A DNA stretch of 64,000 bases from Streptomyces sp. 130. GTDB lineage: Bacteria; Actinomycetota; Actinomycetes; Streptomycetales; Streptomycetaceae. Of this stretch, positions 1-64,000 are shown one piece after another; position 1 is the stretch's first letter; every line of letters starts with the position of its first letter. Made by a program: the position numbers and the translations under genes. The notes below the pieces were generated by a model, which searched no databases, was not told the origin of the DNA, and worked only from the letters and a program-made list of their open reading frames with translations. Where the stretch lies: positions 124,001-188,000 of the forward strand of contig NZ_VJNO01000009.1 of NCBI RefSeq assembly GCF_007096885.1. The letters run 5' to 3'.

Positions 1-1
1 C

Positions 2-571
2 GGCTCCGACCACGTCAACCCCGACGACCGCGACTTCAACGCCGTCGTCACCAAGGTCAAGAGCTCCGGCGCCAAGGCCGTCTACTACGGCGGTGAGTAC
101 CCCGCCGGCGCCCCCCTCAGCCAGCAGCTCAAGGCCCGCGTCCAGATCCCCCTCATGGGCGGCGACGGCATGTACAGCGCCGACTTCATCAAGCTCAACA
201 AGAAGGCCCAGGGCGACATCGCGACCTCCGTCGGCAAGCCCGTCGAGGAGCTCGACTCCGCCAAGGACTTCATCGAGGCCTACAAGACCGCCGGCTACAA
301 GGACGCCTACGAGGCCTACGGGGGCGGCACCTACGACGCCACCTGGTCCATCATCGAGGCCGTCAAGCTCGTCGTCGCCGAGAACGACGGCAAGCTCCCC
401 GACGACGCCCGCGCCAAGGTGCTCGACGCCATGAGCAAGGTCAAGTTCGACGGCGTCACCGGCCCGGTCTCCTTCGACCAGTACGGCGACACCACCAACA
501 CCATGATGACCGCCTACCAGGTCGACGGCGGCAAGTGGGTCTCCAGGCTCAGCGAGGCCTACAAGCCGTAA
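2..571 (+). CDS. Branched-chain amino acid ABC transporter substrate-binding protein, C-terminal part
   Basis: This is the last 189 residues of an extracytoplasmic solute-binding protein; the start lies before the window. The visible part has the Rossmann-like pattern of the Leu/Ile/Val-binding (Peripla_BP_6) family: a segment on alternating use of substrate-bound states (AVYYGGEYPAGAPLSQQLK), then the closing lobe with TYDATWSIIEAVKLV and a C-terminal sheet ending in VDGGKW. It is followed 100 bp later by livH on the same strand, so it is the probable ligand-capturing component of the livHMGF transporter. Being cut, its lipoprotein signal cannot be checked. The role is a family inference strengthened by the four transporter genes downstream. 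Confidence 0.9.
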   Translation, partial: GSDHVNPDDRDFNAVVTKVKSSGAKAVYYGGEYPAGAPLSQQLKARVQIPLMGGDGMYSADFIKLNKKAQGDIATSVGKPVEELDSAKDFIEAYKTAGYKDAYEAYGGGTYDATWSIIEAVKLVVAENDGKLPDDARAKVLDAMSKVKFDGVTGPVSFDQYGDTTNTMMTAYQVDGGKWVSRLSEAYKP

Positions 572-671
572 CCGCCCCGGGCACGCCCCGACCCCGACCC
601 CAGACCGCGCGGGAGCGCTACGAGCACTCCCGCGCGGTGCCATATCCGAACCACTCCACGGAGGCCCTGCG

Positions 672-1601
672 GTGCACGAACTGCCGCAACAGCTGGCCAA
701 TGGACTCATCCTCGGCGCGATGTACGGACTCATCGCGATCGGCTACACGATGGTCTACGGAATCATCCAGCTCATCAACTTCGCCCACGGCGAGATCTTC
801 ATGATCGGAGGCTTCGGAGCTCTCACCGTCTACCTCTGGATGCCGGCCGGCTCCAACCTCCTCGCCATCCTCCCCCTCATGATCATCGGCGGCGTCATAT
901 GCTCCGTCGCCGTCAGCGCCGCCGCCGAACGCTTCGCCTACCGGCCGCTGCGCAACGCCCCCCGGCTCGCCCCGCTGATCACCGCGATCGGACTCTCCCT
1001 CGCCCTCCAGCAAGCCATCTGGAAGTGGTACCCCGACGCCACCAAGGACCGCCCCTTCCCCCAGTTCAAGGGCGAAGCCTTCGGCCTCTTCGGCGCCCAC
1101 ATCCAGCGCAGCGACCTCTTCGTCCTGATCGCCGCCCCCGTCTGCATGGTCGCCCTCGGGCTCTTCGTCTCCAAGACCCGCGCCGGCCGCGGCATGCAGG
1201 CCACCTCGCAGGACCCGGACACCGCCAAGCTCATGGGCATCAACACCGACCGCATCATCGTCATGGCCTTCGCCATCGGTGCCGCGTTCGCCGCCGTCGC
1301 CGCCGTCGCCTACGGGCTCAAGAACGGCCAGGTCGGCTTCCACATGGGCTTCATCATGGGCCTCAAAGCCTTCACCGCCGCCGTCCTCGGCGGCATCGGC
1401 AACATCTACGGCGCCATGGTCGGCGGAGTCGTCCTCGGCGTCGCCGAATCCCTCGCCACCGGCTACATGAGCCACGTACCCGGCATGGACCTCTTCGGCG
1501 GCGGCGCCTGGAAGGACGTATGGGCCTTCGTCCTCCTCATCGTCGTCCTGCTGCTGCGGCCCCAGGGCCTGCTCGGCGAACGCGTCGCGGACAGGGCGTG
1601 A
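672..1601 (+). CDS. livH: Branched-chain amino acid ABC transporter permease LivH
   Basis: A 309-residue polytopic membrane protein, essentially the length of E. coli LivH (308). It starts at GTG with a GGAGG about eight bases upstream. The N-terminus (ANGLILGAMYGLIAIGYTM) is the usual first membrane segment of the family, and the C-terminal block with GGIGNIYGAMVGG is the conserved cytoplasmic coupling region that contacts the ATPases. It forms the membrane channel with LivM and imports leucine, isoleucine and valine. The stop is 5 bp before the livM ATG, so the two are almost certainly cotranscribed and translated together. Confidence 0.95.
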   Translation: MHELPQQLANGLILGAMYGLIAIGYTMVYGIIQLINFAHGEIFMIGGFGALTVYLWMPAGSNLLAILPLMIIGGVICSVAVSAAAERFAYRPLRNAPRLAPLITAIGLSLALQQAIWKWYPDATKDRPFPQFKGEAFGLFGAHIQRSDLFVLIAAPVCMVALGLFVSKTRAGRGMQATSQDPDTAKLMGINTDRIIVMAFAIGAAFAAVAAVAYGLKNGQVGFHMGFIMGLKAFTAAVLGGIGNIYGAMVGGVVLGVAESLATGYMSHVPGMDLFGGGAWKDVWAFVLLIVVLLLRPQGLLGERVADRA

Positions 1602-1606
1602 TACGG

Positions 1607-3388
1607 ATGACCACCGCACTCCTCCCCGTCCCCGCCCCCGCCGCCCGCGCCGCCACCCTGGCCGGCGCCGCCGCCGCCCTCGCCGGCACCCTGCTCCCCT
1701 GGACCTGGACCTCCGAATTCCCCGGCGACCTCACCGTCACCGGCTACCCCGGCGGTCTCCAGGTCCTCACCCTCACCGGCGCGATCCTCACCCTGCTCTT
1801 CGCCCTCACCGGCTACGGCATCCCCGGACTGCGCTGGCTCACCCCCGCAGGCACCAACAGCCCCGTCCGCCTCCTGGCCCTCGCCACCTTCGGCACCACC
1901 GGCTACGCCATGGGCGCCATCTCCTACGAGCTCGGCGGCGTCGTCAACCTCGAACCGGGAGCCTGGGTCAGCGGCATCGGCGCGCTCGTCGCCGTCATCG
2001 CCTCCCTCGCCCTTCCCTACGACGTCCCGGTTTCCGCCGACGACCCCGCGCCGAACGCCTGGCAGCGCTTCCGCCACAGCCTCACCGCGCCCTCGGCACC
2101 CCGCGCCAAAAAGGCCCTCCCCGCCTGGGCCGAGATCGTCATCATCGCGGTCTCCTTCGGGCTCGCGCTGTACGTCTTCACCTACGGGATCGACATCCCC
2201 ACCGAGGACTCCGAACAGTTCATCGGCTTCCTCATCACCGCGGGCTTCACCTTCACCGCACTCGCACGGGCCGGCCTCATCGCCCGCGTCACCGCGCTGA
2301 CCGCCAAGCACCGCAACGTCACCCTGGCGGCCGCCCTCGTCGCGGCGCTCTGCTTCCCCTTCACCCAGGACACCGCGGAATACGCCCTCATCGGCGTCAA
2401 CATCCTCATCTTCGCCACCGTCGCCCTGGGCCTCAACGTCGTCGTCGGCCTCGCCGGCCTCCTCGACCTCGGATACGTCGCCTTCCTCGGCGTCGGCGCC
2501 TACACCGCCGCCCTGGTCTCCGGCGCCCCGCTCTCCGCGATCGGCGTCAAATTCCCCTTCTGGGCCGCCGTCCTCACCGGAGCCGTCGTCTCCATGATCT
2601 TCGGCGTCCTGATCGGCGCCCCCACCCTGCGCCTCCGAGGCGACTACCTGGCCATCGTCACCCTCGGCTTCGGTGAGATCTTCCGCGTCACCGTGAACAA
2701 CCTCAACGGCAACAGCGGCCCCGACCTCACCAACGGCTCCCAGGGCATCCCCAGCATCCCCGACCTCAACCTCTTCGGGATCGACTTCGCCCTCAGCCAC
2801 GACATCGGCCCCTTCACCCTCAGCAGGCCGGCCAACTACTACCTGCTGATGCTCGTCTTCACCGCCGTCGTCGTCCTCGTCTTCCGCCGCTCCGGGGAAT
2901 CCCGCATCGGCCGCGCCTGGGTCGCCATCCGCGAGGACGAGACCGCCGCCACCGCCATGGGCATCAACGCCTTCCGGCTCAAGCTCCTCGCCTTCGCCCT
3001 CGGCGCCACGCTCGCCGGCCTCGCCGGCACCGTACAGGCACACGTCAACTACACCGTGACGCCGGAGCAGTACCAGTTCGCCGGCTCCGTACCCCCGAAC
3101 TCCGCGTTCCTCCTCGCCGCCGTCATCCTCGGCGGCATGGGAACCCTCAGCGGACCCTTCGTCGGCGCCGCACTGCTCTACCTCATCCCGGCCAAGCTCC
3201 AGTTCATGCAGGACTACCAGCTCTTCCTCTTCGGAATCGCCCTCGTCCTCCTGATGCGCTTCCGGCCCGAGGGCCTGGTCGCCGACCGCAGGAAACAGCT
3301 CGAATTCCACGAGACCGACCAGCTCGACGTGCCCACACCCCGGAAGTCCGACGAGACGGACGCCGGCATCGCCAAGGCGGGGGCGTAA
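1607..3388 (+). CDS. livM: Branched-chain amino acid ABC transporter permease LivM, with long N-terminal membrane extension
   Basis: A 593-residue membrane protein starting at ATG 1607. The LivM core begins near residue 255 (LIGVNILIFATVALGLNVVVGLAGLLDLG) and contains the typical GDYLAIVTLGFGEI and the late GGMGTLSGPFVGA motifs. The preceding ~230 residues add several extra hydrophobic segments, including AGTLLPWTWTSEFPGD near the start, so the protein is clearly longer than the ~425 residues of E. coli LivM. The same reading frame is open far upstream over livH, but that part is only a shadow. It sits between livH and livG, 4 bp from the latter. The role of the extension is not evident from sequence. 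Confidence 0.93.
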   Translation: MTTALLPVPAPAARAATLAGAAAALAGTLLPWTWTSEFPGDLTVTGYPGGLQVLTLTGAILTLLFALTGYGIPGLRWLTPAGTNSPVRLLALATFGTTGYAMGAISYELGGVVNLEPGAWVSGIGALVAVIASLALPYDVPVSADDPAPNAWQRFRHSLTAPSAPRAKKALPAWAEIVIIAVSFGLALYVFTYGIDIPTEDSEQFIGFLITAGFTFTALARAGLIARVTALTAKHRNVTLAAALVAALCFPFTQDTAEYALIGVNILIFATVALGLNVVVGLAGLLDLGYVAFLGVGAYTAALVSGAPLSAIGVKFPFWAAVLTGAVVSMIFGVLIGAPTLRLRGDYLAIVTLGFGEIFRVTVNNLNGNSGPDLTNGSQGIPSIPDLNLFGIDFALSHDIGPFTLSRPANYYLLMLVFTAVVVLVFRRSGESRIGRAWVAIREDETAATAMGINAFRLKLLAFALGATLAGLAGTVQAHVNYTVTPEQYQFAGSVPPNSAFLLAAVILGGMGTLSGPFVGAALLYLIPAKLQFMQDYQLFLFGIALVLLMRFRPEGLVADRRKQLEFHETDQLDVPTPRKSDETDAGIAKAGA

Positions 3389-3392
3389 CACC

Positions 3393-4270
<878 letters not shown>

Positions 4271-4274
<4 letters not shown>

Positions 4275-4987
4275 CCGCACTGCTGGAGGTCGAGGACCTC
4301 CGCGTCGCCTACGGCAAGATCGAAGCCGTCAAGGGCATCTCGTTCACCGTCGAGGCCGGCCAGGTGGTCACCCTCATCGGCACCAACGGCGCCGGCAAGA
4401 CCACCACCCTGCGCACCCTTTCCGGGCTGCTCAAACCCCTCGCCGGGCGCATCCTCTTCGAGGGCAGACCGCTCACCAACATCCCCGCGCACAAGATCGT
4501 CTCCCTGGGCCTCGCCCACTCCCCCGAGGGCCGCCACATCTTCCCCCGGCTGACGATCACGGAGAACCTGCTCCTCGGCGCCTACCTCCGCAACGACAAG
4601 GCGGGCATCGAGAAGGACGTCCAGCGCGCCTACGACCTCTTCCCCATCCTCGGGGAACGCCGGAAGCAGGCCGCCGGAACGCTCTCCGGCGGCGAGCAGC
4701 AGATGCTCGCCATGGGCAGGGCGCTGATGTCCCAGCCCAAGCTGCTCATGCTCGACGAGCCCTCCATGGGCCTCTCGCCGATCATGATGCAGAAGATCAT
4801 GGAGACCATCGTCGAACTCCGCGCCTCCGGCACGACGATCCTCCTGGTCGAGCAGAACGCCCAGGCCGCGCTGTCGCTGGCCGACCGGGGCCACGTCATG
4901 GAGATCGGCAAGATCGTCCTCTCCGGCACCGGGGCGGACCTCCTCCACGACGAGTCCGTCCGCAAGGCGTACCTGGGCGAGGACTGA
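4271..4987 (+). CDS. livF: Branched-chain amino acid ABC transporter ATP-binding protein LivF
   Basis: A 238-residue ABC ATPase, the usual length for LivF. Walker A GTNGAGKTT lies at residues 37-45, the signature LSGGEQQMLAMGRAL near 138-152 and Walker B LLMLDEPSMGL follows. It pairs with LivG to power uptake of branched-chain amino acids. It is the last gene of the liv operon: a 17-bp perfect hairpin begins 13 bp after its stop, and the next gene is on the opposite strand. Confidence 0.95.
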
Positions 4988-5000
4988 GCGCTTACGGATA

Positions 5001-5040
5001 CGAGGAAGGCCCGCGCCACTGCCGGCGCGGGCCTTCCTCG
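5001..5040. terminator. Bidirectional terminator between livF and pdtaR
   Basis: A perfect 17-bp inverted repeat, CGAGGAAGGCCCGCGCC at 5001-5017 and its complement at 5024-5040, with a 6-nt loop (ACTGCC). It sits between the converging livF and pdtaR genes and can act in both directions. There is no strong T tract, as is common for Streptomyces terminators. Confidence 0.85.
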
Positions 5041-5055
5041 TTGTCGCTACGGGGC

Positions 5056-5706
5056 CTACTCGGCAGCCTTCTTCTTCTCCTCGGCGTCCGCGATCAGGGC
5101 CTCGGCGAGCTGCTGCATCGACAGCCGGCGGTCCATGGAGGTCTTCTGAATCCACCGGAACGCCTCCGGCTCGGACAGCCCGTAGTCCGTCTGCAGGATG
5201 CTCTTCGCCCGGTCCACCAGCTTCCGCGTCTCCAGCCGCTGGGCGAGGTCGGCGACCTCGTTCTCCAGCGCCTTCAGCTCGGAGAAACGGGATACGGCCA
5301 TCTCGATCGCCGGGACGACGTCGCTCTTGCTGAACGGCTTCACGAGGTACGCCATCGCCCCGGCGTCCCGGGCCCGCTCCACGAGGTCGCGCTGCGAGAA
5401 GGCGGTGAGCATGAGGACCGGCGCGATGGACTCCTCGGCGATCTTCTCGGCGGCGGAGATCCCGTCGAGGACCGGCATCTTCACGTCCAGGATGACCAGG
5501 TCCGGCTTGTGCTCCCGCGCCAGCTCGACGGCCTGCTGCCCGTCCCCGGCCTCGCCGACGACGGAGTAGCCCTCTTCTTCGAGCATCTCTTTGAGGTCGA
5601 GGCGGATGAGTGCCTCGTCCTCGGCGATGACGACGCGGGTCGTCAGCGGCGGAACGTGCGACTTGTCGTCATCGGCGACGGGCTGGGGCGACTCGGGGGT
5701 GGTCAC
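5056..5706 (-). CDS. pdtaR: Response regulator with ANTAR RNA-binding domain (PdtaR-like)
   Basis: A 216-residue two-domain protein. The N-terminal receiver domain has the phosphoacceptor in LVILDVKMPVLDG (Asp74) with the acidic pocket in VVIAEDEALIR and the conserved Lys in YLVKPFSKSD. The C-terminal ~65 residues match the ANTAR domain (RKLVDRAKSILQ, then LSEPEAFRWIQKTSMD), which binds paired-hairpin RNAs and acts as an antiterminator when the receiver is phosphorylated. The start is GTG 5706 with AAGGAG upstream. By family it should pair with a PdtaS-type histidine kinase, which is not in this window. It is convergent with the liv operon, and nothing here links it to liv control. Confidence 0.92.
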   Translation of the reverse strand: MTTPESPQPVADDDKSHVPPLTTRVVIAEDEALIRLDLKEMLEEEGYSVVGEAGDGQQAVELAREHKPDLVILDVKMPVLDGISAAEKIAEESIAPVLMLTAFSQRDLVERARDAGAMAYLVKPFSKSDVVPAIEMAVSRFSELKALENEVADLAQRLETRKLVDRAKSILQTDYGLSEPEAFRWIQKTSMDRRLSMQQLAEALIADAEEKKKAAE

Positions 5707-5789
5707 GGGGCTCCTTGGTCCAGGGCAGGGACTGCTGCCCTGAGCCTACCCAGCTACGGTATGGTGGTCGCGCAGTGGGTCGAAGGGCA

Positions 5790-5894
5790 CCTTCGATTCT
5801 GCCAGCCCCGGTAGCCCAATTGGCAGCAGGCGATGGATTCAAAACCCATACAGTGTCGGTTCGAGTCCGACCCGGGGCACTTTTCCTTCGATTC
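5790..5894. repeat. 10-bp direct repeat flanking the tRNA
   Basis: CCTTCGATTC occurs at 5790-5799, just before the tRNA, and again at 5885-5894, just after it. The left copy is also the right arm of a small hairpin (CGAAGG GCA CCTTCG, 5781-5795). Such flanking could be the trace of an insertion or duplication, or chance. Confidence 0.5.
5805..5879 (+). tRNA. tRNA with CAA anticodon (nominally Leu) but class I architecture
   Basis: The 75-nt gene folds as a full cloverleaf: acceptor GCCCCGG (5805-5811) pairs with CCGGGGC (5872-5878), discriminator A at 5879; D stem GCC/GGC with GG in the loop; anticodon stem ATGGA/CCCAT with an A-C mismatch at 31-39; loop TTCAAAA giving anticodon CAA (5840-5842); a 5-nt variable loop (5850-5854); T stem GTCGG/CCGAC with loop TTCGAGT. 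CCA is not encoded. The anticodon reads UUG (Leu), yet bacterial tRNA-Leu is class II with a long variable arm, so the charging amino acid is open. A weak TANNNT box (TACGGT, 5755-5760) lies upstream. Confidence 0.85.
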
Positions 5895-5988
5895 AAAGGC
5901 CGCAGGGAAACGGCACTGATCCACACCATCGTGTGGTTGCACCATTGTTTCCCCTCCGAAGCACCACACCCCGCCCAGGCTCGGCAGT

Positions 5989-6771
5989 GTGTACGACCTG
6001 GAAACACGTAAGCACGCGCTTGCCCTCCTCGATCAGGGCCTCAGCCAGAACTCCGTGAGCAAGCAGACCGGCATCTCGCGGGCTGCGATTCGCTCCTGGC
6101 TCACGCGCGTCGAGCCACTGCCGCGCAGCCTGGGGCACACCGAATGCTCCCGCTGCGCACCCGTACCGTACCCGCCCAGTGACCCTGCCAACTACTCATA
6201 CCTGCTGGGCCTGTACCTAGGCGACGGCTGTATCAGCGCGCACTCCCGAGGCCTCGGCTACTACTTGCGTATTGTCTGCGCCGATGCATGGCCGGGTCTC
6301 ATTGAAGAATGCCGCAACGCTATCGCCGCCATCCATCCGTCCAGCGCCGCCTATCTCGTCCAGAAGCAAGGGTGTGTCGCAGTGACCAGTTACAGCAGGC
6401 ACTGGCCCTGCTGGTTTCCTCAGCACGGCCCTGGCAAGAAGCACCACCGCGAAATCGCCCTTGCCGCCTGGCAGCAGGACATCGTGGACGCACACCCTTG
6501 GGAGTTCGTCCGAGGGCTGATCCATTCCGACGGATGCCGCATCACCAATTGGGCCACCCGGGTCGTCGCAGGCGAACGCAAGCGGTACGAATACCCCCGG
6601 TACTTCTTCAGCAACAAGTCGGACGACATCCGCAAGCTCTTCAGCGACACACTCACCGCCGTAGGCGTCGAGTGGACCACGCTCGCCCGGGGCAGCGACC
6701 CGTTCAACATCTCCGTCGCCCGACGGGCGTCCGTAGCCCTCATGGACGCTCACGTCGGGCCGAAACACTGA
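5989..6771 (+). CDS. Stand-alone HTH plus two-motif LAGLIDADG protein beside a tRNA
   Basis: A 260-residue protein starting at GTG 5989. Residues ~10-40 form a helix-turn-helix (LSQNSVSKQTGISRAAIRSW). A CSRC knuckle follows at 53-56. Two LAGLIDADG-type helices are visible: LLGLYLGDG at 72-80 and FVRGLIHSDG at 173-182, each ending in the acidic residue that binds metal, about 100 residues apart as in monomeric homing endonucleases. It is not inside an intron or intein. Codon use is less GC3-biased than in neighbours (ATT, GAA, CGT, TTG, TAT occur), which suggests transfer. It lies 110 bp after the tRNA and converges on pyk with a 6-bp gap. It may be a nuclease targeting the tRNA locus or a domesticated DNA-binding protein; the function is unproven. 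Confidence 0.75.
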   Translation: MYDLETRKHALALLDQGLSQNSVSKQTGISRAAIRSWLTRVEPLPRSLGHTECSRCAPVPYPPSDPANYSYLLGLYLGDGCISAHSRGLGYYLRIVCADAWPGLIEECRNAIAAIHPSSAAYLVQKQGCVAVTSYSRHWPCWFPQHGPGKKHHREIALAAWQQDIVDAHPWEFVRGLIHSDGCRITNWATRVVAGERKRYEYPRYFFSNKSDDIRKLFSDTLTAVGVEWTTLARGSDPFNISVARRASVALMDAHVGPKH

Positions 6772-6777
6772 GCCGCC

Positions 6778-8211
6778 CTACTTCGGGCTGTCGTCCTCGC
6801 CGATGTGGTGCACCCGGACCAGATTCGTGGAGCCCGCGACACCCGGCGGGGAGCCGGCCGTGATGACCACGACGTCGCCCTTCTGGCAGCGGCCGATCTT
6901 CAGCAGCTCCTCGTCCACCTGGGCCACCATCGCGTCCGTGGAGTCCACGTGCGGGCCCAGGAACGTTTCGACGCCCCAGGTCAGGTTCAGCTGCGAGCGC
7001 GTGGCCGGGTCCGGGGTGAAGGCCAGCAGGGGGATGGGGCTGCGGTAGCGCGACAGGCGCTTCACCGTGTCGCCGCTCTGGGTGAAGGCGACCAGGAACT
7101 TCGCGCCGAGGAAGTCGCCCATCTCCGCCGCCGCGCGGGCCACCGCGCCGCCCTGGGTGCGGGGCTTGTTGCGCTCCGTCAGCGGCGGGAGCCCCTTCGC
7201 GAGGATGTCCTCCTCGGCCGCCTCCACGATGCGGGACATCGTGCGGACCGTCTCGATCGCGTGCTTGCCGACGCTCGTCTCACCGGACAGCATCACCGCG
7301 TCCGTGCCGTCGATGACCGCGTTCGCGACGTCGGACGCCTCGGCGCGGGTGGGCCGGGAGTTGTCGATCATCGAGTCGAGCATCTGCGTCGCGACGATGA
7401 CCGGCTTCGCGTTGCGCTTGGCGAGCTTGATCGCGCGCTTCTGGACGATCGGGACCTGCTCCAGCGGCATCTCGACGCCCAGGTCGCCGCGGGCGACCAT
7501 GATGCCGTCGAAGGCGGCGACGATGTCCTCGATGTTCTCGACGGCCTGCGGCTTCTCGACCTTGGCGATGACGGGGAGGCGGCGGCCCTCCTCGTCCATG
7601 ACGCGGTGGACGTCCTCGATGTCCCGGCCGCTGCGGACGAAGGAGAGGGCGATGATGTCGGCGCCCGTGCGGATGGCCCAGCGCAGGTCCTCGATGTCCT
7701 TCTCGGACAGCGCGGGGACGGATACGGCGACGCCGGGGAGGTTGAGGCCCTTGTGGTCGGAGACCATGCCGCCCTCGATCACGGTGGTCCGGACGCGGGG
7801 GCCGTCGACCTCGGTGACCTCCAGGGTGACGCGGCCGTCGTCGATCAGGATGCGCTCACCTGGGGTGACGTCGGCGGCGAGGCCGCCGTAGGTCGTACCG
7901 CAGCCGTTGCGGTCGCCCTCCATCGGCTCGACGGTGATGGTGAAGTCGTCGCCGCGTTCAAGGAGTACGGGGCCTTCACGGAAGCGTCCGAGGCGGATCT
8001 TCGGGCCTTGAAGGTCGGCGAGGATGCCGACGCTGCGGTGTGCCTCGTCGGACGCTTTGCGTACGCGGTGATACCGCTCCTCGTGTTCGGCGTAGCTGCC
8101 GTGGCTGAGGTTGAGGCGGGCGATGTCCATTCCCGCTTCGACGAGGGCCTTGATCTGGTCGTACGAGTCGGTCGCGGGTCCCAGGGTGCAAACGATTTTG
8201 GCTCGGCGCAT
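6778..8211 (-). CDS. pyk: Pyruvate kinase
   Basis: A 477-residue pyruvate kinase converting phosphoenolpyruvate and ADP to pyruvate and ATP in the last step of glycolysis. The N-terminus RRAKIVCTLGPATDS and NLSHGS carry the nucleotide- and K+-site residues, and the active-site signature IAKVEKPQAVENI plus MVARGDLGVEMP give the catalytic Lys and the Mg-binding acidic residues. The C-terminal allosteric domain is complete. The length is normal. No clear Shine-Dalgarno precedes the ATG at 8211, so the message may have a very short leader. Two palindromes lie upstream. Confidence 0.97.
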   Translation of the reverse strand: MRRAKIVCTLGPATDSYDQIKALVEAGMDIARLNLSHGSYAEHEERYHRVRKASDEAHRSVGILADLQGPKIRLGRFREGPVLLERGDDFTITVEPMEGDRNGCGTTYGGLAADVTPGERILIDDGRVTLEVTEVDGPRVRTTVIEGGMVSDHKGLNLPGVAVSVPALSEKDIEDLRWAIRTGADIIALSFVRSGRDIEDVHRVMDEEGRRLPVIAKVEKPQAVENIEDIVAAFDGIMVARGDLGVEMPLEQVPIVQKRAIKLAKRNAKPVIVATQMLDSMIDNSRPTRAEASDVANAVIDGTDAVMLSGETSVGKHAIETVRTMSRIVEAAEEDILAKGLPPLTERNKPRTQGGAVARAAAEMGDFLGAKFLVAFTQSGDTVKRLSRYRSPIPLLAFTPDPATRSQLNLTWGVETFLGPHVDSTDAMVAQVDEELLKIGRCQKGDVVVITAGSPPGVAGSTNLVRVHHIGEDDSPK

Positions 8212-8227
8212 GGTTCGAGCCTAGACC

Positions 8228-8245
8228 TTACCTATGGGTAGGTAA
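8228..8245. promoter_or_regulatory. Palindrome in the pyk promoter region
   Basis: A perfect inverted repeat TTACCTA-TGGG-TAGGTAA 17 bp upstream of the pyk start. The AT-rich arms stand out in the GC-rich background. On the pyk strand it overlaps a TANNNT-type sequence (TAAGGT), so a protein bound here could block transcription. The regulator is unknown. Confidence 0.55.
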
Positions 8246-8264
8246 TTGGCTGTGAATGACTGCT

Positions 8265-8291
8265 CAACAACCTTCGCATGAAGGGTTGTTG
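8265..8291. promoter_or_regulatory. Second inverted repeat upstream of pyk
   Basis: CAACAACC (8265-8272) and GGTTGTTG (8284-8291) form perfect 8-bp arms, extended by TTC/GAA around a GCAT centre. It lies ~55-80 bp upstream of pyk, in the gap to the SIMPL gene that is also read leftward, so it may instead be a weak terminator or an operator. Confidence 0.45.
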
Positions 8292-8356
8292 ACAAGTGTT
8301 GAATTGTGCGGCGGCGTGCTCGGATGAGCACGCGCCACCGTCCGCGCAGGGGGAAT

Positions 8357-9058
8357 TCAGAGTTTCGGCGGGGTCATCGTGAAGCGGGCGTTCACCTGCG
8401 CGTACACGGTCTGCCGCTGGGGTTCGAGGTCGATGGGGGGCGGCGGCGGGGCGCCCGCTCCGGCGGGGGCGGGCAGCGCGCCTCCGTAGCCGCCGGTCCT
8501 GGCATACGCGACGGGGGCGGCGTTCTCCGCGCCTATGTCGGCGAGTTCGACCAGGGCGGCGAGCTCCGCGCCGAGTGCTCCGGCGTATTCGCGGGCGCGC
8601 TGGACGGCTTCGCGGACGGCCTGGCGGCGGGCCTCGCCGTGGGCGGGCGAGGTGGGGCGCAGGGCCCACCAGGGCCCGCTGACCTGGGTCATGTCGAGGT
8701 CGCCGACGTGGGTGACGAATTCGCCGAGTGCGGTGAAGTCGCTCAGGACGGCGGTGATGTAGACGCGGCCGTGGTAGGCGCGGATCTTCTCGTCCCGGCC
8801 CCGTTGGACGAGTTCGGGGTGGATGGAGAGGGCGCCGGTCTCGATCTTCTCGACGGCGTCGCCGTAGCCGCGGGCGAGTTCGAGGACGGTGGCGTTGCGG
8901 CGGGTGAGGTCTTCGAGGGCGGCGCGGCGGTCCTTGCCGCGGGCGGTGACGGTGATGGAGAGGCGGGCGATCTCGGGGTCGACCTCCAGGCGGGCTTCGC
9001 CGCGGACGGCGAGGCGGGGCTGGTCAGGGGTGCCGTAGGGCTGGGCGGTGTCGGTCAT
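8357..9058 (-). CDS. SIMPL-domain (DUF541) protein
   Basis: A 233-residue protein starting at ATG 9058. It begins with LAVRGEARLEVDPEIARLSITV and continues with the DUF541/SIMPL pattern (RNATVLELARGYG, a hydrophobic VYITAVLSDF strand, and paired ARRQAVREAVQRAREYA helices). No signal peptide is visible, unlike many family members such as periplasmic YggE. The C-terminus is proline- and glycine-rich before the last strand VYAQVNARFTM. The function of the family is not settled (linked to oxidative-stress protection in E. coli). A much longer open frame upstream on this strand is a shadow of the nucleotidase gene. Confidence 0.85.
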   Translation of the reverse strand: MTDTAQPYGTPDQPRLAVRGEARLEVDPEIARLSITVTARGKDRRAALEDLTRRNATVLELARGYGDAVEKIETGALSIHPELVQRGRDEKIRAYHGRVYITAVLSDFTALGEFVTHVGDLDMTQVSGPWWALRPTSPAHGEARRQAVREAVQRAREYAGALGAELAALVELADIGAENAAPVAYARTGGYGGALPAPAGAGAPPPPPIDLEPQRQTVYAQVNARFTMTPPKL

Positions 9059-9253
9059 GGGTCCACTGTGGCATCCGGGTGTGACAGTGGGGGTGTTGAC
9101 GGCCGGACGGCTTCCGGTCGGTGTGTGGTCATGGAACGGAAACCTGGCGGGGGTGTTGCCGGGGGTGGGGCGCGGGTGATTATCTACGCGCGTTGTCGGA
9201 CGGCGTACGACAAGAACTTCGCACCGAGTGCACCGATATGTGGGAGACGAGAG

Positions 9254-11065
9254 ATGCCGCTGAACCGAAGGACGTTCCTGGGGACATCGGCCGCGGCCGG
9301 CGCGGGTGCGGTGGTGGCGGGCGGCGCCGCGTCGCCCGCGCTGGCGCACGGGCGTGGGCAGGGTCAGGGTCACGGGCGTTCGCAGAAGCGGTACTCGTTC
9401 ACCGTGATGGGGACGACGGACCTGCACGGGAACGTCTTCAACTGGGACTACTTCACGGACGCCGAGTTCGACGACAAGGACCACAACGACGTGGGCCTGG
9501 CGAAGATCTCGACGCTGGTGGAGCAGGTGCGGCGGGAGAAGGGCCGCCAGAACACGCTGATGATCGACGCGGGTGACACGATCCAGGGCACGCAGCTCTC
9601 GTACTACTACGCGAAGATCGACCCGATCACGGCGAAGCGCGGTCCGGTGCACCCGATGGCGCAGGCGATGAACGCGATCGGCTATGACGCGGCGGCGCTG
9701 GGGAACCACGAGTTCAACTACGGGATTCCGGTGCTGCGGAAGTTCGAGGAGCAGTGCGATTTCCCGCTGCTCGGGGCGAACGCGCTGGATGCGAAGACGT
9801 TGCGGCCGGCGTTCGCGCCGTATGTGATCAAGAAGCTGCGGACGCCGCACGGGCGGGATGTGCGGGTGGGGATCCTGGGTCTGACCAACCCGGGGATCGC
9901 GATCTGGGACAAGGCGAACGTGAGCGGGAAGATGGTGTTCCCGGGTCTTGAGGAGCAGGCGGCGAAGTACGTGCCGCGGTTGCGTTCGATGGGTGCGGAC
10001 GTGGTGATCGTGTCGGCGCACTCGGGGAACAGCGGGACGTCGTCGTACGGCGACCAGATCCCGTACGTGGAGAACGCGGCGGGTCTGGTGGCGGAGCAGG
10101 TGCCGGGGATCGACGCGATCCTGGTGGGTCACGCGCACCTGGAGATTCCCGAGTACTTCGTGGAGAACAAGGAGACCGGGAAGAAGGTCGTGCTCTCGGA
10201 GCCGTTGAAGTGGGGGCAGCGGCTGACGCTGTTCGACTTCGAGGTGGTGTGGGAGAAGGGCCGCTGGGTGGTCGAGAAGGCCGGTTCGCGGGTGTTGAAC
10301 TCGAACACGGTGGTGGAGGACCGGAGGATCACGAAGCTGCTGGCGGACGAGCACGAGAAGGTCGTGGCGTACGTCAATCAGGTGATCGGGACGTCGGCGG
10401 CGGAGATGTCCACGGCGGAGGCGGCGTGGAAGGACGAGCCGATCATCGATCTGATCAACGTCGTCCAGGCGGAGACGGTGAAGGCGGCGTTGGCGGGCGG
10501 GGAGTACGCGGAGCTGCCGGTGCTGTCGCAGGCGTCGTGCTTCTCGCGTACGGCGCGGATTCCGGCGGGCGATGTGACGATCAAGGACGCGGCGGGTCTG
10601 TATCCGTTCGAGAACACGCTGGAGGCGCGTCTGGTGACGGGTGCGCAGATTCTGGACTACCTGGAGTTCTCGGCGAAGTACTACGTGCGGACTGCGGCGG
10701 GTGCTCCGGTGGACCCGGAGAAGCTGACGAATGCGGACGGCACTCCGGACTACAACTACGACGCGGTGTCGGGGCTGACGTATGACATCGACATCGCGAA
10801 GCCGGTGGGTTCGCGGATCGTGGGTCTGTCGTTCGAGGGGAAGCCGATCGACCCGGAGGCGCGGTTCGTGCTGGCGGTGAACAACTACCGGGCGAGCGGC
10901 GGCGGCAACTTCCCGCACGTCCCGGCGGCGAAGCAGCTGTGGGCGAATTCGGAGGAGATCCGGAACACGATCATCGCCTGGGTGCAGGCGAAGGGTTCGG
11001 TGGATGGTGCTCAGTTCGCTTCGGTGGACTGGCGGCTGACGCGGGACGGCGTGCCGGTGTTCTAG
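9254..11065 (+). CDS. Tat-exported 5'-nucleotidase / metallophosphatase
   Basis: A 603-residue protein starting at ATG 9254. A twin-arginine signal (NRRTFLGTSAAAG, residues 4-16) followed by an Ala-rich segment ending at SPALA predicts Tat export. The metallophosphatase domain shows the dinuclear metal motifs in order: TTDLHGN, IDAGDTIQG, LGNHEFNYG and VGHAHLE. The C-terminal 5_nucleotid_C domain carries YPFENTLEARLVTGAQ and the substrate-stacking segment NNYRASGGGNFPHV. It resembles UshA/CpdB enzymes that release phosphate and nucleosides from extracellular nucleotides. It is monocistronic, with a hairpin 30 bp downstream. The exact substrate (5'-nucleotides or 2',3'-cyclic nucleotides) cannot be told from sequence. 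Confidence 0.93.
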   Translation: MPLNRRTFLGTSAAAGAGAVVAGGAASPALAHGRGQGQGHGRSQKRYSFTVMGTTDLHGNVFNWDYFTDAEFDDKDHNDVGLAKISTLVEQVRREKGRQNTLMIDAGDTIQGTQLSYYYAKIDPITAKRGPVHPMAQAMNAIGYDAAALGNHEFNYGIPVLRKFEEQCDFPLLGANALDAKTLRPAFAPYVIKKLRTPHGRDVRVGILGLTNPGIAIWDKANVSGKMVFPGLEEQAAKYVPRLRSMGADVVIVSAHSGNSGTSSYGDQIPYVENAAGLVAEQVPGIDAILVGHAHLEIPEYFVENKETGKKVVLSEPLKWGQRLTLFDFEVVWEKGRWVVEKAGSRVLNSNTVVEDRRITKLLADEHEKVVAYVNQVIGTSAAEMSTAEAAWKDEPIIDLINVVQAETVKAALAGGEYAELPVLSQASCFSRTARIPAGDVTIKDAAGLYPFENTLEARLVTGAQILDYLEFSAKYYVRTAAGAPVDPEKLTNADGTPDYNYDAVSGLTYDIDIAKPVGSRIVGLSFEGKPIDPEARFVLAVNNYRASGGGNFPHVPAAKQLWANSEEIRNTIIAWVQAKGSVDGAQFASVDWRLTRDGVPVF

Positions 11066-11094
11066 GTGCGTGGTTGGTGAGGGCGGTCGTTCCG

Positions 11095-11115
11095 CCTCCC
11101 CCTTTTCCGGGGAGG
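11095..11115. terminator. Hairpin between converging nucleotidase and hydroxylase genes
   Basis: CCTCCCC (11095-11101) and GGGGAGG (11109-11115) enclose a T-rich 7-nt loop. Its place between two converging genes supports a bidirectional terminator. Confidence 0.6.
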
Positions 11116-11138
11116 TGGGGCGGCCGCCCTTTTCCGGG

Positions 11139-12548
11139 TCAGGGGCGGGTGAGGGGGACGAGGGTGGGTTGCTGGGTGGGGATGGCGGGCTGGGTGAGGC
11201 CGAAGGTGGTGAAGGCGGTGCGCTTGGGGAGGGGGTAGGGGGTGGTGCCGGTGAGGTCGTTGAGGATGGTGGCGCTGCGCCAGGCGGCGAGGCCGAGGTC
11301 GGGGGCGCCGACGCCGTGGGTGTGGCGTTCGGCGTTCTGTACGTAGATGTGGCCGGTGATGGCGGGGCCGAGGTCGAGGCGGTGGTGGGCGTCGACGCGG
11401 GGGCGGCCGGCGGTGTCCCGGCGGAGGTGGGGGGCGAGGTGGTGGAGGAGGGTGTCGAGGGGGCGTTCGCGGTAGCCGGTGGCGAGGACGACGGCGTCGG
11501 GGGTGAGGCGGGTGCGGGTGGATTGCTGGGTGTGTGCGAGGTGGAGTTCGACGCGGGTGTTGGCGACGCGTCCGGCGGTGCGGACGGTGACGCCGGGGGT
11601 GAGGGTGGCGTCGGGCCAGCCGCCGTGGAGGGTGCGTCGGTAGAGCTCGTCGTGGATGGCGGCGATGGTGTCGTGGTCGATGCCTTTGTGGAGTTGCCAC
11701 TGCTGGGGGACGAGGGTGTCGCGGACGGTTTCGGGGAGGGCGTGGAAGTAGCGGGTGTAGTCGGGGGTGAAGTGTTCGAGGCCGAGTTTGGAGTACTCCA
11801 TGGGCGCGAAGGCGGGGGTGCGGGCGAGCCAGTGGAGTCCTTCGCTTCCGGTGGGGCGGGCGCGGAGGAGGTCGAGGAAGATCTCGGCGCCGGACTGTCC
11901 TGAGCCGATGACCGTGATGTGGCGGGCCGTCAGGAGGCGGTCGCGGTGGTGGAGGTAGTCGGCGGAGTGGATGACGGGGGCGGTGCCGGTGTCGGTGTCG
12001 GTGAGGGGTTTGAGGGGGTCGGGGATGTGGGGTTCGGTGCCGATGCCGAGGGCGATGTGGCGGGTGTGGGTGCGGCCGAGTGACTCGGCTTCGCCGTGGG
12101 CGTCGAGTTGGGTGTGGTCGATGTCGAAGCGGGCGGTCTGGGGGTCCCAGCGGATGGCGTCGACCTGGTGGCCGAAGTGGAGGCCGGGGAGCCGGGTGCT
12201 GACCCAGCGGCAGTAGGCGTCGTATTCGGCGCGGTGGATGTGGAAGCGCTCGGCGAAGTAGAAGGGGTAGAGGCGGTCCTGGGTGCGTTGGTAGTTGAGG
12301 AAGCTCCAGGGGCTGGTGGGGTCGGCGAGGGTGACGAGGTCGGCGAGGAAGGGGACTTGGAGGGTGGCGCCGTCGATGAGGAGTCCCGGGTGCCAGTGGA
12401 AGGCGGGGCGCTGTTCGTAGAAGGCGGTGGTGAGGGGGGTGGGGAGGCCGTGGGCGAGGGCGGCGAGGGAGAGGTTGAAGGGGCCGATGCCGATGCCGAC
12501 GAGGTCGTGCGTGCGGTGGGGGTCGGGGACGGGCGGGGCGGCGGTCAT
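11139..12548 (-). CDS. FAD-dependent lysine/ornithine N-monooxygenase (DesB/IucD-like)
   Basis: A 469-residue flavin N-hydroxylase of the IucD/PvdA/DesB family. The FAD motif is GIGIGPFNLSLAALA near the N-terminus; the NADPH motif GSGQSGAEIFLDLL lies mid-protein; ATGYRER is the C-terminal family signature. Such enzymes hydroxylate the side-chain amine of lysine, ornithine or a diamine such as cadaverine for hydroxamate siderophores. Its ATG overlaps the decarboxylase stop (ATGA), so the two form one operon. The pair matches DesA-DesB of desferrioxamine synthesis in function, but no acyltransferase (DesC) or NIS synthetase (DesD) is near. The protein is rich in His, Thr and Arg compared with neighbours. 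Confidence 0.88.
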   Translation of the reverse strand: MTAAPPVPDPHRTHDLVGIGIGPFNLSLAALAHGLPTPLTTAFYEQRPAFHWHPGLLIDGATLQVPFLADLVTLADPTSPWSFLNYQRTQDRLYPFYFAERFHIHRAEYDAYCRWVSTRLPGLHFGHQVDAIRWDPQTARFDIDHTQLDAHGEAESLGRTHTRHIALGIGTEPHIPDPLKPLTDTDTGTAPVIHSADYLHHRDRLLTARHITVIGSGQSGAEIFLDLLRARPTGSEGLHWLARTPAFAPMEYSKLGLEHFTPDYTRYFHALPETVRDTLVPQQWQLHKGIDHDTIAAIHDELYRRTLHGGWPDATLTPGVTVRTAGRVANTRVELHLAHTQQSTRTRLTPDAVVLATGYRERPLDTLLHHLAPHLRRDTAGRPRVDAHHRLDLGPAITGHIYVQNAERHTHGVGAPDLGLAAWRSATILNDLTGTTPYPLPKRTAFTTFGLTQPAIPTQQPTLVPLTRP

Positions 12549-13999
12549 CGGAGGGTGCTGCCTTCCTTGAGTTCGGCGGTGAGGCGGGTGACGAGGGTGA
12601 GGAGGCGGTGGAGGTCGTCGGGGGGGGTGGGGGGGTTGAGGAGGGTGGCCTTGAGCCAGAGGCGGCCGTGGGGGTGGGTGCGGCCGAGTACGGCGTGGCC
12701 GCGGGTGAGGAGGGTGCGGCGGACCGTGGCGACGGTGTGGTCGTCGGCGTCGGTGGGGCGGAAGAGGACGGTGCTGATGGTGGGGCGGTCGTGGAGGTGG
12801 AGGCCGGGGGTGCGGGTGACGAGGTCGGCGAGGGTGTGGGCGGCGGCGCAGGTGCGGTCGACGAGGTCGGCGAGTCCGGCGCGGCCGAGGGCCCGGAGGG
12901 TGACGGCGATCTTGAGTGCGTCGGGGCGGCGGGTGGTGCGCAGGGAGCGGCCGAGGAGGTCGGGGAGGCCGGCTTCGGTGTCGTCGTCGGCGTTGAGGTA
13001 GGGGGCCTGGTGGTGGAGGGCGTGGAGGTGGTGGCGGTCGGGGACGGCGAGGATGCCGGCGGAGGCGGGGTGCCAGCCGAGTTTGTGGAGGTCGAGGGCG
13101 ACGCTGTCGGCGCGGTCGAGTCCTTGGAGGAGGGGGCGGTGGGTGGGGCTGAAGAGGAGGGGGCCGCCGTAGGCGGCGTCGATGTGGAGTTCGGCGCCGT
13201 GGCGGGCGCAGAGGTCGGCGATGTCGGTGAGGGGGGCGATCTGGCCGGTGTCGGGGGGGCCGGCGGTGGCGGTGACGAGGAGGGGGCCCTGTGCGCGGTG
13301 GCGGGCGAGGGTCTCGTGGAGTGCGGGGATGTCGATGGTGCCGTTCGGGGCGGGCACGGTGAGGGGTTCGGGGAGGCCGAGGAGCCAGGCGGCGCGGGTG
13401 ATGCTGGGGTGGGCGTGGGCGCCGGTGATGGGCTGGACGGGGCCGTGGCGTTCGCGGGCGAGGAGGAGTCCGAGTTGGTTGGCCTCGGTGCCGCCGGTGG
13501 TGATGAGGGCGTCGGGTGCGGGGTGGTGGGGGTAGATCTCGGCGGCGAGTGCGGCGGTGGTGTCGGCTTCGTGGGTGGAGGCGGCGGGGGCCTGGTCCCA
13601 GGAGTCCATGGAGGGGTTGAGGGCGGAGGCGGCGAGGTCGGCGGCTGCGGCGAGGGCGAGGGGCGGGGTGTGGAGGTGGGCGGCGCAGAGGGGTTCGGCG
13701 GGGTCGGCGGCGCCTTCGGTGAGGGCTTGGACGAGGGTGGTGAGGGCGTGGTGGGCGCCGGTGCCCCGGTCGGGGATGAGGGGGGTGAGGGCGGTGCGGG
13801 TGCGGGCGGTGACGGTGTCGGGTCCGCCTGCGGGGAGGGGGCCGTCGCGGCGTCGGGCGCCTTCGGCGAGGGCGGTGAGGACGGTGTCGAGGAGGGGGCG
13901 CAGGGCGTCGGGTCCGGTGGTGGTCCCGGCGAGGGGCGGTACGGGCAGGGGGCGGGTGGTCCTTCGGGCGCGCGTGGTCGGGGCTGCGGGCATGGTCAT
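12545..13999 (-). CDS. PLP-dependent group II decarboxylase (lysine/diaminobutyrate type, DesA-like)
   Basis: A 484-residue fold-type I decarboxylase starting at ATG 13999 (a second in-frame ATG is at 13993). Family marks are TTGGTEANQLGLLLAR, the cofactor-stacking His region GAHAHPSITRAAWLLG, HIDAAYGG with the PLP-ring Asp, and the Schiff-base lysine in LDLHKLGWHPA. It should form a diamine (cadaverine or diaminopropane) from lysine or diaminobutyrate, the substrate for the downstream N-hydroxylase. The extreme C-rich coding strand gives long Thr/Pro/Arg runs at the N-terminus. No Fe-box-like palindrome is visible upstream, which is unusual if it is for siderophore synthesis. The open frame upstream of 13999 is a shadow of pepN. 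Confidence 0.85.
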   Translation of the reverse strand: MTMPAAPTTRARRTTRPLPVPPLAGTTTGPDALRPLLDTVLTALAEGARRRDGPLPAGGPDTVTARTRTALTPLIPDRGTGAHHALTTLVQALTEGAADPAEPLCAAHLHTPPLALAAAADLAASALNPSMDSWDQAPAASTHEADTTAALAAEIYPHHPAPDALITTGGTEANQLGLLLARERHGPVQPITGAHAHPSITRAAWLLGLPEPLTVPAPNGTIDIPALHETLARHRAQGPLLVTATAGPPDTGQIAPLTDIADLCARHGAELHIDAAYGGPLLFSPTHRPLLQGLDRADSVALDLHKLGWHPASAGILAVPDRHHLHALHHQAPYLNADDDTEAGLPDLLGRSLRTTRRPDALKIAVTLRALGRAGLADLVDRTCAAAHTLADLVTRTPGLHLHDRPTISTVLFRPTDADDHTVATVRRTLLTRGHAVLGRTHPHGRLWLKATLLNPPTPPDDLHRLLTLVTRLTAELKEGSTLR

Positions 14000-14120
14000 G
14001 GGTGTGCGTGCCAGCTTGTCCGGGTTTCGGGCGGCGCGGCCGGGTTGCCGGGCGATCTGAACTCGAAAGGGTGGTGGGGTGCGGGTGGGGGCGCGTTGCC
14101 GGGGGTGGGGTGGTATGGGT

Positions 14121-14161
14121 GTGCCCGGCGCGCTCCTCGCGGTGAGGGGCGGGCCGGGCAC
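14121..14161 (-). terminator. Hairpin after pepN
   Basis: GTGCCCGGC (14121-14129) pairs with GCCGGGCAC (14153-14161), with an inner CCTC/GAGG pairing. It lies 18 bp beyond the pepN stop and separates pepN from the decarboxylase gene on the same strand. Confidence 0.65.
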
Positions 14162-14178
14162 GGGTGGTGCGGGTGGGG

Positions 14179-16680
14179 TCAGTTGGCGGAGCGTACGTTC
14201 AGGGCGCGGCGCAGGTCGTCGATCTGGTCGATGAGCTTGCGGCGGAGGGCGGGGATGAGGGCCGGGTCGTCGAGGGCTTCCTCGCCGGCGCGGAGGCTTT
14301 CGGGGTCGACGGCGTGGGCGGGGAAGGCGTAGCGTCCGGCGGCTTCGGCGATGGCGGGGCCGCGGCGGGCGGCGAGTTGGGCGGCCTCGGGGTAGAAGCG
14401 GGGCACGTATGCGCGTACGAGGTCGGTCTGTTCGGGTTGCCAGAAGCCCTGGGCGGTGGCGGTGAAGAGGTAGTTGGAGAGGCTGTCGTCGTGGAACATC
14501 GCGTCCCAGGCGGCGGCCTTGGCCTCGGGGGTGGGCAGGGCGGCGCGGCAGCGGGCGGCGCCTTCCTGGCCGGTGGCGCTGGGGTCGTCCTCCAGGGCGG
14601 CGTCGATGGCTGCCTCGTCGGTGGCGCCGAGGACGGCGAGGCGGGTGAGGATGCGCCAGCGCAGTTCGGGGTCGAGTTCGGGTCCGCCGGGGACGGTGTC
14701 GTCGGCGAGCCAGCCCTGGATGGTGTCGGGCTGGGTGGCGGCGTCGATGAGGTGGCGTACGGCGGTGAGGCGCAGGCCGGGGTGGGTGCCGTCCTCGGTG
14801 CGGCGGATGAGGTCGCGGCAGAGGGCGGTGAGGGTGGCGAGGGCGGCGGGCCGGTCCTCGGGGGCGGTGTAGCGGCCGGCGACCTGGGTGTCGGCGAAGG
14901 CGAGGACGCCCTGGAGGAGGGCGAGGTCGGTTTCGTGGGGGAGGTGGGCGCGGGCGGCTTCGAGGTAGGTGCTGGGGGCGAGTTCGCCGTCGCGGACCAT
15001 GTCGCGGGCGGCGTTCCAGACGACGGCGCGGGTGAGGGCGTCGGGGACGCCGGAGAGGCTGTCCAGGACGGTGTTCCAGGAGTGCGGGTCGAGCCGGATC
15101 TTGGCGTAGGTGAGGTCTTCGTCGTTGAGGACGACGAGGGCGGGGCGGCGTCCGGGGCGGGTGACGGGGGCTTCCTCGGGGATGCCGGCGTCGAAGCGTT
15201 CGCGCAGGACGAGGGGGGGGGGGCCGTGCTGGGGGTCGATGCTGTGGGCGTAGGCGCCGACGCTGAGGCGGTGGGGGCGGGTGCCCTGGTGGTCGATGGT
15301 GAGTGACCAGGTGGTGTCGGTCTCGGTGGTGTGTGCGGTGAGGGTGTCGACACCGGTGGTGCGGAGCCACTGGTCGGCCCAGGCGTGGACGTCGCGGTCG
15401 GTGGCGGAGGCGAGGTTGTCGATGAAGTCGGCGAGGGTGGCGTTGCCGAACTTGTGGCGGGCGAAGTGGGTGTTGATGCCGGCGAGGAAGTCCTTCTCGC
15501 CGAGCCAGGCGACGAGCTGGCGCAGCGCGGAGGCGCCCTTGGCGTAGGAGATGCCGTCGAAGTTGAGGAGGGCCGATGCGGTGTCGGGGACGTCGGCGGG
15601 GTCGGGGGCGACGGCGTGGGTGGAGGGGCGCTGGTCGGCGTCGTATCCCCAGCCCTTGCGGGCGACGCCGAAGTCGACCCAGGTGTCGGTGAACCGCGTT
15701 GCTTCGGCGAGGGTCTGGTAGCCCATGTACTCGGCGAAGGACTCGTTGAGCCAGATGTCGTCCCACCAGGTGAGGGTGACGAGGTCGCCGAACCACATGT
15801 GGGCCATCTCGTGGGCGATGACCATGCCGCGGGTCTGGCGTTCGGTGTCGGTGACGGCGGAGCGGTAGACGAATTCGTCGCGGAAGGTGACGAGTCCGGG
15901 GTTCTCCATGGCGCCGGCGTTGAATTCGGGGACGAACGCCTGGTCGTAGGAGTCGAAGGGGTACGGCTCGGTGAACTTCTCCTGGAACCGGTCGAAGCAG
16001 GCCCGGGTGATGTCGAGGATCTCGTCGGCGTCGGCGTCGAGGTGGGGGGCGAGGGAGCGGCGGCAGTGGATGCCGAAGGGGAGTCCGGCGTGCTCGGTGG
16101 TCACGGAGTGCCAGGGGCCCGCGGCGACGGCGACGAAGTAGGTGGAGAGCGGCGGGGTGGGGGCCAGGGTCCAGCGGCCGTCGCCGGTGTGCTCGGCGAT
16201 GCCGTTGCCGAGGACGGTCCAGCCTTCGGGGGCGGTGACGGTGAGGGCGAAGACCGCCTTGAGGTCGGGCTGGTCGAAGGCGGCGAAGACGCGCTGGACG
16301 TCCTCCATGAAGAGCTGGGTGTAGACGTACGTCTCGTTGTCGCTGGGGTCGGTGAAGCGGTGCATGCCCTCGCCGGTGCGGGAGTAGCGCATGGCGGCGT
16401 CGACGCGGATCTCGTGGGGGCCTTCGGTGAGCCCGGTGAGGGGGTACCGGTTCTCGGTGAGGTGTGCGGGGTCCAGCGGCTGCCCGTCGAGGCTGATCGA
16501 GCGCAGGGTGGCGGGCCTGAGCTCGATGAAGGTGTCACCGGCCGTGCGGGCGGTGAACTCGATCACGGTGCGGGAGTCGAAGGTCTCCTCCCCCGCGGTG
16601 AGATCGAGTTCGATCGTGTATCGCTGTACGTCGAGGATCTGGGCTCGGGCCTGCGCTTCATCGCGCGTCAGTACGGACAT
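14179..16680 (-). CDS. pepN: Aminopeptidase N (M1 family)
   Basis: An 833-residue M1 metallopeptidase removing N-terminal residues from peptides in the cytosol. The exopeptidase motif GAMENPG is near residue 255, and the zinc site HEMAHMWFGDLVT near 289 with the third ligand in NESFAEY near 312. The C-terminal ERAP1-like helical domain is complete. No signal peptide is present. Start is ATG 16680. It is monocistronic: a hairpin follows it and chorismate mutase ends 120 bp upstream. Length matches actinobacterial PepN. Confidence 0.95.
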   Translation of the reverse strand: MSVLTRDEAQARAQILDVQRYTIELDLTAGEETFDSRTVIEFTARTAGDTFIELRPATLRSISLDGQPLDPAHLTENRYPLTGLTEGPHEIRVDAAMRYSRTGEGMHRFTDPSDNETYVYTQLFMEDVQRVFAAFDQPDLKAVFALTVTAPEGWTVLGNGIAEHTGDGRWTLAPTPPLSTYFVAVAAGPWHSVTTEHAGLPFGIHCRRSLAPHLDADADEILDITRACFDRFQEKFTEPYPFDSYDQAFVPEFNAGAMENPGLVTFRDEFVYRSAVTDTERQTRGMVIAHEMAHMWFGDLVTLTWWDDIWLNESFAEYMGYQTLAEATRFTDTWVDFGVARKGWGYDADQRPSTHAVAPDPADVPDTASALLNFDGISYAKGASALRQLVAWLGEKDFLAGINTHFARHKFGNATLADFIDNLASATDRDVHAWADQWLRTTGVDTLTAHTTETDTTWSLTIDHQGTRPHRLSVGAYAHSIDPQHGPPPLVLRERFDAGIPEEAPVTRPGRRPALVVLNDEDLTYAKIRLDPHSWNTVLDSLSGVPDALTRAVVWNAARDMVRDGELAPSTYLEAARAHLPHETDLALLQGVLAFADTQVAGRYTAPEDRPAALATLTALCRDLIRRTEDGTHPGLRLTAVRHLIDAATQPDTIQGWLADDTVPGGPELDPELRWRILTRLAVLGATDEAAIDAALEDDPSATGQEGAARCRAALPTPEAKAAAWDAMFHDDSLSNYLFTATAQGFWQPEQTDLVRAYVPRFYPEAAQLAARRGPAIAEAAGRYAFPAHAVDPESLRAGEEALDDPALIPALRRKLIDQIDDLRRALNVRSAN

Positions 16681-16800
16681 GGGGACATGCTGCCGTATCG
16701 GCCGGGCGGCGCGCAGGCGGGTTCCCCAGGGGCGGAAGCGGGCGGAAGCGGGGCGGCGGCGGGCCCGGAGGCGGCCGGGCCGGGCCCGCCGGACGGGCGC

Positions 16801-17139
16801 TCAGCGCTCTTCGGCCGGCTCCGCGTCGTGCGCGGACTCCTCCGCGATGCGCTCGTGGTGGCGGATGACCTCCGCGACGATGAAGTTGAGCAGCTTCTCG
16901 GCGAAGGCCGGGTCGAGGTGGGCGCTCTCCGCGAGCTCGCGGAGGCGGGCGATCTGGCGGGCCTCGCGGGCCGGGTCGGCCGGGGGGAGCTGGTGGGCGG
17001 CCTTGAGGTGGCCGACCTGCTGGGTGCACTTGAAGCGTTCGGCCAGCATGTGGACGACGGCGGCGTCGATGTTGTCGATGCTCTGGCGCAGCCGGTCGAG
17101 TTCGACGCGTACGGAGGCGTCGATGTCGTTCGTGGTCAT
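16801..17139 (-). CDS. Chorismate mutase (AroQ type)
   Basis: A 112-residue all-helical AroQ-class protein. It keeps the long first helix with LDRLRQSIDNIDAAVVHMLAERF, then the KAAHQLPPADPAREARQIARLRELA segment with the active-site Lys/Arg, and the last helix FIVAEVIRHHERI. It converts chorismate to prephenate for Phe and Tyr synthesis. It is a single-domain form without a fused dehydratase. It lies between pepN and an AraC regulator, all on the minus strand, 19 bp after the regulator's stop region, so cotranscription is possible. Confidence 0.9.
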   Translation of the reverse strand: MTTNDIDASVRVELDRLRQSIDNIDAAVVHMLAERFKCTQQVGHLKAAHQLPPADPAREARQIARLRELAESAHLDPAFAEKLLNFIVAEVIRHHERIAEESAHDAEPAEER

Positions 17140-17158
17140 GGGCAGCGAGCTTACGGGG

Positions 17159-18037
17159 CTACGAGGAGATCGTCGGCGGCTGTTCGGGGTCCGGGACGCG
17201 GTCGCTCCAGCCTCCCGGGACCGCGCGGCCCTGCTGTTCGCGGAAGCGGACCGGGGCGATGCCGACGCGGCGGGCGAACAGGCGGGAGAAGTAGGCCGGG
17301 TCGTCGTAGCCGACGCGGCGGGCGACGGCCGCGACCGGCAGGTCGCTCGTGGCGAGGAGCTCCTTGGCGCGGCCGAGCCGGAGGGTGAGGAGGTAGTCCT
17401 TGGGGCTGCGTCCGGTGCCCCGGCGCACCGCCGTCCGCAGTTGCGCGGAGGTCATCCCGTGGCGGGCGGCGTGCTCGGCGACCGACAGCGGCTGGAAGGC
17501 GTCCCGGGCGAGCGCCCGGAGCACCGGGTCGCCGCCGGGGCCGAGGCCGGCGCGGGCCCGGCGCAGGGCGACGAGGAGTTCGTGCACGGCGGCCCCGGTC
17601 TCGGCCTCCAGGAGCGGGTTGCCGCGCCGGGCGGCCCGGACCATCCGGCCGATCGCGGCGCGCGGGGCGGCGGTGTCGGAGAGGGGGACCAGGGGGCGGT
17701 CGGGTTCGATGTAGCCGAGTTCGGTGTACGTGGCGGTGGCGGGCCCGGTGAAGTCGACGAAGCTCTCGTCCCAGCCGGTCGCGGGGTCGGCGCCGTAGTG
17801 GTGCGGGGTGCCGGGGGTCAGCCAGAGGAGGCTGGGCGCGGTGACGGGGACCCGCCGTCCGTCCGGCCCGGCGAACCAGCCGCTGCCCGAGTGGACGAGG
17901 ACGGCCACGTGGTGGTCCAGGGTGCGCGGCCCGACGGCGGGCAGGGTGCCGTGCTGGAGGCCGACGCCGAGGCAGACGAGACCGAGGCGGTGGTGGAGCG
18001 GGCTGGGCGTGAAGAAGCGCATCCAGGTGTGGTACAT
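17159..18037 (-). CDS. AraC-family transcriptional regulator
   Basis: A 292-residue regulator starting at ATG 18037, where GGGAG precedes the start; an open extension upstream overlaps the galactosidase promoter and is unlikely. The N-terminal cupin-like sensor includes LHHRLGLVCLGVGLQ and LTPGTPHHYG. The C-terminal part holds two HTH motifs (LSVAEHAARHGMTSAQLRTAVRR and LPVAAVARRVGYDDPAYFSRLFARR). It is divergent from the GH35 galactosidase gene with a 124-bp shared region carrying a spaced direct repeat, so it probably controls that gene in response to a sugar. Confidence 0.9.
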   Translation of the reverse strand: MYHTWMRFFTPSPLHHRLGLVCLGVGLQHGTLPAVGPRTLDHHVAVLVHSGSGWFAGPDGRRVPVTAPSLLWLTPGTPHHYGADPATGWDESFVDFTGPATATYTELGYIEPDRPLVPLSDTAAPRAAIGRMVRAARRGNPLLEAETGAAVHELLVALRRARAGLGPGGDPVLRALARDAFQPLSVAEHAARHGMTSAQLRTAVRRGTGRSPKDYLLTLRLGRAKELLATSDLPVAAVARRVGYDDPAYFSRLFARRVGIAPVRFREQQGRAVPGGWSDRVPDPEQPPTISS

Positions 18038-18069
18038 GGGCTCCCTCTCTCCCGGTCGGGGCGACGCGC

Positions 18070-18100
18070 GTCCAAACAGCCGAGATCTTTGTCCATGGAC
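18070..18100. promoter_or_regulatory. Candidate AraC operator between regulator and galactosidase
   Basis: GTCCA occurs at 18070 and again at 18091, exactly 21 bp (two helical turns) apart in direct orientation, as AraC-type dimers often require. The second copy is part of a perfect palindrome GTCCATGGAC (18091-18100). Both lie in the divergent promoter region. Confidence 0.45.
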
Positions 18101-18161
18101 CGGCCGCACGCCAGGGGTGAGGCTGGACCGAGACATTCCGCGCTTCGGGAGAACGGGCACC

Positions 18162-19943
18162 ATGGCTGACTTCACTGTCGGGGACGACGGCTTCGCGATC
18201 GACGGGAAGCCGGTACGGCTGCTGTCCGGGGCCCTGCACTACTTCCGGGTGCACGAGGGGCAGTGGGACCACCGGCTCGCGATGCTGCGGGCGATGGGCC
18301 TGAACTGTGTGGAGACGTACGTCCCGTGGAACCTCCACGAGCCCCGGCCCGGCCGCTTCCGGGACGTCGGGGCGCTGGGGCGGTTCCTGGACGCGGCGCA
18401 CCGGGCCGGCCTGTGGGCGATCGTGCGCCCGGGGCCGTACATCTGCGCGGAGTGGGAGAACGGCGGGCTGCCCGTGTGGGTGACCGGGCGGTTCGGGCGG
18501 CGGGTGCGGACCCGTGACGAGGGGTATCTCGACGCGGTCCGGGCCTGGTTCGCCGAGCTGCTGCCGCAGGTCGCGGAGCGGCAGGCCGGCCGGGGCGGCC
18601 CGGTGATCATGGTGCAGGCGGAGAACGAGTACGGGAGTTACGGCACCGACGCGGTCCATCTGCGCCGGGTGGTGGAGCTGCTGCGCGCGTACGGGGTGAG
18701 CGTGCCGCTGTTCACCTCGGACGGGCCGGAGGACCACATGCTGACCGGCGGTTCGGTGCCGGGGCTGCTCGCCACCGCCAACTTCGGCTCGGGCGCCCGC
18801 GAGGCGTTCCGGGTGCTGCGCCGCCACCGGGCGTCGGGTCCGCTGATGTGCATGGAGTTCTGGTGCGGCTGGTTCGAGCACTGGGGTGCGCCGCCGGTGG
18901 TCCGCGATCCGGCGCGGGCGGCCGGTGCGCTGGCGGAGATCCTGGAGTGCGGGGCGTCGGTGAACGTCTACATGGCGCACGGCGGTACGAACTTCGCCGG
19001 CTGGGCGGGCGCGAACCGTTCCGGCCCGCTCCAGGACGAGGAGTTGCTGGCGACGGTGACGTCGTACGACTACGACGCGCCGGTGGACGAGTACGGGCGG
19101 GCCACGGAGAAGTTCCGGCTGTTCCGGCAGGTTCTCGCCGGGTACGCGGAGGCGCCGCTGCCCCCGCTGCCCCCCGAGCCGGTCGGGCCGGCCGTCCCGG
19201 TGCGGGCGGAGCTGACCGAATGGGCGCCGCTGGACACGGTGCTGGAGGCGCTGGGCGACGAGGAGGCGGCGGAGTCCGGGGTGCCGCCGACGTTCGAGGA
19301 GCTGGGGGTGGACCGCGGCCTGGTCCGCTACCGGGTCGCCGTGCCGGGGCCGCGCCGCCCGTACCCGCTGGAGGTCCGGGGGCTGCGGGACCGGGCGGTG
19401 GTGTACGTGGACGGGGTGCGCCGGGGCGTCCTGAGCGAGGGGGCCTGCGCGCTGGAGGAGCCGGTGGCCGGGCCGGCCGAGGTGGAGCTGTGGGTGGAGT
19501 CGCTGGGCCGGGTCAATTACGGGCCGCGCCTGGGCGAGCCGAAGGGCATCACGGGGGGCGTGCTGCACGAGCGCCAGTATCTGCACGGGGTGCGGGCGCG
19601 GGCGCTGCGGCTGGACGCGTTCGAGGAGCCGGGCGCGGTGGCGGGTGTGCCGTTCGCGCCGGTCGGCGGGGAGGGCGGGCCGGGCCTGTACCGGGGCACG
19701 TTCGGGCCGGTGGCCGGGGCGGACCACGCGGGGCTCGAACTGCCGGGCTGGACGCGGGGGTTCGTCTGGGTGAACGGCTTCTGTCTGGGCCGGTACTGGT
19801 CGGCGGGCCCGCAGCACACGCTGTATGTGCCGGGTCCGGTGCTGCGGGACGGGGTCAACGAGGTGTGGGTGCTGGAGACGGAGGGCGCGGGCGCGCCGTT
19901 CGTCCGGCTGGGCCCGGGGCTGCCGGTCCGGACCGGCGGCTGA
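18162..19943 (+). CDS. GH35 beta-galactosidase
   Basis: A 593-residue cytosolic glycoside hydrolase, starting at ATG 18162. The TIM barrel shows LLSGALHYFRVHEGQW, WNLHEPRPGRF and RPGPYICAEWENGGLPVW; the acid/base Glu is in QAENEYG near residue 154 and the nucleophile Glu in CMEFWCGWFEHWG near 231. C-terminal beta domains end with WVNGFCLGRYW and GPQHTLYVPG, typical of the family. It would release terminal beta-galactose from oligosaccharides. There is no signal peptide, so the sugar must be imported. The divergent AraC gene is the likely regulator. Confidence 0.94.
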   Translation: MADFTVGDDGFAIDGKPVRLLSGALHYFRVHEGQWDHRLAMLRAMGLNCVETYVPWNLHEPRPGRFRDVGALGRFLDAAHRAGLWAIVRPGPYICAEWENGGLPVWVTGRFGRRVRTRDEGYLDAVRAWFAELLPQVAERQAGRGGPVIMVQAENEYGSYGTDAVHLRRVVELLRAYGVSVPLFTSDGPEDHMLTGGSVPGLLATANFGSGAREAFRVLRRHRASGPLMCMEFWCGWFEHWGAPPVVRDPARAAGALAEILECGASVNVYMAHGGTNFAGWAGANRSGPLQDEELLATVTSYDYDAPVDEYGRATEKFRLFRQVLAGYAEAPLPPLPPEPVGPAVPVRAELTEWAPLDTVLEALGDEEAAESGVPPTFEELGVDRGLVRYRVAVPGPRRPYPLEVRGLRDRAVVYVDGVRRGVLSEGACALEEPVAGPAEVELWVESLGRVNYGPRLGEPKGITGGVLHERQYLHGVRARALRLDAFEEPGAVAGVPFAPVGGEGGPGLYRGTFGPVAGADHAGLELPGWTRGFVWVNGFCLGRYWSAGPQHTLYVPGPVLRDGVNEVWVLETEGAGAPFVRLGPGLPVRTGG

Positions 19944-20015
19944 CAACCCCGGGGCTCCCTCCCCCGTCTACAGGGGTGAGGAGTCGGGCCGGGAGCGAGG
20001 AGCGGGGGTACGGAG

Positions 20016-20900
20016 ATGCCGGACAGCCCTCGACGCAGCCCGGTCGAGCACGGGTTCCCGCATCTGGAGACGGTCCGCTCGGCGATCACCGCGCTGTACC
20101 GGAGGCTGTCGGCCGACGGCGTCCGGCGTTTCGCGACGAGTCTCGCCCCGGCCGAGGCCGCGTTCACCGACGCGGACGATCTGCACCTGGGCGCGCAGCG
20201 GGTGGCGCGGGCGATGGTGCGCCACTACCGGCTGCCGGACGCCCGGGTGATCGTGGCGTTCCGGTCGATGGAGCACGCGGGGACCGTGGAACTCGCGGCG
20301 GGGCCGGAGTACTTCGTGGAGCTGAACGACCGCTTCCGCACCCATCGCCGGGACATCGGCGCGGCCTTGTCGCACGAGGTCGCGCATGTGCTGCTGCACC
20401 GGCTGGGTCTGGAGTTCCCCGGCACGCGCGACAACGAGATCCTGACGGACACGGCGGCGGCGTACCTCGGGGCGGGGTGGCTGCTGCTGGACGCGTTCCG
20501 CGAGGACGCGACGTCCAGCCAGAAGCTGGGGTATCTGACCCCGGAGGAGTTCGGGTACGTGCTGGCCGAGCGGGCGCTGGTGTTCGGCGAGGACCCTTCG
20601 CCGTGGTTCACCAGTCCGCAGGCGTACACCGCGTACACGGAGGGCCGGGCGCGGGCGCTGCGGGATGCGGCGCGGGCGCCGCTGACGGCCGCGGGGTGGG
20701 CGGGGCGGCGGCGCTACGCCCGGGATCGGCGGTCGGTGTCGGGCGGGCCCGGGAGGTCGTACGCCTTCGAGGCGGCGGCGGACGGGTTGCGGGTGGCGTT
20801 CCCGTGCCCCGTCTGCCACCAGTGGAACCGGGTGGCGGTGCGGGGGCGGGTGCGGGTGCGGTGCGCGCTGTGCCGCGCGGTGCTGGATTGCACGACGTGA
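20016..20900 (+). CDS. Uncharacterised HEXXH protein with C-terminal zinc ribbon
   Basis: A 294-residue protein that I do not recognise as a named enzyme. Residues 118-125 read ALSHEVAH, a gluzincin-type HEXXH motif, followed by NEILTDTAAAY at 140-150, where Glu or Asp could be the third zinc ligand; this resembles ImmA/IrrE-like cytosolic metallopeptidases. The C-terminal ~40 residues hold two CxxC knuckles (CPVCHQW and CALC) as in a zinc ribbon that binds DNA, RNA or protein. There is no signal peptide or HTH. It follows the galactosidase gene by 72 bp on the same strand but has no evident link to sugar use. Confidence 0.75.
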   Translation: MPDSPRRSPVEHGFPHLETVRSAITALYRRLSADGVRRFATSLAPAEAAFTDADDLHLGAQRVARAMVRHYRLPDARVIVAFRSMEHAGTVELAAGPEYFVELNDRFRTHRRDIGAALSHEVAHVLLHRLGLEFPGTRDNEILTDTAAAYLGAGWLLLDAFREDATSSQKLGYLTPEEFGYVLAERALVFGEDPSPWFTSPQAYTAYTEGRARALRDAARAPLTAAGWAGRRRYARDRRSVSGGPGRSYAFEAAADGLRVAFPCPVCHQWNRVAVRGRVRVRCALCRAVLDCTT

Positions 20901-20934
20901 CCGGTCATCGTCCCGGGGGCGCCCGAGGGGCGAG

Positions 20935-20986
20935 ATCAAGCCCCTCCGGCGATTGAGGAGCGGGGGTCCCGGGGCCGCGCCCCCGG
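20935..20986 (+). repeat. Interspersed CCGGCGATTGAGGA element with terminator hairpin
   Basis: The core CCGGCGATTGAGGA is at 20946-20959. A hairpin CCGGGG (20969-20974) / CCCCGG (20981-20986) follows. The same 14-nt core occurs in opposite orientation at 41617-41630. It lies just after the HEXXH gene and before the helicase stop, where it may end both transcripts. Confidence 0.65.
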
Positions 20987-20991
20987 AAGTG

Positions 20992-22500
20992 TTACGCGGC
21001 GCGGCGGCTGCGCTGTGCGGTGCCCCTGGAGGCACCGGCCCCCCGGCCCCGGCCCCGGCCCCGGCTGCCCGAGCGCGTGCCCGTGCCCGCCGGCCGCGTA
21101 CGCGGCTTGGGCTGGGCCGGCTGGGGGGTCTCTATGACCACCGCGACTCCGGACGGTTCGCGGGCGCCCGTGATGCGGGTCAGTTCCTCGTCGCTGGAGC
21201 GGATGCTGGTGGTGCGCGGGGCGATGCCCGCGTCGCGCATCAGGCGGGTCATGTCGCGCTTCTCGTCGGGCAGGACCAGGGTGACGACGCTGCCGGACTC
21301 CCCGGCGCGGGCGGTGCGCCCGCCTCGGTGGAGGTAGTCCTTGTGGTCGGTGGGCGGGTCCACGTTGACGACCAGGTCGAGGTCGTCGACATGGATGCCC
21401 CGGGCCGCCACGTTCGTCGCGACGAGGGCCGTGACCTGGCCGTTCTTGAACTGGTCCAGGGTGCGGTTGCGCTGCGGCTGCGAGCGTCCGCCGTGCAGGG
21501 CCGCGGCGCGTACCCCGCTGGCGAGGAGCCGCTTGGCGAAACGGTCCGCCGCGCGCTTGGTGTCCACGAACATGATCACGCGCCCCTCGCGGGCGGCGAT
21601 CCGCGTCGCGACGGCCTTCTTGTCGGTCTCGTCCAGGACGTGGAGGACGTGGTGTTCCATGGTGGTGACCGCACCGGCGGACGGGTCGACCGAGTGCACG
21701 ACGGGGTCGGTGAGGAACATCTTGACCAGGCGGTCGATGTTCTTGTCCAGGGTCGCCGAGAACAGCATCCGCTGGCCGTCCGCCTCGACCTGCTTGAGCA
21801 GGGCGGTGACCTGGGGCATGAAGCCCATGTCGGCCATCTGGTCGGCCTCGTCCAGGACGGTGACCGCGACCTGGTCCAGGCGGCAGTCGCCGCGCTCGAT
21901 GAGGTCCTTGAGCCGGCCCGGGGTGGCGACCAGCACCTCGGCGCCGCGCCGCAGCGTGGCGGACTGCCGGGTGATCGACATGCCGCCGACCACGGTGGCC
22001 AGGCGCAGGTTGACGGAGGTGGCGTAGGGGGTCAGCGCGTCGGTGACCTGCTGGGCGAGCTCGCGGGTCGGGACGAGGACGAGGGCGAGGGGCGCCTTCG
22101 GTTCGGCGCGGCGGCCGGCGGTGCGGGCCAGGAGCGCGAGGCCGAAGGCCAGGGTCTTGCCGGAGCCGGTGCGGCCCCGGCCGAGGATGTCGCGGCCGGC
22201 CAGCGAGTTGGGCAGCGTGGCGCCCTGGATCGGGAACGGCTCGGTCACGCCCTGCGCGGCAAGGGTCTTCAGCAGGGCTGCGGGCATGTCCAGCTCGGCG
22301 AACGCCTCGACGGCGGGCAGTGCGGGGGTGATGGTCTCGGGCAGCGCGAATTCGCCCTGCGGCGGCGTGGCCCTGCGACGGGACGACGCCTTTCCGGTTC
22401 CCTTGCCGGAACCCTGTGCGGTTGCCTGTGCCCGGTCCGTGCCGCGTGCCCGGGAGGGGCGGTTGCGGGCGGGACGGTCCTGGCGTTCGGAGCGGGTCAT
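20992..22500 (-). CDS. DEAD-box ATP-dependent RNA helicase
   Basis: A 502-residue helicase starting at ATG 22500, which has AGGAGG ten bases upstream; an extra in-frame start 27 bp further is less likely. In order: Q motif FPIQGATLP, motif I RTGSGKT, PTRELAQQ, VLDEADQMADMGF, FSATLDKN, then motifs IV-VI with ATNVAARGIHVDDL and YLHRGGRTARAG. The N-terminal ~60 residues are basic and disordered, and the C-terminus has RGRGRGRGAGASRG, an RGG-like tail that binds RNA. It probably unwinds RNA during ribosome assembly or cold adaptation, and its neighbour on the same strand is a cold-shock gene. Confidence 0.95.
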   Translation of the reverse strand: MTRSERQDRPARNRPSRARGTDRAQATAQGSGKGTGKASSRRRATPPQGEFALPETITPALPAVEAFAELDMPAALLKTLAAQGVTEPFPIQGATLPNSLAGRDILGRGRTGSGKTLAFGLALLARTAGRRAEPKAPLALVLVPTRELAQQVTDALTPYATSVNLRLATVVGGMSITRQSATLRRGAEVLVATPGRLKDLIERGDCRLDQVAVTVLDEADQMADMGFMPQVTALLKQVEADGQRMLFSATLDKNIDRLVKMFLTDPVVHSVDPSAGAVTTMEHHVLHVLDETDKKAVATRIAAREGRVIMFVDTKRAADRFAKRLLASGVRAAALHGGRSQPQRNRTLDQFKNGQVTALVATNVAARGIHVDDLDLVVNVDPPTDHKDYLHRGGRTARAGESGSVVTLVLPDEKRDMTRLMRDAGIAPRTTSIRSSDEELTRITGAREPSGVAVVIETPQPAQPKPRTRPAGTGTRSGSRGRGRGRGAGASRGTAQRSRRAA

Positions 22501-22588
22501 ATCGGGATTGTCCTCCTGGGACAGCACGAGCCGGGGCCCGCACCATGACGGTGCGGGCCCCGGCTGCGAGGTACGCGTCCGGCGGAAA

Positions 22589-22812
<224 letters not shown>

Positions 22813-22890
22813 CAGTGCCGGAAATTCGCACTTTACGAATTCCAAGTCGCCGCATTGAGCCCCATCCGGAGAAAGCCGGAAAACAATAAA

Positions 22891-22919
22891 GCGCCTGACG
22901 AAGCATTCCCGTCAGGCGC
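22891..22919 (-). terminator. Intrinsic-terminator-like hairpin upstream of the csp gene
   Basis: A perfect 10-bp stem, GCGCCTGACG (22891-22900) with CGTCAGGCGC (22910-22919), 9-nt loop. Read leftward it is followed by TTTATTGTTTT, a real U tract, rare in this genome. It either ends the PNPOx-like gene transcript or acts as an attenuator in the csp leader. Confidence 0.7.
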
Positions 22920-22998
22920 ACATAAAGTTCATGGGTACCAAAACTGCAACACGTCCACCGTAGCACGTGCCGCCGCCGGATGTCGGGAGGCGGCCGGA

Positions 22999-23484
22999 TC
23001 AGGCGTCGTTGCCCCTGCGGACGGTGCGCGGCGGGAGGCCGGGGCGCCAGGTGGTGACGACGAGCGTGTCGCCGTTCTCCAGGCCCACCCGCACCACCTC
23101 GGTGGGCTCGACGCGGAACAGGTGGAAGGGCTCGGGCGGGGTGCGCTCCTCGGTGAAGCGGGCGAGGACGGCGGGGTCGGTCACCTCGACGGCGCGCCCG
23201 GAGATCCGGACGTCCCCGTCGGTCATCTCGGCGTCGGGCCCGGGGTTGGCGTGCACGCAGAAGCGGGGGTCGCGGCGCAGGTCGAGGGCCTTGCGGGAGT
23301 TCGGCATCATGCCGAGGTGCGGTTCGTCCGCCCAGAAGTCCACCTCCAGGCCGGTGAGCCGGGGCGATCCGTCCTTGCGGAGGGTGGCGAGGACGTGGTG
23401 CCTGTACAGGGCGAACCGTTGCCGCACGGTGTCGGCGAAGTCGGGTTCGGCGGTGCGGAAGTCGGTCCAGGTGATCGTGGTCAT
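22999..23484 (-). CDS. Pyridoxamine 5'-phosphate oxidase-family protein
   Basis: A 161-residue split-barrel flavin-binding-type protein. It begins FADTVRQRFALYRHHVLATLRKDGSPRLTGLEVDFW, matching the PNPOx-like fold, and continues with LGMMPNSRKALDLRRDPRFCVHA and DVRISGRAVEVTD. Family members reduce or oxidise small molecules using FMN or F420; the specific reaction is unknown. It starts at ATG 23484, divergent from the rhomboid gene. Confidence 0.82.
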   Translation of the reverse strand: MTTITWTDFRTAEPDFADTVRQRFALYRHHVLATLRKDGSPRLTGLEVDFWADEPHLGMMPNSRKALDLRRDPRFCVHANPGPDAEMTDGDVRISGRAVEVTDPAVLARFTEERTPPEPFHLFRVEPTEVVRVGLENGDTLVVTTWRPGLPPRTVRRGNDA

Positions 23485-23672
23485 GAGGTCATGGAACCGG
23501 GGAATCCCGTCATCTTCTGTCCGGTTTTCCGGCGGATCCGTTCCGGTCCACCCGTTCGGGTGCCCTCCGTGGGTGCGGAGCCCGGGTCGGGGCCGCCGTC
23601 GCGGGTTCGCTATCTTGATCGCCGCCGACCCCCCACCGGCCCCCCGATCCCGTACAGACGAAGGAGCCGGCC

Positions 23673-24596
23673 ATGGAGGCCGCCGCGACCAGGTGCTACC
23701 GCCATCCCTCGTACGAGACGTATGTGAGCTGCGTCCGCTGCGAGCGGTTCATCTGTCCCGACTGCATGCGTGAGGCGGCGGTCGGCCACCAGTGCGTGGA
23801 GTGCGTGAAGGAGGGGCAGCGCTCGGTGCGGCAGGCGCGGACCGCGTTCGGCGGGACGGTGTCGCGGACCGCGGTGCCGGTCGTCACGTACGCGCTGATC
23901 GCCCTCAATGTGCTGGCGTACCTCGCGGAGCTGATACGCCCCGGGACGGTCGGCCGGTTCGCGATGACGGGGGCCGGGCTGACCGACGCGGACGGCGGGC
24001 GGTATGTCTACGTCGACGGCGGCTACCCCGGGTTCGACGTGGTCGGCGTGGTGGACGGCGAGTGGTACCGGCTGCTGACCGGGGCCTTCCTCCATCTGCC
24101 GCCGGACGGCTCGTCGTTCGGTTCGCTGCCGTTCGGGGCGCTGCACATCGTGTTCAACATGTACGCCCTGTGGAATCTCGGCCGGGTCGTCGAGGAGCAG
24201 CTGGGCCGGGTCCGTTTCCTCGCCCTGTATCTGCTGTCCGCGCTGGGCGGTTCGGTGCTGGTGTATCTGGTCTCGCCGGCGGACGAGGTGGTGGGCGCCT
24301 CGGGTGCGGTCTTCGGCCTGGCAGCCGCGTTCTACGTCATCAGCCGCCGCCTGGGCCGGGACATGCGGGCGGTCAACAGCTTCCTGGCCGGGTTCCTGGT
24401 GTGGATGCTGCTCTCGGCGGCCTTCACCTCGTGGGAGAGCCACCTGGGCGGGCTGCTGACCGGTGCGGCGGTGACCGTCGTGTACGCGTACGCCCCCGCC
24501 GGGCGCCGTACGGCGGTGCAGGCGGCCGGGTGCGTGGTGCTGGCGGCGGTGCTGGTGCTGCTGGTGGTCCTCAAGACGTCGGCGCTGACCGGCTGA
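23673..24596 (+). CDS. Rhomboid-family intramembrane serine protease with N-terminal zinc-finger
   Basis: A 307-residue protein starting at ATG 23673 with AAGGAG upstream. Residues 1-50 are cysteine-rich (CYRHPSYETYVSCVRCERFICPDCMRE and CVEC), a B-box-like zinc finger on the cytosolic side. Six or more membrane segments follow. Rhomboid marks are HIVFNMYALWNLG, the catalytic serine in VGASGAVFGL and the catalytic histidine in WESHLGGLLTG. It cleaves membrane proteins within the bilayer. It is followed 29 bp later by a permease gene on the same strand. Confidence 0.92.
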   Translation: MEAAATRCYRHPSYETYVSCVRCERFICPDCMREAAVGHQCVECVKEGQRSVRQARTAFGGTVSRTAVPVVTYALIALNVLAYLAELIRPGTVGRFAMTGAGLTDADGGRYVYVDGGYPGFDVVGVVDGEWYRLLTGAFLHLPPDGSSFGSLPFGALHIVFNMYALWNLGRVVEEQLGRVRFLALYLLSALGGSVLVYLVSPADEVVGASGAVFGLAAAFYVISRRLGRDMRAVNSFLAGFLVWMLLSAAFTSWESHLGGLLTGAAVTVVYAYAPAGRRTAVQAAGCVVLAAVLVLLVVLKTSALTG

Positions 24597-24625
24597 ACGG
24601 GGCCGGGGCGCCCCGGTCTGACACG

Positions 24626-25855
24626 ATGACCGGCATGCGGAACGATCACTTCACGGAGCGCTCGCGTGCCCTGGTGCGGCGGCTGCATCCCCTGGACTGG
24701 CTGGCCGGAGGGCTGCTCCTGGCCGGGGTGATCGCGGCGGCGACCGGGCTGCTGCCCGCCGGTCCGGCCGAGGACCAGCTGCGGCGGATCGGGCCGCTGC
24801 TGGCGTTCCTGGCGACGGTGATCGTGCTGGCGGAGCTGGCGGGCCGGGCCCAGGTCTTCGACGTGGTCGCGGCGTGGGTGGCGCGGGCCGGGCGGGGGCG
24901 GTATCCGCTGCTGTTCGGGCTGTGCGTGGCCTTCGCCTCGCTGACCACGATCACCCTGAACCTGGACACCACGGCCGTGCTGCTCACTCCGGTGATGCTG
25001 GCGCTGGCCGGGCGGGTGGGCATCGCGGCGGTGCCGCTGGCGATGACGACGGTGTGGCTGGCCAACACGGCGAGCCTGCTGCTGCCCGTATCGAATCTGA
25101 CCAATCTGCTGGCGGCGGACCGGGTGGCGCTGTCCCCGGCCGGTCTGGCCGGGGTGATGTGGCTGCCGCAGCTGGCCGCGATCGGGACGACCGCCGGGTG
25201 CCTGTGGGTGTTCTACTGGCGCCGGGGGCGGCGGGGCGCCGGCACGTACACCCCGCCGCCGGTGCCGTCGCCCGGGGACCGGGTGCTGCTGTGGGTGTGC
25301 TCGGTGGCGTGTGCCGGGTTCCTGCTGGCGATCCTGGCGGTGGACGTGCCGCTGTGGTCGGCGTCGCTGGTGGCGATGGTGGTCGTGGTGGCGGCGTACG
25401 CGGTGCGGCGGCGCGAGGAGCTGCGGCTCTCGCTGGTCCCGTGGCGGCTGCTGGTCCTGGTGCCGGGGATGTTCCTGGTGGTGGAGACGGTCAACGCGCA
25501 CGGGCTGCACGAGGTGCTGGTGCGGGCGCTCGGCTCGGACGACGGCCTCGGGGGCATGCTGCGTACGGCCGGGGTGGGCGCGGGGCTCGCCAACGTGCTG
25601 AACAACCTTCCGGCGTACGTGGCGGGCGAGGCGGTCGTCCCGGCGGGCAACCACCATCAGCTGCTGGCCCTGCTGATCGGGGTGAACGCGGGTCCGCTGG
25701 TCACCCCGTGGGGGTCGCTGGCGACGCTGCTGTGGTTCGAGCGGTGCCGGTTCCAGGGGACGCGCATCGGTGTCCGGCGCTTCGCGCTGACCGGCCTGGT
25801 CCTCGCGGTGGCGGCGACGGCGGCGGCGACCTGCGCGCTGGCGCTGACCGCCTGA
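24626..25855 (+). CDS. SLC13/ArsB-like membrane transporter
   Basis: A 409-residue protein of about ten to twelve membrane segments; ATG 24635 is an alternative start three codons in, and neither has a strong ribosome site. It resembles the ion-transporter superfamily: TTITLNLDTTAVLLTPVMLALA and VWLANTASLLLPVSNLTNLLAA in the first half, and NVLNNLPAYVAGEAV and NAGPLVTPWGSLATLLWF in the second are the two hairpin motifs of the inverted repeat. Substrate could be a dicarboxylate, arsenite or another anion. No arsR or arsC is near, so arsenic resistance is not supported. Confidence 0.85.
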   Translation: MTGMRNDHFTERSRALVRRLHPLDWLAGGLLLAGVIAAATGLLPAGPAEDQLRRIGPLLAFLATVIVLAELAGRAQVFDVVAAWVARAGRGRYPLLFGLCVAFASLTTITLNLDTTAVLLTPVMLALAGRVGIAAVPLAMTTVWLANTASLLLPVSNLTNLLAADRVALSPAGLAGVMWLPQLAAIGTTAGCLWVFYWRRGRRGAGTYTPPPVPSPGDRVLLWVCSVACAGFLLAILAVDVPLWSASLVAMVVVVAAYAVRRREELRLSLVPWRLLVLVPGMFLVVETVNAHGLHEVLVRALGSDDGLGGMLRTAGVGAGLANVLNNLPAYVAGEAVVPAGNHHQLLALLIGVNAGPLVTPWGSLATLLWFERCRFQGTRIGVRRFALTGLVLAVAATAAATCALALTA

Positions 25856-25887
25856 GCGTCCGGCGCCGCCCGCCCCCGGACGCGCCA

Positions 25888-25930
25888 CGGCGCCTGCCGA
25901 GTTCGTCCGGTCGGGGACGGGCAGGCGCCG
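25888..25930. terminator. Terminator between the permease gene and gltD
   Basis: An 11-bp perfect stem, CGGCGCCTGCC (25888-25898) and GGCAGGCGCCG (25920-25930), with a 21-nt loop, between converging genes. Confidence 0.75.
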
Positions 25931-25975
25931 CGTTCAGTTCCGCACGCCGTTGTGCGGGACGTCTTGTGTGCCGTG

Positions 25976-27428
25976 TCAGACCGTCAGGGCACGGTCCGTC
26001 GGGCGGATCGGGGCCGGCAGGGCGCTGGCTCCGGTCAGGAAGCGGTCCACACCGCGTGCCGCGGAGCGGCCCTCGGCGATGGCCCACACGATGAGGGACT
26101 GGCCGCGGCCCGCGTCACCGGCGACGAAGACGCCGTCGACGTTGGTCGCGTAGTCCTGGTCGCGGGCGATGTTGCCGCGCTCGTCGAGCTCCAGACCGAA
26201 CTGCTGGACCAGGCCGTTGGCCTGGTCGGTGCCGGTGAAGCCCATCGCGAGCGTGACCAGCTGCGCGGGGATGACCCGCTCGGTGCCGGGCTTCTGCTCC
26301 AGCTTACCGTCCTTGAACTCCACCTCGACCAGGTGGAGGGCCTGGACGTTGCCGTTCTCGTCGCCCTCGAAGTGGGTGGTCGAGACGGAGTAGACGCGCT
26401 CGCCGCCCTCCTCGTGCGCGGAGGTGACCTTGTAGAGCATGGGGAAGGGCGGCCAGGGCTGGTTGGCGTTCCGCTCGTCGCCCGGCCGGGGCATGATCTC
26501 CAGCTGGGTGACCGACAGGGCGCCCTGGCGGTGCGCGGTGCCGACGCAGTCGGCGCCGGTGTCACCGCCGCCGATGACGACGACGTGCTTGCCCTCGGCG
26601 CTGATCGGGGAGACCGTCAGGTCGCCCTCCTGCACCTTGTTGGCGAGCGGCAGGTACTCCATCGCGAAGTGGACGCCGTTCAGCTCCCGGCCCGGGACGG
26701 GCAGGTCGCGCGAGACGGTGGCACCGGCGGCGATGACCACGGCGTCGTAGCGGCGGCGCAGCTTCGCGGCGTCGATGTCCCTGCCGATCTCGATCTCGGT
26801 GCGGAACTTGGTGCCCTCCGCGCGCATCTGCTCGATGCGGCGGTTGATGTGCGACTTCTCCATCTTGAACTCGGGGATGCCGTACCGGAGGAGGCCCCCG
26901 ATGCGGTCCGCGCGCTCGTAGACGGCGACCGTGTGGCCGGCCCGGGTCAGCTGCTGGGCGGCGGCGAGACCGGCCGGGCCGGAACCGATGACGGCGACGG
27001 TCTTGCCGGACAGGCGCTCCGGGGGCCTGGGGGTCACGTCGCCGTTGCCCCACGCCTTGTCGATGATCGAGACCTCGACGTTCTTGATGGTGACGGCCGG
27101 CTGGTTGATGCCGAGCACGCACGCCGACTCGCAGGGCGCCGGGCACAGCCGCCCGGTGAACTCCGGGAAGTTGTTCGTGGCGTGCAGCCGCTCGGAGGCG
27201 GCGGCCCAGTCCTCGCGGTAGGCGTAGTCGTTCCACTCGGGGATGAGGTTTCCGAGCGGGCAGCCGTTGTGGCAGAACGGGATGCCGCAGTCCATGCAGC
27301 GGCCGGCCTGCTTGCTGACGATCGGGAGCAGCGAGCCGGGAACGTAGACCTCGTTCCAGTCCTTGACGCGCTCGCCGACCGGGCGGGTCTGCGCGACCTC
27401 GCGGCCGGTGGTCAGGAAGCCCTTGGGG

Positions 27429-27436
<8 letters not shown>
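25976..27436 (-). CDS. gltD: Glutamate synthase small subunit
   Basis: A 486-residue flavoprotein that passes electrons from NADPH to GltB. The N-terminal iron-sulfur region has [17 protein letters not shown] and CPAPCESAC; the FAD site is [15 protein letters not shown] and the NADPH site [14 protein letters not shown], and the C-terminal [16 protein letters not shown] completes the FAD fold. Its start overlaps the end of gltB by 8 bp, so the two are translationally coupled. Length is normal. Confidence 0.97.
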
Positions 27437-31988
<4,552 letters not shown>

Positions 31989-32399
31989 CGGCTCTCCCGT
32001 CGTCGTCGTGGCATATGCGGTGCCGAGGGACGACGTTGGCCCTCTGCGAAATTTCGTGCAGATTACATGATGGGGCGCTTCTCAAAAAGCGGATGAAGCA
32101 TTCCAACATGCGGACACCGTCGATGACGGTGGAGTGGGTCGCTGTCGGAGGATCGGCGCCCGGGAGACGCGGAGAGCAGGCGTCGTTGCCCGCGGTGTCT
32201 ACGGCTCATGCCCGGTGGCGGAGAAAACGAAACCGCCGGGTAATGGCTACTTATGTGTAGCCCTGCATAGAGACTCATTTTACGGTGCGTGGCGCGGTCG
32301 CGCCCAGAGGCCCGGGCCAAGACGTACGTCACACGCGTGGCGTACGGGTAACGGGCCGATTGCGTGAACCGGCCCGTTACGGGGGGGAGCCGGGCGGGG
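31989..32399 (-). promoter_or_regulatory. Long noncoding region upstream of gltB
   Basis: About 410 bp with no supportable gene, unusually AT-rich in parts. It holds a TAATCT box (plus strand 32060-32065, read leftward), the palindrome CGAAATTTCG (32047-32056), a 6-6-6 inverted repeat GGCTAC-TTATGT-GTAGCC (32245-32262) and the VIT-gene terminator at its far end. A long leader or several regulator sites for the gltBD operon are likely. Confidence 0.6.
32348..32380 (-). terminator. Terminator after the VIT-family gene
   Basis: Perfect 11-bp stem GTAACGGGCCG (32348-32358) and CGGCCCGTTAC (32370-32380), 11-nt loop, 20 bp past the stop of the VIT gene read leftward. Confidence 0.8.
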
Positions 32400-33134
32400 T
32401 CAGCCGCCCACCGCCACGCCGAACAGGGCGCCCAGCCCGTACGTGATCGCGGCGGCCGCGCCGCCCAGCGCCAGCTGGCGCAGTCCGCTGAACCACCAGC
32501 TGCGAGCGGTCACCCGGGCCACCACCGCGCCGCAGCCGAACAGTCCGGCGAGCGCCAGCAGCACGGCCGGCCACAGCGCGTCGGCCCCCAGCAGGAACGG
32601 CAGCACCGGCAGCAGGGCGCCGAGCGCGAAGGCGCCGAACGAGGAGAAGGCGGCCACCAGGGGCGACGGCAGGTCGCCCGGGTCGATGCCCAGCTCCTCG
32701 CGGGCGTGTATCTCGAGGGCCTGCTCCGGGTCGCGCGAGAGCTGGCGGGCGACCTCGCGGGCGAGACCCGGTTCGACGCCCCGGGACTCGTAGAGCGCGG
32801 CGAGCTCCCGCTCCTCGTCCGCCGGGTGCTTGCGCAGTTCGCGCCGCTCGACGTCCAGCTCGGCCTCGACCAGTTCGCGCTGGGAGGCCACGGAGGTGTA
32901 TTCGCCGGCCGCCATGGAGAAGGCACCGGCGGCCAGTCCGGCGAGGCCGGTGATGACGATGGTGCGGTGCGAGACGTCGCCGCCGGCGACACCGGTCATC
33001 AGGGCCAGGTTGGAGACGAGCCCGTCCATCGCGCCGAAGACCGCGGGACGCAGCCAGCCGCCGTTGACGTCACGGTGGGTGTGGTTGTCCCGGTGCGCCT
33101 CGTGCAGTACGGCGTCGGTCTCGATGATGGCCAC
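32400..33134 (-). CDS. VIT1/CCC1-family membrane transporter
   Basis: A 244-residue protein starting at GTG 33134, chosen for the purine-rich GAGAGGGG upstream; the frame is open further but without a good start. The first segment GGWLRPAVFGAMDGLVSNLALMTGV is the family signature, followed by a second segment with SMAAGEYTSVASQRE and a long cytoplasmic helical hairpin rich in Glu (metal-binding region ELVEAELDVERRELRKHPADEERE), then two to three C-terminal segments. It probably moves Fe2+ or Mn2+. It is divergent from the ADP-ribosylglycohydrolase operon. Confidence 0.9.
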   Translation of the reverse strand: MAIIETDAVLHEAHRDNHTHRDVNGGWLRPAVFGAMDGLVSNLALMTGVAGGDVSHRTIVITGLAGLAAGAFSMAAGEYTSVASQRELVEAELDVERRELRKHPADEERELAALYESRGVEPGLAREVARQLSRDPEQALEIHAREELGIDPGDLPSPLVAAFSSFGAFALGALLPVLPFLLGADALWPAVLLALAGLFGCGAVVARVTARSWWFSGLRQLALGGAAAAITYGLGALFGVAVGG

Positions 33135-33236
33135 GGCTCGCCCCTCTCCCCTGGTCCGGGTGGTCCGGAGACGGGCCTCCTGCCCGCCCGCCTCCGCTCG
33201 ACACCATCGAAAGTACGCACGAAGAATCGCCGCTGC

Positions 33237-33296
33237 CAGCAAGGCAGGCCGTACTTACCACCCTGCGTAACCGGATAGGTACGGCTTCCCTTGCTG
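33237..33296. repeat. Long imperfect inverted repeat in the divergent VIT/ARH promoter region
   Basis: Left arm CAGCAAGG (33237-33244) and GCCGTAC (33248-33254); right arm GTACGGC (33279-33285) and CCTTGCTG (33289-33296). Fifteen of eighteen positions pair, with a 3-nt mismatch and a 24-nt centre. It could be a double operator or a structured leader. Confidence 0.6.
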
Positions 33297-33358
33297 TCCG
33301 GAAGGTTTCATCCGAGTGGCCCTTTTGTGCGGATAACCGGCCTTCGTCCCGGCTCCGC

Positions 33359-33374
33359 GTGGAACGGATTCCAC
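33359..33374. promoter_or_regulatory. Operator-like palindrome upstream of the ARH operon
   Basis: Perfect inverted repeat GTGGAA-CGGA-TTCCAC, 41 bp upstream of the ATG at 33416. An upstream in-frame GTG at 33359 falls inside it, another reason to prefer the ATG. Confidence 0.55.
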
Positions 33375-33415
33375 AGGCACGAGTACTGGCTCGGTACGAG
33401 CGAAGGGTCGACGCG

Positions 33416-34980
33416 ATGGAGACGGTCGCAGGAAATCCGACGGCACCGCGGGCGGGCGGCACACATACGGCACGGCTTCCGGACGAGCCGGCCCCCGGCG
33501 GGCCGCTCGACCGGGCCAGGGGCGCGCTGCTCGGCCTCGCGGCCGGAGACGCGCTCGGCGCCCCGGCGGAGAACATGCGGCCCTCCGAGATCCGCCGCCG
33601 CTGGGGCCGGATCGAGGGCTTCGTCAGCGACGACCCGGCGGGCACCGACGACACGGAGTACGCGATCTTCTCCGGGCTGCTGCTGGCCCGGCACGGCTCG
33701 GAGCTCACCGTCACCGATGTCGAGCGGGCCTGGCGGCTGTGGATCGCCGACCTGGACGAGGGGCCGTTCCGGGGCGCCGGCTTCAGCGAGCGCGGCACGC
33801 TGGAGAACCTGCGCCGGGGCCTGGCCGCCCCGATCTCCGCCCAGCACCGGCACGCCTGGAGCGACGGCCTGGCGATGCGGGCCGCGCCCTTCGGCGTCTT
33901 CGCGGCCGGACGCCCCGCCGAGGCGGCCCGGCTGGTCGCGGTCGACGGCCGGGTCAGCCATGAGGGCGAGGGGATCTACGGGGGCCAGGCGGTGGCCGCC
34001 GGGGTGGCCGCCGCGATGACCGGCGCCTCGGTGACCTCGGTGATCGCCGCCGCGCTCTCGGTCGTCCCGATGGACTCCTGGACGGCCCGCTCCCTGCGCC
34101 GCGCGGTGACGGCGGCGCTGCGGCCGTACCCCGACCGCCTCACCGGCGAACGCGCGGTCCGCTCGGCCGTGGTCGTCGGCGGCTACCCGTGGACCGACCT
34201 GGCCCCCGAGGCGGTCGGTCTGGCCTTCGGCGCCTTCGCGGCGGCCCGCGGCGACTTCCGTACGGCGGTGCTGATGGCGGTCAACATGGGCCGCGACGCC
34301 GACACGACGGCCGCGGTGGCGGGGGCCCTGTCCGGCGCCCTGCACGGCGCGTCGGCGATCCCCCGCCTCTGGGCCGACGCGATCGGCCCGGTACGCGGCA
34401 GCTGCCTGCCGTCGATGCGGGGGTACCACGTGCTGGACATCGCGGACCTGCTGGCGGGGGCCGCCGGGGCGGCGACGACGGGCCGGCCCCCGCAGCGTGC
34501 GCCGGGGGCGCCGGAGGCCGGTCGGGCGGCGGCCGACGCTCCGGACCGGACAGGCCCGGACGAACCGGCGGACCACCGCGCAACGAGGAGCAACACACCC
34601 GCACCCCCCCCCCCCCGCGCCGCCCCCGCAACGGCACCCGGCGAGGGGCCGGCCCACCACGCGGACCCCGGCGAACCGGCGGGCTGCCGCCCGGCAAGCA
34701 GCAGCACCCCCGCGCCCACCCCCCACCACGCCACCCGGCAACAGCACCCGGCGAACAACCGACCCACCACACGGACCCCGGCGAACCAGCCAGCCGCCGC
34801 ACGACAAGAAGCAACACACCCGCCACCCCTCCCCACCACGCCACCCCGGCAACGACACCCGGCGAAGAGCCGCCCCACGCGGCGCGGCACGCGGATCCCC
34901 GCGGGCCGGGCGGCCGTGCCCCGGTCGGGGGCGCGCGGTCGTGTGCCCGCCCCGCCGGCACCGGGGCGGTGGCGCGATGA
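33416..34980 (+). CDS. ADP-ribosylglycohydrolase-family protein 1, with a 1-bp frameshift in its repeat tail
   Basis: The first gene of a seven-gene operon. It starts at ATG 33416 with GAAGGG upstream. The ~350-residue catalytic domain keeps the metal motifs of the family: AAGDALGAP and TDDTEYA at the N-terminal side and MGRDADTTAAVAGALSGALHG at the C-terminal side. It is followed by a Pro/Thr/His-rich tail coded by a 111-bp repeat. One copy lacks a C at about 34733-34736; with that base restored the frame runs to TGA 34978-34980, overlapping the next ATG (ATGA) and giving 521 residues. As written, the frame instead runs on to 36109 over the next gene. It may be a sequencing error or a true frameshift. 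By family it removes ADP-ribose or splits a related N-glycoside. Confidence 0.85.
34545..34880 (+). repeat. Tandem 111-bp repeats coding a Pro/Thr/His-rich tail
   Basis: About three imperfect copies. The shared ACCCGGCGA falls at 34636, 34746 and 34857, giving spacings of 110 and 111 bp. The copies diverge by 15-25% by eye. Translated units read like PATAPGEQPTHHTDPGEPA. A C run (34604-34616) lies in an earlier copy. Confidence 0.8.
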
Positions 34981-36197
34981 GCGCCCCGCGGCGCGCCCGC
35001 GTCGAAGGGCTGCTCATCGGGCTGGCCGCGGGCGACGCCGCCGGGTGGCCCGCGGCCCGGCACCGGGCGGCCCGGATGCCGGAGTGGACCCGGCGCCTGA
35101 CCCGGGAGCTGGACACCTTCGCCGAGCAGAACGCGACGACCACGCTCCCCGTGCCCATCGCGCTCAACCAGCCCCCCGAGCCACTGCGGCTCGGGCCGTC
35201 CGACGACGCCGAGTGGGCGGCGTTCGCGGCGGAGACCGTGCTCGGGGCCGCGCCCGGCGCGCGCGACGCCCAGGTGCGCGCCGCCGTGGCCGGGGCCTGG
35301 AACGCCCTCGCCGCCGAGGTCGCCGCCGCCGCGGCGCGGGCGACCGAGGTGGAGGCGGCCGTGCTGCCGTTGCGGGCACGGATCTCGGTGCGGGCCGGGC
35401 TCGGAAACCTCGCCGCCGGGCTTCGGCCGCCCGCCACCGGGCACGACAACCCGCACTACTTCGACGACGCGGCGTGCGTACGGGCGGCCGTGCTGGCGGT
35501 CGTCCACCCGGGCGACCCGCACGCGGCGGCGGAGCTCGCGGAGTTCGACGCGCGCTTCACGCAGGACGGCGACGGGGTGCACGGGGCGCGGGCGATGGCC
35601 GCCGCGAGCGCCGAGGCGCTGGGCGGGGCGGACGTGGAGACGGCCGTGAACGCCGCGCTGGCCCAGCTCCCCGACGGCACCGAGATCGCCCGCAACGCGG
35701 CCCACGCGGTCCGGATCGCCCGGGAGTTCGCCGGGGAACGGGCCGGGGCGTTCGCGCTCGTCCCGGTCCTGGAGCACCAGATCGTGGACCACGTCTACAG
35801 CTACGGGATCGCCGCCGCCGAGACCGTACCGGTCGCCCTCGCGCTGGCCACCGCGTCCCGGGGCGACCTCGCGCAGGCCGTGCCCGCGGCGGCCTGCCTG
35901 TCCCGGGTGGCGGACTCCGCGCCCGCCCTGGCCGGCGCGCTGACCGGGGCACTGGGCTCCATCGGCTCCGTGCCCGACGGCTGGCGCGAGACCTGCCGGA
36001 CGCTGGCCGGGTGCGCGCTGCCCCGGTTCGCGGGCACGGATCTGCTGGAACTCGCCGGGCTGCTGGCAGACACGGAACCGGCCCCCCTGGGTGGACAATT
36101 CGGACATGACCTCCACAGTGCCCCTGGCGCCCACGACGTCCCCCTCCCCCACGACAGCCACGACGCCCACGACCCCGCAGGGGCCCGCGCTCGATGA
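34977..36197 (+). CDS. ADP-ribosylglycohydrolase-family protein 2, with degenerate metal site
   Basis: A 406-residue paralogue starting at ATG 34977. It has the N-terminal GLLIGLAAGDAAGWP and a SDDAEWAAF block in place of TDDT, and the family's helical core. At the C-terminal motif it reads SRVADSAPALAGALTGALG where the family has GRDxDS: the first metal-binding Asp is replaced (Val) and only the second remains. It may be inactive, or use another arrangement, or partner an active paralogue. It is coupled to gene 1 by ATGA, and its own end overlaps the next start by 92 bp. Confidence 0.85.
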   Translation: MSAPRRARVEGLLIGLAAGDAAGWPAARHRAARMPEWTRRLTRELDTFAEQNATTTLPVPIALNQPPEPLRLGPSDDAEWAAFAAETVLGAAPGARDAQVRAAVAGAWNALAAEVAAAAARATEVEAAVLPLRARISVRAGLGNLAAGLRPPATGHDNPHYFDDAACVRAAVLAVVHPGDPHAAAELAEFDARFTQDGDGVHGARAMAAASAEALGGADVETAVNAALAQLPDGTEIARNAAHAVRIAREFAGERAGAFALVPVLEHQIVDHVYSYGIAAAETVPVALALATASRGDLAQAVPAAACLSRVADSAPALAGALTGALGSIGSVPDGWRETCRTLAGCALPRFAGTDLLELAGLLADTEPAPLGGQFGHDLHSAPGAHDVPLPHDSHDAHDPAGARAR

Positions 36198-37326
36198 CCG
36201 GATCGCCGGCGCCCTCGTCGGCGCCGCCGTCGGCGACGCGCTGGGCGGCCCGGTCGAGGGCCGCTCCCCCGAGCAGATCACGGCCCGGCACGGCGGCAGG
36301 ATCACCGGGATCGTCGGCCCCTGGGACGGCGACGACTGGCGGACCGCCCGCCCGATCGCCCCGTACCACAAGGGAGACGGGCACGTCACCGACGACACCC
36401 TGATGACGCACGCGCTGGTCCGGGTGTACGGGAAGGTGCGCGGCCATCTCGACGCGTACGCGGTCGCCGACCACCTCGTACCGGAGATGATCGGCGAACC
36501 GCGCTGGATTCCCGAGCTGGAGGCCGAGGCGCTGCCGCTGCAGCGGGTGTTCCTCGCGGAGAAGTGGATCGTCGCCCGGCTGCACTACGGCCACGTCGAC
36601 CCGCGCGAGGCGGGCTGCGGAAACATCGTCAACTGCGGGGCGGCGATGTACATGGCCCCGGTCGGTCTGGTGAACGCCGCCCATCCGCAGGCGGCGTACG
36701 CCGAGGCGATCGACGTCGCCGGGGCCCATCAGTCGAGTTACGGCCGGGAGGCGGCGGGCGTCTTCGCGGCGGGGGTGGCCGCCGCCTGCGCGCCCGGGGC
36801 GACGCCCGCTTCGGTCGTGGAGGCGTGCCTGTCGCTCGCCAAGGACGGCACCCGGGCCGCGATCGAGGCCGTCTGCGAGGCGGCCTCCCGCCACCGGGAC
36901 GTGGAGTCGGCGCTCGTCCCGCTGCGCGCGGCCGTCGCCCCCTTCGACACCGTCGGCCCCGACTACCGCGCGCCCTCGCTCGGCGCCCGGCGGCCGTCCC
37001 GGCTGCACGCGATCGAGGAGCTGCCGGTCGCCCTCGGCATGCTGCTGGCCGCCGGCGGGGACTACCGGCAGGCGGTCCTCGGCTCGGTCAACTACGGCCG
37101 CGACTGCGACTCGATCGCCACGATGAGCGGCGCGCTCGCGGGCGCCCTGCACGGTGAGAGCGCCGTGCCCGCCGACTGGGCGGCCACCGTCGCCGAGGCC
37201 AGCCGCCTCGATCTGCGCGCCCCGGCCCGGACCCTGGCCGAGGTGGCCCGTGAGGTGTTCGCGCGGGACACCGCCCGCCGCCGGGCCCACGAGTCCGCGT
37301 TCGCCACGCTGGCGGGCACCCCGTGA
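36106..37326 (+). CDS. ADP-ribosylglycohydrolase-family protein 3
   Basis: A 406-residue paralogue starting at ATG 36106 (GTG 36091 is an alternative; no in-frame start lies after the upstream stop). Motifs are complete: GALVGAAVGDALGGPVEG, DDTLMTHALVRVYG, GCGNIVNCGAAMYM, HQSSYGREAAG and NYGRDCDSIATMSGALAGALHG, so two-metal catalysis is likely. It is the most canonical of the four. The Thr/Pro-rich first 30 residues overlap the end of gene 2. The stop overlaps the next GTG (GTGA). Confidence 0.92.
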   Translation: MTSTVPLAPTTSPSPTTATTPTTPQGPALDDRIAGALVGAAVGDALGGPVEGRSPEQITARHGGRITGIVGPWDGDDWRTARPIAPYHKGDGHVTDDTLMTHALVRVYGKVRGHLDAYAVADHLVPEMIGEPRWIPELEAEALPLQRVFLAEKWIVARLHYGHVDPREAGCGNIVNCGAAMYMAPVGLVNAAHPQAAYAEAIDVAGAHQSSYGREAAGVFAAGVAAACAPGATPASVVEACLSLAKDGTRAAIEAVCEAASRHRDVESALVPLRAAVAPFDTVGPDYRAPSLGARRPSRLHAIEELPVALGMLLAAGGDYRQAVLGSVNYGRDCDSIATMSGALAGALHGESAVPADWAATVAEASRLDLRAPARTLAEVAREVFARDTARRRAHESAFATLAGTP

Positions 37327-38705
37327 CCACGGCGGTGCGGGTGACCTGGGTGCAGCCGGAGGACCTGGTGGGCCACGAGCTCCGGCAGGCCGCCGAGGAC
37401 GGCCGCGACGCCCGCGACATCGCCCGCCGGTGGTACGAGGCCGGCGGACACCCCGCCCCCGAGCGCGCCGGCGCCTCCGCCCCGGGCACCCCGCCGGGGC
37501 TGCGCGCGGTCGCCGAACGGCTGCTGGACGAACTCGCCCTGCTGGAGTCCCCGCTGGCCGGTGACGAGCCGGACGGCCTGGACGCGATCCGGGCCGCCTG
37601 CCCGCAGTGGCCGCACACCGTGCCGGGCCGCCCGGCGCCCGGCCGGGAGCGGCTGCACGCCGCCTGGCTGGGCCGCGCCGCCGGCTGCCTGCTGGGCAAG
37701 CCGGTCGAGAAGCTGCCCCTGGAGGGGATCCGCGCCCTGGCCCGGGCCACCGGCAACTGGCCGCTGCGCACCTGGTTCACCGCCCGGGGCCTGCCCGCGC
37801 CACTGGCCGCCGCCTACCCGTGGAACAGGCGCTCCGCGCCCACCTCGCTCGCCGAGAACATCGACGGGATGCCCGAGGACGACGACCTCAACCACCCGCT
37901 GCTCGCCCTGCTGCTGCTCCAGCGGCACGGCACCGCCTTCACCACCGCGGACCTGGCCCGGCTGTGGCTGGACGAGCTGCCGGCCGGGCGTACGTTCACC
38001 GCCGAGCGGATCGCGTACCGCAATCTGCTCGACGGCATCGAGCCCCCGGACACCGCCCGCCACCGCAACCCGTTCCGGGAGTGGATCGGCGCGCAGATCC
38101 GGGCCGACGCGCACGGCTGGACCCGGCCCGGCGACCCGGCGGGCGCCGCGGAGCAGGCGTACCGCGACGCGGTCCTCACCCACACCGGGAACGGCGTCTA
38201 CGGCGCGATGTTCACCGCGGCGGCGCTGGCCGAGGCGGCCACCGGCGAGACCGATGTGCACGGCTGCCTGGCCACCGGGCTGCGCGTGGTGCCGCCGCGC
38301 TCGCGGTTCGCGGCGGCGGTACGGGACGGCATCGCGACCGCCCGCGAGGAGCGGGACTTCGATACGGTCGTGGACCGGCTGCACGCGGCGTACGGCGGGT
38401 ATCACTGGGTGCATGTGCTGCCCAACGCGGCCGTGCTGGCCGCCGCCCTCACCCACGCCGACGGCGACTTCACCGGTTCGGTCTGCAAGGCGGTGTCCGG
38501 CGGCTGGGACACCGACTCCAACGGCGCGACCGCCGGTTCGCTCGCCGGACTGCTCGCCGGGCGGCCGGACGCGCTGCCCGAACAGTGGACGGCCCCGCTG
38601 AAGAACCGGCTCGCCACGTCCGTCCCCGGCTTCGACGGGGCCGGCTTCGACACCCTGGCCGACCTGACCCACCGGCTCACCCACGAGGAGGCACTCCGCC
38701 CATGA
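37323..38705 (+). CDS. ADP-ribosylglycohydrolase-family protein 4, N-terminally extended
   Basis: A 460-residue paralogue starting at GTG 37323. The first ~110 residues form an extra N-terminal region (TAVRVTWVQPEDLVGHEL), and the hydrolase core begins at AAWLGRAAGCLLGKPVEK. Metal motifs are MPEDDDLNHPLL and GGWDTDSNGATAGSLAGLLAG, both with the required aspartates. It shares little with the other three beyond these motifs, so the four are not recent duplicates and may act on different substrates. The stop overlaps the kinase start (ATGA). Confidence 0.9.
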   Translation: MTTAVRVTWVQPEDLVGHELRQAAEDGRDARDIARRWYEAGGHPAPERAGASAPGTPPGLRAVAERLLDELALLESPLAGDEPDGLDAIRAACPQWPHTVPGRPAPGRERLHAAWLGRAAGCLLGKPVEKLPLEGIRALARATGNWPLRTWFTARGLPAPLAAAYPWNRRSAPTSLAENIDGMPEDDDLNHPLLALLLLQRHGTAFTTADLARLWLDELPAGRTFTAERIAYRNLLDGIEPPDTARHRNPFREWIGAQIRADAHGWTRPGDPAGAAEQAYRDAVLTHTGNGVYGAMFTAAALAEAATGETDVHGCLATGLRVVPPRSRFAAAVRDGIATAREERDFDTVVDRLHAAYGGYHWVHVLPNAAVLAAALTHADGDFTGSVCKAVSGGWDTDSNGATAGSLAGLLAGRPDALPEQWTAPLKNRLATSVPGFDGAGFDTLADLTHRLTHEEALRP

Positions 38706-39586
38706 CCAGAGTCGCGGTGCTCGGCAGCACCAATATGGATCTTGTGGCCTACGTCGACCGGGCTCCGGAGCGCGGCCAGACCGTCACCGGACGGGAATTC
38801 CGCACCGTCCCCGGCGGCAAGGGCGCCAACCAGGCCGTGGCGGCCGCCCGCGCGGGCGGTGACGTGCTGATGATCGGCGCGGTCGGCGACGACGAGTACG
38901 GCGTACGGATGCGGGAGAATCTGGAGCACTCCGGCGTCGACACCGACCTGCTGCACACCGCCGAGGGCCCCAGCGGCACCGCGCACATCGTGGTCGACGC
39001 CAAGGGCTCCAACGCGATCGTCGTCATCCCCGGCGCCAACGGCACCGTCACCGCGCTCGGGCCGGGCGAGATGGCCGCCATCGCCGAGGCGGATCTGCTG
39101 CTGCTCCAGCTGGAGCTGCCGATGTCGGCGGTGATCGAGGGCGCCCGCGCCGGCCACGCCCAGGGCGTACGGACGGTGCTCACCCCCTCCCCTGTGCGGG
39201 AGCTGCCCTCCGAACTCCTGGACCACGTCGACCTGCTGGTCCCCAACGAGCACGAGGCGGCCGAGCTGTCCGGCTACGACGACCCGCACGCGGCGGCGGA
39301 GATCCTGCTCGGCCGGGTCCCCGCGGTGCTCATCACGCTCGGCGCGAAGGGCAGCCTGTACGCGGCCCGGGGCAGCCGGACCATCCACTTCCCGGCCCCG
39401 GACGTCACCGCCGTCGACACCACCGGCGCCGGGGACACCTTCGTCGGCACCCTGGCCGTGGCGCTCGGCGAGGGGCGCCCGATTCCGCAGGCCGTCGCCT
39501 GGGCCTCGGCCGCCGCCTCGCTCTGCGTACAGAAACCGGGCGCCTCGGTCTCCATGCCGTACCGCAGCGAAATCGACGGCGCGTGA
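38702..39586 (+). CDS. PfkB-family carbohydrate kinase (ribokinase-like)
   Basis: A 294-residue kinase starting at ATG 38702. Ribokinase marks are NMDLVAYVDRAPERGQTV, GGKGANQAVAAARAG, VPNEHEAAELSG, and the anion-hole/catalytic-base motif DTTGAGDTFVGTLAVAL. It phosphorylates ribose or a nucleoside-like sugar with ATP. Its place directly after glycohydrolases recalls E. coli yegU-yegV, where an ADP-ribosylglycohydrolase homologue pairs with a PfkB kinase. Ribose freed from an N-glycoside is a plausible substrate. Confidence 0.92.
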   Translation: MTRVAVLGSTNMDLVAYVDRAPERGQTVTGREFRTVPGGKGANQAVAAARAGGDVLMIGAVGDDEYGVRMRENLEHSGVDTDLLHTAEGPSGTAHIVVDAKGSNAIVVIPGANGTVTALGPGEMAAIAEADLLLLQLELPMSAVIEGARAGHAQGVRTVLTPSPVRELPSELLDHVDLLVPNEHEAAELSGYDDPHAAAEILLGRVPAVLITLGAKGSLYAARGSRTIHFPAPDVTAVDTTGAGDTFVGTLAVALGEGRPIPQAVAWASAAASLCVQKPGASVSMPYRSEIDGA

Positions 39587-40782
39587 GCGCCCCCGCGGCG
39601 CCGCCGCTCACCGGACTGCGGGTGGTCGATCTCGCCACGCTCTTCGCGGGCCCGCTCTGCGCGACGATGCTGGGCGACTTCGGCGCCGAGGTGATCAAGG
39701 TCGAGCACCCGGTGCGCCCGGACCCGTCCCGGGGCCACGGGCCCGCGAAGGACGGGGTGGGCCTGTGGTGGAAGCTCCTCGGCCGCAACAAGCGCAATCT
39801 GACGCTCGACCTCTCCGCGCCGGAGGGCCGCGACCTGCTGCTGCGGCTCGCGGCGGACACCGATGTGATCATCGAGAACTTCCGGCCGGGCACGCTGGAG
39901 CGGTGGGGGCTCGGCCCCGACGAGCTGCACGCGGTCAACCCGCGCCTCGTGCTGGTGCGCGTCACGGGCTTCGGCCAGTACGGCCCGTACTCCCACCGGC
40001 CCGGCTTCGGGACGCTCGCCGAGGCGATGAGCGGCTTCGCGGCGATCACCGGGGAGCCGGACGGGCCGCCGACCCTGCCGCCGTTCGGTCTCGCCGACTC
40101 GATCGCCGCGCTCGCCACGGCGTACGCGGTGATGGCCGCGCTGGCCGGCCGGGACCGGACCGGCGAGGGACAGGTCGTCGACATGGCGATCATCGAGCCG
40201 ATCCTGACCGTGCTCGGCCCGCAGCCGCTCTGGTACGACCAGCTCGGTTACGTACAGCCGCGCACCGGGAACCGGTCGCGCAACAACGCGCCGCGCAACA
40301 CCTACCGCACCTCGGACGGGCAGTGGGTGGCCGTCTCCACCTCCGCGCAGTCCGTCGCGGAGCGGGTGATGCGGCTGGTCGGACGGGCGGACCTGATCGA
40401 GGAGCCGTGGTTCGCCTCGGGCGCGACCCGCGCCGAGCACAGCGACGAGCTGGACGAGGCCGTGGGCCACTGGATCGCCCGGCACAGCCGGGAGGAGGCC
40501 CTGTCCGCGTTCGAGAAGGCGGAGGCCGCCATCGCCCCCATCCACGATGTACGGGACGTGATGGAGGACCCGCAGTACCGGGCCCTGGACTCGGTCACCG
40601 AGGTGGACGACCCGGAGCTCGGCCCGCTGCGGATGCAGAACGTCCTCTTCCGGCTGTCCCGGACCCCGGGCGCGATCCGCTGGACGGGCCGCCCGCACGG
40701 CGCCGACACCGAGGAGATCCTGACCGAGCTGGGGCTGAGCGGGCCCGAGATCTCGGCGCTGCGGGCGGAGCGGGTGCTGTGA
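39583..40782 (+). CDS. Class III CoA-transferase (CaiB/BaiF family)
   Basis: A 399-residue protein starting at GTG 39583 in a GTGA overlap. Signatures are LRVVDLATLFAGPLCATMLGDFGAEVIKVE, RNKRNLTLDLS, and IIENFRPGTLERWG; the catalytic Asp of the family lies in the segment QVVDMAIIEP. It moves CoA between acyl groups, activating a carboxylic acid. Length is usual. Followed by a CitE-like lyase, it suggests that the operon ends in cleavage of an acyl-CoA. Confidence 0.92.
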   Translation: MSAPAAPPLTGLRVVDLATLFAGPLCATMLGDFGAEVIKVEHPVRPDPSRGHGPAKDGVGLWWKLLGRNKRNLTLDLSAPEGRDLLLRLAADTDVIIENFRPGTLERWGLGPDELHAVNPRLVLVRVTGFGQYGPYSHRPGFGTLAEAMSGFAAITGEPDGPPTLPPFGLADSIAALATAYAVMAALAGRDRTGEGQVVDMAIIEPILTVLGPQPLWYDQLGYVQPRTGNRSRNNAPRNTYRTSDGQWVAVSTSAQSVAERVMRLVGRADLIEEPWFASGATRAEHSDELDEAVGHWIARHSREEALSAFEKAEAAIAPIHDVRDVMEDPQYRALDSVTEVDDPELGPLRMQNVLFRLSRTPGAIRWTGRPHGADTEEILTELGLSGPEISALRAERVL

Positions 40783-41591
40783 GCGCGGCGGCCCCCCTCA
40801 CCCTGCTGTACGTGCCCGGTGACCGGCCGGACGTCGTGCGCAAGGCGGCCGGCTCGGGGGCGGACGTGGTGATCGTGGACCTGGAGGACGCGGTCGCCCC
40901 CGACCGCAAGGAGTACGCCCGGGCCGCGACGGTGGAGCTGCTGTCGGACCCGCCGTCCGCCACGGCGCCGCCGCTGCATGTGCGGGTCAACGACGAGGCG
41001 GACGTGCTGGCGCTGGCCGGGCTGCCGGGGCTGGGCGGGCTGCGGCTGCCGAAGATCACCCACGCCGCGTCCGTCCACCGCATCGCGGCGCTGGCCCCCG
41101 GGGTGGCCCTGTGCCCTCTCCTGGAGTCGGCCCTCGGCATCGAGCACGCCTACTCGGTGGCCTCCGCCCACCCCCAGGTCCGCGCCATCGCCCTGGGCGA
41201 GGCGGACCTCCGCGCGGACCTGGGCGTACGGGAGGACGCGGGGCTGGACTGGTCGCGCGGCCGGCTGGTGGTCGCCGCCCGGGCGGCGGGCCTGGCGCCG
41301 CCCGCGCAGTCGGTGTTCGCGGACGTCCGGGACCTGGACGGGCTCTGGTCCTCCTGCGCCCACGGGCGGGCCCTGGGTTTCCTGGGCCGGGCGGCGATCC
41401 ACCCCCGCCAGCTCCCGGTGATCGAACGCGCGTTCCGTCCGACGCCGCAGGAGGTGGAGGCGGCCTGGGAGATCGTGGAGGCGGCCCGCGACCAGGCGGG
41501 GGCCCAGGCCCTTCCGGACGGACGCTTCGTGGACGCGGCGGTGGTCGCGCAGGCGCGGCGGACGCTGGCGCTGGCCCAGCGGAAGCGGTGA
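40779..41591 (+). CDS. CitE-like CoA-ester lyase (HpcH/HpaI family)
   Basis: A 270-residue TIM-barrel protein starting at GTG 40779 in a GTGA overlap. It begins LLYVPGDRPDVVRKA, with the metal-binding VIVDLEDAVAPDRK and the family's LRLPKITH, CPLLESALGIEHAY, LGEADLRADLG and GRAAIHPRQLPVIERAF. Enzymes of this type split malyl-, citramalyl- or 3-hydroxyacyl-CoA into acetyl-CoA or propionyl-CoA plus an oxoacid. It is the last gene of the operon; a strong hairpin begins 60 bp later. Confidence 0.92.
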   Translation: MSAAAPLTLLYVPGDRPDVVRKAAGSGADVVIVDLEDAVAPDRKEYARAATVELLSDPPSATAPPLHVRVNDEADVLALAGLPGLGGLRLPKITHAASVHRIAALAPGVALCPLLESALGIEHAYSVASAHPQVRAIALGEADLRADLGVREDAGLDWSRGRLVVAARAAGLAPPAQSVFADVRDLDGLWSSCAHGRALGFLGRAAIHPRQLPVIERAFRPTPQEVEAAWEIVEAARDQAGAQALPDGRFVDAAVVAQARRTLALAQRKR

Positions 41592-41616
41592 CCTGGCGCT
41601 CCGCCCGACCGCTTCG

Positions 41617-41630
41617 TCCTCAATCGCCGG
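41617..41630 (-). repeat. Second copy of the CCGGCGATTGAGGA element
   Basis: TCCTCAATCGCCGG is the exact complement of the core at 20946-20959. It lies in the short gap between the CitE-like gene and its terminator. Flanks partly agree (AAGCCC before the core in both). Confidence 0.65.
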
Positions 41631-41650
41631 ACGGGCCGGGCTTCACGGCT

Positions 41651-41680
41651 GAGGGGCCGCCGGAATCCCGGCGGCCCCTC
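41651..41680. terminator. Bidirectional terminator between the ARH operon and lgt
   Basis: A perfect 13-bp stem, GAGGGGCCGCCGG (41651-41663) and CCGGCGGCCCCTC (41668-41680), loop AATC. It separates converging genes and should stop both transcripts. Confidence 0.88.
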
Positions 41681-41699
41681 ACTCAGCTTGCGCGCGGCG

Positions 41700-42680
41700 T
41701 CAGCCCTTCGCGGCCTCCGCGGTACCGTCCGCCTTCGGCGCGTCCTCGTCGGCGTCCGCCTTCGGCGCGTCGGCGTCCGCCTCCGCGGCCGCCGGCTCGT
41801 CCGCCTCGGCCTCGTCCGCCTTCTCGTCGGCCTCGTCCGTCTTCTCCGAGGACTCCGGCGCCTCCGGCGCCCCGGGTTCCACGACCTCCTCGCGGCCCGG
41901 CCGGACCTTCGACGAGATCACGATGTACGTCACCGCCAGCACGAACACGATCAGCGCGGTCCACACGTTGAGCCGCAGGCCCAGGATGTGGTGCGCCTCG
42001 TCCACGCGCATGTATTCGATCCACGCGCGCCCCGCGCAGTAGGCCGCGACGTACAGGGCGAACGCCCGGCCGTGGCCCAGCTTGAAGCGGCGGTCGGCCC
42101 AGATCACCAGGACGGCCACCCCGACGCACCACAGCGACTCGTACAGGAAGGTCGGGTGGTAGGTGCCCGCGACCCGGTTCGGGCCCTCGCTGATCTTCAG
42201 CGCCCACGGGACGTCGGTCGCCCTGCCGTACAGCTCCTGGTTGAACCAGTTGCCCCAGCGCCCGCACGCCTGGGCGAGGGCGATGCCGGGGGCGAGGGCG
42301 TCCGCCCAGGCGGGCAGCGGGATTCCGCGGCGGCGGCAGCCGATCCAGGCACCGACCGCGCCCAGCGCGATCGCTCCCCAGATGCCGAGGCCGCCCTGCC
42401 AGATCTTGAAGGCGTCGACCCAGTCCTCACCGTCGCTGAAGTACAGCTGGTAGTCGGTGATGACGTGGTAGAGCCGGCCGCCGACAAGCCCGAAGGGCAC
42501 GGCCCAGACGGCGATGTCGGCGACGGTGCCGGCGGTGCCTCCTCGGGCGACCCAGCGCTTGTTGCCGAACCAGACGGCGACGAAGACACCGATGATGATG
42601 CAGAACGCGTAGCCGCGGAGCGGGATCGGTCCGAGATCGATCACGCCGGTCGACGGGCTGGGAATGTAGGCAAGGTTCAT
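41700..42680 (-). CDS. lgt: Prolipoprotein diacylglyceryl transferase
   Basis: A 326-residue membrane enzyme that attaches diacylglyceryl to the cysteine of lipoprotein precursors. It shows RGYAFCIIIGVFVAVWFG, GGRLYHVITDY, the signature GRWGNWFNQELYGRATD, and late YIVISSK after the last membrane segment. The final ~55 residues are an Asp/Glu/Ala-rich tail (EADEPAAAEADADAPKADAD) that is beyond the core and likely cytosolic. Start is ATG 42680. The next gene upstream is the DsbA-like gene, 114 bp away. Confidence 0.96.
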   Translation of the reverse strand: MNLAYIPSPSTGVIDLGPIPLRGYAFCIIIGVFVAVWFGNKRWVARGGTAGTVADIAVWAVPFGLVGGRLYHVITDYQLYFSDGEDWVDAFKIWQGGLGIWGAIALGAVGAWIGCRRRGIPLPAWADALAPGIALAQACGRWGNWFNQELYGRATDVPWALKISEGPNRVAGTYHPTFLYESLWCVGVAVLVIWADRRFKLGHGRAFALYVAAYCAGRAWIEYMRVDEAHHILGLRLNVWTALIVFVLAVTYIVISSKVRPGREEVVEPGAPEAPESSEKTDEADEKADEAEADEPAAAEADADAPKADADEDAPKADGTAEAAKG

Positions 42681-42794
42681 GGCAGCGTCGACGCTACCCT
42701 GCCGGGCGGGAGGTAGGACAACCCACCCGGCAACGTCTGGGTAACGAGCGGGCCCCCGATTCCCCCGACCGGCCCCCTCACCACCGCCTGCGGG

Positions 42795-43613
42795 CTACGG
42801 CGTGGCCGTGGCGGTGGCCGGCTTCTTGCCCTTGTTCGCCTCGGCGACCCACTTCTTCAGATTGGCCACGGTGATCGCCTCGTCGCCCTTCTTCGGGAAG
42901 ATCGACTCCCCGTTGAGCAGGGCCGTCGGCGTGCCCTGGAAGCCGCCTTCGCTGAAGGCCTTGTTGGACTTCTGCACCCACGCGTCGTGCGTGCCGTCCT
43001 CGACGCAGCCGCGGAATTCGGGCGTGTCGAGACCGTCGACCTTCTTGGCCAGCTCGATCAGCTTGTCGTTGTCACCGAAGGCGTCGTCGGTCTCCGCGGG
43101 CTGGTTGCTGTACAGCACGTCGTGGTAGGCGGGGAACTTTCCGGCGTCCTGCGCGCAGGCCGCCGCGTTGGCCGCCTTGAGGGAGCCGCTGCCGCCCATG
43201 TTGCCGTCGATGATCGTGGCGAGGTGGTAGTCGACCTTGATCTGGCCGTCGCGCTCCATCTCGTGGATCGTGTCGCGGAACGCGGTCTCGAACTGGGCGC
43301 AGACCGGGCAGCGGAAGTCCTCCCAGATGGTGAGGGTGGACGGGGCGTCGTCCGCGCCGACCCGGATGGCCAGGGCGTCCTTGCCGGTCGCTCCGGACGG
43401 GGCGACGGCGGGCCCGGACGCCTTGGACTTGTCGCTCTTGCCGTCGGTGTTCGCCGCGATCACGCCGACGACGGCGGCCAGGCCGAGGACCCCCACCACG
43501 GCCGTGGACACGATCAGCGTGCGGCGCCGGCGGTCGCGCGCCTTCGCCTGCTCACGCTGCTGGATCAGCCGGTCTCGCGCGGCCCTTTTACCCTGTTCGT
43601 TCTTCTCGCTCAC
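42795..43613 (-). CDS. Membrane-anchored DsbA/DsbG-like thioredoxin-fold protein
   Basis: A 272-residue protein starting at GTG 43613; the longer open frame crosses the trpA terminator and is rejected. Basic N-terminal ~45 residues precede one membrane segment (LIVSTAVVGVLGLAAVVGVIAA), placing the C-terminal domain outside. The thioredoxin-fold domain has the redox motif CPVC in WEDFRCPVCAQFE, a helical insert with further Cys, and the cis-Pro region FQGTPTALLNG. It would make or isomerise disulfides in exported proteins. Confidence 0.9.
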   Translation of the reverse strand: MSEKNEQGKRAARDRLIQQREQAKARDRRRRTLIVSTAVVGVLGLAAVVGVIAANTDGKSDKSKASGPAVAPSGATGKDALAIRVGADDAPSTLTIWEDFRCPVCAQFETAFRDTIHEMERDGQIKVDYHLATIIDGNMGGSGSLKAANAAACAQDAGKFPAYHDVLYSNQPAETDDAFGDNDKLIELAKKVDGLDTPEFRGCVEDGTHDAWVQKSNKAFSEGGFQGTPTALLNGESIFPKKGDEAITVANLKKWVAEANKGKKPATATATP

Positions 43614-43627
43614 ACCGCGCAAACGAC

Positions 43628-43655
43628 CCGGGGAGGCACTCGCGTGCCTCCCCGG
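43628..43655 (-). terminator. Terminator after trpA
   Basis: Perfect 12-bp stem CCGGGGAGGCAC (43628-43639) and GTGCCTCCCCGG (43644-43655) with a 4-nt loop, GCGA on the minus strand. It ends the trp operon. Confidence 0.88.
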
Positions 43656-43688
43656 ACCGAGGTCCACCCGTTCGGGTGATCTCAGGTG

Positions 43689-44501
43689 TCAGCGCTTTCG
43701 AACACCTTCGGCAAGCTCGGCCGCCAGTGAACGGACACCGGCGAGCCCGGTCGCCTCGTCGGGGGCGTCGAGCAGGCACTTGACGAAGGCCGAACCGACG
43801 ATGACGCCGTCGGCGAAGCCGGCGACCTCCGCGGCCTGGGCGGCGTCGGACACGCCGAGGCCGACGCAGACCGGCAGCTCGGTCGTGGCGCGGGTCCGCC
43901 GGACCAGGTCCTCCGCCTGCGCGCCGACCGAGGCGCGGGTGCCGGTGACGCCCATCAGGGACGCGGCGTAGACGAAGCCGGAGCCCGCGTCGGTGATGGT
44001 GGCGATCCGCTCGTCCTTGCTGCTGGGCGCGACGACGAAGACGGTGGCCAGACCGTGCCGCCCCGCGTGCTCGCGCCACAGCGCGGACTCCTGGACCGGC
44101 AGGTCGGGCAGGATGCACCCGGCGCCGCCCGCCTCGGCCAGCTCGGCCGTGAACCGCTCGACGCCGTACCGGTCGATCGGGTTCCAGTACGTCATGACGA
44201 GGATCGGCGCCCCGGTGGCCTCGTGGGCCTCGCGGACCGTGCGCATCACGTCGGCGATCCGCACGCCGCCGCGCAGCGCGATGTCGTCGGCGGTCTGGAT
44301 GACCGGGCCGTCGAGCACCGGGTCGCTGTGCGGCAGCCCCACCTCGACGACGTCGGCGCCGCCCGCCACGACGGCCTTGACGGCCTCGATGCCGCCGTCG
44401 ACGGTCGGGAAGCCGGCCGGCAGGTACGCGATGAGCGCGGCCCGGTCCTCGGCCCGCGCGGCGGCGAGCGTGGTGTTCAGCAGTTCGATGTTGCCGCTCA
44501 C
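43689..44501 (-). CDS. trpA: Tryptophan synthase alpha subunit
   Basis: A 270-residue TIM-barrel enzyme splitting indole-3-glycerol phosphate to indole. Signature [14 protein letters not shown], the catalytic Glu in [19 protein letters not shown], Asp in [11 protein letters not shown], and [27 protein letters not shown] for phosphate binding. It starts at GTG 44501, overlapping the trpB stop (GTGA), and is the last gene of the trp cluster. Confidence 0.97.
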
Positions 44502-45784
44502 AGCGCGTCCCCCTCGATCTCCGCGTCACCGCTGCCGGCGTCCGCCTCGACGGCCGCGTCGGTGTCGTACAGCCCGAAGTAGCGGGCCGCCGTGTCCATG
44601 TCCTTGTCGCCGCGCCCGGAGAGGTTGACGAGGATCAGCCCGTCCTTGCCCAGCTCCCGGCCGATCTCCAGCGCTCCGGCCAGCGCGTGCGCGCTCTCGA
44701 TGGCCGGGATGATGCCCTCGGTGCGGGAGAGCAGGCGCAGCGCCTGCATGGCCGCGTCGTCGGTGACGGCGCGGTACTCGCCCCGGCCCACGTCCTTGAG
44801 GTAGGCGTGCTCGGGGCCGATGCCCGGGTAGTCCAGGCCGGCCGAGATGGAGTACGGCTCGGTGATCTGGCCCTCGTCGTCCTGGAGGACGTAGCTGCGC
44901 GAGCCGTGCAGGATGCCGGGCTCGCCCGCGGTGAGGGTCGCCGCGTGCTCGCCGGTCTCCACGCCGTGTCCGGCGGGCTCGCAGCCGATGAGGCGGACCT
45001 CCGCGTCGGGCACGAAGGCGTGGAAGAGGCCGATGGCGTTGGAACCGCCGCCGACGCAGGCGACGGCCGCGTCCGGCAGCCGGCCGGCCTGCTCCAGGAT
45101 CTGGCGTCTGGCCTCCACGCCGATGACGCGGTGGAAGTCGCGGACCATCGCCGGGAAGGGGTGCGGTCCGGCGACCGTGCCGAAGAGGTAGTGGGTGCGG
45201 TCCACGTTGGCGACCCAGTCGCGGAACGCCTCGTTGATGGCGTCCTTGAGGGTGCGCGAGCCGGACTTCACGGCGATGACCTCGGCGCCCAGGATGCGCA
45301 TGCGCGCCACGTTCAGCGCCTGGCGCCGGGTGTCGATCTCGCCCATGTAGATGGTGCAGTCGAGGCCGAAGAGGGCGCAGGCGGTCGCGGTGGCGACGCC
45401 GTGCTGGCCGGCGCCGGTCTCCGCGATGACCCGGGTCTTGCCCATGCGCCGGGTCAGCAGCGCCTGGCCCAGCACGTTGTTGATCTTGTGCGAGCCGGTG
45501 TGGTTCAGGTCCTCGCGCTTGAGGAAGACGCGGGCTCCGCCGGCGTGCTCGGCGAAGCGGGGCACCTCGGTGAGGGCACTGGGCCGTCCGGTGTAGTGGA
45601 CCATCAGCTCGCCGAGCTCGGCGGCGAACGCGGGGTCGGCCTTGGCCTTCTCGTACTCGACGGCGACCTCGTCCACGGCGGCGACCAGCGCCTCCGGGAT
45701 GAACTTGCCGCCGTACGCGCCGAAGTAGCCCTCGGCGCTGGGGATCAGACCCTCCGGGTCCGGGATGAAGAAGTCGGAAGACAT
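44498..45784 (-). CDS. trpB: Tryptophan synthase beta subunit
   Basis: A 428-residue PLP enzyme making tryptophan from indole and serine. The start at ATG 45784 is set by GAGGAG ten bases upstream; an open extension of 8 codons has no site. PLP-Lys is in [18 protein letters not shown], with [15 protein letters not shown] and [15 protein letters not shown]. The last ~25 residues form an acidic tail. It is coupled to trpA, and a strong hairpin precedes it. Confidence 0.97.
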
Positions 45785-45844
45785 GCGGAATGTGCTCCTC
45801 GTCGTCACAGGGGTGGCTGCACCGTCTGCGCCGTGGGCGGAGCG

Positions 45845-45869
45845 CCGCCCCGGTCCTGGACCGGGGCGG
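45845..45869 (-). terminator. Strong hairpin between trpM and trpB
   Basis: CCGCCCCGGTCC (45845-45856) and GGACCGGGGCGG (45858-45869) are perfect complements around one base. It lies after trpM and 61 bp before trpB. It could be a terminator, attenuator or processing site separating trpCM from trpBA. Confidence 0.7.
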
Positions 45870-45881
45870 TTGCGGGCTCGC

Positions 45882-46046
45882 CTACAGCGCGCGCCCGGTG
45901 CGCCATCGCATGCCGTTGACCTGGCCTGGCTCGGCGCCGATCACGTACCGCACCCGCCGGCCGTGCACCCGGCGCGCGGGCGCCCGGCAGCCGCGGTGCC
46001 ACGAGGGCAACGCGCAGCGCATCGGCTCGGGGGGCGGGAGGGGCAC
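45882..46046 (-). CDS. trpM: TrpM-like small protein
   Basis: A small gene between trpC and trpB. The frame ends in [21 protein letters not shown] and gives 54 residues from GTG 46046 or 46 from ATG 46022; neither has a clear ribosome site, and GTG 46046 is 8 bp after the trpC stop. The middle is rich in Arg and Cys ([17 protein letters not shown]). Position and the C-terminus agree with TrpM, described in Streptomyces coelicolor as a small protein that modulates tryptophan synthesis and differentiation. The identification is from memory of the family. Confidence 0.75.
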
Positions 46047-46053
46047 GGGCGGG

Positions 46054-46863
46054 TCAGCCCCGTCCGTGGCGCAGCGCCGGGTGGGCGCCGGCGGCGACGA
46101 GGTCCGCGACGGCGGTGCGCGGGTCGCGGCCGGTGACCAGGGACTCGCCGACCAGCACGGCGTCGGCGCCGGCGTTGGCGTAGGCGATCAGGTCGTGCGG
46201 GCCGCGGACGCCGGACTCGGCCACCTTGACGATGTGGTCCGGGATCTCGGGGGCGACGCGCTCGAAGGTGGAGCGGTCGACCTTGAGGTCCTTGAGGTTG
46301 CGCGCGTTGACGCCGACGATGCGGGCCCCGGCCTGGACGGCGCGCTCCGCCTCCTCCTCGTCGTGCGCCTCGACCAGCGGCGTGAGGCCGATGGACTCGG
46401 CGCGCTCGATCAGGGAGACCAGGGCCTCCTGTTCGAGGGCGGCGACGATCAGCAGCACGAGGTCGGCGCCGTAGGCGCGCGCCTCCCACAGCTGGTACGA
46501 GGTGACGATGAAGTCCTTGCGGAGGATCGGGATGTCGACCTTGGCGCGGACGGCCTCCAGGTCCGCCAGCGAGCCGCCGAAGCGGCGCTCCTCGGTGAGG
46601 ACGGAGATGACGGAGGCCCCGCCGGCCTCGTAGTCCGCGGCGAGCGCGGCCGGGTCGGCGATGGCGGCCAGCGCGCCCTTGGAGGGGCTGGAGCGCTTGA
46701 CCTCGCAGATGACGGTCACGCCCTCGCCGCGCAGGGCGGCGACGCCGTCCTTGGCGCGGGGGGCGCGGGCGGCGCGTTCCTTGAGCTCGTCGAGGCTGAC
46801 CCGCGCCTGCCGCTCCGCGAGGTCGGCGCGCACGCCGTCGATGATCTCGTCGAGCACACTCAC
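46054..46863 (-). CDS. trpC: Indole-3-glycerol phosphate synthase
   Basis: A 269-residue TIM-barrel enzyme closing the indole ring. It starts at GTG 46863 with GGAAGGGGG upstream; another GTG two codons in is possible. Catalytic Lys and Glu are in [21 protein letters not shown] has the second Lys, [12 protein letters not shown] and [11 protein letters not shown] follow, and [10 protein letters not shown] with VLVGESLV binds phosphate. It heads the trpCMBA block read leftward. Confidence 0.97.
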
Positions 46864-46972
46864 GCGAGCGGCCCCCTTCCGGAACGGTGACAGAAAAACG
46901 TAGCAGGCCACGGGCTCAGCCACTCCGATGTTATCCGCAGGAGGACGCCGGGCCCGCATCCGGCCGCCGGCT

Positions 46973-46989
46973 GTCCCACTGGCTGGGAC
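46973..46989 (-). terminator. Hairpin after the DUF2752 gene
   Basis: GTCCCA (46973-46978) and TGGGAC (46984-46989) form a 6-bp stem directly after the DUF2752 stop at 46991. It is short, so termination may be partial and let trpC be read through. Confidence 0.5.
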
Positions 46990-46990
46990 T

Positions 46991-47506
46991 TCACGGGGCG
47001 AGCACGGCGCCGAAGGGGAGGTTCCGGATGACCGTGAAGAGCAGCAGTACGGCGCCGATCGCCCACCAGTGCACGGGGCGCGGTGCGATCCGCAGGGGCC
47101 TGCCGCGGGCCTCGCGGATCAGCCATACGGTCCACAGCGCGGCGAAGACCGCGTAGCCGGCCACGGCGAGCGCGTTCGCGCCGAAGGCGCTGGCCAGGTC
47201 GCCGTGGGCGAAGGCGTGGGCGCTGCGGAGGCCGCCGCAGCCGGGGCAGTAGACGCCGGTGAACCGCAGCAGCGGACAGACGGGGTAGTGGCCGGGCTGG
47301 TTCGGGTCGACGGTCGCGACGTATCCGAAGGCGCCGACGACGGCGGCGAGCACGCCCGCCGGGACGGCGATCCGCCGCAGCCGCGAGGCGCCGGCCGGGG
47401 CCGTGGGGAAGAGGGGGCCCCGGACGGGGGCGAAGGGCGGCGGCCCGGGGGCCGGGGCCGGTGCGGGGTCCGACGGGGCGGCGGAGGGGGTTGGCGTTGC
47501 GTCCAC
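46991..47506 (-). CDS. DUF2752 membrane protein
   Basis: A 171-residue protein starting at GTG 47506. A Pro/Ala-rich N-terminal ~50 residues precedes three to four membrane segments. The family motif is [28 protein letters not shown], with conserved Cys that may bind metal, then FGANALAV. Function is unknown. It lies between a trp-associated group and trpC, all on the minus strand. Confidence 0.85.
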
Positions 47507-47583
47507 CCGGTGATTGTCGCCGCTGACGCGAAAAGGCGCAGCCCGGTCCGGGCCGCGCCTCTCCGGCGTGGGTGGTGCGGGGG

Positions 47584-47832
47584 TCAGGAGGTCTGCGCCT
47601 GGCCGGCGCGCGCGCGGGCGGCGCGCAGCTCGGCCGACTCCTTCGGCATGCCGAGGCCCGCGGCCTTCATCGCGAGGCCGACGACACCACCGAGCAGGAC
47701 GACGCCCATGCCGGCCCAGAAGCCGGCCGGGTTGGCCGCGACCATGAAGACGCCCGCGACGCAGAAGCCGATGAAGGCGATGATGACACCCGTCCAGGCG
47801 GCCGGGGTGTGTCCGTGGCTGCTGCCCGCCAT
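47584..47832 (-). CDS. HGxxPAAW-family small membrane protein
   Basis: An 82-residue protein. It begins with GSSHGHTPAAW, the motif that names this actinobacterial family, followed by two membrane segments (VIIAFIGFCVAGVFMVAANP and GFWAGMGVVLLGGVVGLAMK) and a charged Ala/Arg tail. It is regularly found beside trp genes in Streptomyces. The function is unknown. ATG 47832 has GGAG-type purines upstream (reverse of CTCCTC). Confidence 0.85.
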   Translation of the reverse strand: MAGSSHGHTPAAWTGVIIAFIGFCVAGVFMVAANPAGFWAGMGVVLLGGVVGLAMKAAGLGMPKESAELRAARARAGQAQTS

Positions 47833-47953
47833 GAGTTGCTCCTCGTTGGTGTTGCGCTGTTGGAATCGCTCGGGTCGCTGTGCCCACGGCCCGTGCCGCT
47901 GTGCCAGCTCACCGTCATTGTCCCGTACGTGCGGGTAGGACGTGAGCTGGGGG

Positions 47954-48610
47954 TCATGCCTCGCGCGTCGGGTCCTCGCCGCGGTCCAGGGCCTTCCACA
48001 GATCCTCCGGCCGGTCGGGGTCGACCGGGCGGGGGGCCTTGCGGGGGCGGGGGGTGCCGTCGCGCTCGTAGCGCCCGGACATCGTGGGCCACCGGTCGCC
48101 GTAGCGCAGGGCGAGCAGCCCGGCGAGCAGGATCAGCAGGCCGCCGGCCGCCGTCACGTACGGCCAGGCGGTGTGGCTGAGGGCCGTGATGGTGGCGGCG
48201 CTGTCACCGCTGGTCTGCGCGGCCTTCTCGTCCAGCGCCCCGCTGTCGGACGCGCCGAGGAAGGCGCTGAGCGCGGCGCCGAGCCCGCTGAGCGCGAGGA
48301 GTCCGGCGACCACGCGCCGCCCGGCGCCGCGCACGGCGAAGACGGCGACGAGGGCGGCCAGGCCGACGATCGCGAGGGCCGCGGGGAGTCCGGTGACGTC
48401 CTGCCCGTCGGCGCTCAGCGGCAGGGTGCCGCCGCCGACCGGGGCCTTGCCCTCGGCCCAGGTCTGCCCGGAGGCGAGGAGGACGACGGTCGCGCCGGCC
48501 GCCCCGAGGAGCAGGCCGGCGGCCAGGGTGCGGCGGCTCCCCGCACTGTCGGGCGCGGCGGCGGCTTCGGTACGGGGCTGGGGTACGGGGACAGCACTCA
48601 CGTACTCCAC
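47954..48610 (-). CDS. Trp-biosynthesis-associated membrane protein (TIGR02234-like)
   Basis: A 218-residue protein starting at GTG 48610 (GTG 48601 is an alternative). Four membrane segments are visible: RRTLAAGLLLGAAGATVVLLASG, LPAALAIVGLAALVAVFAV, VVAGLLALSGLGAALSAFLG and WPYVTAAGGLLILLAGLLAL, with an extracytoplasmic loop with GQTWAEG after the first. The tail is charged (PEDLWKALDRGEDPT). It is linked to trp genes in actinobacteria, but its activity is unknown. It follows trpE by 53 bp. Confidence 0.85.
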   Translation of the reverse strand: MEYVSAVPVPQPRTEAAAAPDSAGSRRTLAAGLLLGAAGATVVLLASGQTWAEGKAPVGGGTLPLSADGQDVTGLPAALAIVGLAALVAVFAVRGAGRRVVAGLLALSGLGAALSAFLGASDSGALDEKAAQTSGDSAATITALSHTAWPYVTAAGGLLILLAGLLALRYGDRWPTMSGRYERDGTPRPRKAPRPVDPDRPEDLWKALDRGEDPTREA

Positions 48611-48663
48611 TATCCCTCACCGGCCCGGAACGCCCCACCGCACCCCTGGCGCGGGCGCACCGC

Positions 48664-50151
48664 TCAGGCGCCGCCGAGGCGGTTGGCGGTGTGGACGGCG
48701 CGGAGGACGGCCGCCGCCTTGTTGCGGCACTCGGTGTCCTCGGCGACCGGGTCGGAGTCGGCGACGACGCCCGCGCCGGCCTGGACGTACGCGGTGCCGT
48801 CGCGGAGCAGGGCGGTGCGGATGGCGATGGCGGTGTCGGAGTCCCCGGCGAAGTCGAGGTAGCCGACGCAGCCCCCGTACAGGCCCCGGCGGGTGGGCTC
48901 CAGCTCCTCGATGATCTGGAGGGCGCGGGGCTTGGGGGCGCCGGAGAGGGTGCCGGCCGGGAAGCAGGCGGTGAGCACGTCGAAGGCGGTGCGCCCCTCG
49001 GCGACCTTTCCGGTGACGGTGGAGACGATGTGCATCACGTGCGAGTAGCGCTCGATGGACATGAAGTCGACCACCTCGACGCTGCCCGGTTCGCAGACCC
49101 GGCCCAGGTCGTTGCGGCCGAGGTCGACGAGCATCAGGTGCTCGGCGCGCTCCTTGGGGTCGGCGAGGAGTTCGTCGGCGAGGGCCTGGTCCTCCTGCGG
49201 GGTGGCGCCGCGGTGCCGGGTGCCGGCGATGGGGTGGACCATGGCGCGGCCGTCCTCGACCTTGACCAGGGCCTCGGGGCTGGACCCGGCGACGTCGAAG
49301 CCGTCGAACCGGAAGAGGTACATGTACGGCGAGGGGTTGGTGGCGCGCAGCACCCGGTAGACGTCGAGGGCGCTCGCCGTGCACGGGGTCTCGAAGCGCT
49401 GGGAGGGCACCACCTGGAAGGCTTCGCCGGCCCGGATGCGCTCCTTCACGTCCTCGACGGCGTCCTGGTAGGCCTGGCCGCCCCAGAGCGCGGTGTACGG
49501 GGGGAGCTCGGAGGGGGGCAGGGAGGCGGGGGTGTTCTCGACGGGGCGGCGCAGGTCGTGCTCCATCGCGTCGAGCCGGGCGACGGCGTCGGCGTGCGCC
49601 TCGTCGACGCCGGTGGCCAGGTCGTTGTGGTTGATGGCGTTGGCGATGAGCAGGACGCTGCCGTCCCAGTGGTCCAGGACCGCGAGGTCGGAGGTGAGCA
49701 GCATGGTCAGCTCGGGGAGCTTCAGGTCGTCGCCGCCGCTCTCGCCGATCTTCTCCAGGCGGCGCACGATGTCGTAGCCGAGGTAGCCGACCATGCCGCC
49801 GGTGAAGGGCGGGAGGCCGGACTCCCGGTCGTGCGGGGTGTGCAGGGCCTCGATGGTGGCGCGCAGGGCGTGCAGCGGGTCGCCGTCGACGGGGACGCCG
49901 ACCGGCGGGGTGCCGAGCCAGTGGGCCTCGCCGTCGCGGGTGGTCAGCGTGGCCGCGCTGCGTACGCCGATGAAGGAGTAGCGCGACCAGGTGCGGCCGT
50001 TCTCCGCGGATTCCAGGAGGAAGGTGCCGGTGCGCTCGCCCGCGAGCTTGCGGTAGAGCCCGACGGGGGTGTCGCCGTCCGCGAGGAGGCGGCGGGTGAC
50101 GGGGATGACGCGCCGGTCGACGGCCAGCTTGCGGAAGGTGTCGAGGTCCAT
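48664..50151 (-). CDS. trpE: Anthranilate synthase component I
   Basis: A 495-residue enzyme converting chorismate to anthranilate. N-terminal feedback region includes [19 protein letters not shown], whose LLES segment forms the tryptophan site. The chorismate-binding domain shows [15 protein letters not shown]-like content, [44 protein letters not shown], and [23 protein letters not shown]. It starts at ATG 50151, 11 bp after the hisI stop. The glutaminase subunit TrpG is not in the window. Confidence 0.96.
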
Positions 50152-50162
50152 GGCGGCAGACC

Positions 50163-50546
50163 CTACTGCGCGGGAAGGAGGACGTCGGCGTCGAAGCAGG
50201 TGCGGTCGCCGGTGTGGCAGGCGGCGCCGGTCTGGTCGACCTTGACGAGGACGGTGTCGGCGTCGCAGTCCAGGGCGACGGACTTGACCAGCTGGATGTG
50301 GCCGGAGGTGTCGCCCTTGACCCAGTACTCCTGGCGGCTGCGGGACCAGTAGGTGCAGCGGCCCGTGGTGAGGGTGCGGTGCAGCGCCTCGTCGTCCATC
50401 CAGCCCAGCATCAGTACCTCGCCGGTGTCGTACTGCTGGGCGACGGCCGGGACCAGTCCGTCGGCGTCGCGCTTGAGGCGGGCGGCGATGGCGGGGTCGA
50501 GGGCGCTGGCGGCCTTGGGGGTGCCGGGCTGGGGCGTGCTGCTCAT
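50163..50546 (-). CDS. hisI: Phosphoribosyl-AMP cyclohydrolase
   Basis: A 127-residue enzyme of histidine synthesis. The metal and substrate motifs are in [66 protein letters not shown] 50546. No fused HisE domain, as usual in actinobacteria. It lies directly before trpE, so one his gene is carried in the trp group, apart from the main his operon further along. Confidence 0.96.
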
Positions 50547-50630
50547 GGGCCCATTGTGCCGTGGGCGCGCGGGGTGTCCGGGCGGGCGTCCACTGGGCGG
50601 ACGGGGGACGGCGGTCGTACGCTGGCGGGC

Positions 50631-51263
50631 ATGTCGACCCATGCGAAGCGCGAACGTCTTCTGCTCGCCGACCTGTTGGAGGCGGCGGGTCCGCAGGCCC
50701 CGACCCTGTGCCAGGGCTGGACGGCCCGTGATCTCGCGGCCCATGTGGTGGTGCGGGAGCGGCGGCCGGACGCGGCGGCCGGGCTCGTCATCGGCCCGCT
50801 GAAGAGCCGCCGGGACCGGGTCATGGCCGAGTTCACCGAGAAGCCGTACGAGGAGCTGATCCAGCTCATCCGCACCGGGCCGCCCCGGATGTCCCCGTTC
50901 GGCCTGAAGCAGGTGGACGAGGCGGCGAACACGGTGGAGTTCTACATCCACACGGAGGACGTGCGCCGGGCGCAGCCCGACTGGACGCCGCGTGAGCTGG
51001 ACCCGGTCTTCGCGGACGTGCTGTGGGCGCGTACGGAGAAGGCGGCGCGGGTGCTGGGCCGGAAGGCGCCGGTGGGCCTGGTGCTGCGCCGCCCGGACGG
51101 GCAGACCGCGGTGGCGCACCGGGGGACGCCGGTGGTGACGGTGACCGGTGAGCCGGGCGAGCTGCTGCTGTTCGCGTTCGGGCGGCAGGACGCGGCGCGG
51201 GTGGAGCTGGAGGGCGAGCCGGACGCGATCGGCCGGATGACGACGGCGAAGCTCGGGATGTAG
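50631..51263 (+). CDS. TIGR03085-family DinB-like metal-binding protein
   Basis: A 210-residue protein starting at ATG 50631. It begins [43 protein letters not shown], the pattern of the TIGR03085/maleylpyruvate-isomerase N-terminal family (DinB four-helix fold with a His-rich metal site: the WTARDLAAH His, FYIHTED His). Such proteins may use mycothiol, but this one's reaction is unknown. It is divergent from hisI-trpE with an 84-bp gap. Confidence 0.82.
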
Positions 51264-51279
51264 CCGGGGTGCGCCCCGG

Positions 51280-52527
51280 TCAGCGCGGGAGTTCCGCCCG
51301 GCGGAGCGGGGCGAGGACGAGCCCGGTGCCGGCGCCGGCGGCGCACAGGGCGGCGCTGGCGACGAAGACCGGGCCGGTGCCCCAGAGGGCGACGGCGGCG
51401 CCGGTGACGGGGTAGCTGAGCGGCGCGAGGGCGTGCGTGAAGAGTGTGGAGACCGAGGTGACGCGGCCCAGGTAGGCCGGGTCGGTGACGGTCTGCGTGA
51501 GCGCGCCGCACAGCGAGCCGCCGAGGCCGGCGAAGAGTCCGACGAGGGCCGCGACGGCCGCGGCGAGGGGTACGGAGGGCAGGTAGGCCAGGGCCGCGAT
51601 GGCGAAGGCTCCGACGAGGACGGTCAGGCACATGACCAGTCCGGCCCTGGGCACCCGGCCGCGCACGGTGAGGAGCAGGGCGGAGGCGCCCGCGCCGGTG
51701 CCGAAGGCGGCGACGACCCAGCCCATGCCGGAGGCGCCCCAGCCGCGTTCGTCGCTGAGCAGGATGAGGCCGAGGTTGAGGGGGCCGACGAAGCCGAGTT
51801 CGGTGACGGCGATGACGAGCATCAGGGGTCCGAGGACCGGGTGGCGGCGGATGTGGCGCAGCCCGTCGGCCAGGTCGCGCCAGGCGGTGCCGGTGGGTGC
51901 GGACGCTTGTGGAGCGGGCAGCGGGGTCATCCGGACGGCCAGCAGGAGCGGGAGCGACACGGCGAAGAGGACCCCGGCGGCGGCGAAGGCGAGGACCGGG
52001 CCGCCGAGGGCGACGGCGACGCCGCCGAGCGGGGCGCCGACGACGTTGGCGGTACGGGCGGCCAGGCCGCGCATGCCCTGGACGCGGGCGAGCTGGGAGG
52101 CGGCGGTGATCCGGGGCGGCAGGGCGCCCACGGCGGGCAGGAAGAGGGCGTCGACGGCGCCGAAGACGAGCGCGACGGCGATCAGCATCCACACCGTGGG
52201 CGCGGTGAGCAGCAGGGCCCCGGCGAGGCCGAGGATGACCAGGCAGCGGGCGGTGTCGCCGGCGACGACCACGCGGCGCGGGCCGATCCGGTCGGCGAGC
52301 ACTCCCCCGCCGAGCAGGAGCACCGCCCGGGGTATGGAGCCCGCGGCGAGCACCAGGCCGGTCTGCGAGGCGCTGCCGGTGCGGGCGGCGGCCCAGGCGA
52401 GGGCCATGTAGTAGACGCTGTCGCCGATCATGGACGCGGTGTACGCGCCGAGCCAGCGCAGGACGTTGCCGTCACGGTGGGCCGGGCGGGCGGGGGCCTC
52501 GGCGGGGGCGGGCAGGGTGGCGGTCAC
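51280..52527 (-). CDS. MFS transporter
   Basis: A 415-residue protein of about twelve membrane segments, starting at GTG 52527. Family features are the first-segment [21 protein letters not shown], the loop 2-3 [16 protein letters not shown], and a segment after the central loop. It resembles actinobacterial multidrug exporters of the DHA3 group. The winged-helix gene 113 bp upstream on the same strand is a likely regulator. Substrate unknown. Confidence 0.9.
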
Positions 52528-52540
52528 GGTCTCGTCCTCT

Positions 52541-52600
52541 CGGAGGGCCGGGTCGTCGGGGGCGGGTGGTCGTCGGAGGGCCGGGTCGTCGGGGGCGGGT
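52541..52600. repeat. 27-bp direct repeat between regulator and MFS genes
   Basis: A 27-bp sequence beginning CGGAGGGCCGGGTCGTCGGG is present at 52541-52567 and again, identical, at 52574-52600, a 33-bp period; a third, degenerate copy follows toward 52640. It lies in the short noncoding gap. Confidence 0.75.
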
Positions 52601-52640
52601 CGTCGGGGGGCCGGGGCGTCGGGGGGGTGTCGGGGGCCGG

Positions 52641-53228
52641 TCAGGTGCGGAACGGGAAGCCGTACAAGTGGAGGGCGACGTTCTCGCGGTTCTCCGTGTC
52701 GCCGGCCTCCTCGCGGTCGCGGCCCTGCCGCTCGTAGCGCTTGACGAGGTCGTTCATCTCGGACGCCAGCGCGGCGAGCTCTTCGGCGGTGAGCCGGGCG
52801 AGGTACTCGGAGCTGAAGGAGGCGCGGCGCCACTCGGCGGGCCAGGTGGGCGTCGCGTCGAGGTGGCGGCGGTACATCTCGACGTGCTGGTCGAAGGAGA
52901 GCCGGGTGACGGCGGAGTGGGTCGCGGCCTTCTCGGGCGCGTCGCTGAAGTCCTCGTCGTGGAAGGTCAGCCCCTCCGAGGCGGGCTGCCACCAGCGCTC
53001 GCGGCCGTCCCCGCCCTGCCGGTCGGCCTCCTCGATCAGGCCGTGGGCGGCGAGCTTGCGCAGGTGGTAGCTGACGAGCGAGACCGCCTCGTCGACCTCC
53101 TCGGCGAGCTGGGACGCGGTGGCCTGCCGGGCGATGTGGAGGGCCCGGTACAGCTTCATCCGCAGGGGGTGCCCGAAGGCCTTGAGGGTGCCGAGGTCGG
53201 AGACCCGGCGCGATGCGTCGCGTGCCAT
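52641..53228 (-). CDS. ArsR-like winged-helix transcriptional regulator
   Basis: A 195-residue regulator. The DNA-binding domain is at the N-terminus: LKAFGHPLRMKLYRALHIARQATASQLAEEVDEAVSLVSYHLRKLAAHGLIEE, a classical winged helix with the basic RRV start. The C-terminal part with helices (SFDQHVEMYRRHLDA, ELAALASEMNDLVKRYE) is probably for dimerisation or ligand binding, with no Cys metal site. A perfect palindrome lies 28 bp upstream of the ATG. It probably represses itself and the MFS gene. Confidence 0.92.
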   Translation of the reverse strand: MARDASRRVSDLGTLKAFGHPLRMKLYRALHIARQATASQLAEEVDEAVSLVSYHLRKLAAHGLIEEADRQGGDGRERWWQPASEGLTFHDEDFSDAPEKAATHSAVTRLSFDQHVEMYRRHLDATPTWPAEWRRASFSSEYLARLTAEELAALASEMNDLVKRYERQGRDREEAGDTENRENVALHLYGFPFRT

Positions 53229-53255
53229 GCCCCGAGGCTAGTTAGGAAAGAAAAG

Positions 53256-53277
53256 TTGCGCAATATCTATTGCGCAA
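53256..53277. promoter_or_regulatory. Perfect palindromic operator upstream of the winged-helix gene
   Basis: TTGCGCAATA (53256-53265), TC, TATTGCGCAA (53268-53277): 10-bp arms with a 2-bp centre in an AT-rich stretch. It covers the stop codon of the symporter gene (TAG at 53267-53269) and lies at the promoter distance from the regulator ATG. Confidence 0.85.
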
Positions 53278-54910
53278 GAAAAGCTGCACGTCTTGTCCGG
53301 GTCCGCTTCCGCCCGTCGCGGGAGCCGAGGTGGCCGAGCAGGAAGCCCGCCGGGATCGTGAGCAGGCCGGGCGTCTGGAGCGGGAACCAGTGGAAGTCGC
53401 GGCCCGGGAAGAGCGCGATGGGCGTGCCCGAGAAGGCGGGCGAGAACACCATCAGGACCACGATGAGCGGCAGCGTCCCGTACACCGTCCAGCGCACCCC
53501 GCGCGCGGTGAAGCCCGGCCGGAACAGCGCGTACAGCAGGACCGGCGGCAGGACGGAGGCCGCCGCCGCGAAGGAGAGCGAGAGCAGGACCTGCGGGTTG
53601 CGGTCGTGGGTGTACGTGGACGCCCAGACGGCGACCGCGCCGGTCAGGACCACCGCGAGGCGGGCCCGCAGGATCTCGCGCCCCGCGGACCGGGCGGAGG
53701 GGCCCGCGGGCCGGCCGGAGGGGCCCGCCGTACGCGCCGCCCCGCGCCCCGCCGCGAAGTCGCGGGCCAGGGACGAGGCGGCGGCGAGGGTGATCCCGGC
53801 GACGGCGGCCAGCGTGGTGACGAAGACCGCGCAGGCCACGCACGCGAAGAGCAGGCTCTCGCGCGGCCCGCCGGCGCCCGGGTCGAGGGCGCCGGTCACC
53901 AGGAGCAGCGCGGTGCCGCCGGCCGGGTCCGCCCCCTGGATCGCCTTGTGCCCGAGCAGCGCGGACGCGCCGAGCCCGGTGACGACGACCCCGGCGCACA
54001 GCACGGCCACCGGGACCACCGCCCACACGGTCGCGCGGCGCACCGTCCGGCGGTCGCGCATCGGGTGCAGCCGCATCGTGATGTGCGGCATGCACGCGGC
54101 CCCGAGGAGCAGGGTGAGCTGGAAGCCCAGCAGGTCCAGGGTGCCGGCGGGTCCGTGGCCGAACTGGAGCCCGGGGCGGGCGTACGCGCCGCCGGCCCCG
54201 CTGCCCCGGCGCGCGGCGTCGAACAGGGCGAACGGGTTCCAGCCGAAGCGGGCGAGCACGAGTCCGGCGAGCAGGGTCACCGCCGCGAGGACGACCGCGA
54301 CCTTGAGGATCTGCACGTACCCGGTGCCCCGCATGCCGCCGACCGCGGAGTAGCAGACCATCAGGGCGCCGCCGGCCACGGTGCAGCTGGTGAGCGCGGC
54401 GTCGGGCAGCCCGAACATGGCCGCCATCACCCGCCCGGCGGTGCCGAGCTGGACCAGGAGCAGCGGGGTGAGGACCACCAGCGTCGTGATGCCGAGGGCG
54501 CGGCGCACGGAGGGGTCGCCGAGCCGGTCCGCGAGAAAGTCCCCGAGCGTGAACACCCCGGCGCGGCGCATCGGTTCGGCCAGGACCCGCATGACCAGGA
54601 CCAGCGAGACGACCGTGGCCAGGGCGAACAGCACCCCGTCGAACCCGGCCAGCGCGACGGACCCGGTGGTCGAGAGCAGGGTCGCCGCGGACAGGTAGTC
54701 CCCGGCGACGGCGAGCCCGCTCCCGGCGGGGCCGAGCGCGGAGCCGCCGCCCGCGTAGAAGTGCTCCGGATCGTCCTGGTCGGCGGCGGCCAGCCCGCAC
54801 AGCAGCAACGAGACGGCGACGAACGCGAGGAACACGACGACCGCGAGCGAGCGGGCGTCGAAGCCGCCGCTCACCGGCGGAATCCCGGGGCGACGGGGGA
54901 GAACGGGCAC
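53267..54910 (-). CDS. Sodium:solute symporter (cation acetate symporter-like)
   Basis: A protein of up to 547 residues with about thirteen membrane segments; GTG 54910 and GTG 54874 are both possible starts and neither has a clear ribosome site. SSS-family marks are HFYAGGGSALGPAGSGLAVAGDYLSAATLLSTTG, GDFLADRLGD, GYVQILKVAVVL and MPHITMRLHPMRD. It resembles ActP acetate/carboxylate carriers. The DUF485 partner gene that often precedes ActP is missing; instead there is a long C-rich repeat region. The stop lies inside the downstream operator. Confidence 0.87.
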   Translation of the reverse strand: MPVLPRRPGIPPVSGGFDARSLAVVVFLAFVAVSLLLCGLAAADQDDPEHFYAGGGSALGPAGSGLAVAGDYLSAATLLSTTGSVALAGFDGVLFALATVVSLVLVMRVLAEPMRRAGVFTLGDFLADRLGDPSVRRALGITTLVVLTPLLLVQLGTAGRVMAAMFGLPDAALTSCTVAGGALMVCYSAVGGMRGTGYVQILKVAVVLAAVTLLAGLVLARFGWNPFALFDAARRGSGAGGAYARPGLQFGHGPAGTLDLLGFQLTLLLGAACMPHITMRLHPMRDRRTVRRATVWAVVPVAVLCAGVVVTGLGASALLGHKAIQGADPAGGTALLLVTGALDPGAGGPRESLLFACVACAVFVTTLAAVAGITLAAASSLARDFAAGRGAARTAGPSGRPAGPSARSAGREILRARLAVVLTGAVAVWASTYTHDRNPQVLLSLSFAAAASVLPPVLLYALFRPGFTARGVRWTVYGTLPLIVVLMVFSPAFSGTPIALFPGRDFHWFPLQTPGLLTIPAGFLLGHLGSRDGRKRTRTRRAAFLAQ

Positions 54911-54934
54911 GGAAGCTGCATGCCCGTCACCGCA

Positions 54935-55630
54935 TCAGGCCCCCGGGCAGGCGTACAGCGGGTCGCCCCGGGGCGCGGCGGGGAAACAGGCCGTACGGAC
55001 GGGGACTGTGCGGGGGCACAGGACGGGGACCGTGCGGGGGCGCGGGACGGGACCGTGCGGGGGCGCGGGCGCGCCCGCACAAGCGCGCCCCGCGCAACCC
55101 GCGCCCCCTCGGTCCGTCGGCGGACAGTCCGCGCCCCGCGCGGACCACGCACGCCGCGCCCCCGCGCCCCGCGCCCCGCGCCCCGGGACAGCCCGCCGCC
55201 TTGCACGGCCCGCGTCCCGCACGGCCCGCACCCCGGGACAGCCCGCACCCCGCACAGGCACACCCCGCGCACCCCGCACGCCCCGCACCCGGGAGCCGCC
55301 CCGCCCCACCGACCCACACCGCCCGCACCCCGCACAGGTGCACCCCGCGCACCCCGCACGCCCCGCCCCCGGGAGCCGGCCCGCCCCCCCGGCCCCCGCC
55401 CCCCCCGGCCCGCCCCCCGGGACCGCCCCCGCCCCGCACCGGCACACCACGCGCACGCCACGCCCCGCACCCCGGGACAGCCCCCGCCCCGCATAGGCAC
55501 ACCCCGCACGCCCCGCGCCCGCGACAGCCGCCCCGCCCCACCGGCCCGCACCCCGGGACAGCCCACGCCCCGCGCAGGCACGCCCCGCACGCCCCGCGCA
55601 CCCCGCCCCACACAGGCGCCCCCCAGGTCC
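54935..55630. repeat. Degenerate C-rich tandem-repeat region
   Basis: About 700 bp with no supportable gene. The plus strand is almost only C and G with strong excess of C: runs such as CACCCCGCACAGGCACACC and GCCCCGCACCCGGGAGCC recur every ~80 bp in degenerate form (for example near 55250, 55330, 55440 and 55550). All six frames are open but code for low-complexity sequence. The G-rich minus strand has many GGGG runs. It forms the whole gap between the PucR gene and the symporter. Confidence 0.8.
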
Positions 55631-55638
55631 GCCCGCGG

Positions 55639-56928
55639 TCAGTCCGGCAGCAGGCGGCGGGCCGTCAGGGCCAGGGAGACCTCGGTGGCGTCCGAGGGCC
55701 GGGTCAGGCAGCGGCCGGTGAGCTGTTCGAAGCGGCGGAGGCGGTTGAGGACGGTGTTGCGGTGGCAGTAGAGGCGGGCGCCCGCCCGGGGCGCCGAGCC
55801 GTCCGCGTCGAACCACGCGGTGAGCGTCTCGATGAGCACGTCCCGGTCGGCCGCGTCCAGCCGGTCCAGCGGGCCCAGCACCCGGGCGGCAAGGGCCGCG
55901 CCGAGCGCCGGGGACGAGACGACCAGGGCGGCGGGCAGGTGCTCGTCGAGCAGGACGGTCCCGCCGTCCGCCGGGCAGGCCCGCAGTGCCGTGTCCGCGA
56001 GGCGCCGGGCGTCCCCGACCGCCGCGAGACCGTCCACCGCCGAGCCGATGCCGGCCCGGGCCCCGGGCGGCAGGCGCAGGCCGGCGGCCAGCGCGGCGAG
56101 GGTGTCCGCCGGGTCCGTGCCGTCGGCCCGGCCCAGCGGCAGGATGGCGTAATCCGCCTCCGGGCCCGGGTGCCACACGGCGTCCGTGCCGGCGGGCAGT
56201 TCCAGGGGCGGGTGCGCCGTGCCGTGCGGGGAGCGGCGGGCGTCGCGCAGCGCGAGCACCGCGTAGCGGCCGTCCTCCGGCAGGCCGAGGGCCGCCGCCG
56301 TGTCCGGGAGGTCGGCGATCTGGGCGGTGCCGTCGAGCAGCGCCGCCGTCATCAGGCGGTGCCGGTTCTCGCGGCGCCAGGCGAGGCGGCGTTCCGCCCT
56401 GCGGTAGGCGTCGGCGACGAGCCCGCAGTGCTCGTCCACGAAGTTCCAGACGTCGGCGGCGACGTGGACCAGCAGCCGGATGTCCTCGGGGTGGCGGCGG
56501 GCGGTCTCGTCCACCAGGTCCTGCCAGACCATCGCCCCGCCCATCCGGAACGCGTGCAGGACCGCGTCCAGCGGCACCCCCTGCTCGGCCCGGACCTCGC
56601 CGATCCGCCGCGAGGTGCGGTGCGCGGCCTCCCGGAACTCGCGGGGCTGGATGAGCGAACCGACGTTGTGCCGCAGCGACAGGTGCACCTCCTGCCAGAT
56701 CTCCGCCGGGTCGGCCTCGATCGCGGCACGGTAGGCGGGTTCCCGCTCCCGCAGCGCCTCCACCATCCGGTCCGTCAGCTCCGGGAGCGCCGCCACCAGC
56801 ACCCGGGCGGCCCGGTGCAGGACGGCGACGGCCTCCCGGTCGGCCAGCGACCGGAAGCGGCGCGGGAGCGGGGCGACGGGCGGCGGCGCGTGCAGCGCCC
56901 TGACCCGTGAACGTACGACCTGTGGCAT
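55639..56928 (-). CDS. PucR/CdaR-type transcriptional regulator
   Basis: A 429-residue regulator starting at ATG 56928, with GGAGG seven bases upstream. The N-terminal half is a helical RsbR/PucR-like sensor (REREPAYRAAIEADPAEIWQEVHLSLRHNVGSLI). A GGDEF-like central region precedes the C-terminal HTH: DADGSAPRAGARLYCHRNTVLNRLRRFEQLTGRCL, the PucR family signature. Target genes are unknown; it is next to the repeat region and the symporter in the same direction. An operator-like palindrome lies ~110 bp upstream. Confidence 0.9.
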   Translation of the reverse strand: MPQVVRSRVRALHAPPPVAPLPRRFRSLADREAVAVLHRAARVLVAALPELTDRMVEALREREPAYRAAIEADPAEIWQEVHLSLRHNVGSLIQPREFREAAHRTSRRIGEVRAEQGVPLDAVLHAFRMGGAMVWQDLVDETARRHPEDIRLLVHVAADVWNFVDEHCGLVADAYRRAERRLAWRRENRHRLMTAALLDGTAQIADLPDTAAALGLPEDGRYAVLALRDARRSPHGTAHPPLELPAGTDAVWHPGPEADYAILPLGRADGTDPADTLAALAAGLRLPPGARAGIGSAVDGLAAVGDARRLADTALRACPADGGTVLLDEHLPAALVVSSPALGAALAARVLGPLDRLDAADRDVLIETLTAWFDADGSAPRAGARLYCHRNTVLNRLRRFEQLTGRCLTRPSDATEVSLALTARRLLPD

Positions 56929-57038
56929 CGCGGCCTCCACCGGGATTCGGCCGGCTCGGTGAACGGCCGGCTCCGGCGCGCCCCGCCCAGGCGAGAGCGG
57001 CGGGCGCACCGAATGATCCTGACGCCCGCAGAATGACA

Positions 57039-57054
57039 TACCGCCCAGTCGGTA
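57039..57054. promoter_or_regulatory. Operator-like inverted repeat upstream of the PucR gene
   Basis: TACCG (57039-57043), CCCAGT, CGGTA (57050-57054), perfect 5-bp arms, between the LuxR-type stop and the PucR start. Its bound protein is unknown. Confidence 0.4.
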
Positions 57055-57105
57055 CCTAGAGGTGTGCGGCCTCCTTCTCATCACGGTCCTGCAACCTCGC
57101 CGGTC

Positions 57106-60030
57106 TCAGCCCCCGTTGCCCAGCAGTCCCGCCAGCTCCGTCCGCGAGCGCACGCCCAGGGCGGCGAACACGTTGCGCAGGTGGTGGTCGACGGTCCGGG
57201 TGCTCACCGAGAGCCGTCGTGCGACCTCCCGGTTGGTGGCCCCCTCGGCGACGCACCGGGCGATCCGCGCCTGTTGCGGGGTGAGCGCGGCCAGCGGGGC
57301 GGCCGACCCGGACGGGCCCGGGGCCTCCACCGACTCGCCGGCGGCCCGCAGTTCGCCGCTCGCCCTGGCCGCCCAGGCCGCGGCCCCGCACCGTTCGAAC
57401 CCGACCAGGGCGTCCCGTAACGGCTCGCGGGCCTCGCGGGTACGGCGGCGCCTGCGCAGCCAGGACCCGAACAGCAGCCGCGTACGGGCCTGTTCGAAGT
57501 CGCCGCCGGCCCGGTCGTGATGGGCGAGCGCCTCCCCGTAGCGCCCGGCCGCCTCGCTCACCGGCGCCAGCAGGGCGCGGCAGCGCGCGAGTTGGGCGGG
57601 GACCTGGGGGTCCGTGGTGCGCGCCGCCCACACGGCGAACTCCGCCACCGCCTCGGCCACCGGCTCGGCTCCCCCGCCCCTGACCGCCCGCCCGGCCAGC
57701 ACGGACGCCTCCACGTAGCAGGGCACGGCGAGCATCCGGGTGGCGAAGTGGCCGCGCCGGGGCCCCGGCCGCACGAGAGGGTCGAGCCGCGCCGCCGCTT
57801 CCGCCGAGCGCCCGGCCGCCAGATCGGCCCGGGCCAGCGCCCAGGCGGCCAGGGTCTCCGCCTGGACGAGCCCGTGCGGCGCGGCGCCCGCGAGCGCGGC
57901 TTCGGCGTGCGCCGCGCACTCCCGCGCCCCGCTCTCCACGGAGGCGGCGAGGGCGAGGACGGCGTGCAGGTGGGCGGCGGCGTTGGGCCGCCCGGTACGG
58001 CGTGCCGCGCGCAGGCCGTCCAGGGCGTGGGCCCGGGCCCGGGCGTGCCGCCCGGCGCGCAGCTCCGCGTAGGCCAGGTGTTCCAGGGCCTGCGGCAGCA
58101 GGGCGTCGGCACCGCTCGCGTGTACGGCGGCGAGGGCGCGGGTCCCGGCCCGGCAGGCGGCGTCGAGGTCGCCGAGCACGAGTCCGGCCGCCCCGGCCCG
58201 CAACAGCGCCCCGGGGTCGCGGGCGCCCGAGTCGAGACAGCGGCGCAGCAGCACGTGCCCGGCACCGATCCGCCCGCGCAGCACGGCGCACATGCCGTCC
58301 CGGTAGTGGCTCAGCTCCCGGCCGGCGGCGTCGGCGGCCTCCACGGGGATACGGGTCAGCGCGTCCAGGTAGCCGAGGGCGTCCCCCGCCGCCCAGGCGG
58401 CCTCGGCGGCCCCGAGCAGGGCGTCCCGGGCGCGCCCGGGATCGTGCGGGGCGAGCAGGGCGGCGGCGGCGAGCAGGGCCTCGTGGGCGTCCGGGGCGGG
58501 CCCGTCGGCGAGGGTGAGCAGGCCGCGGGTGTGCTGGGCGGCACCGGTCGTGGGCCCCGACCGTGCCAGCGCGGCGCGGGCCCGCCCCGGCTCCCCCGCC
58601 AGTCGGTACTGCTCGGCCGCCGCCACGAACCGGGCGGACCGGAGGTCTGTCGTCGGGATCGGGCCGGGCTCGCGGGGCCTGGCACGCGCTCCCCCGAACT
58701 CTCGGCCCCGCTCGGGCAGGGAGGGGCTCCCTCCGGCGTTGTCGTCGGTCGCCGGCGCTCCGCGCTGTCGCCCTCCTGCGCCGTGCGGCCGCACGCACCA
58801 GCTCCCGCTGCCTGATCCGGCCTGATCCGGACGGCCGGCCCGGTCCGGCTCGTCCGGGGTCAGCGCGGCGGCGTGGGCGAGGGCCGTCGCGCGGTCGGCG
58901 TGCGGGCGGGGCGGGGCGGCGGCTGCCTCCAGCGCGGCGGCGAGCGCGGCGTCGGGGCCGGGGGACGCGCAGGCCCGCTGAATCAGGGAGGCGAACCCGG
59001 GCGCGAGCAGGCCGGCGAGCAGGGCGTGCACCGCGCGGCGGCGGTCCGGGGGCGCCCGGTGCAGGAGGGCGCGGCGCAGCAGGGGCTCGCCGAAGTGGAC
59101 GCGGTCGCCGGCCCGCCGGAGCGCGCCGGCCGTGCCGCCGGGCGTGCGCAGGGCCAGGTCGGAAGCGGCGGGCGGGACGGCGGCCGACGCGGCGGCGCGG
59201 CGTACGAGAGCCAGGTCCGCCCCGGCGCCCTCCGGCTCGTGCGCGTGGGCGGCGGCCGCGATCAGGAGCAGGGTCCGGGTGGCGGCGGGGAGGTGGCCGA
59301 CGCGGTCGGCGTGGGCGGCCAGGACGTCGTCACCGCCGGGCAGCGGGTGCGGCAGCGGGGTCCGCCCGGCGAGCTGGGCCGGGGTGAGGCGGGCGGTGAG
59401 CGCGGTGAGCAGTCCGGGGTTTCCGGCCGCCTCCCGGAGCAGTTCGCCCCGCACCACCGGGTCGGCCCGGTCCGCTCCGGTGAGCCGGTCCAGGAGCGCG
59501 GAGGCCGCGTCGTCGTCCAGGGGGCCGGGGCGCAGGGCGGGCAGCCCGGCGAAGCCGGCCTCGTCCCCGGCGGCGATGAGCACGGCGACCCGGCTGCCCG
59601 GCCCGAGCCGGCGGGCGGCGAAGGCGAGGGCGGCCCGGGAGTCGGGGTCCCAGTGGTGCGCGTCGTCCACGCACACCAGGAGGGGCCGCCCGCCGCCGAG
59701 CCGCCGGAGCAGCGTGAGGAGGCCGTCGCGCGGTACGGGGCCGCCGGGCGCGGGGCCCGCCGCGCACAGCAGCGCGTGCAGCCCGCTGTAGGGCACCCAC
59801 CGTTCATCGGGTGCGCCGGCGACGTGGAGGGCGGGGTGCGCGTCCCGGTCGCGGTGCGCCGCGACGGCGTGGGCCAGGAGGGCGGTGCGGCCCGAGCCCG
59901 GCGGGCCCGTCAGGACCAGCGCGCCGCCGTCGCCGTGCCGAAGGCGTGTCAACAGGGTGTCCAGTGCGGCGAGTTCACCGCTGCGGCCGTACAGCCGGAG
60001 CGGACTGCGCACGGTCGTGGGGGGAGTCAC
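57106..60030 (-). CDS. Large LuxR-family (LAL) transcriptional regulator
   Basis: A 974-residue regulator starting at GTG 60030 (another GTG is three codons upstream). The N-terminal ATPase domain has LRLYGRSGELAALD and a Walker A of form GPPGSGRT, where the usual Lys is Arg, followed by Walker B LLVCVDDAHHWD. The middle is helical, with TPR-like repeats. The C-terminus is a LuxR HTH: LTPQQARIARCVAEGATNREVARRLSVSTRTVDHHLRNVFAALG. Around residues 400-460 a Gly/Ser/Pro/Arg-rich insertion interrupts the TPR region and holds an interspersed-repeat-like DNA segment. Signals and targets are unknown. Confidence 0.9.
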   Translation of the reverse strand: MTPPTTVRSPLRLYGRSGELAALDTLLTRLRHGDGGALVLTGPPGSGRTALLAHAVAAHRDRDAHPALHVAGAPDERWVPYSGLHALLCAAGPAPGGPVPRDGLLTLLRRLGGGRPLLVCVDDAHHWDPDSRAALAFAARRLGPGSRVAVLIAAGDEAGFAGLPALRPGPLDDDAASALLDRLTGADRADPVVRGELLREAAGNPGLLTALTARLTPAQLAGRTPLPHPLPGGDDVLAAHADRVGHLPAATRTLLLIAAAAHAHEPEGAGADLALVRRAAASAAVPPAASDLALRTPGGTAGALRRAGDRVHFGEPLLRRALLHRAPPDRRRAVHALLAGLLAPGFASLIQRACASPGPDAALAAALEAAAAPPRPHADRATALAHAAALTPDEPDRAGRPDQAGSGSGSWCVRPHGAGGRQRGAPATDDNAGGSPSLPERGREFGGARARPREPGPIPTTDLRSARFVAAAEQYRLAGEPGRARAALARSGPTTGAAQHTRGLLTLADGPAPDAHEALLAAAALLAPHDPGRARDALLGAAEAAWAAGDALGYLDALTRIPVEAADAAGRELSHYRDGMCAVLRGRIGAGHVLLRRCLDSGARDPGALLRAGAAGLVLGDLDAACRAGTRALAAVHASGADALLPQALEHLAYAELRAGRHARARAHALDGLRAARRTGRPNAAAHLHAVLALAASVESGARECAAHAEAALAGAAPHGLVQAETLAAWALARADLAAGRSAEAAARLDPLVRPGPRRGHFATRMLAVPCYVEASVLAGRAVRGGGAEPVAEAVAEFAVWAARTTDPQVPAQLARCRALLAPVSEAAGRYGEALAHHDRAGGDFEQARTRLLFGSWLRRRRRTREAREPLRDALVGFERCGAAAWAARASGELRAAGESVEAPGPSGSAAPLAALTPQQARIARCVAEGATNREVARRLSVSTRTVDHHLRNVFAALGVRSRTELAGLLGNGG
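58660..58835. repeat. Insertion-like segment in the LAL gene
   Basis: The coding frame between LTPDEPDRA and RFVAAAEQYRLAGE carries ~60 extra low-complexity residues. The DNA has GCTCCCCCGAACTCTCGGC and CGCTCGGGCAGGGAGGGG, like a palindromic repeat common in Streptomyces genomes, and a perfect tandem CCTGATCCGG at 58811-58830. Confidence 0.5.
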
Positions 60031-60083
60031 GCCGGGCACGATAGGCCCGCGTGCCGTGGCCCGGAAGGCGCGCGTACGGCGAT

Positions 60084-60111
60084 GGGGCGCCCTCCCCGGG
60101 AAGGGCGCCCC
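60084..60111 (-). terminator. Terminator after hisF
   Basis: Perfect 10-bp stem GGGGCGCCCT (60084-60093) and AGGGCGCCCC (60102-60111), 8-nt loop, 30 bp past the hisF stop read leftward; it ends the his operon. Confidence 0.82.
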
Positions 60112-60140
60112 TTGTCTGTGCGCGCGCACAACCGGGCAGG

Positions 60141-60896
60141 TCAGCGCACCGGGTGACCGGCCTCTGCCAGCGCGCCCTTGACCTCGGAGATGCGCAGGTC
60201 GCCGAAGTGGAAGACGGACGCGGCCAGGACCGCGTCGGCCCCGGCGTCGATGGCCGGCGCGAAGTCCGCGAGCCGGCCGGCGCCGCCGGAGGCGATGACG
60301 GGGACCCGGACGTGCTTGCGGACGGCGGCGATCATCTCGGTGTCGTAGCCGTCCTTCGTGCCGTCGGCGTCCATCGAGTTGAGCAGGATCTCGCCGGCGC
60401 CGAGCTCCGCCGCCCGGTGGGCCCACTCGACGGCGTCGATGCCGGTGCCCCGGCGGCCGCCGTGGGTGGTGACCTCGAAGGTGCCCTCGGGGGTGCGCCG
60501 GGCGTCCACCGAGAGCACCAGGACCTGGCGGCCGAAGCGCTCGGCGATCTCCCGGATCAGCTCCGGCCGGGCGATGGCCGCCGTGTTGACGCCCACCTTG
60601 TCCGCCCCGGCCCGCAGCAGCTTGTCGACGTCGTCCGGGGTGCGGACGCCGCCGCCCACGGTGAGCGGGATGAAGACCTGCTCGGCGGTGCGGCGCACCA
60701 CGTCGTAGGTGGTCTCCCGGTCGCCGCTGGACGCGGTGATGTCCAGGAAGGTCAGCTCGTCGGCGCCCTCGGCGTCGTACAGCTTCGCCATCTCGACGGG
60801 GTCGCCCGCGTCGCGCAGGTTCTGGAAGTTGACGCCCTTGACGACCCGGCCGTTGTCCACGTCGAGGCAGGGGATGACGCGTACCGCGAGGCTCAT
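60141..60896 (-). CDS. hisF: Imidazole glycerol phosphate synthase cyclase subunit
   Basis: A 251-residue TIM-barrel enzyme that closes the imidazole ring using ammonia from HisH. Catalytic Asp residues are in [18 protein letters not shown] (N-terminal) and [16 protein letters not shown]; phosphate sites are in [12 protein letters not shown] and [12 protein letters not shown]. Last gene of the his operon; its ATG overlaps the ridA stop (ATGA). Confidence 0.97.
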
Positions 60897-61297
60897 CGCG
60901 CACCCGCCCGGTATGCCTCGACCTCGACCTCGACGACGAGGCCCGGGTCCACGAAGCCGGAGACCACGATCATGGTGGCGGCGGGGCGCACCGCGTCGAA
61001 CAGCTCCTTGTGGGCGCGGCCGACCTCGTCGGTGTCCCGGGCGTGCATGACGTACATCCGGGTGCGGACGACGTCCTCGCGGCCGAGGCCCAGCTCCTTC
61101 AGCGCCGCGAAGGCGACGTTGAACGCGGTGACGGTCTGGTCGTACGGGCCGCCGGCGGCGATCTCGCCGCCCACCACCGACGTGCAGCCGGAGACGAGCA
61201 CCAGGCCGTTCGGCAGTTCGACGGCGCGCGAGTAGCCGAACTTCTCCTCCCAGGGGGCGCCGGAGGAGACGCGGCGCACGGATGCGGAACCGGTCAT
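60893..61297 (-). CDS. RidA-family protein
   Basis: A 134-residue YjgF/YER057c/UK114-family protein starting at ATG 61297. It shows [52 protein letters not shown] and [21 protein letters not shown]; the substrate Arg (MIVVSGF region) should be checked, because the family's catalytic Arg is in the segment VRTRMYV. Such enzymes hydrolyse reactive enamine/imine intermediates. It sits inside the his operon between hisA and hisF, overlapping both by 4 bp. Confidence 0.92.
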
Positions 61298-62019
61298 GCG
61301 GAGACCGCCTCCAGCGCCTCTTCGAGGGTGAACGCCTTCGCGTACAGGGCCTTGCCGACGATCGCGCCCTCGACGCCCGCCGGGACGAGCGAGGCGATGG
61401 CGCGCAGGTCGTCCAGCGAGGAGACGCCGCCGGAGGCGACGACGGGCTTGTCGGTGGCGGCGCAGACGTTCTTCAGGAGCTCCAGGTTGGGGCCCTGGAG
61501 CGTGCCGTCCTTGGCGATGTCGGTGACGACGTAGCGGGCGCAGCCCTCGGAGTCGAGGCGGGCCAGCGTCTCGTAGAGGTCGCCGCCGTCGCGGGTCCAG
61601 CCCCGGCCGCGCAGCGTGGTGCCGCGCACGTCGAGGCCGACGGCGATCTTGTCGCCGTGCTCGGCGATGACCTTGGCGACCCACTCGGGGGTCTCCAGGG
61701 CGGCCGTGCCGAGGTTGACCCGGCGGCAGCCGGTGGCGAGGGCGGCGGCGAGCGAGGCGTCGTCGCGGATGCCGCCGGACAGCTCGACCTTGATGTCCAT
61801 GGCGCCGGCCACCTCGGCGATGAGGTCGCGGTTGTCCCCGGTGCCGAAGGCGGCGTCGAGGTCGACCAGGTGCAGCCACTCGGCGCCGGCGCGCTGCCAG
61901 GCGAGTGCGGCCTCCAGCGGGGAGCCGTAGGAGGTCTCGGAGCCGGATTCGCCGTGCACCAGGCGGACCGCCTGGCCGTCGCGGACGTCTACGGCGGGGA
62001 GCAGTTCAAGCTTCGGCAT
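61294..62019 (-). CDS. hisA: Phosphoribosyl isomerase A (HisA/PriA)
   Basis: A 241-residue TIM-barrel isomerase starting at ATG 62019. It carries [20 protein letters not shown] with the catalytic Asp, [41 protein letters not shown] with the second Asp, and [11 protein letters not shown]. In Streptomyces this enzyme (PriA) isomerises both ProFAR in histidine and PRA in tryptophan synthesis. No trpF gene is visible here. Its start shares one base with the hisH stop (TAATG). Confidence 0.95.
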
Positions 62020-62660
62020 TACAGCGTCTCGATCCAGTTGGTCAGCAGCTGGGCGCCGGCGTCGCCGGACTTCTCGGGGTGGAACTGGGTGGCCCACAGC
62101 GCGCCGTTCTCCACGGCCGCCACGAACCGTTCGCCGTGCGTGGCCCAGGTGACCCTGGGGGCACGGATCTTCGGGTTGGTCACTTCGAGGTTCCAGTCGT
62201 GCGCCGCGTACGAGTGCACGAAGTAGTACCGGGCACCGGCGTCGAGTCCGGCGAACAGCTGGGAGTCCTCGGGTGCTTCGACGGTGTTCCAGCCCATGTG
62301 CGGGACGACGTCCGCCTCCAGCGGGCCGACCGTGCCGGGCCACTCGTCCAGGCCCTCGGTCTCCACACCGTGCTCGATGCCGCGCTCGAACAGGATCTGC
62401 ATGCCGACGCAGATGCCCATGACGGGGCGTCCGCCGGCCAGCCTGCGGCCGATGACCCATTCGCCGCGGGCCTTCTTCAGGCCCTCCATGCACGCCGAGA
62501 ACGCGCCGACGCCGGGCACGAGCAGCCCGTCCGCGTTCATCGCGGCGTCGAAGTCGCGGGTGATCTCGACGTCCGCGCCGACGTGGGCGAGGGCGCGCTC
62601 GGCGGAACGGACGTTGCCGAAGCCGTAGTCGAAGACGACGACCTTCTTCTTCGTATCCAC
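62019..62660 (-). CDS. hisH: Imidazole glycerol phosphate synthase glutaminase subunit
   Basis: A 213-residue class I glutaminase starting at GTG 62660. The nucleophile Cys is in [19 protein letters not shown], the His/Glu pair in [10 protein letters not shown], and an oxyanion site in VPGVGAFS. It supplies ammonia to HisF. It is separated from hisF by hisA and ridA, as usual in Streptomyces. Upstream frame extension overlaps the small membrane gene and is not used. Confidence 0.96.
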
Positions 62661-62677
62661 GTGTCGCTCGTCGCTTC

Positions 62678-62841
62678 CTAGTCCCAGAGACCTTGAATGC
62701 GCAGGACGCCCGCCACCAGGCACATCAGCGAGCCGATGGAGAGCAGGACGATGACGCCCTTGGGCATGCCCTGCTTGGAGAAGGAGTAGACCCCGCCGGC
62801 CAGGAACAGGCCGACCAGGATCAGGATGGTGCTCAGGCCGG

Positions 62842-62845
<4 letters not shown>
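62678..62845 (-). CDS. Small membrane protein of the his operon
   Basis: A 55-residue protein starting at GTG 62845, overlapping the hisB stop (GTGA). Two membrane segments cover almost all of it: [19 protein letters not shown] and [21 protein letters not shown], with the basic SKQGMPK turn between. It is placed between hisB and hisH in Streptomyces his operons. The function is unknown; it may be a membrane anchor or simply co-carried. Confidence 0.82.

Positions 62846-64000
<1,155 letters not shown>

Follow-up and report, generated by a model that had tools for sequence, protein, structure and literature searches.

A seven-gene operon with four ARH-fold hydrolase homologues in Streptomyces sp. 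130 and its possible role in catabolism of an imported sugar conjugate

Organization of the operon

The window analyzed in this study is a stretch of 64,000 nucleotides from Streptomyces sp. 130. Between positions 33416 and 41591 it harbors, on the plus strand, an operon of seven genes, G1 to G7, which were confirmed as real genes. The order of encoded domains is PF03747 in G1 to G4, followed by PfkB (G5), CoA_transf_3 (G6), and HpcH_HpaI (G7). This agrees with the original prediction of four hydrolases, a PfkB kinase, a CoA-transferase, and a CitE-like lyase encoded on one strand.

The genes G2 (34977 to 36197, 406 amino acids) and G3 (36106 to 37326, 406 amino acids) overlap by 92 bp (36106 to 36197). 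G4 (37323 to 38705, 460 amino acids) is joined to G3 by a GTGA overlap at 37323 to 37326 and to G5 (38702 to 39586, 294 amino acids) by an ATGA overlap at 38702 to 38705. GTGA overlaps also link G5 to G6 (39583 to 40782, 399 amino acids) at 39583 to 39586 and G6 to G7 (40779 to 41591, 270 amino acids) at 40779 to 40782. The predicted pattern of ATGA/GTGA overlaps with a single 92-bp overlap is thus present from G2 to G7, but not at the G1/G2 junction, where an ATGA at 34977 had been proposed. The frame of G1 is open from the ATG at 33416 to 36109 (897 amino acids) and is out of frame with G2, and only a shift of frame within the present sequence would yield a G1 protein of 521 amino acids ending at the ATGA at 34977. 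The upper end of the predicted length range of about 406 to 521 residues has no counterpart in a G1 reading frame. The conserved domain of G1 spans 33416 to 34459, and the GC-by-codon-position signal weakens past approximately 34460, at the domain end. The following low-complexity segment on the plus strand (34460 to 34980), either a tail of G1 or a G1-G2 spacer, contains a 110-bp tandem repeat without assigned strand (34555 to 34878; 2.9 copies, 79% matches) and a run of 13 C, likewise without strand (34604 to 34616). Across 19 related loci mapped with a simple gene caller, G1 and G2 showed a 4-bp overlap in 10 and a gap in 9.

A 13-bp GC hairpin on the plus strand, located 3' of G7 at 41651 to 41680, is a probable terminator. 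The fold of the segment that contains it (41589 to 41720) yielded a z score of −2.58. This is the strong terminator that had been described; it has no T run, and a T-run-based scan detected no terminator 3' of G7.

Motifs and folds of the four ARH-fold proteins

Against PF03747 (cut-off, 26.2 bits), G1, G2, G3, and G4 scored 206.1, 111.4, 174.2, and 162.3 bits, respectively. Their pairwise identity of 26 to 34% over 361 to 409 columns indicates that the earlier statement that they share little beyond the metal motifs was too strong. In alignments with operon relatives, the catalytic Glu is present in 34 of 37 G1 sequences (3 gaps), in 95 of 95 G3 sequences, and in 89 of 89 G4 sequences, and both Asp residues of DxD[TS] are kept in every G1, G3, and G4 sequence aligned. 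The second metal motif is intact in G1 ([TS]DDT) and G3 (TDDT); G4 carries DDDL, DDDI, or DDDV at this position. In the window, G1 retains the Glu, TDDT, and DADT motifs, the constant operon member G3 has complete metal motifs, and G4, which has an N-terminal extension of about 100 amino acids, displays DDDL in place of TDDT.

Neither the catalytic Glu nor the first Asp of DxD[TS] was found in any of the 32 sequences of G2 and its operon relatives (2 gaps at the Glu). With the catalytic residue and a metal ligand absent from G2 and these relatives alike, G2 is probably a pseudoenzyme, as judged from the alignment. The G2-like proteins of loci L177 and L178 retain the Glu and TDDT and are devoid of the first DxD Asp.

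The best matches of the G3 model among solved structures include the ADP-ribosylhydrolases DraG and ARH3, with Z scores of 28 to 31. Comparison of the G4 sequence with solved structures gave no match. The cut-offs of the DraG (TIGR02662; 337.05) and Tri1 (NF041672; 490) models were not reached, with best scores of 76 and 51.2 bits, respectively.

Kinase, CoA-transferase, and lyase

G5 scored 308.5 bits against the ribokinase model TIGR02152 (cut-off, 299.65), its relative in locus L029 scored 312.4 bits, and the closest solved chains of G5 are ribokinases; with a second ribokinase model, NF008353, G5 stayed below the cut-off (259.1 of 341). G6, a class III (CaiB/BaiF) CoA-transferase, scored 415.1 bits against PF02515 (cut-off, 23.3), and G7, a CitE/HpcH-type acyl-CoA C-C lyase, scored 103.2 bits against PF03328 (cut-off, 25). 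None of the named equivalogs was reached by either protein, the best scores being 243.8 of 750 for G6 and, for G7, 150 of 375 (RipC) and 121.2 of 443.4 (CitE). In 20 stretches that contain G6 relatives outside the operon, a TRAP DctM transporter gene was found alongside in three (L150, L151, and L160), MmgE/PrpD and cyclase genes in 12, and an allantoinase/dihydropyrimidinase-like amidohydrolase gene in 12.

Gene content of the operon in relatives

The operon occurs across soil actinobacteria, and its first genes in relatives encode a LacI regulator and an ABC importer of the CUT1 type. Gene content was counted by tblastn on 63 of 80 named loci, which were selected for their similarity to a single G3 sequence and some of which are near-duplicates; the 17 loci shorter than 20.5 kb were dropped. 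G3, G4, G6, and G7 are present in all 63 loci, LacI, both permeases, and the substrate-binding protein (SBP) in 57, and G5 in 46 (absent from 17). An FGE protein with a glycosidase-like barrel was found in 48 loci, G1 and G2 in 15, and an esterase in 18. Judging from these sequences, the regulator, the importer, often the glycosidase-like protein, and sometimes the esterase form one cluster with the operon in relatives.

The FGE protein and G1-G2 are mutually exclusive in all 63 loci. They occur together in six loci of one family beyond the named set (L027, L029 to L032, and L037). Maps of 88 loci, some on cut contigs, showed FGE only in 55, G1 only in 20, both in 6, and neither in 7; they were made with a simple codon-based gene caller, which gave empty maps for L021, L130, L145, and L149 and nearly empty ones for L076, L105, and L110. 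The FGE protein and the G1-G2 pair stand in for each other, but since six loci carry both and the maps include seven with neither, this replacement is not strict.

The hydrolases travel with the CoA genes: in addition to the presence of G6 and G7 in every locus, the distance from G4 to G6 is no more than 12 kb in 41 of the 42 class genomes that contain a G4 orthologue. A G6 hit without a G4 orthologue was found in 19 of the 61 class genomes having a G6 hit. The G1-G2 pair also resides in other importer groups that have no adjoining G3, G6, or G7 (L033, L177, and L178); the contig that harbors L178 also carries a G6-G7-DctM group (L150) at a distance of approximately 10 kb. In L058 to L060, L072, and L096, G6-G7 precede LacI.

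Importer, regulator, and FGE protein

The importer consists of an SBP_bac_1 protein and two BPD_transp_1 permeases, whose domains were confirmed on the proteins of L029; the importer group yielded no ATPase gene. Solved relatives of the SBP are sugar-binding proteins, including arabino-oligosaccharide-binding ones. Although the operon of Streptomyces sp. 130 indeed contains no transporter, as had been noted, this is misleading, since an importer adjoins it in most relatives and sits elsewhere in its own genome, at the unlinked site G000:C123 (permeases 72 and 69% and SBP about 60 to 61% identical to their L111 counterparts). In a set of 61 genomes from the genus, both the importer and G4 were found in 32, G4 only in 11, the importer only in 8, and neither in 10, a weak association (Fisher P = 0.038, with relatedness ignored).

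An inverted repeat, GTGGAA-CGGA-TTCCAC, is located upstream of G1 at 33359 to 33374. It was considered as a LacI operator common to the operon and the distant importer and was rejected, its core being absent from 110 other upstream regions, including that of the own-genome importer. No cognate LacI could be assigned in the genome of Streptomyces sp. 130 either, where the best of 21 LacI-type hits was 40% identical, and it was taken as lost. Streptomyces of this type thus seem to have lost the cognate regulator and relocated the importer.

The model of the FGE protein (pLDDT of 85.8) contains a predicted barrel that resembles GH13-type glycosidases (1jf5; Z score of 19.3, 4.0 Å over 331 residues). 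All 34 sequences compared carry Asp199, Glu222, and Glu224. Four FGE proteins (L029, L018, L129, and L062) yielded no Pfam glycoside hydrolase match.

Possible function of the operon

We propose, with a probability of roughly 0.48, that the operon supplies the enzymes of a catabolic system whose substrate is an imported conjugate of a ribose-like sugar and a hydroxy-acid that is cleaved as CoA thioester. The importer would bring the glycoside inside, and the esterase may trim it first. The ARH-fold proteins G3 and G4 would split glycosidic bonds at their metal centers, aided by G1-G2 as a pair of active enzyme and pseudoenzyme or, in other lineages, by the putative TIM-barrel glycosidase. The released ribose-like sugar would be phosphorylated by G5 and enter the pentose phosphate pathway. 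The acid set free, a hydroxylated di- or tricarboxylic acid such as a malate-, citramalate-, or hydroxymethylglutarate-like compound, would receive CoA from G6, and G7 would cleave the thioester to an acyl-CoA and an oxoacid. This reading is favored because importer and LacI genes accompany the operon in 57 of 63 loci with G3, G4, G6, and G7 constant, because the FGE partner that is exchangeable with G1-G2 has a GH13-like barrel with invariant carboxylates, and because G5 passes a ribokinase cut-off with ribokinases as nearest solved chains. It is further favored by the DctM genes adjoining G6 relatives, by the importer (SBP and both permeases) retained in the own genome, by the G1-G2 pair in other importer groups, and by the catalytic Glu and DxD[TS] Asp residues kept in G1, G3, and G4. 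Against it stand the DraG and ARH3 matches of the G3 model, the incomplete exchange of FGE and G1-G2, the weak importer-G4 tie, the absence of G5 from 17 loci, and the scores of G6 and G7 below all named equivalogs. The originally predicted route of sugar release, phosphorylation, and degradation of an acid through a CoA thioester is partly supported: the hydrolases and the CoA genes stay together in relatives, contrary to the refuting condition originally set, and the kinase is less constant (46 of 63).

It appears rather unlikely that the operon salvages a natural product of the N-riboside or nucleoside-like type, with cleavage of the N-ribosyl bond, ribose passed to a ribokinase, and the acid derived from the ring, although this route would likewise employ the ribokinase-type G5. 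In locus L022, the gene group of a G4 relative (43% identity) includes a nucleoside hydrolase of the inosine-uridine type (202.4 bits) as well as ThuA and importer genes. The MmgE/PrpD, cyclase, and allantoinase-like genes near G6 relatives are of the types that ring opening requires, so an acid from an opened ring fits at least as well, which shifts slight weight from the main reading to this one. However, no ring-opening amidohydrolase occurs among the annotated recurrent genes of the hydrolase operons, in which part of the neighbors are annotated, the solved relatives of the SBP bind sugars, and the interchangeable FGE partner has a GH13-like barrel. Conceivable substrates include a bacillithiol remnant, hydroxymethylglutaryl or malyl glycosides, and nucleoside antibiotics; the data favor none of them. 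It is more improbable still that one transcript merely combines hydrolases of sugar conjugates with unrelated organic-acid catabolism by G6-G7. The genomes with G6 and no G4 orthologue, the G1-G2 importer groups without adjoining acid genes, and the position of G6-G7 before LacI would fit such a composite, but not the presence of both genes in every locus and the proximity of G6 to G4 in 41 of 42 genomes.

A published account counts the ARH-family genes of Streptomyces as putative ADP-ribosyl hydrolases and takes them as a sign of lively ADP-ribosylation metabolism (PMC5087735). Reversal of ADP-ribosylation on several targets (proteins, RNA, or small molecules) is suggested by the published listing of SCO2028 to SCO2031 among DraG/ARH homologues and would agree with the PF03747 family, the ARH fold, and the metal motifs. 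Streptomyces coelicolor has the ADP-ribosyltransferases SCO2860, SCO3953, and SCO5461 (PMC9411070), and its ARH protein SCO5809 strips ADP-ribose from RNA phosphate ends (PMC11833690). Nevertheless, the hydrolases are accompanied by importer, kinase, and CoA genes, and none of G1 to G4 reaches the DraG or Tri1 cut-off. SCO2028 and SCO2030, probable orthologues of the operon hydrolases, reportedly had no detectable activity on one substrate, uridine-ADP-ribose (U-alpha-ADPr; PMC13036486). Removal of ADP-ribose from several targets, the alternative raised originally, has gained little support, with one of four hydrolases probably not an active enzyme; we consider it very improbable and less likely than catabolism of an imported glycoside.

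Extending the imported-conjugate reading, the ARH fold may have been recruited for intracellular glycosidases that act on imported hydroxy-acid glycosides and replace a GH13-like glycosidase, partly as enzyme-pseudoenzyme pairs. SCO2028 to SCO2031, half of the eight S. coelicolor DraG/ARH homologues, would then be carbon-catabolic and not erasers of ADP-ribosylation. We put this forward tentatively. If true, ARH-type enzymes are often mislabelled as ADP-ribose removers, and the fold has a second role that could be tested by capturing the ligand of the binding protein. It would also point to an unrecognised nutrient built of sugar and hydroxy-acid.

Comparison with known systems

No description of the operon was found in the open-licence PMC literature, as judged from titles and abstract openings. 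LacI-regulated CUT1 carbohydrate operons are a known general kind and similarly group LacI, two permeases, an SBP, and intracellular hydrolases; here, in contrast, the hydrolases are ARH-fold proteins, and a CoA-transferase and an acyl-CoA lyase are added. Modules of a CoA-transferase and a CitE-type lyase are known for itaconate/citramalate and malyl-CoA. G6-G7 likewise suggest CoA transfer to an acid followed by C-C cleavage, but they score below all such equivalog cut-offs and are joined to sugar genes. DraG, ARH1, ARH3, and Tri1 have the same fold as the operon proteins, and their Glu, [T/S]DDT, and DxD[T/S] motifs recur in G1 and G3. In contrast, the operon proteins fall far below the DraG and Tri1 equivalog cut-offs, lie in a setting of import and carbon catabolism, and include the degenerate G2 and G4 with DDDL.

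In Escherichia coli yegTUV, an ARH-family gene similarly stands beside a PfkB-family kinase and a transporter. Its transporter YegT is predicted to act as a nucleoside:H+ symporter and belongs to the major facilitator superfamily, and regulation is by YegW, a GntR-family protein. The relatives of the present operon have instead a CUT1-type ABC importer, LacI, and two to four ARH genes, and the operon adds the CoA-transferase and the CitE-like lyase. The imported-conjugate reading would nonetheless offer a lead for the uncharacterised yegTUV operon.

Operon organization

The seven genes, G1 to G7, lie on the forward strand (33416-41591) and encode four proteins of the ADP-ribosylhydrolase (ARH) family PF03747 (G1 to G4), a PfkB kinase (G5), a class III CoA-transferase (G6), and a CitE-like lyase (G7). 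The window corresponds to positions 124001-188000 of contig G000:C142 in a draft genome, which contains seven PF03747 genes, including these four. All flanking genes are on the opposite strand: a VIT1-family gene (open reading frame 32400-33242), divergent from the operon, before it, and lgt with a DsbA-type gene after it. The original prediction of a seven-gene operon held for the number of genes and for their overlaps, which occur at five of the six junctions, but not for G1 as described. Its overlap with G2 needs a change of frame, and as sequenced the G1 frame stays open for 897 codons, spanning most of G2. A 110-bp tandem repeat of 2.9 copies, whose unit is not a multiple of three, separates the G1 domain from G2 (34555-34878), and a run of 13 C follows 3' of the G1 domain, before G2; together they could represent a slippage or assembly site.

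Two further elements were noticed in this region. A block of the form AGCAAGG..AAGGC....CTTACC (33238-33259), upstream of the VIT1-family gene and kept in many aligned relatives, bears what we take to be a resemblance to an iron box. A GTGG-ACA-ATC-like element (33359-33374), a near-palindrome in the window, precedes G1 by approximately 50 to 60 bp and is kept in Streptomyces relatives.

Association with a sugar importer

The best-supported reading is a catabolic operon, linked to an importer, that would break down a sugar conjugate and degrade its acid part via CoA. We place the probability of an import-and-catabolism system at about 0.8; the full proposed mechanism is more tentative, at slightly under even odds. 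A search with G4 identified an orthologue (53 to 100% identity) in 42 of 246 genomes of the class, with G6 in 41 and G1 in 39 of the 42 within 12 kb. A G3 profile search returned at least 570 confirmed places in named genomes. The 80 best were retained, and 63 of these were 20.5 kb or longer. G3 (by construction), G4, G6, and G7 were present in all 63 loci, several of which are near-duplicates (e.g., Cellulosimicrobium), and 57 carried a LacI regulator, two permeases, and a substrate-binding protein (SBP). The six loci without importer genes (L117, L124, L125, L136, L132, and L134) share the gene order of the window, and the last two also lack G5. A PF00756 esterase gene was found in 18 of the 63.

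The SBP and permeases of one such locus (L029) belong to a CUT1-type sugar importer, and its LacI protein is nearest to RbsR-type regulators, below every cut-off. In the genome under study, three importer genes are located on another contig (G000:C123), with no hydrolase of the G1 to G4 set called beside them. Across 61 genomes of the genus, the G4 orthologue occurred in 43 and the SBP in 40: both in 32, G4 only in 11, SBP only in 8, and neither in 10 (Fisher P = 0.038, kinship ignored). In a relative's stretch with no G1 to G7 matches (L164), the importer genes stand alone (9463-12475) between lgt (88%) and the VIT1 gene (78%), which suggests an ancestral site from which the other half was lost. 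The SBP offers a handle toward finding the operon's substrate.

Related hydrolases also accompany other transport genes. In L033, L177, and L178, a divergent G1-G2 pair adjoins another SBP with permeases, without G3, G6, or G7 alongside; L033 additionally carries a G4 relative and a PfkB kinase, and the genome of L178 has a G6-G7-DctM group approximately 10 kb away (L150). The gene group of L022 (7531-13877) combines a G4 relative with ThuA, permease genes of an importer, and a nucleoside hydrolase of the IU type.

Function of the ARH-fold proteins

G1 to G4 share 26 to 34% pairwise identity. The predicted structure of G3 (pLDDT 82.1) adopts the ARH fold, with Z scores of 32.7 to MJ1187, 31.3 to ARH3, and 29.8 to DraG; its highest score (Z 32.9) is to an ARH-like subunit from a plastid motor complex. 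The residues used by ARH enzymes comprise a Glu together with two motifs, [T/S]DDT and a DTDT-like one (PMC6309922). Every G3 (95 of 95) and G4 (89 of 89) sequence has the catalytic Glu, as do 34 of 37 G1 sequences (three gaps); the two Asp residues of the last, DTDT-like motif are kept in all G1, G3, and G4 sequences counted. The first motif of G4 reads DDDL/I/V. None of 32 G2 sequences has the Glu (two gaps) or the first Asp of the DTDT-like motif, so that, judged by these residues, G2 is probably dead. Its decay looks stepwise, since the G2-like proteins of L177 and L178, from another importer group, retain a Glu and TDDT without that Asp.

Many relatives' operons encode a glycosidase-like barrel protein with an FGE-sulfatase part. 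In the 63 loci, this protein (48 loci) and the G1-G2 pair (15 loci) are mutually exclusive; they occur together in six further loci of one family. Its model (pLDDT 85.8) places the N-terminal barrel near GH13-type enzymes (Z 19.3, 4.0 Å over 331 residues), with no Pfam glycoside hydrolase match in the four proteins tested, and its C-terminal part matches FGE-sulfatase and EgtB. From this gene exchange, with kinship among loci ignored, we infer that the G1-G2 pair and the barrel protein do a similar job and, therefore, that the ARH-fold proteins of the operon act on glycosidic bonds.

Reversal of ADP-ribosylation is the weakened alternative. SCO2028 to SCO2031 are listed among eight uncharacterized DraG/ARH homologues (PMC9411070). 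By gene order alone we identify SCO2031 to SCO2028 with G4 to G1, because counting back from SCO2038, the trpX gene in the trpCXBA locus (PMC5036795), passes trpB and trpA (both assigned by eye), the DsbA-type gene, lgt, G7, and G6; this numbering presumes an operon that lacks G5, like those of L132 and L134. SCO2028 and SCO2030 are reported to have no detectable activity on U-alpha-ADPr (PMC13036486). This is a single substrate, and another Streptomyces coelicolor ARH, SCO5809, acts on the phosphate ends of RNA (PMC11833690); the case for an ADP-ribose role is therefore weakened rather than dismissed.

Sugar and acid enzymes

Another alternative, salvage of an N-riboside, stays alive through the amidohydrolases found beside G6 relatives. 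We read 20 stretches with such relatives outside this operon. MmgE/PrpD and a cyclase were found in 12 (L143, L145 to L148, and L152 to L158), perhaps forming a ring- or amide-opening acid pathway, and an allantoinase/dihydropyrimidinase-like amidohydrolase in 12, 11 of which also carry MmgE/PrpD and the cyclase. These amidohydrolases would fit an acid derived from an opened ring, as N-riboside salvage would have it. A TRAP DctM transporter was present in three (L150, L151, and L160), and a dicarboxylate-type transporter would fit a hydroxy di- or tricarboxylic acid. L144, L161, and L162 (5 kb) carry neither the ring-opening-type genes nor DctM.

As for the acid part of the sugar conjugate favored here, the families that G6 and G7 match transfer CoA to acids and cleave acyl-CoAs, with neither protein reaching a named equivalog cut-off; among the solved relatives of G6 is succinate-hydroxymethylglutarate CoA-transferase. 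Of 61 genomes of the class with a G6 match, 19 lack a G4 orthologue. G5 scored above the ribokinase cut-off (308.5 versus 299.65) and was present in 46 and missing from 17 of the 63 loci, where a general ribokinase could cover for it.

A glycerate kinase relative, another hydroxy-acid enzyme, lies near a G4 paralogue (46 to 48%) in all seven loci read (L050 to L054, L056, and L057; Pfam on one, tblastn on the rest). The association may be plain synteny; this paralogue is a possible candidate for a glycosyl-glycerate hydrolase.
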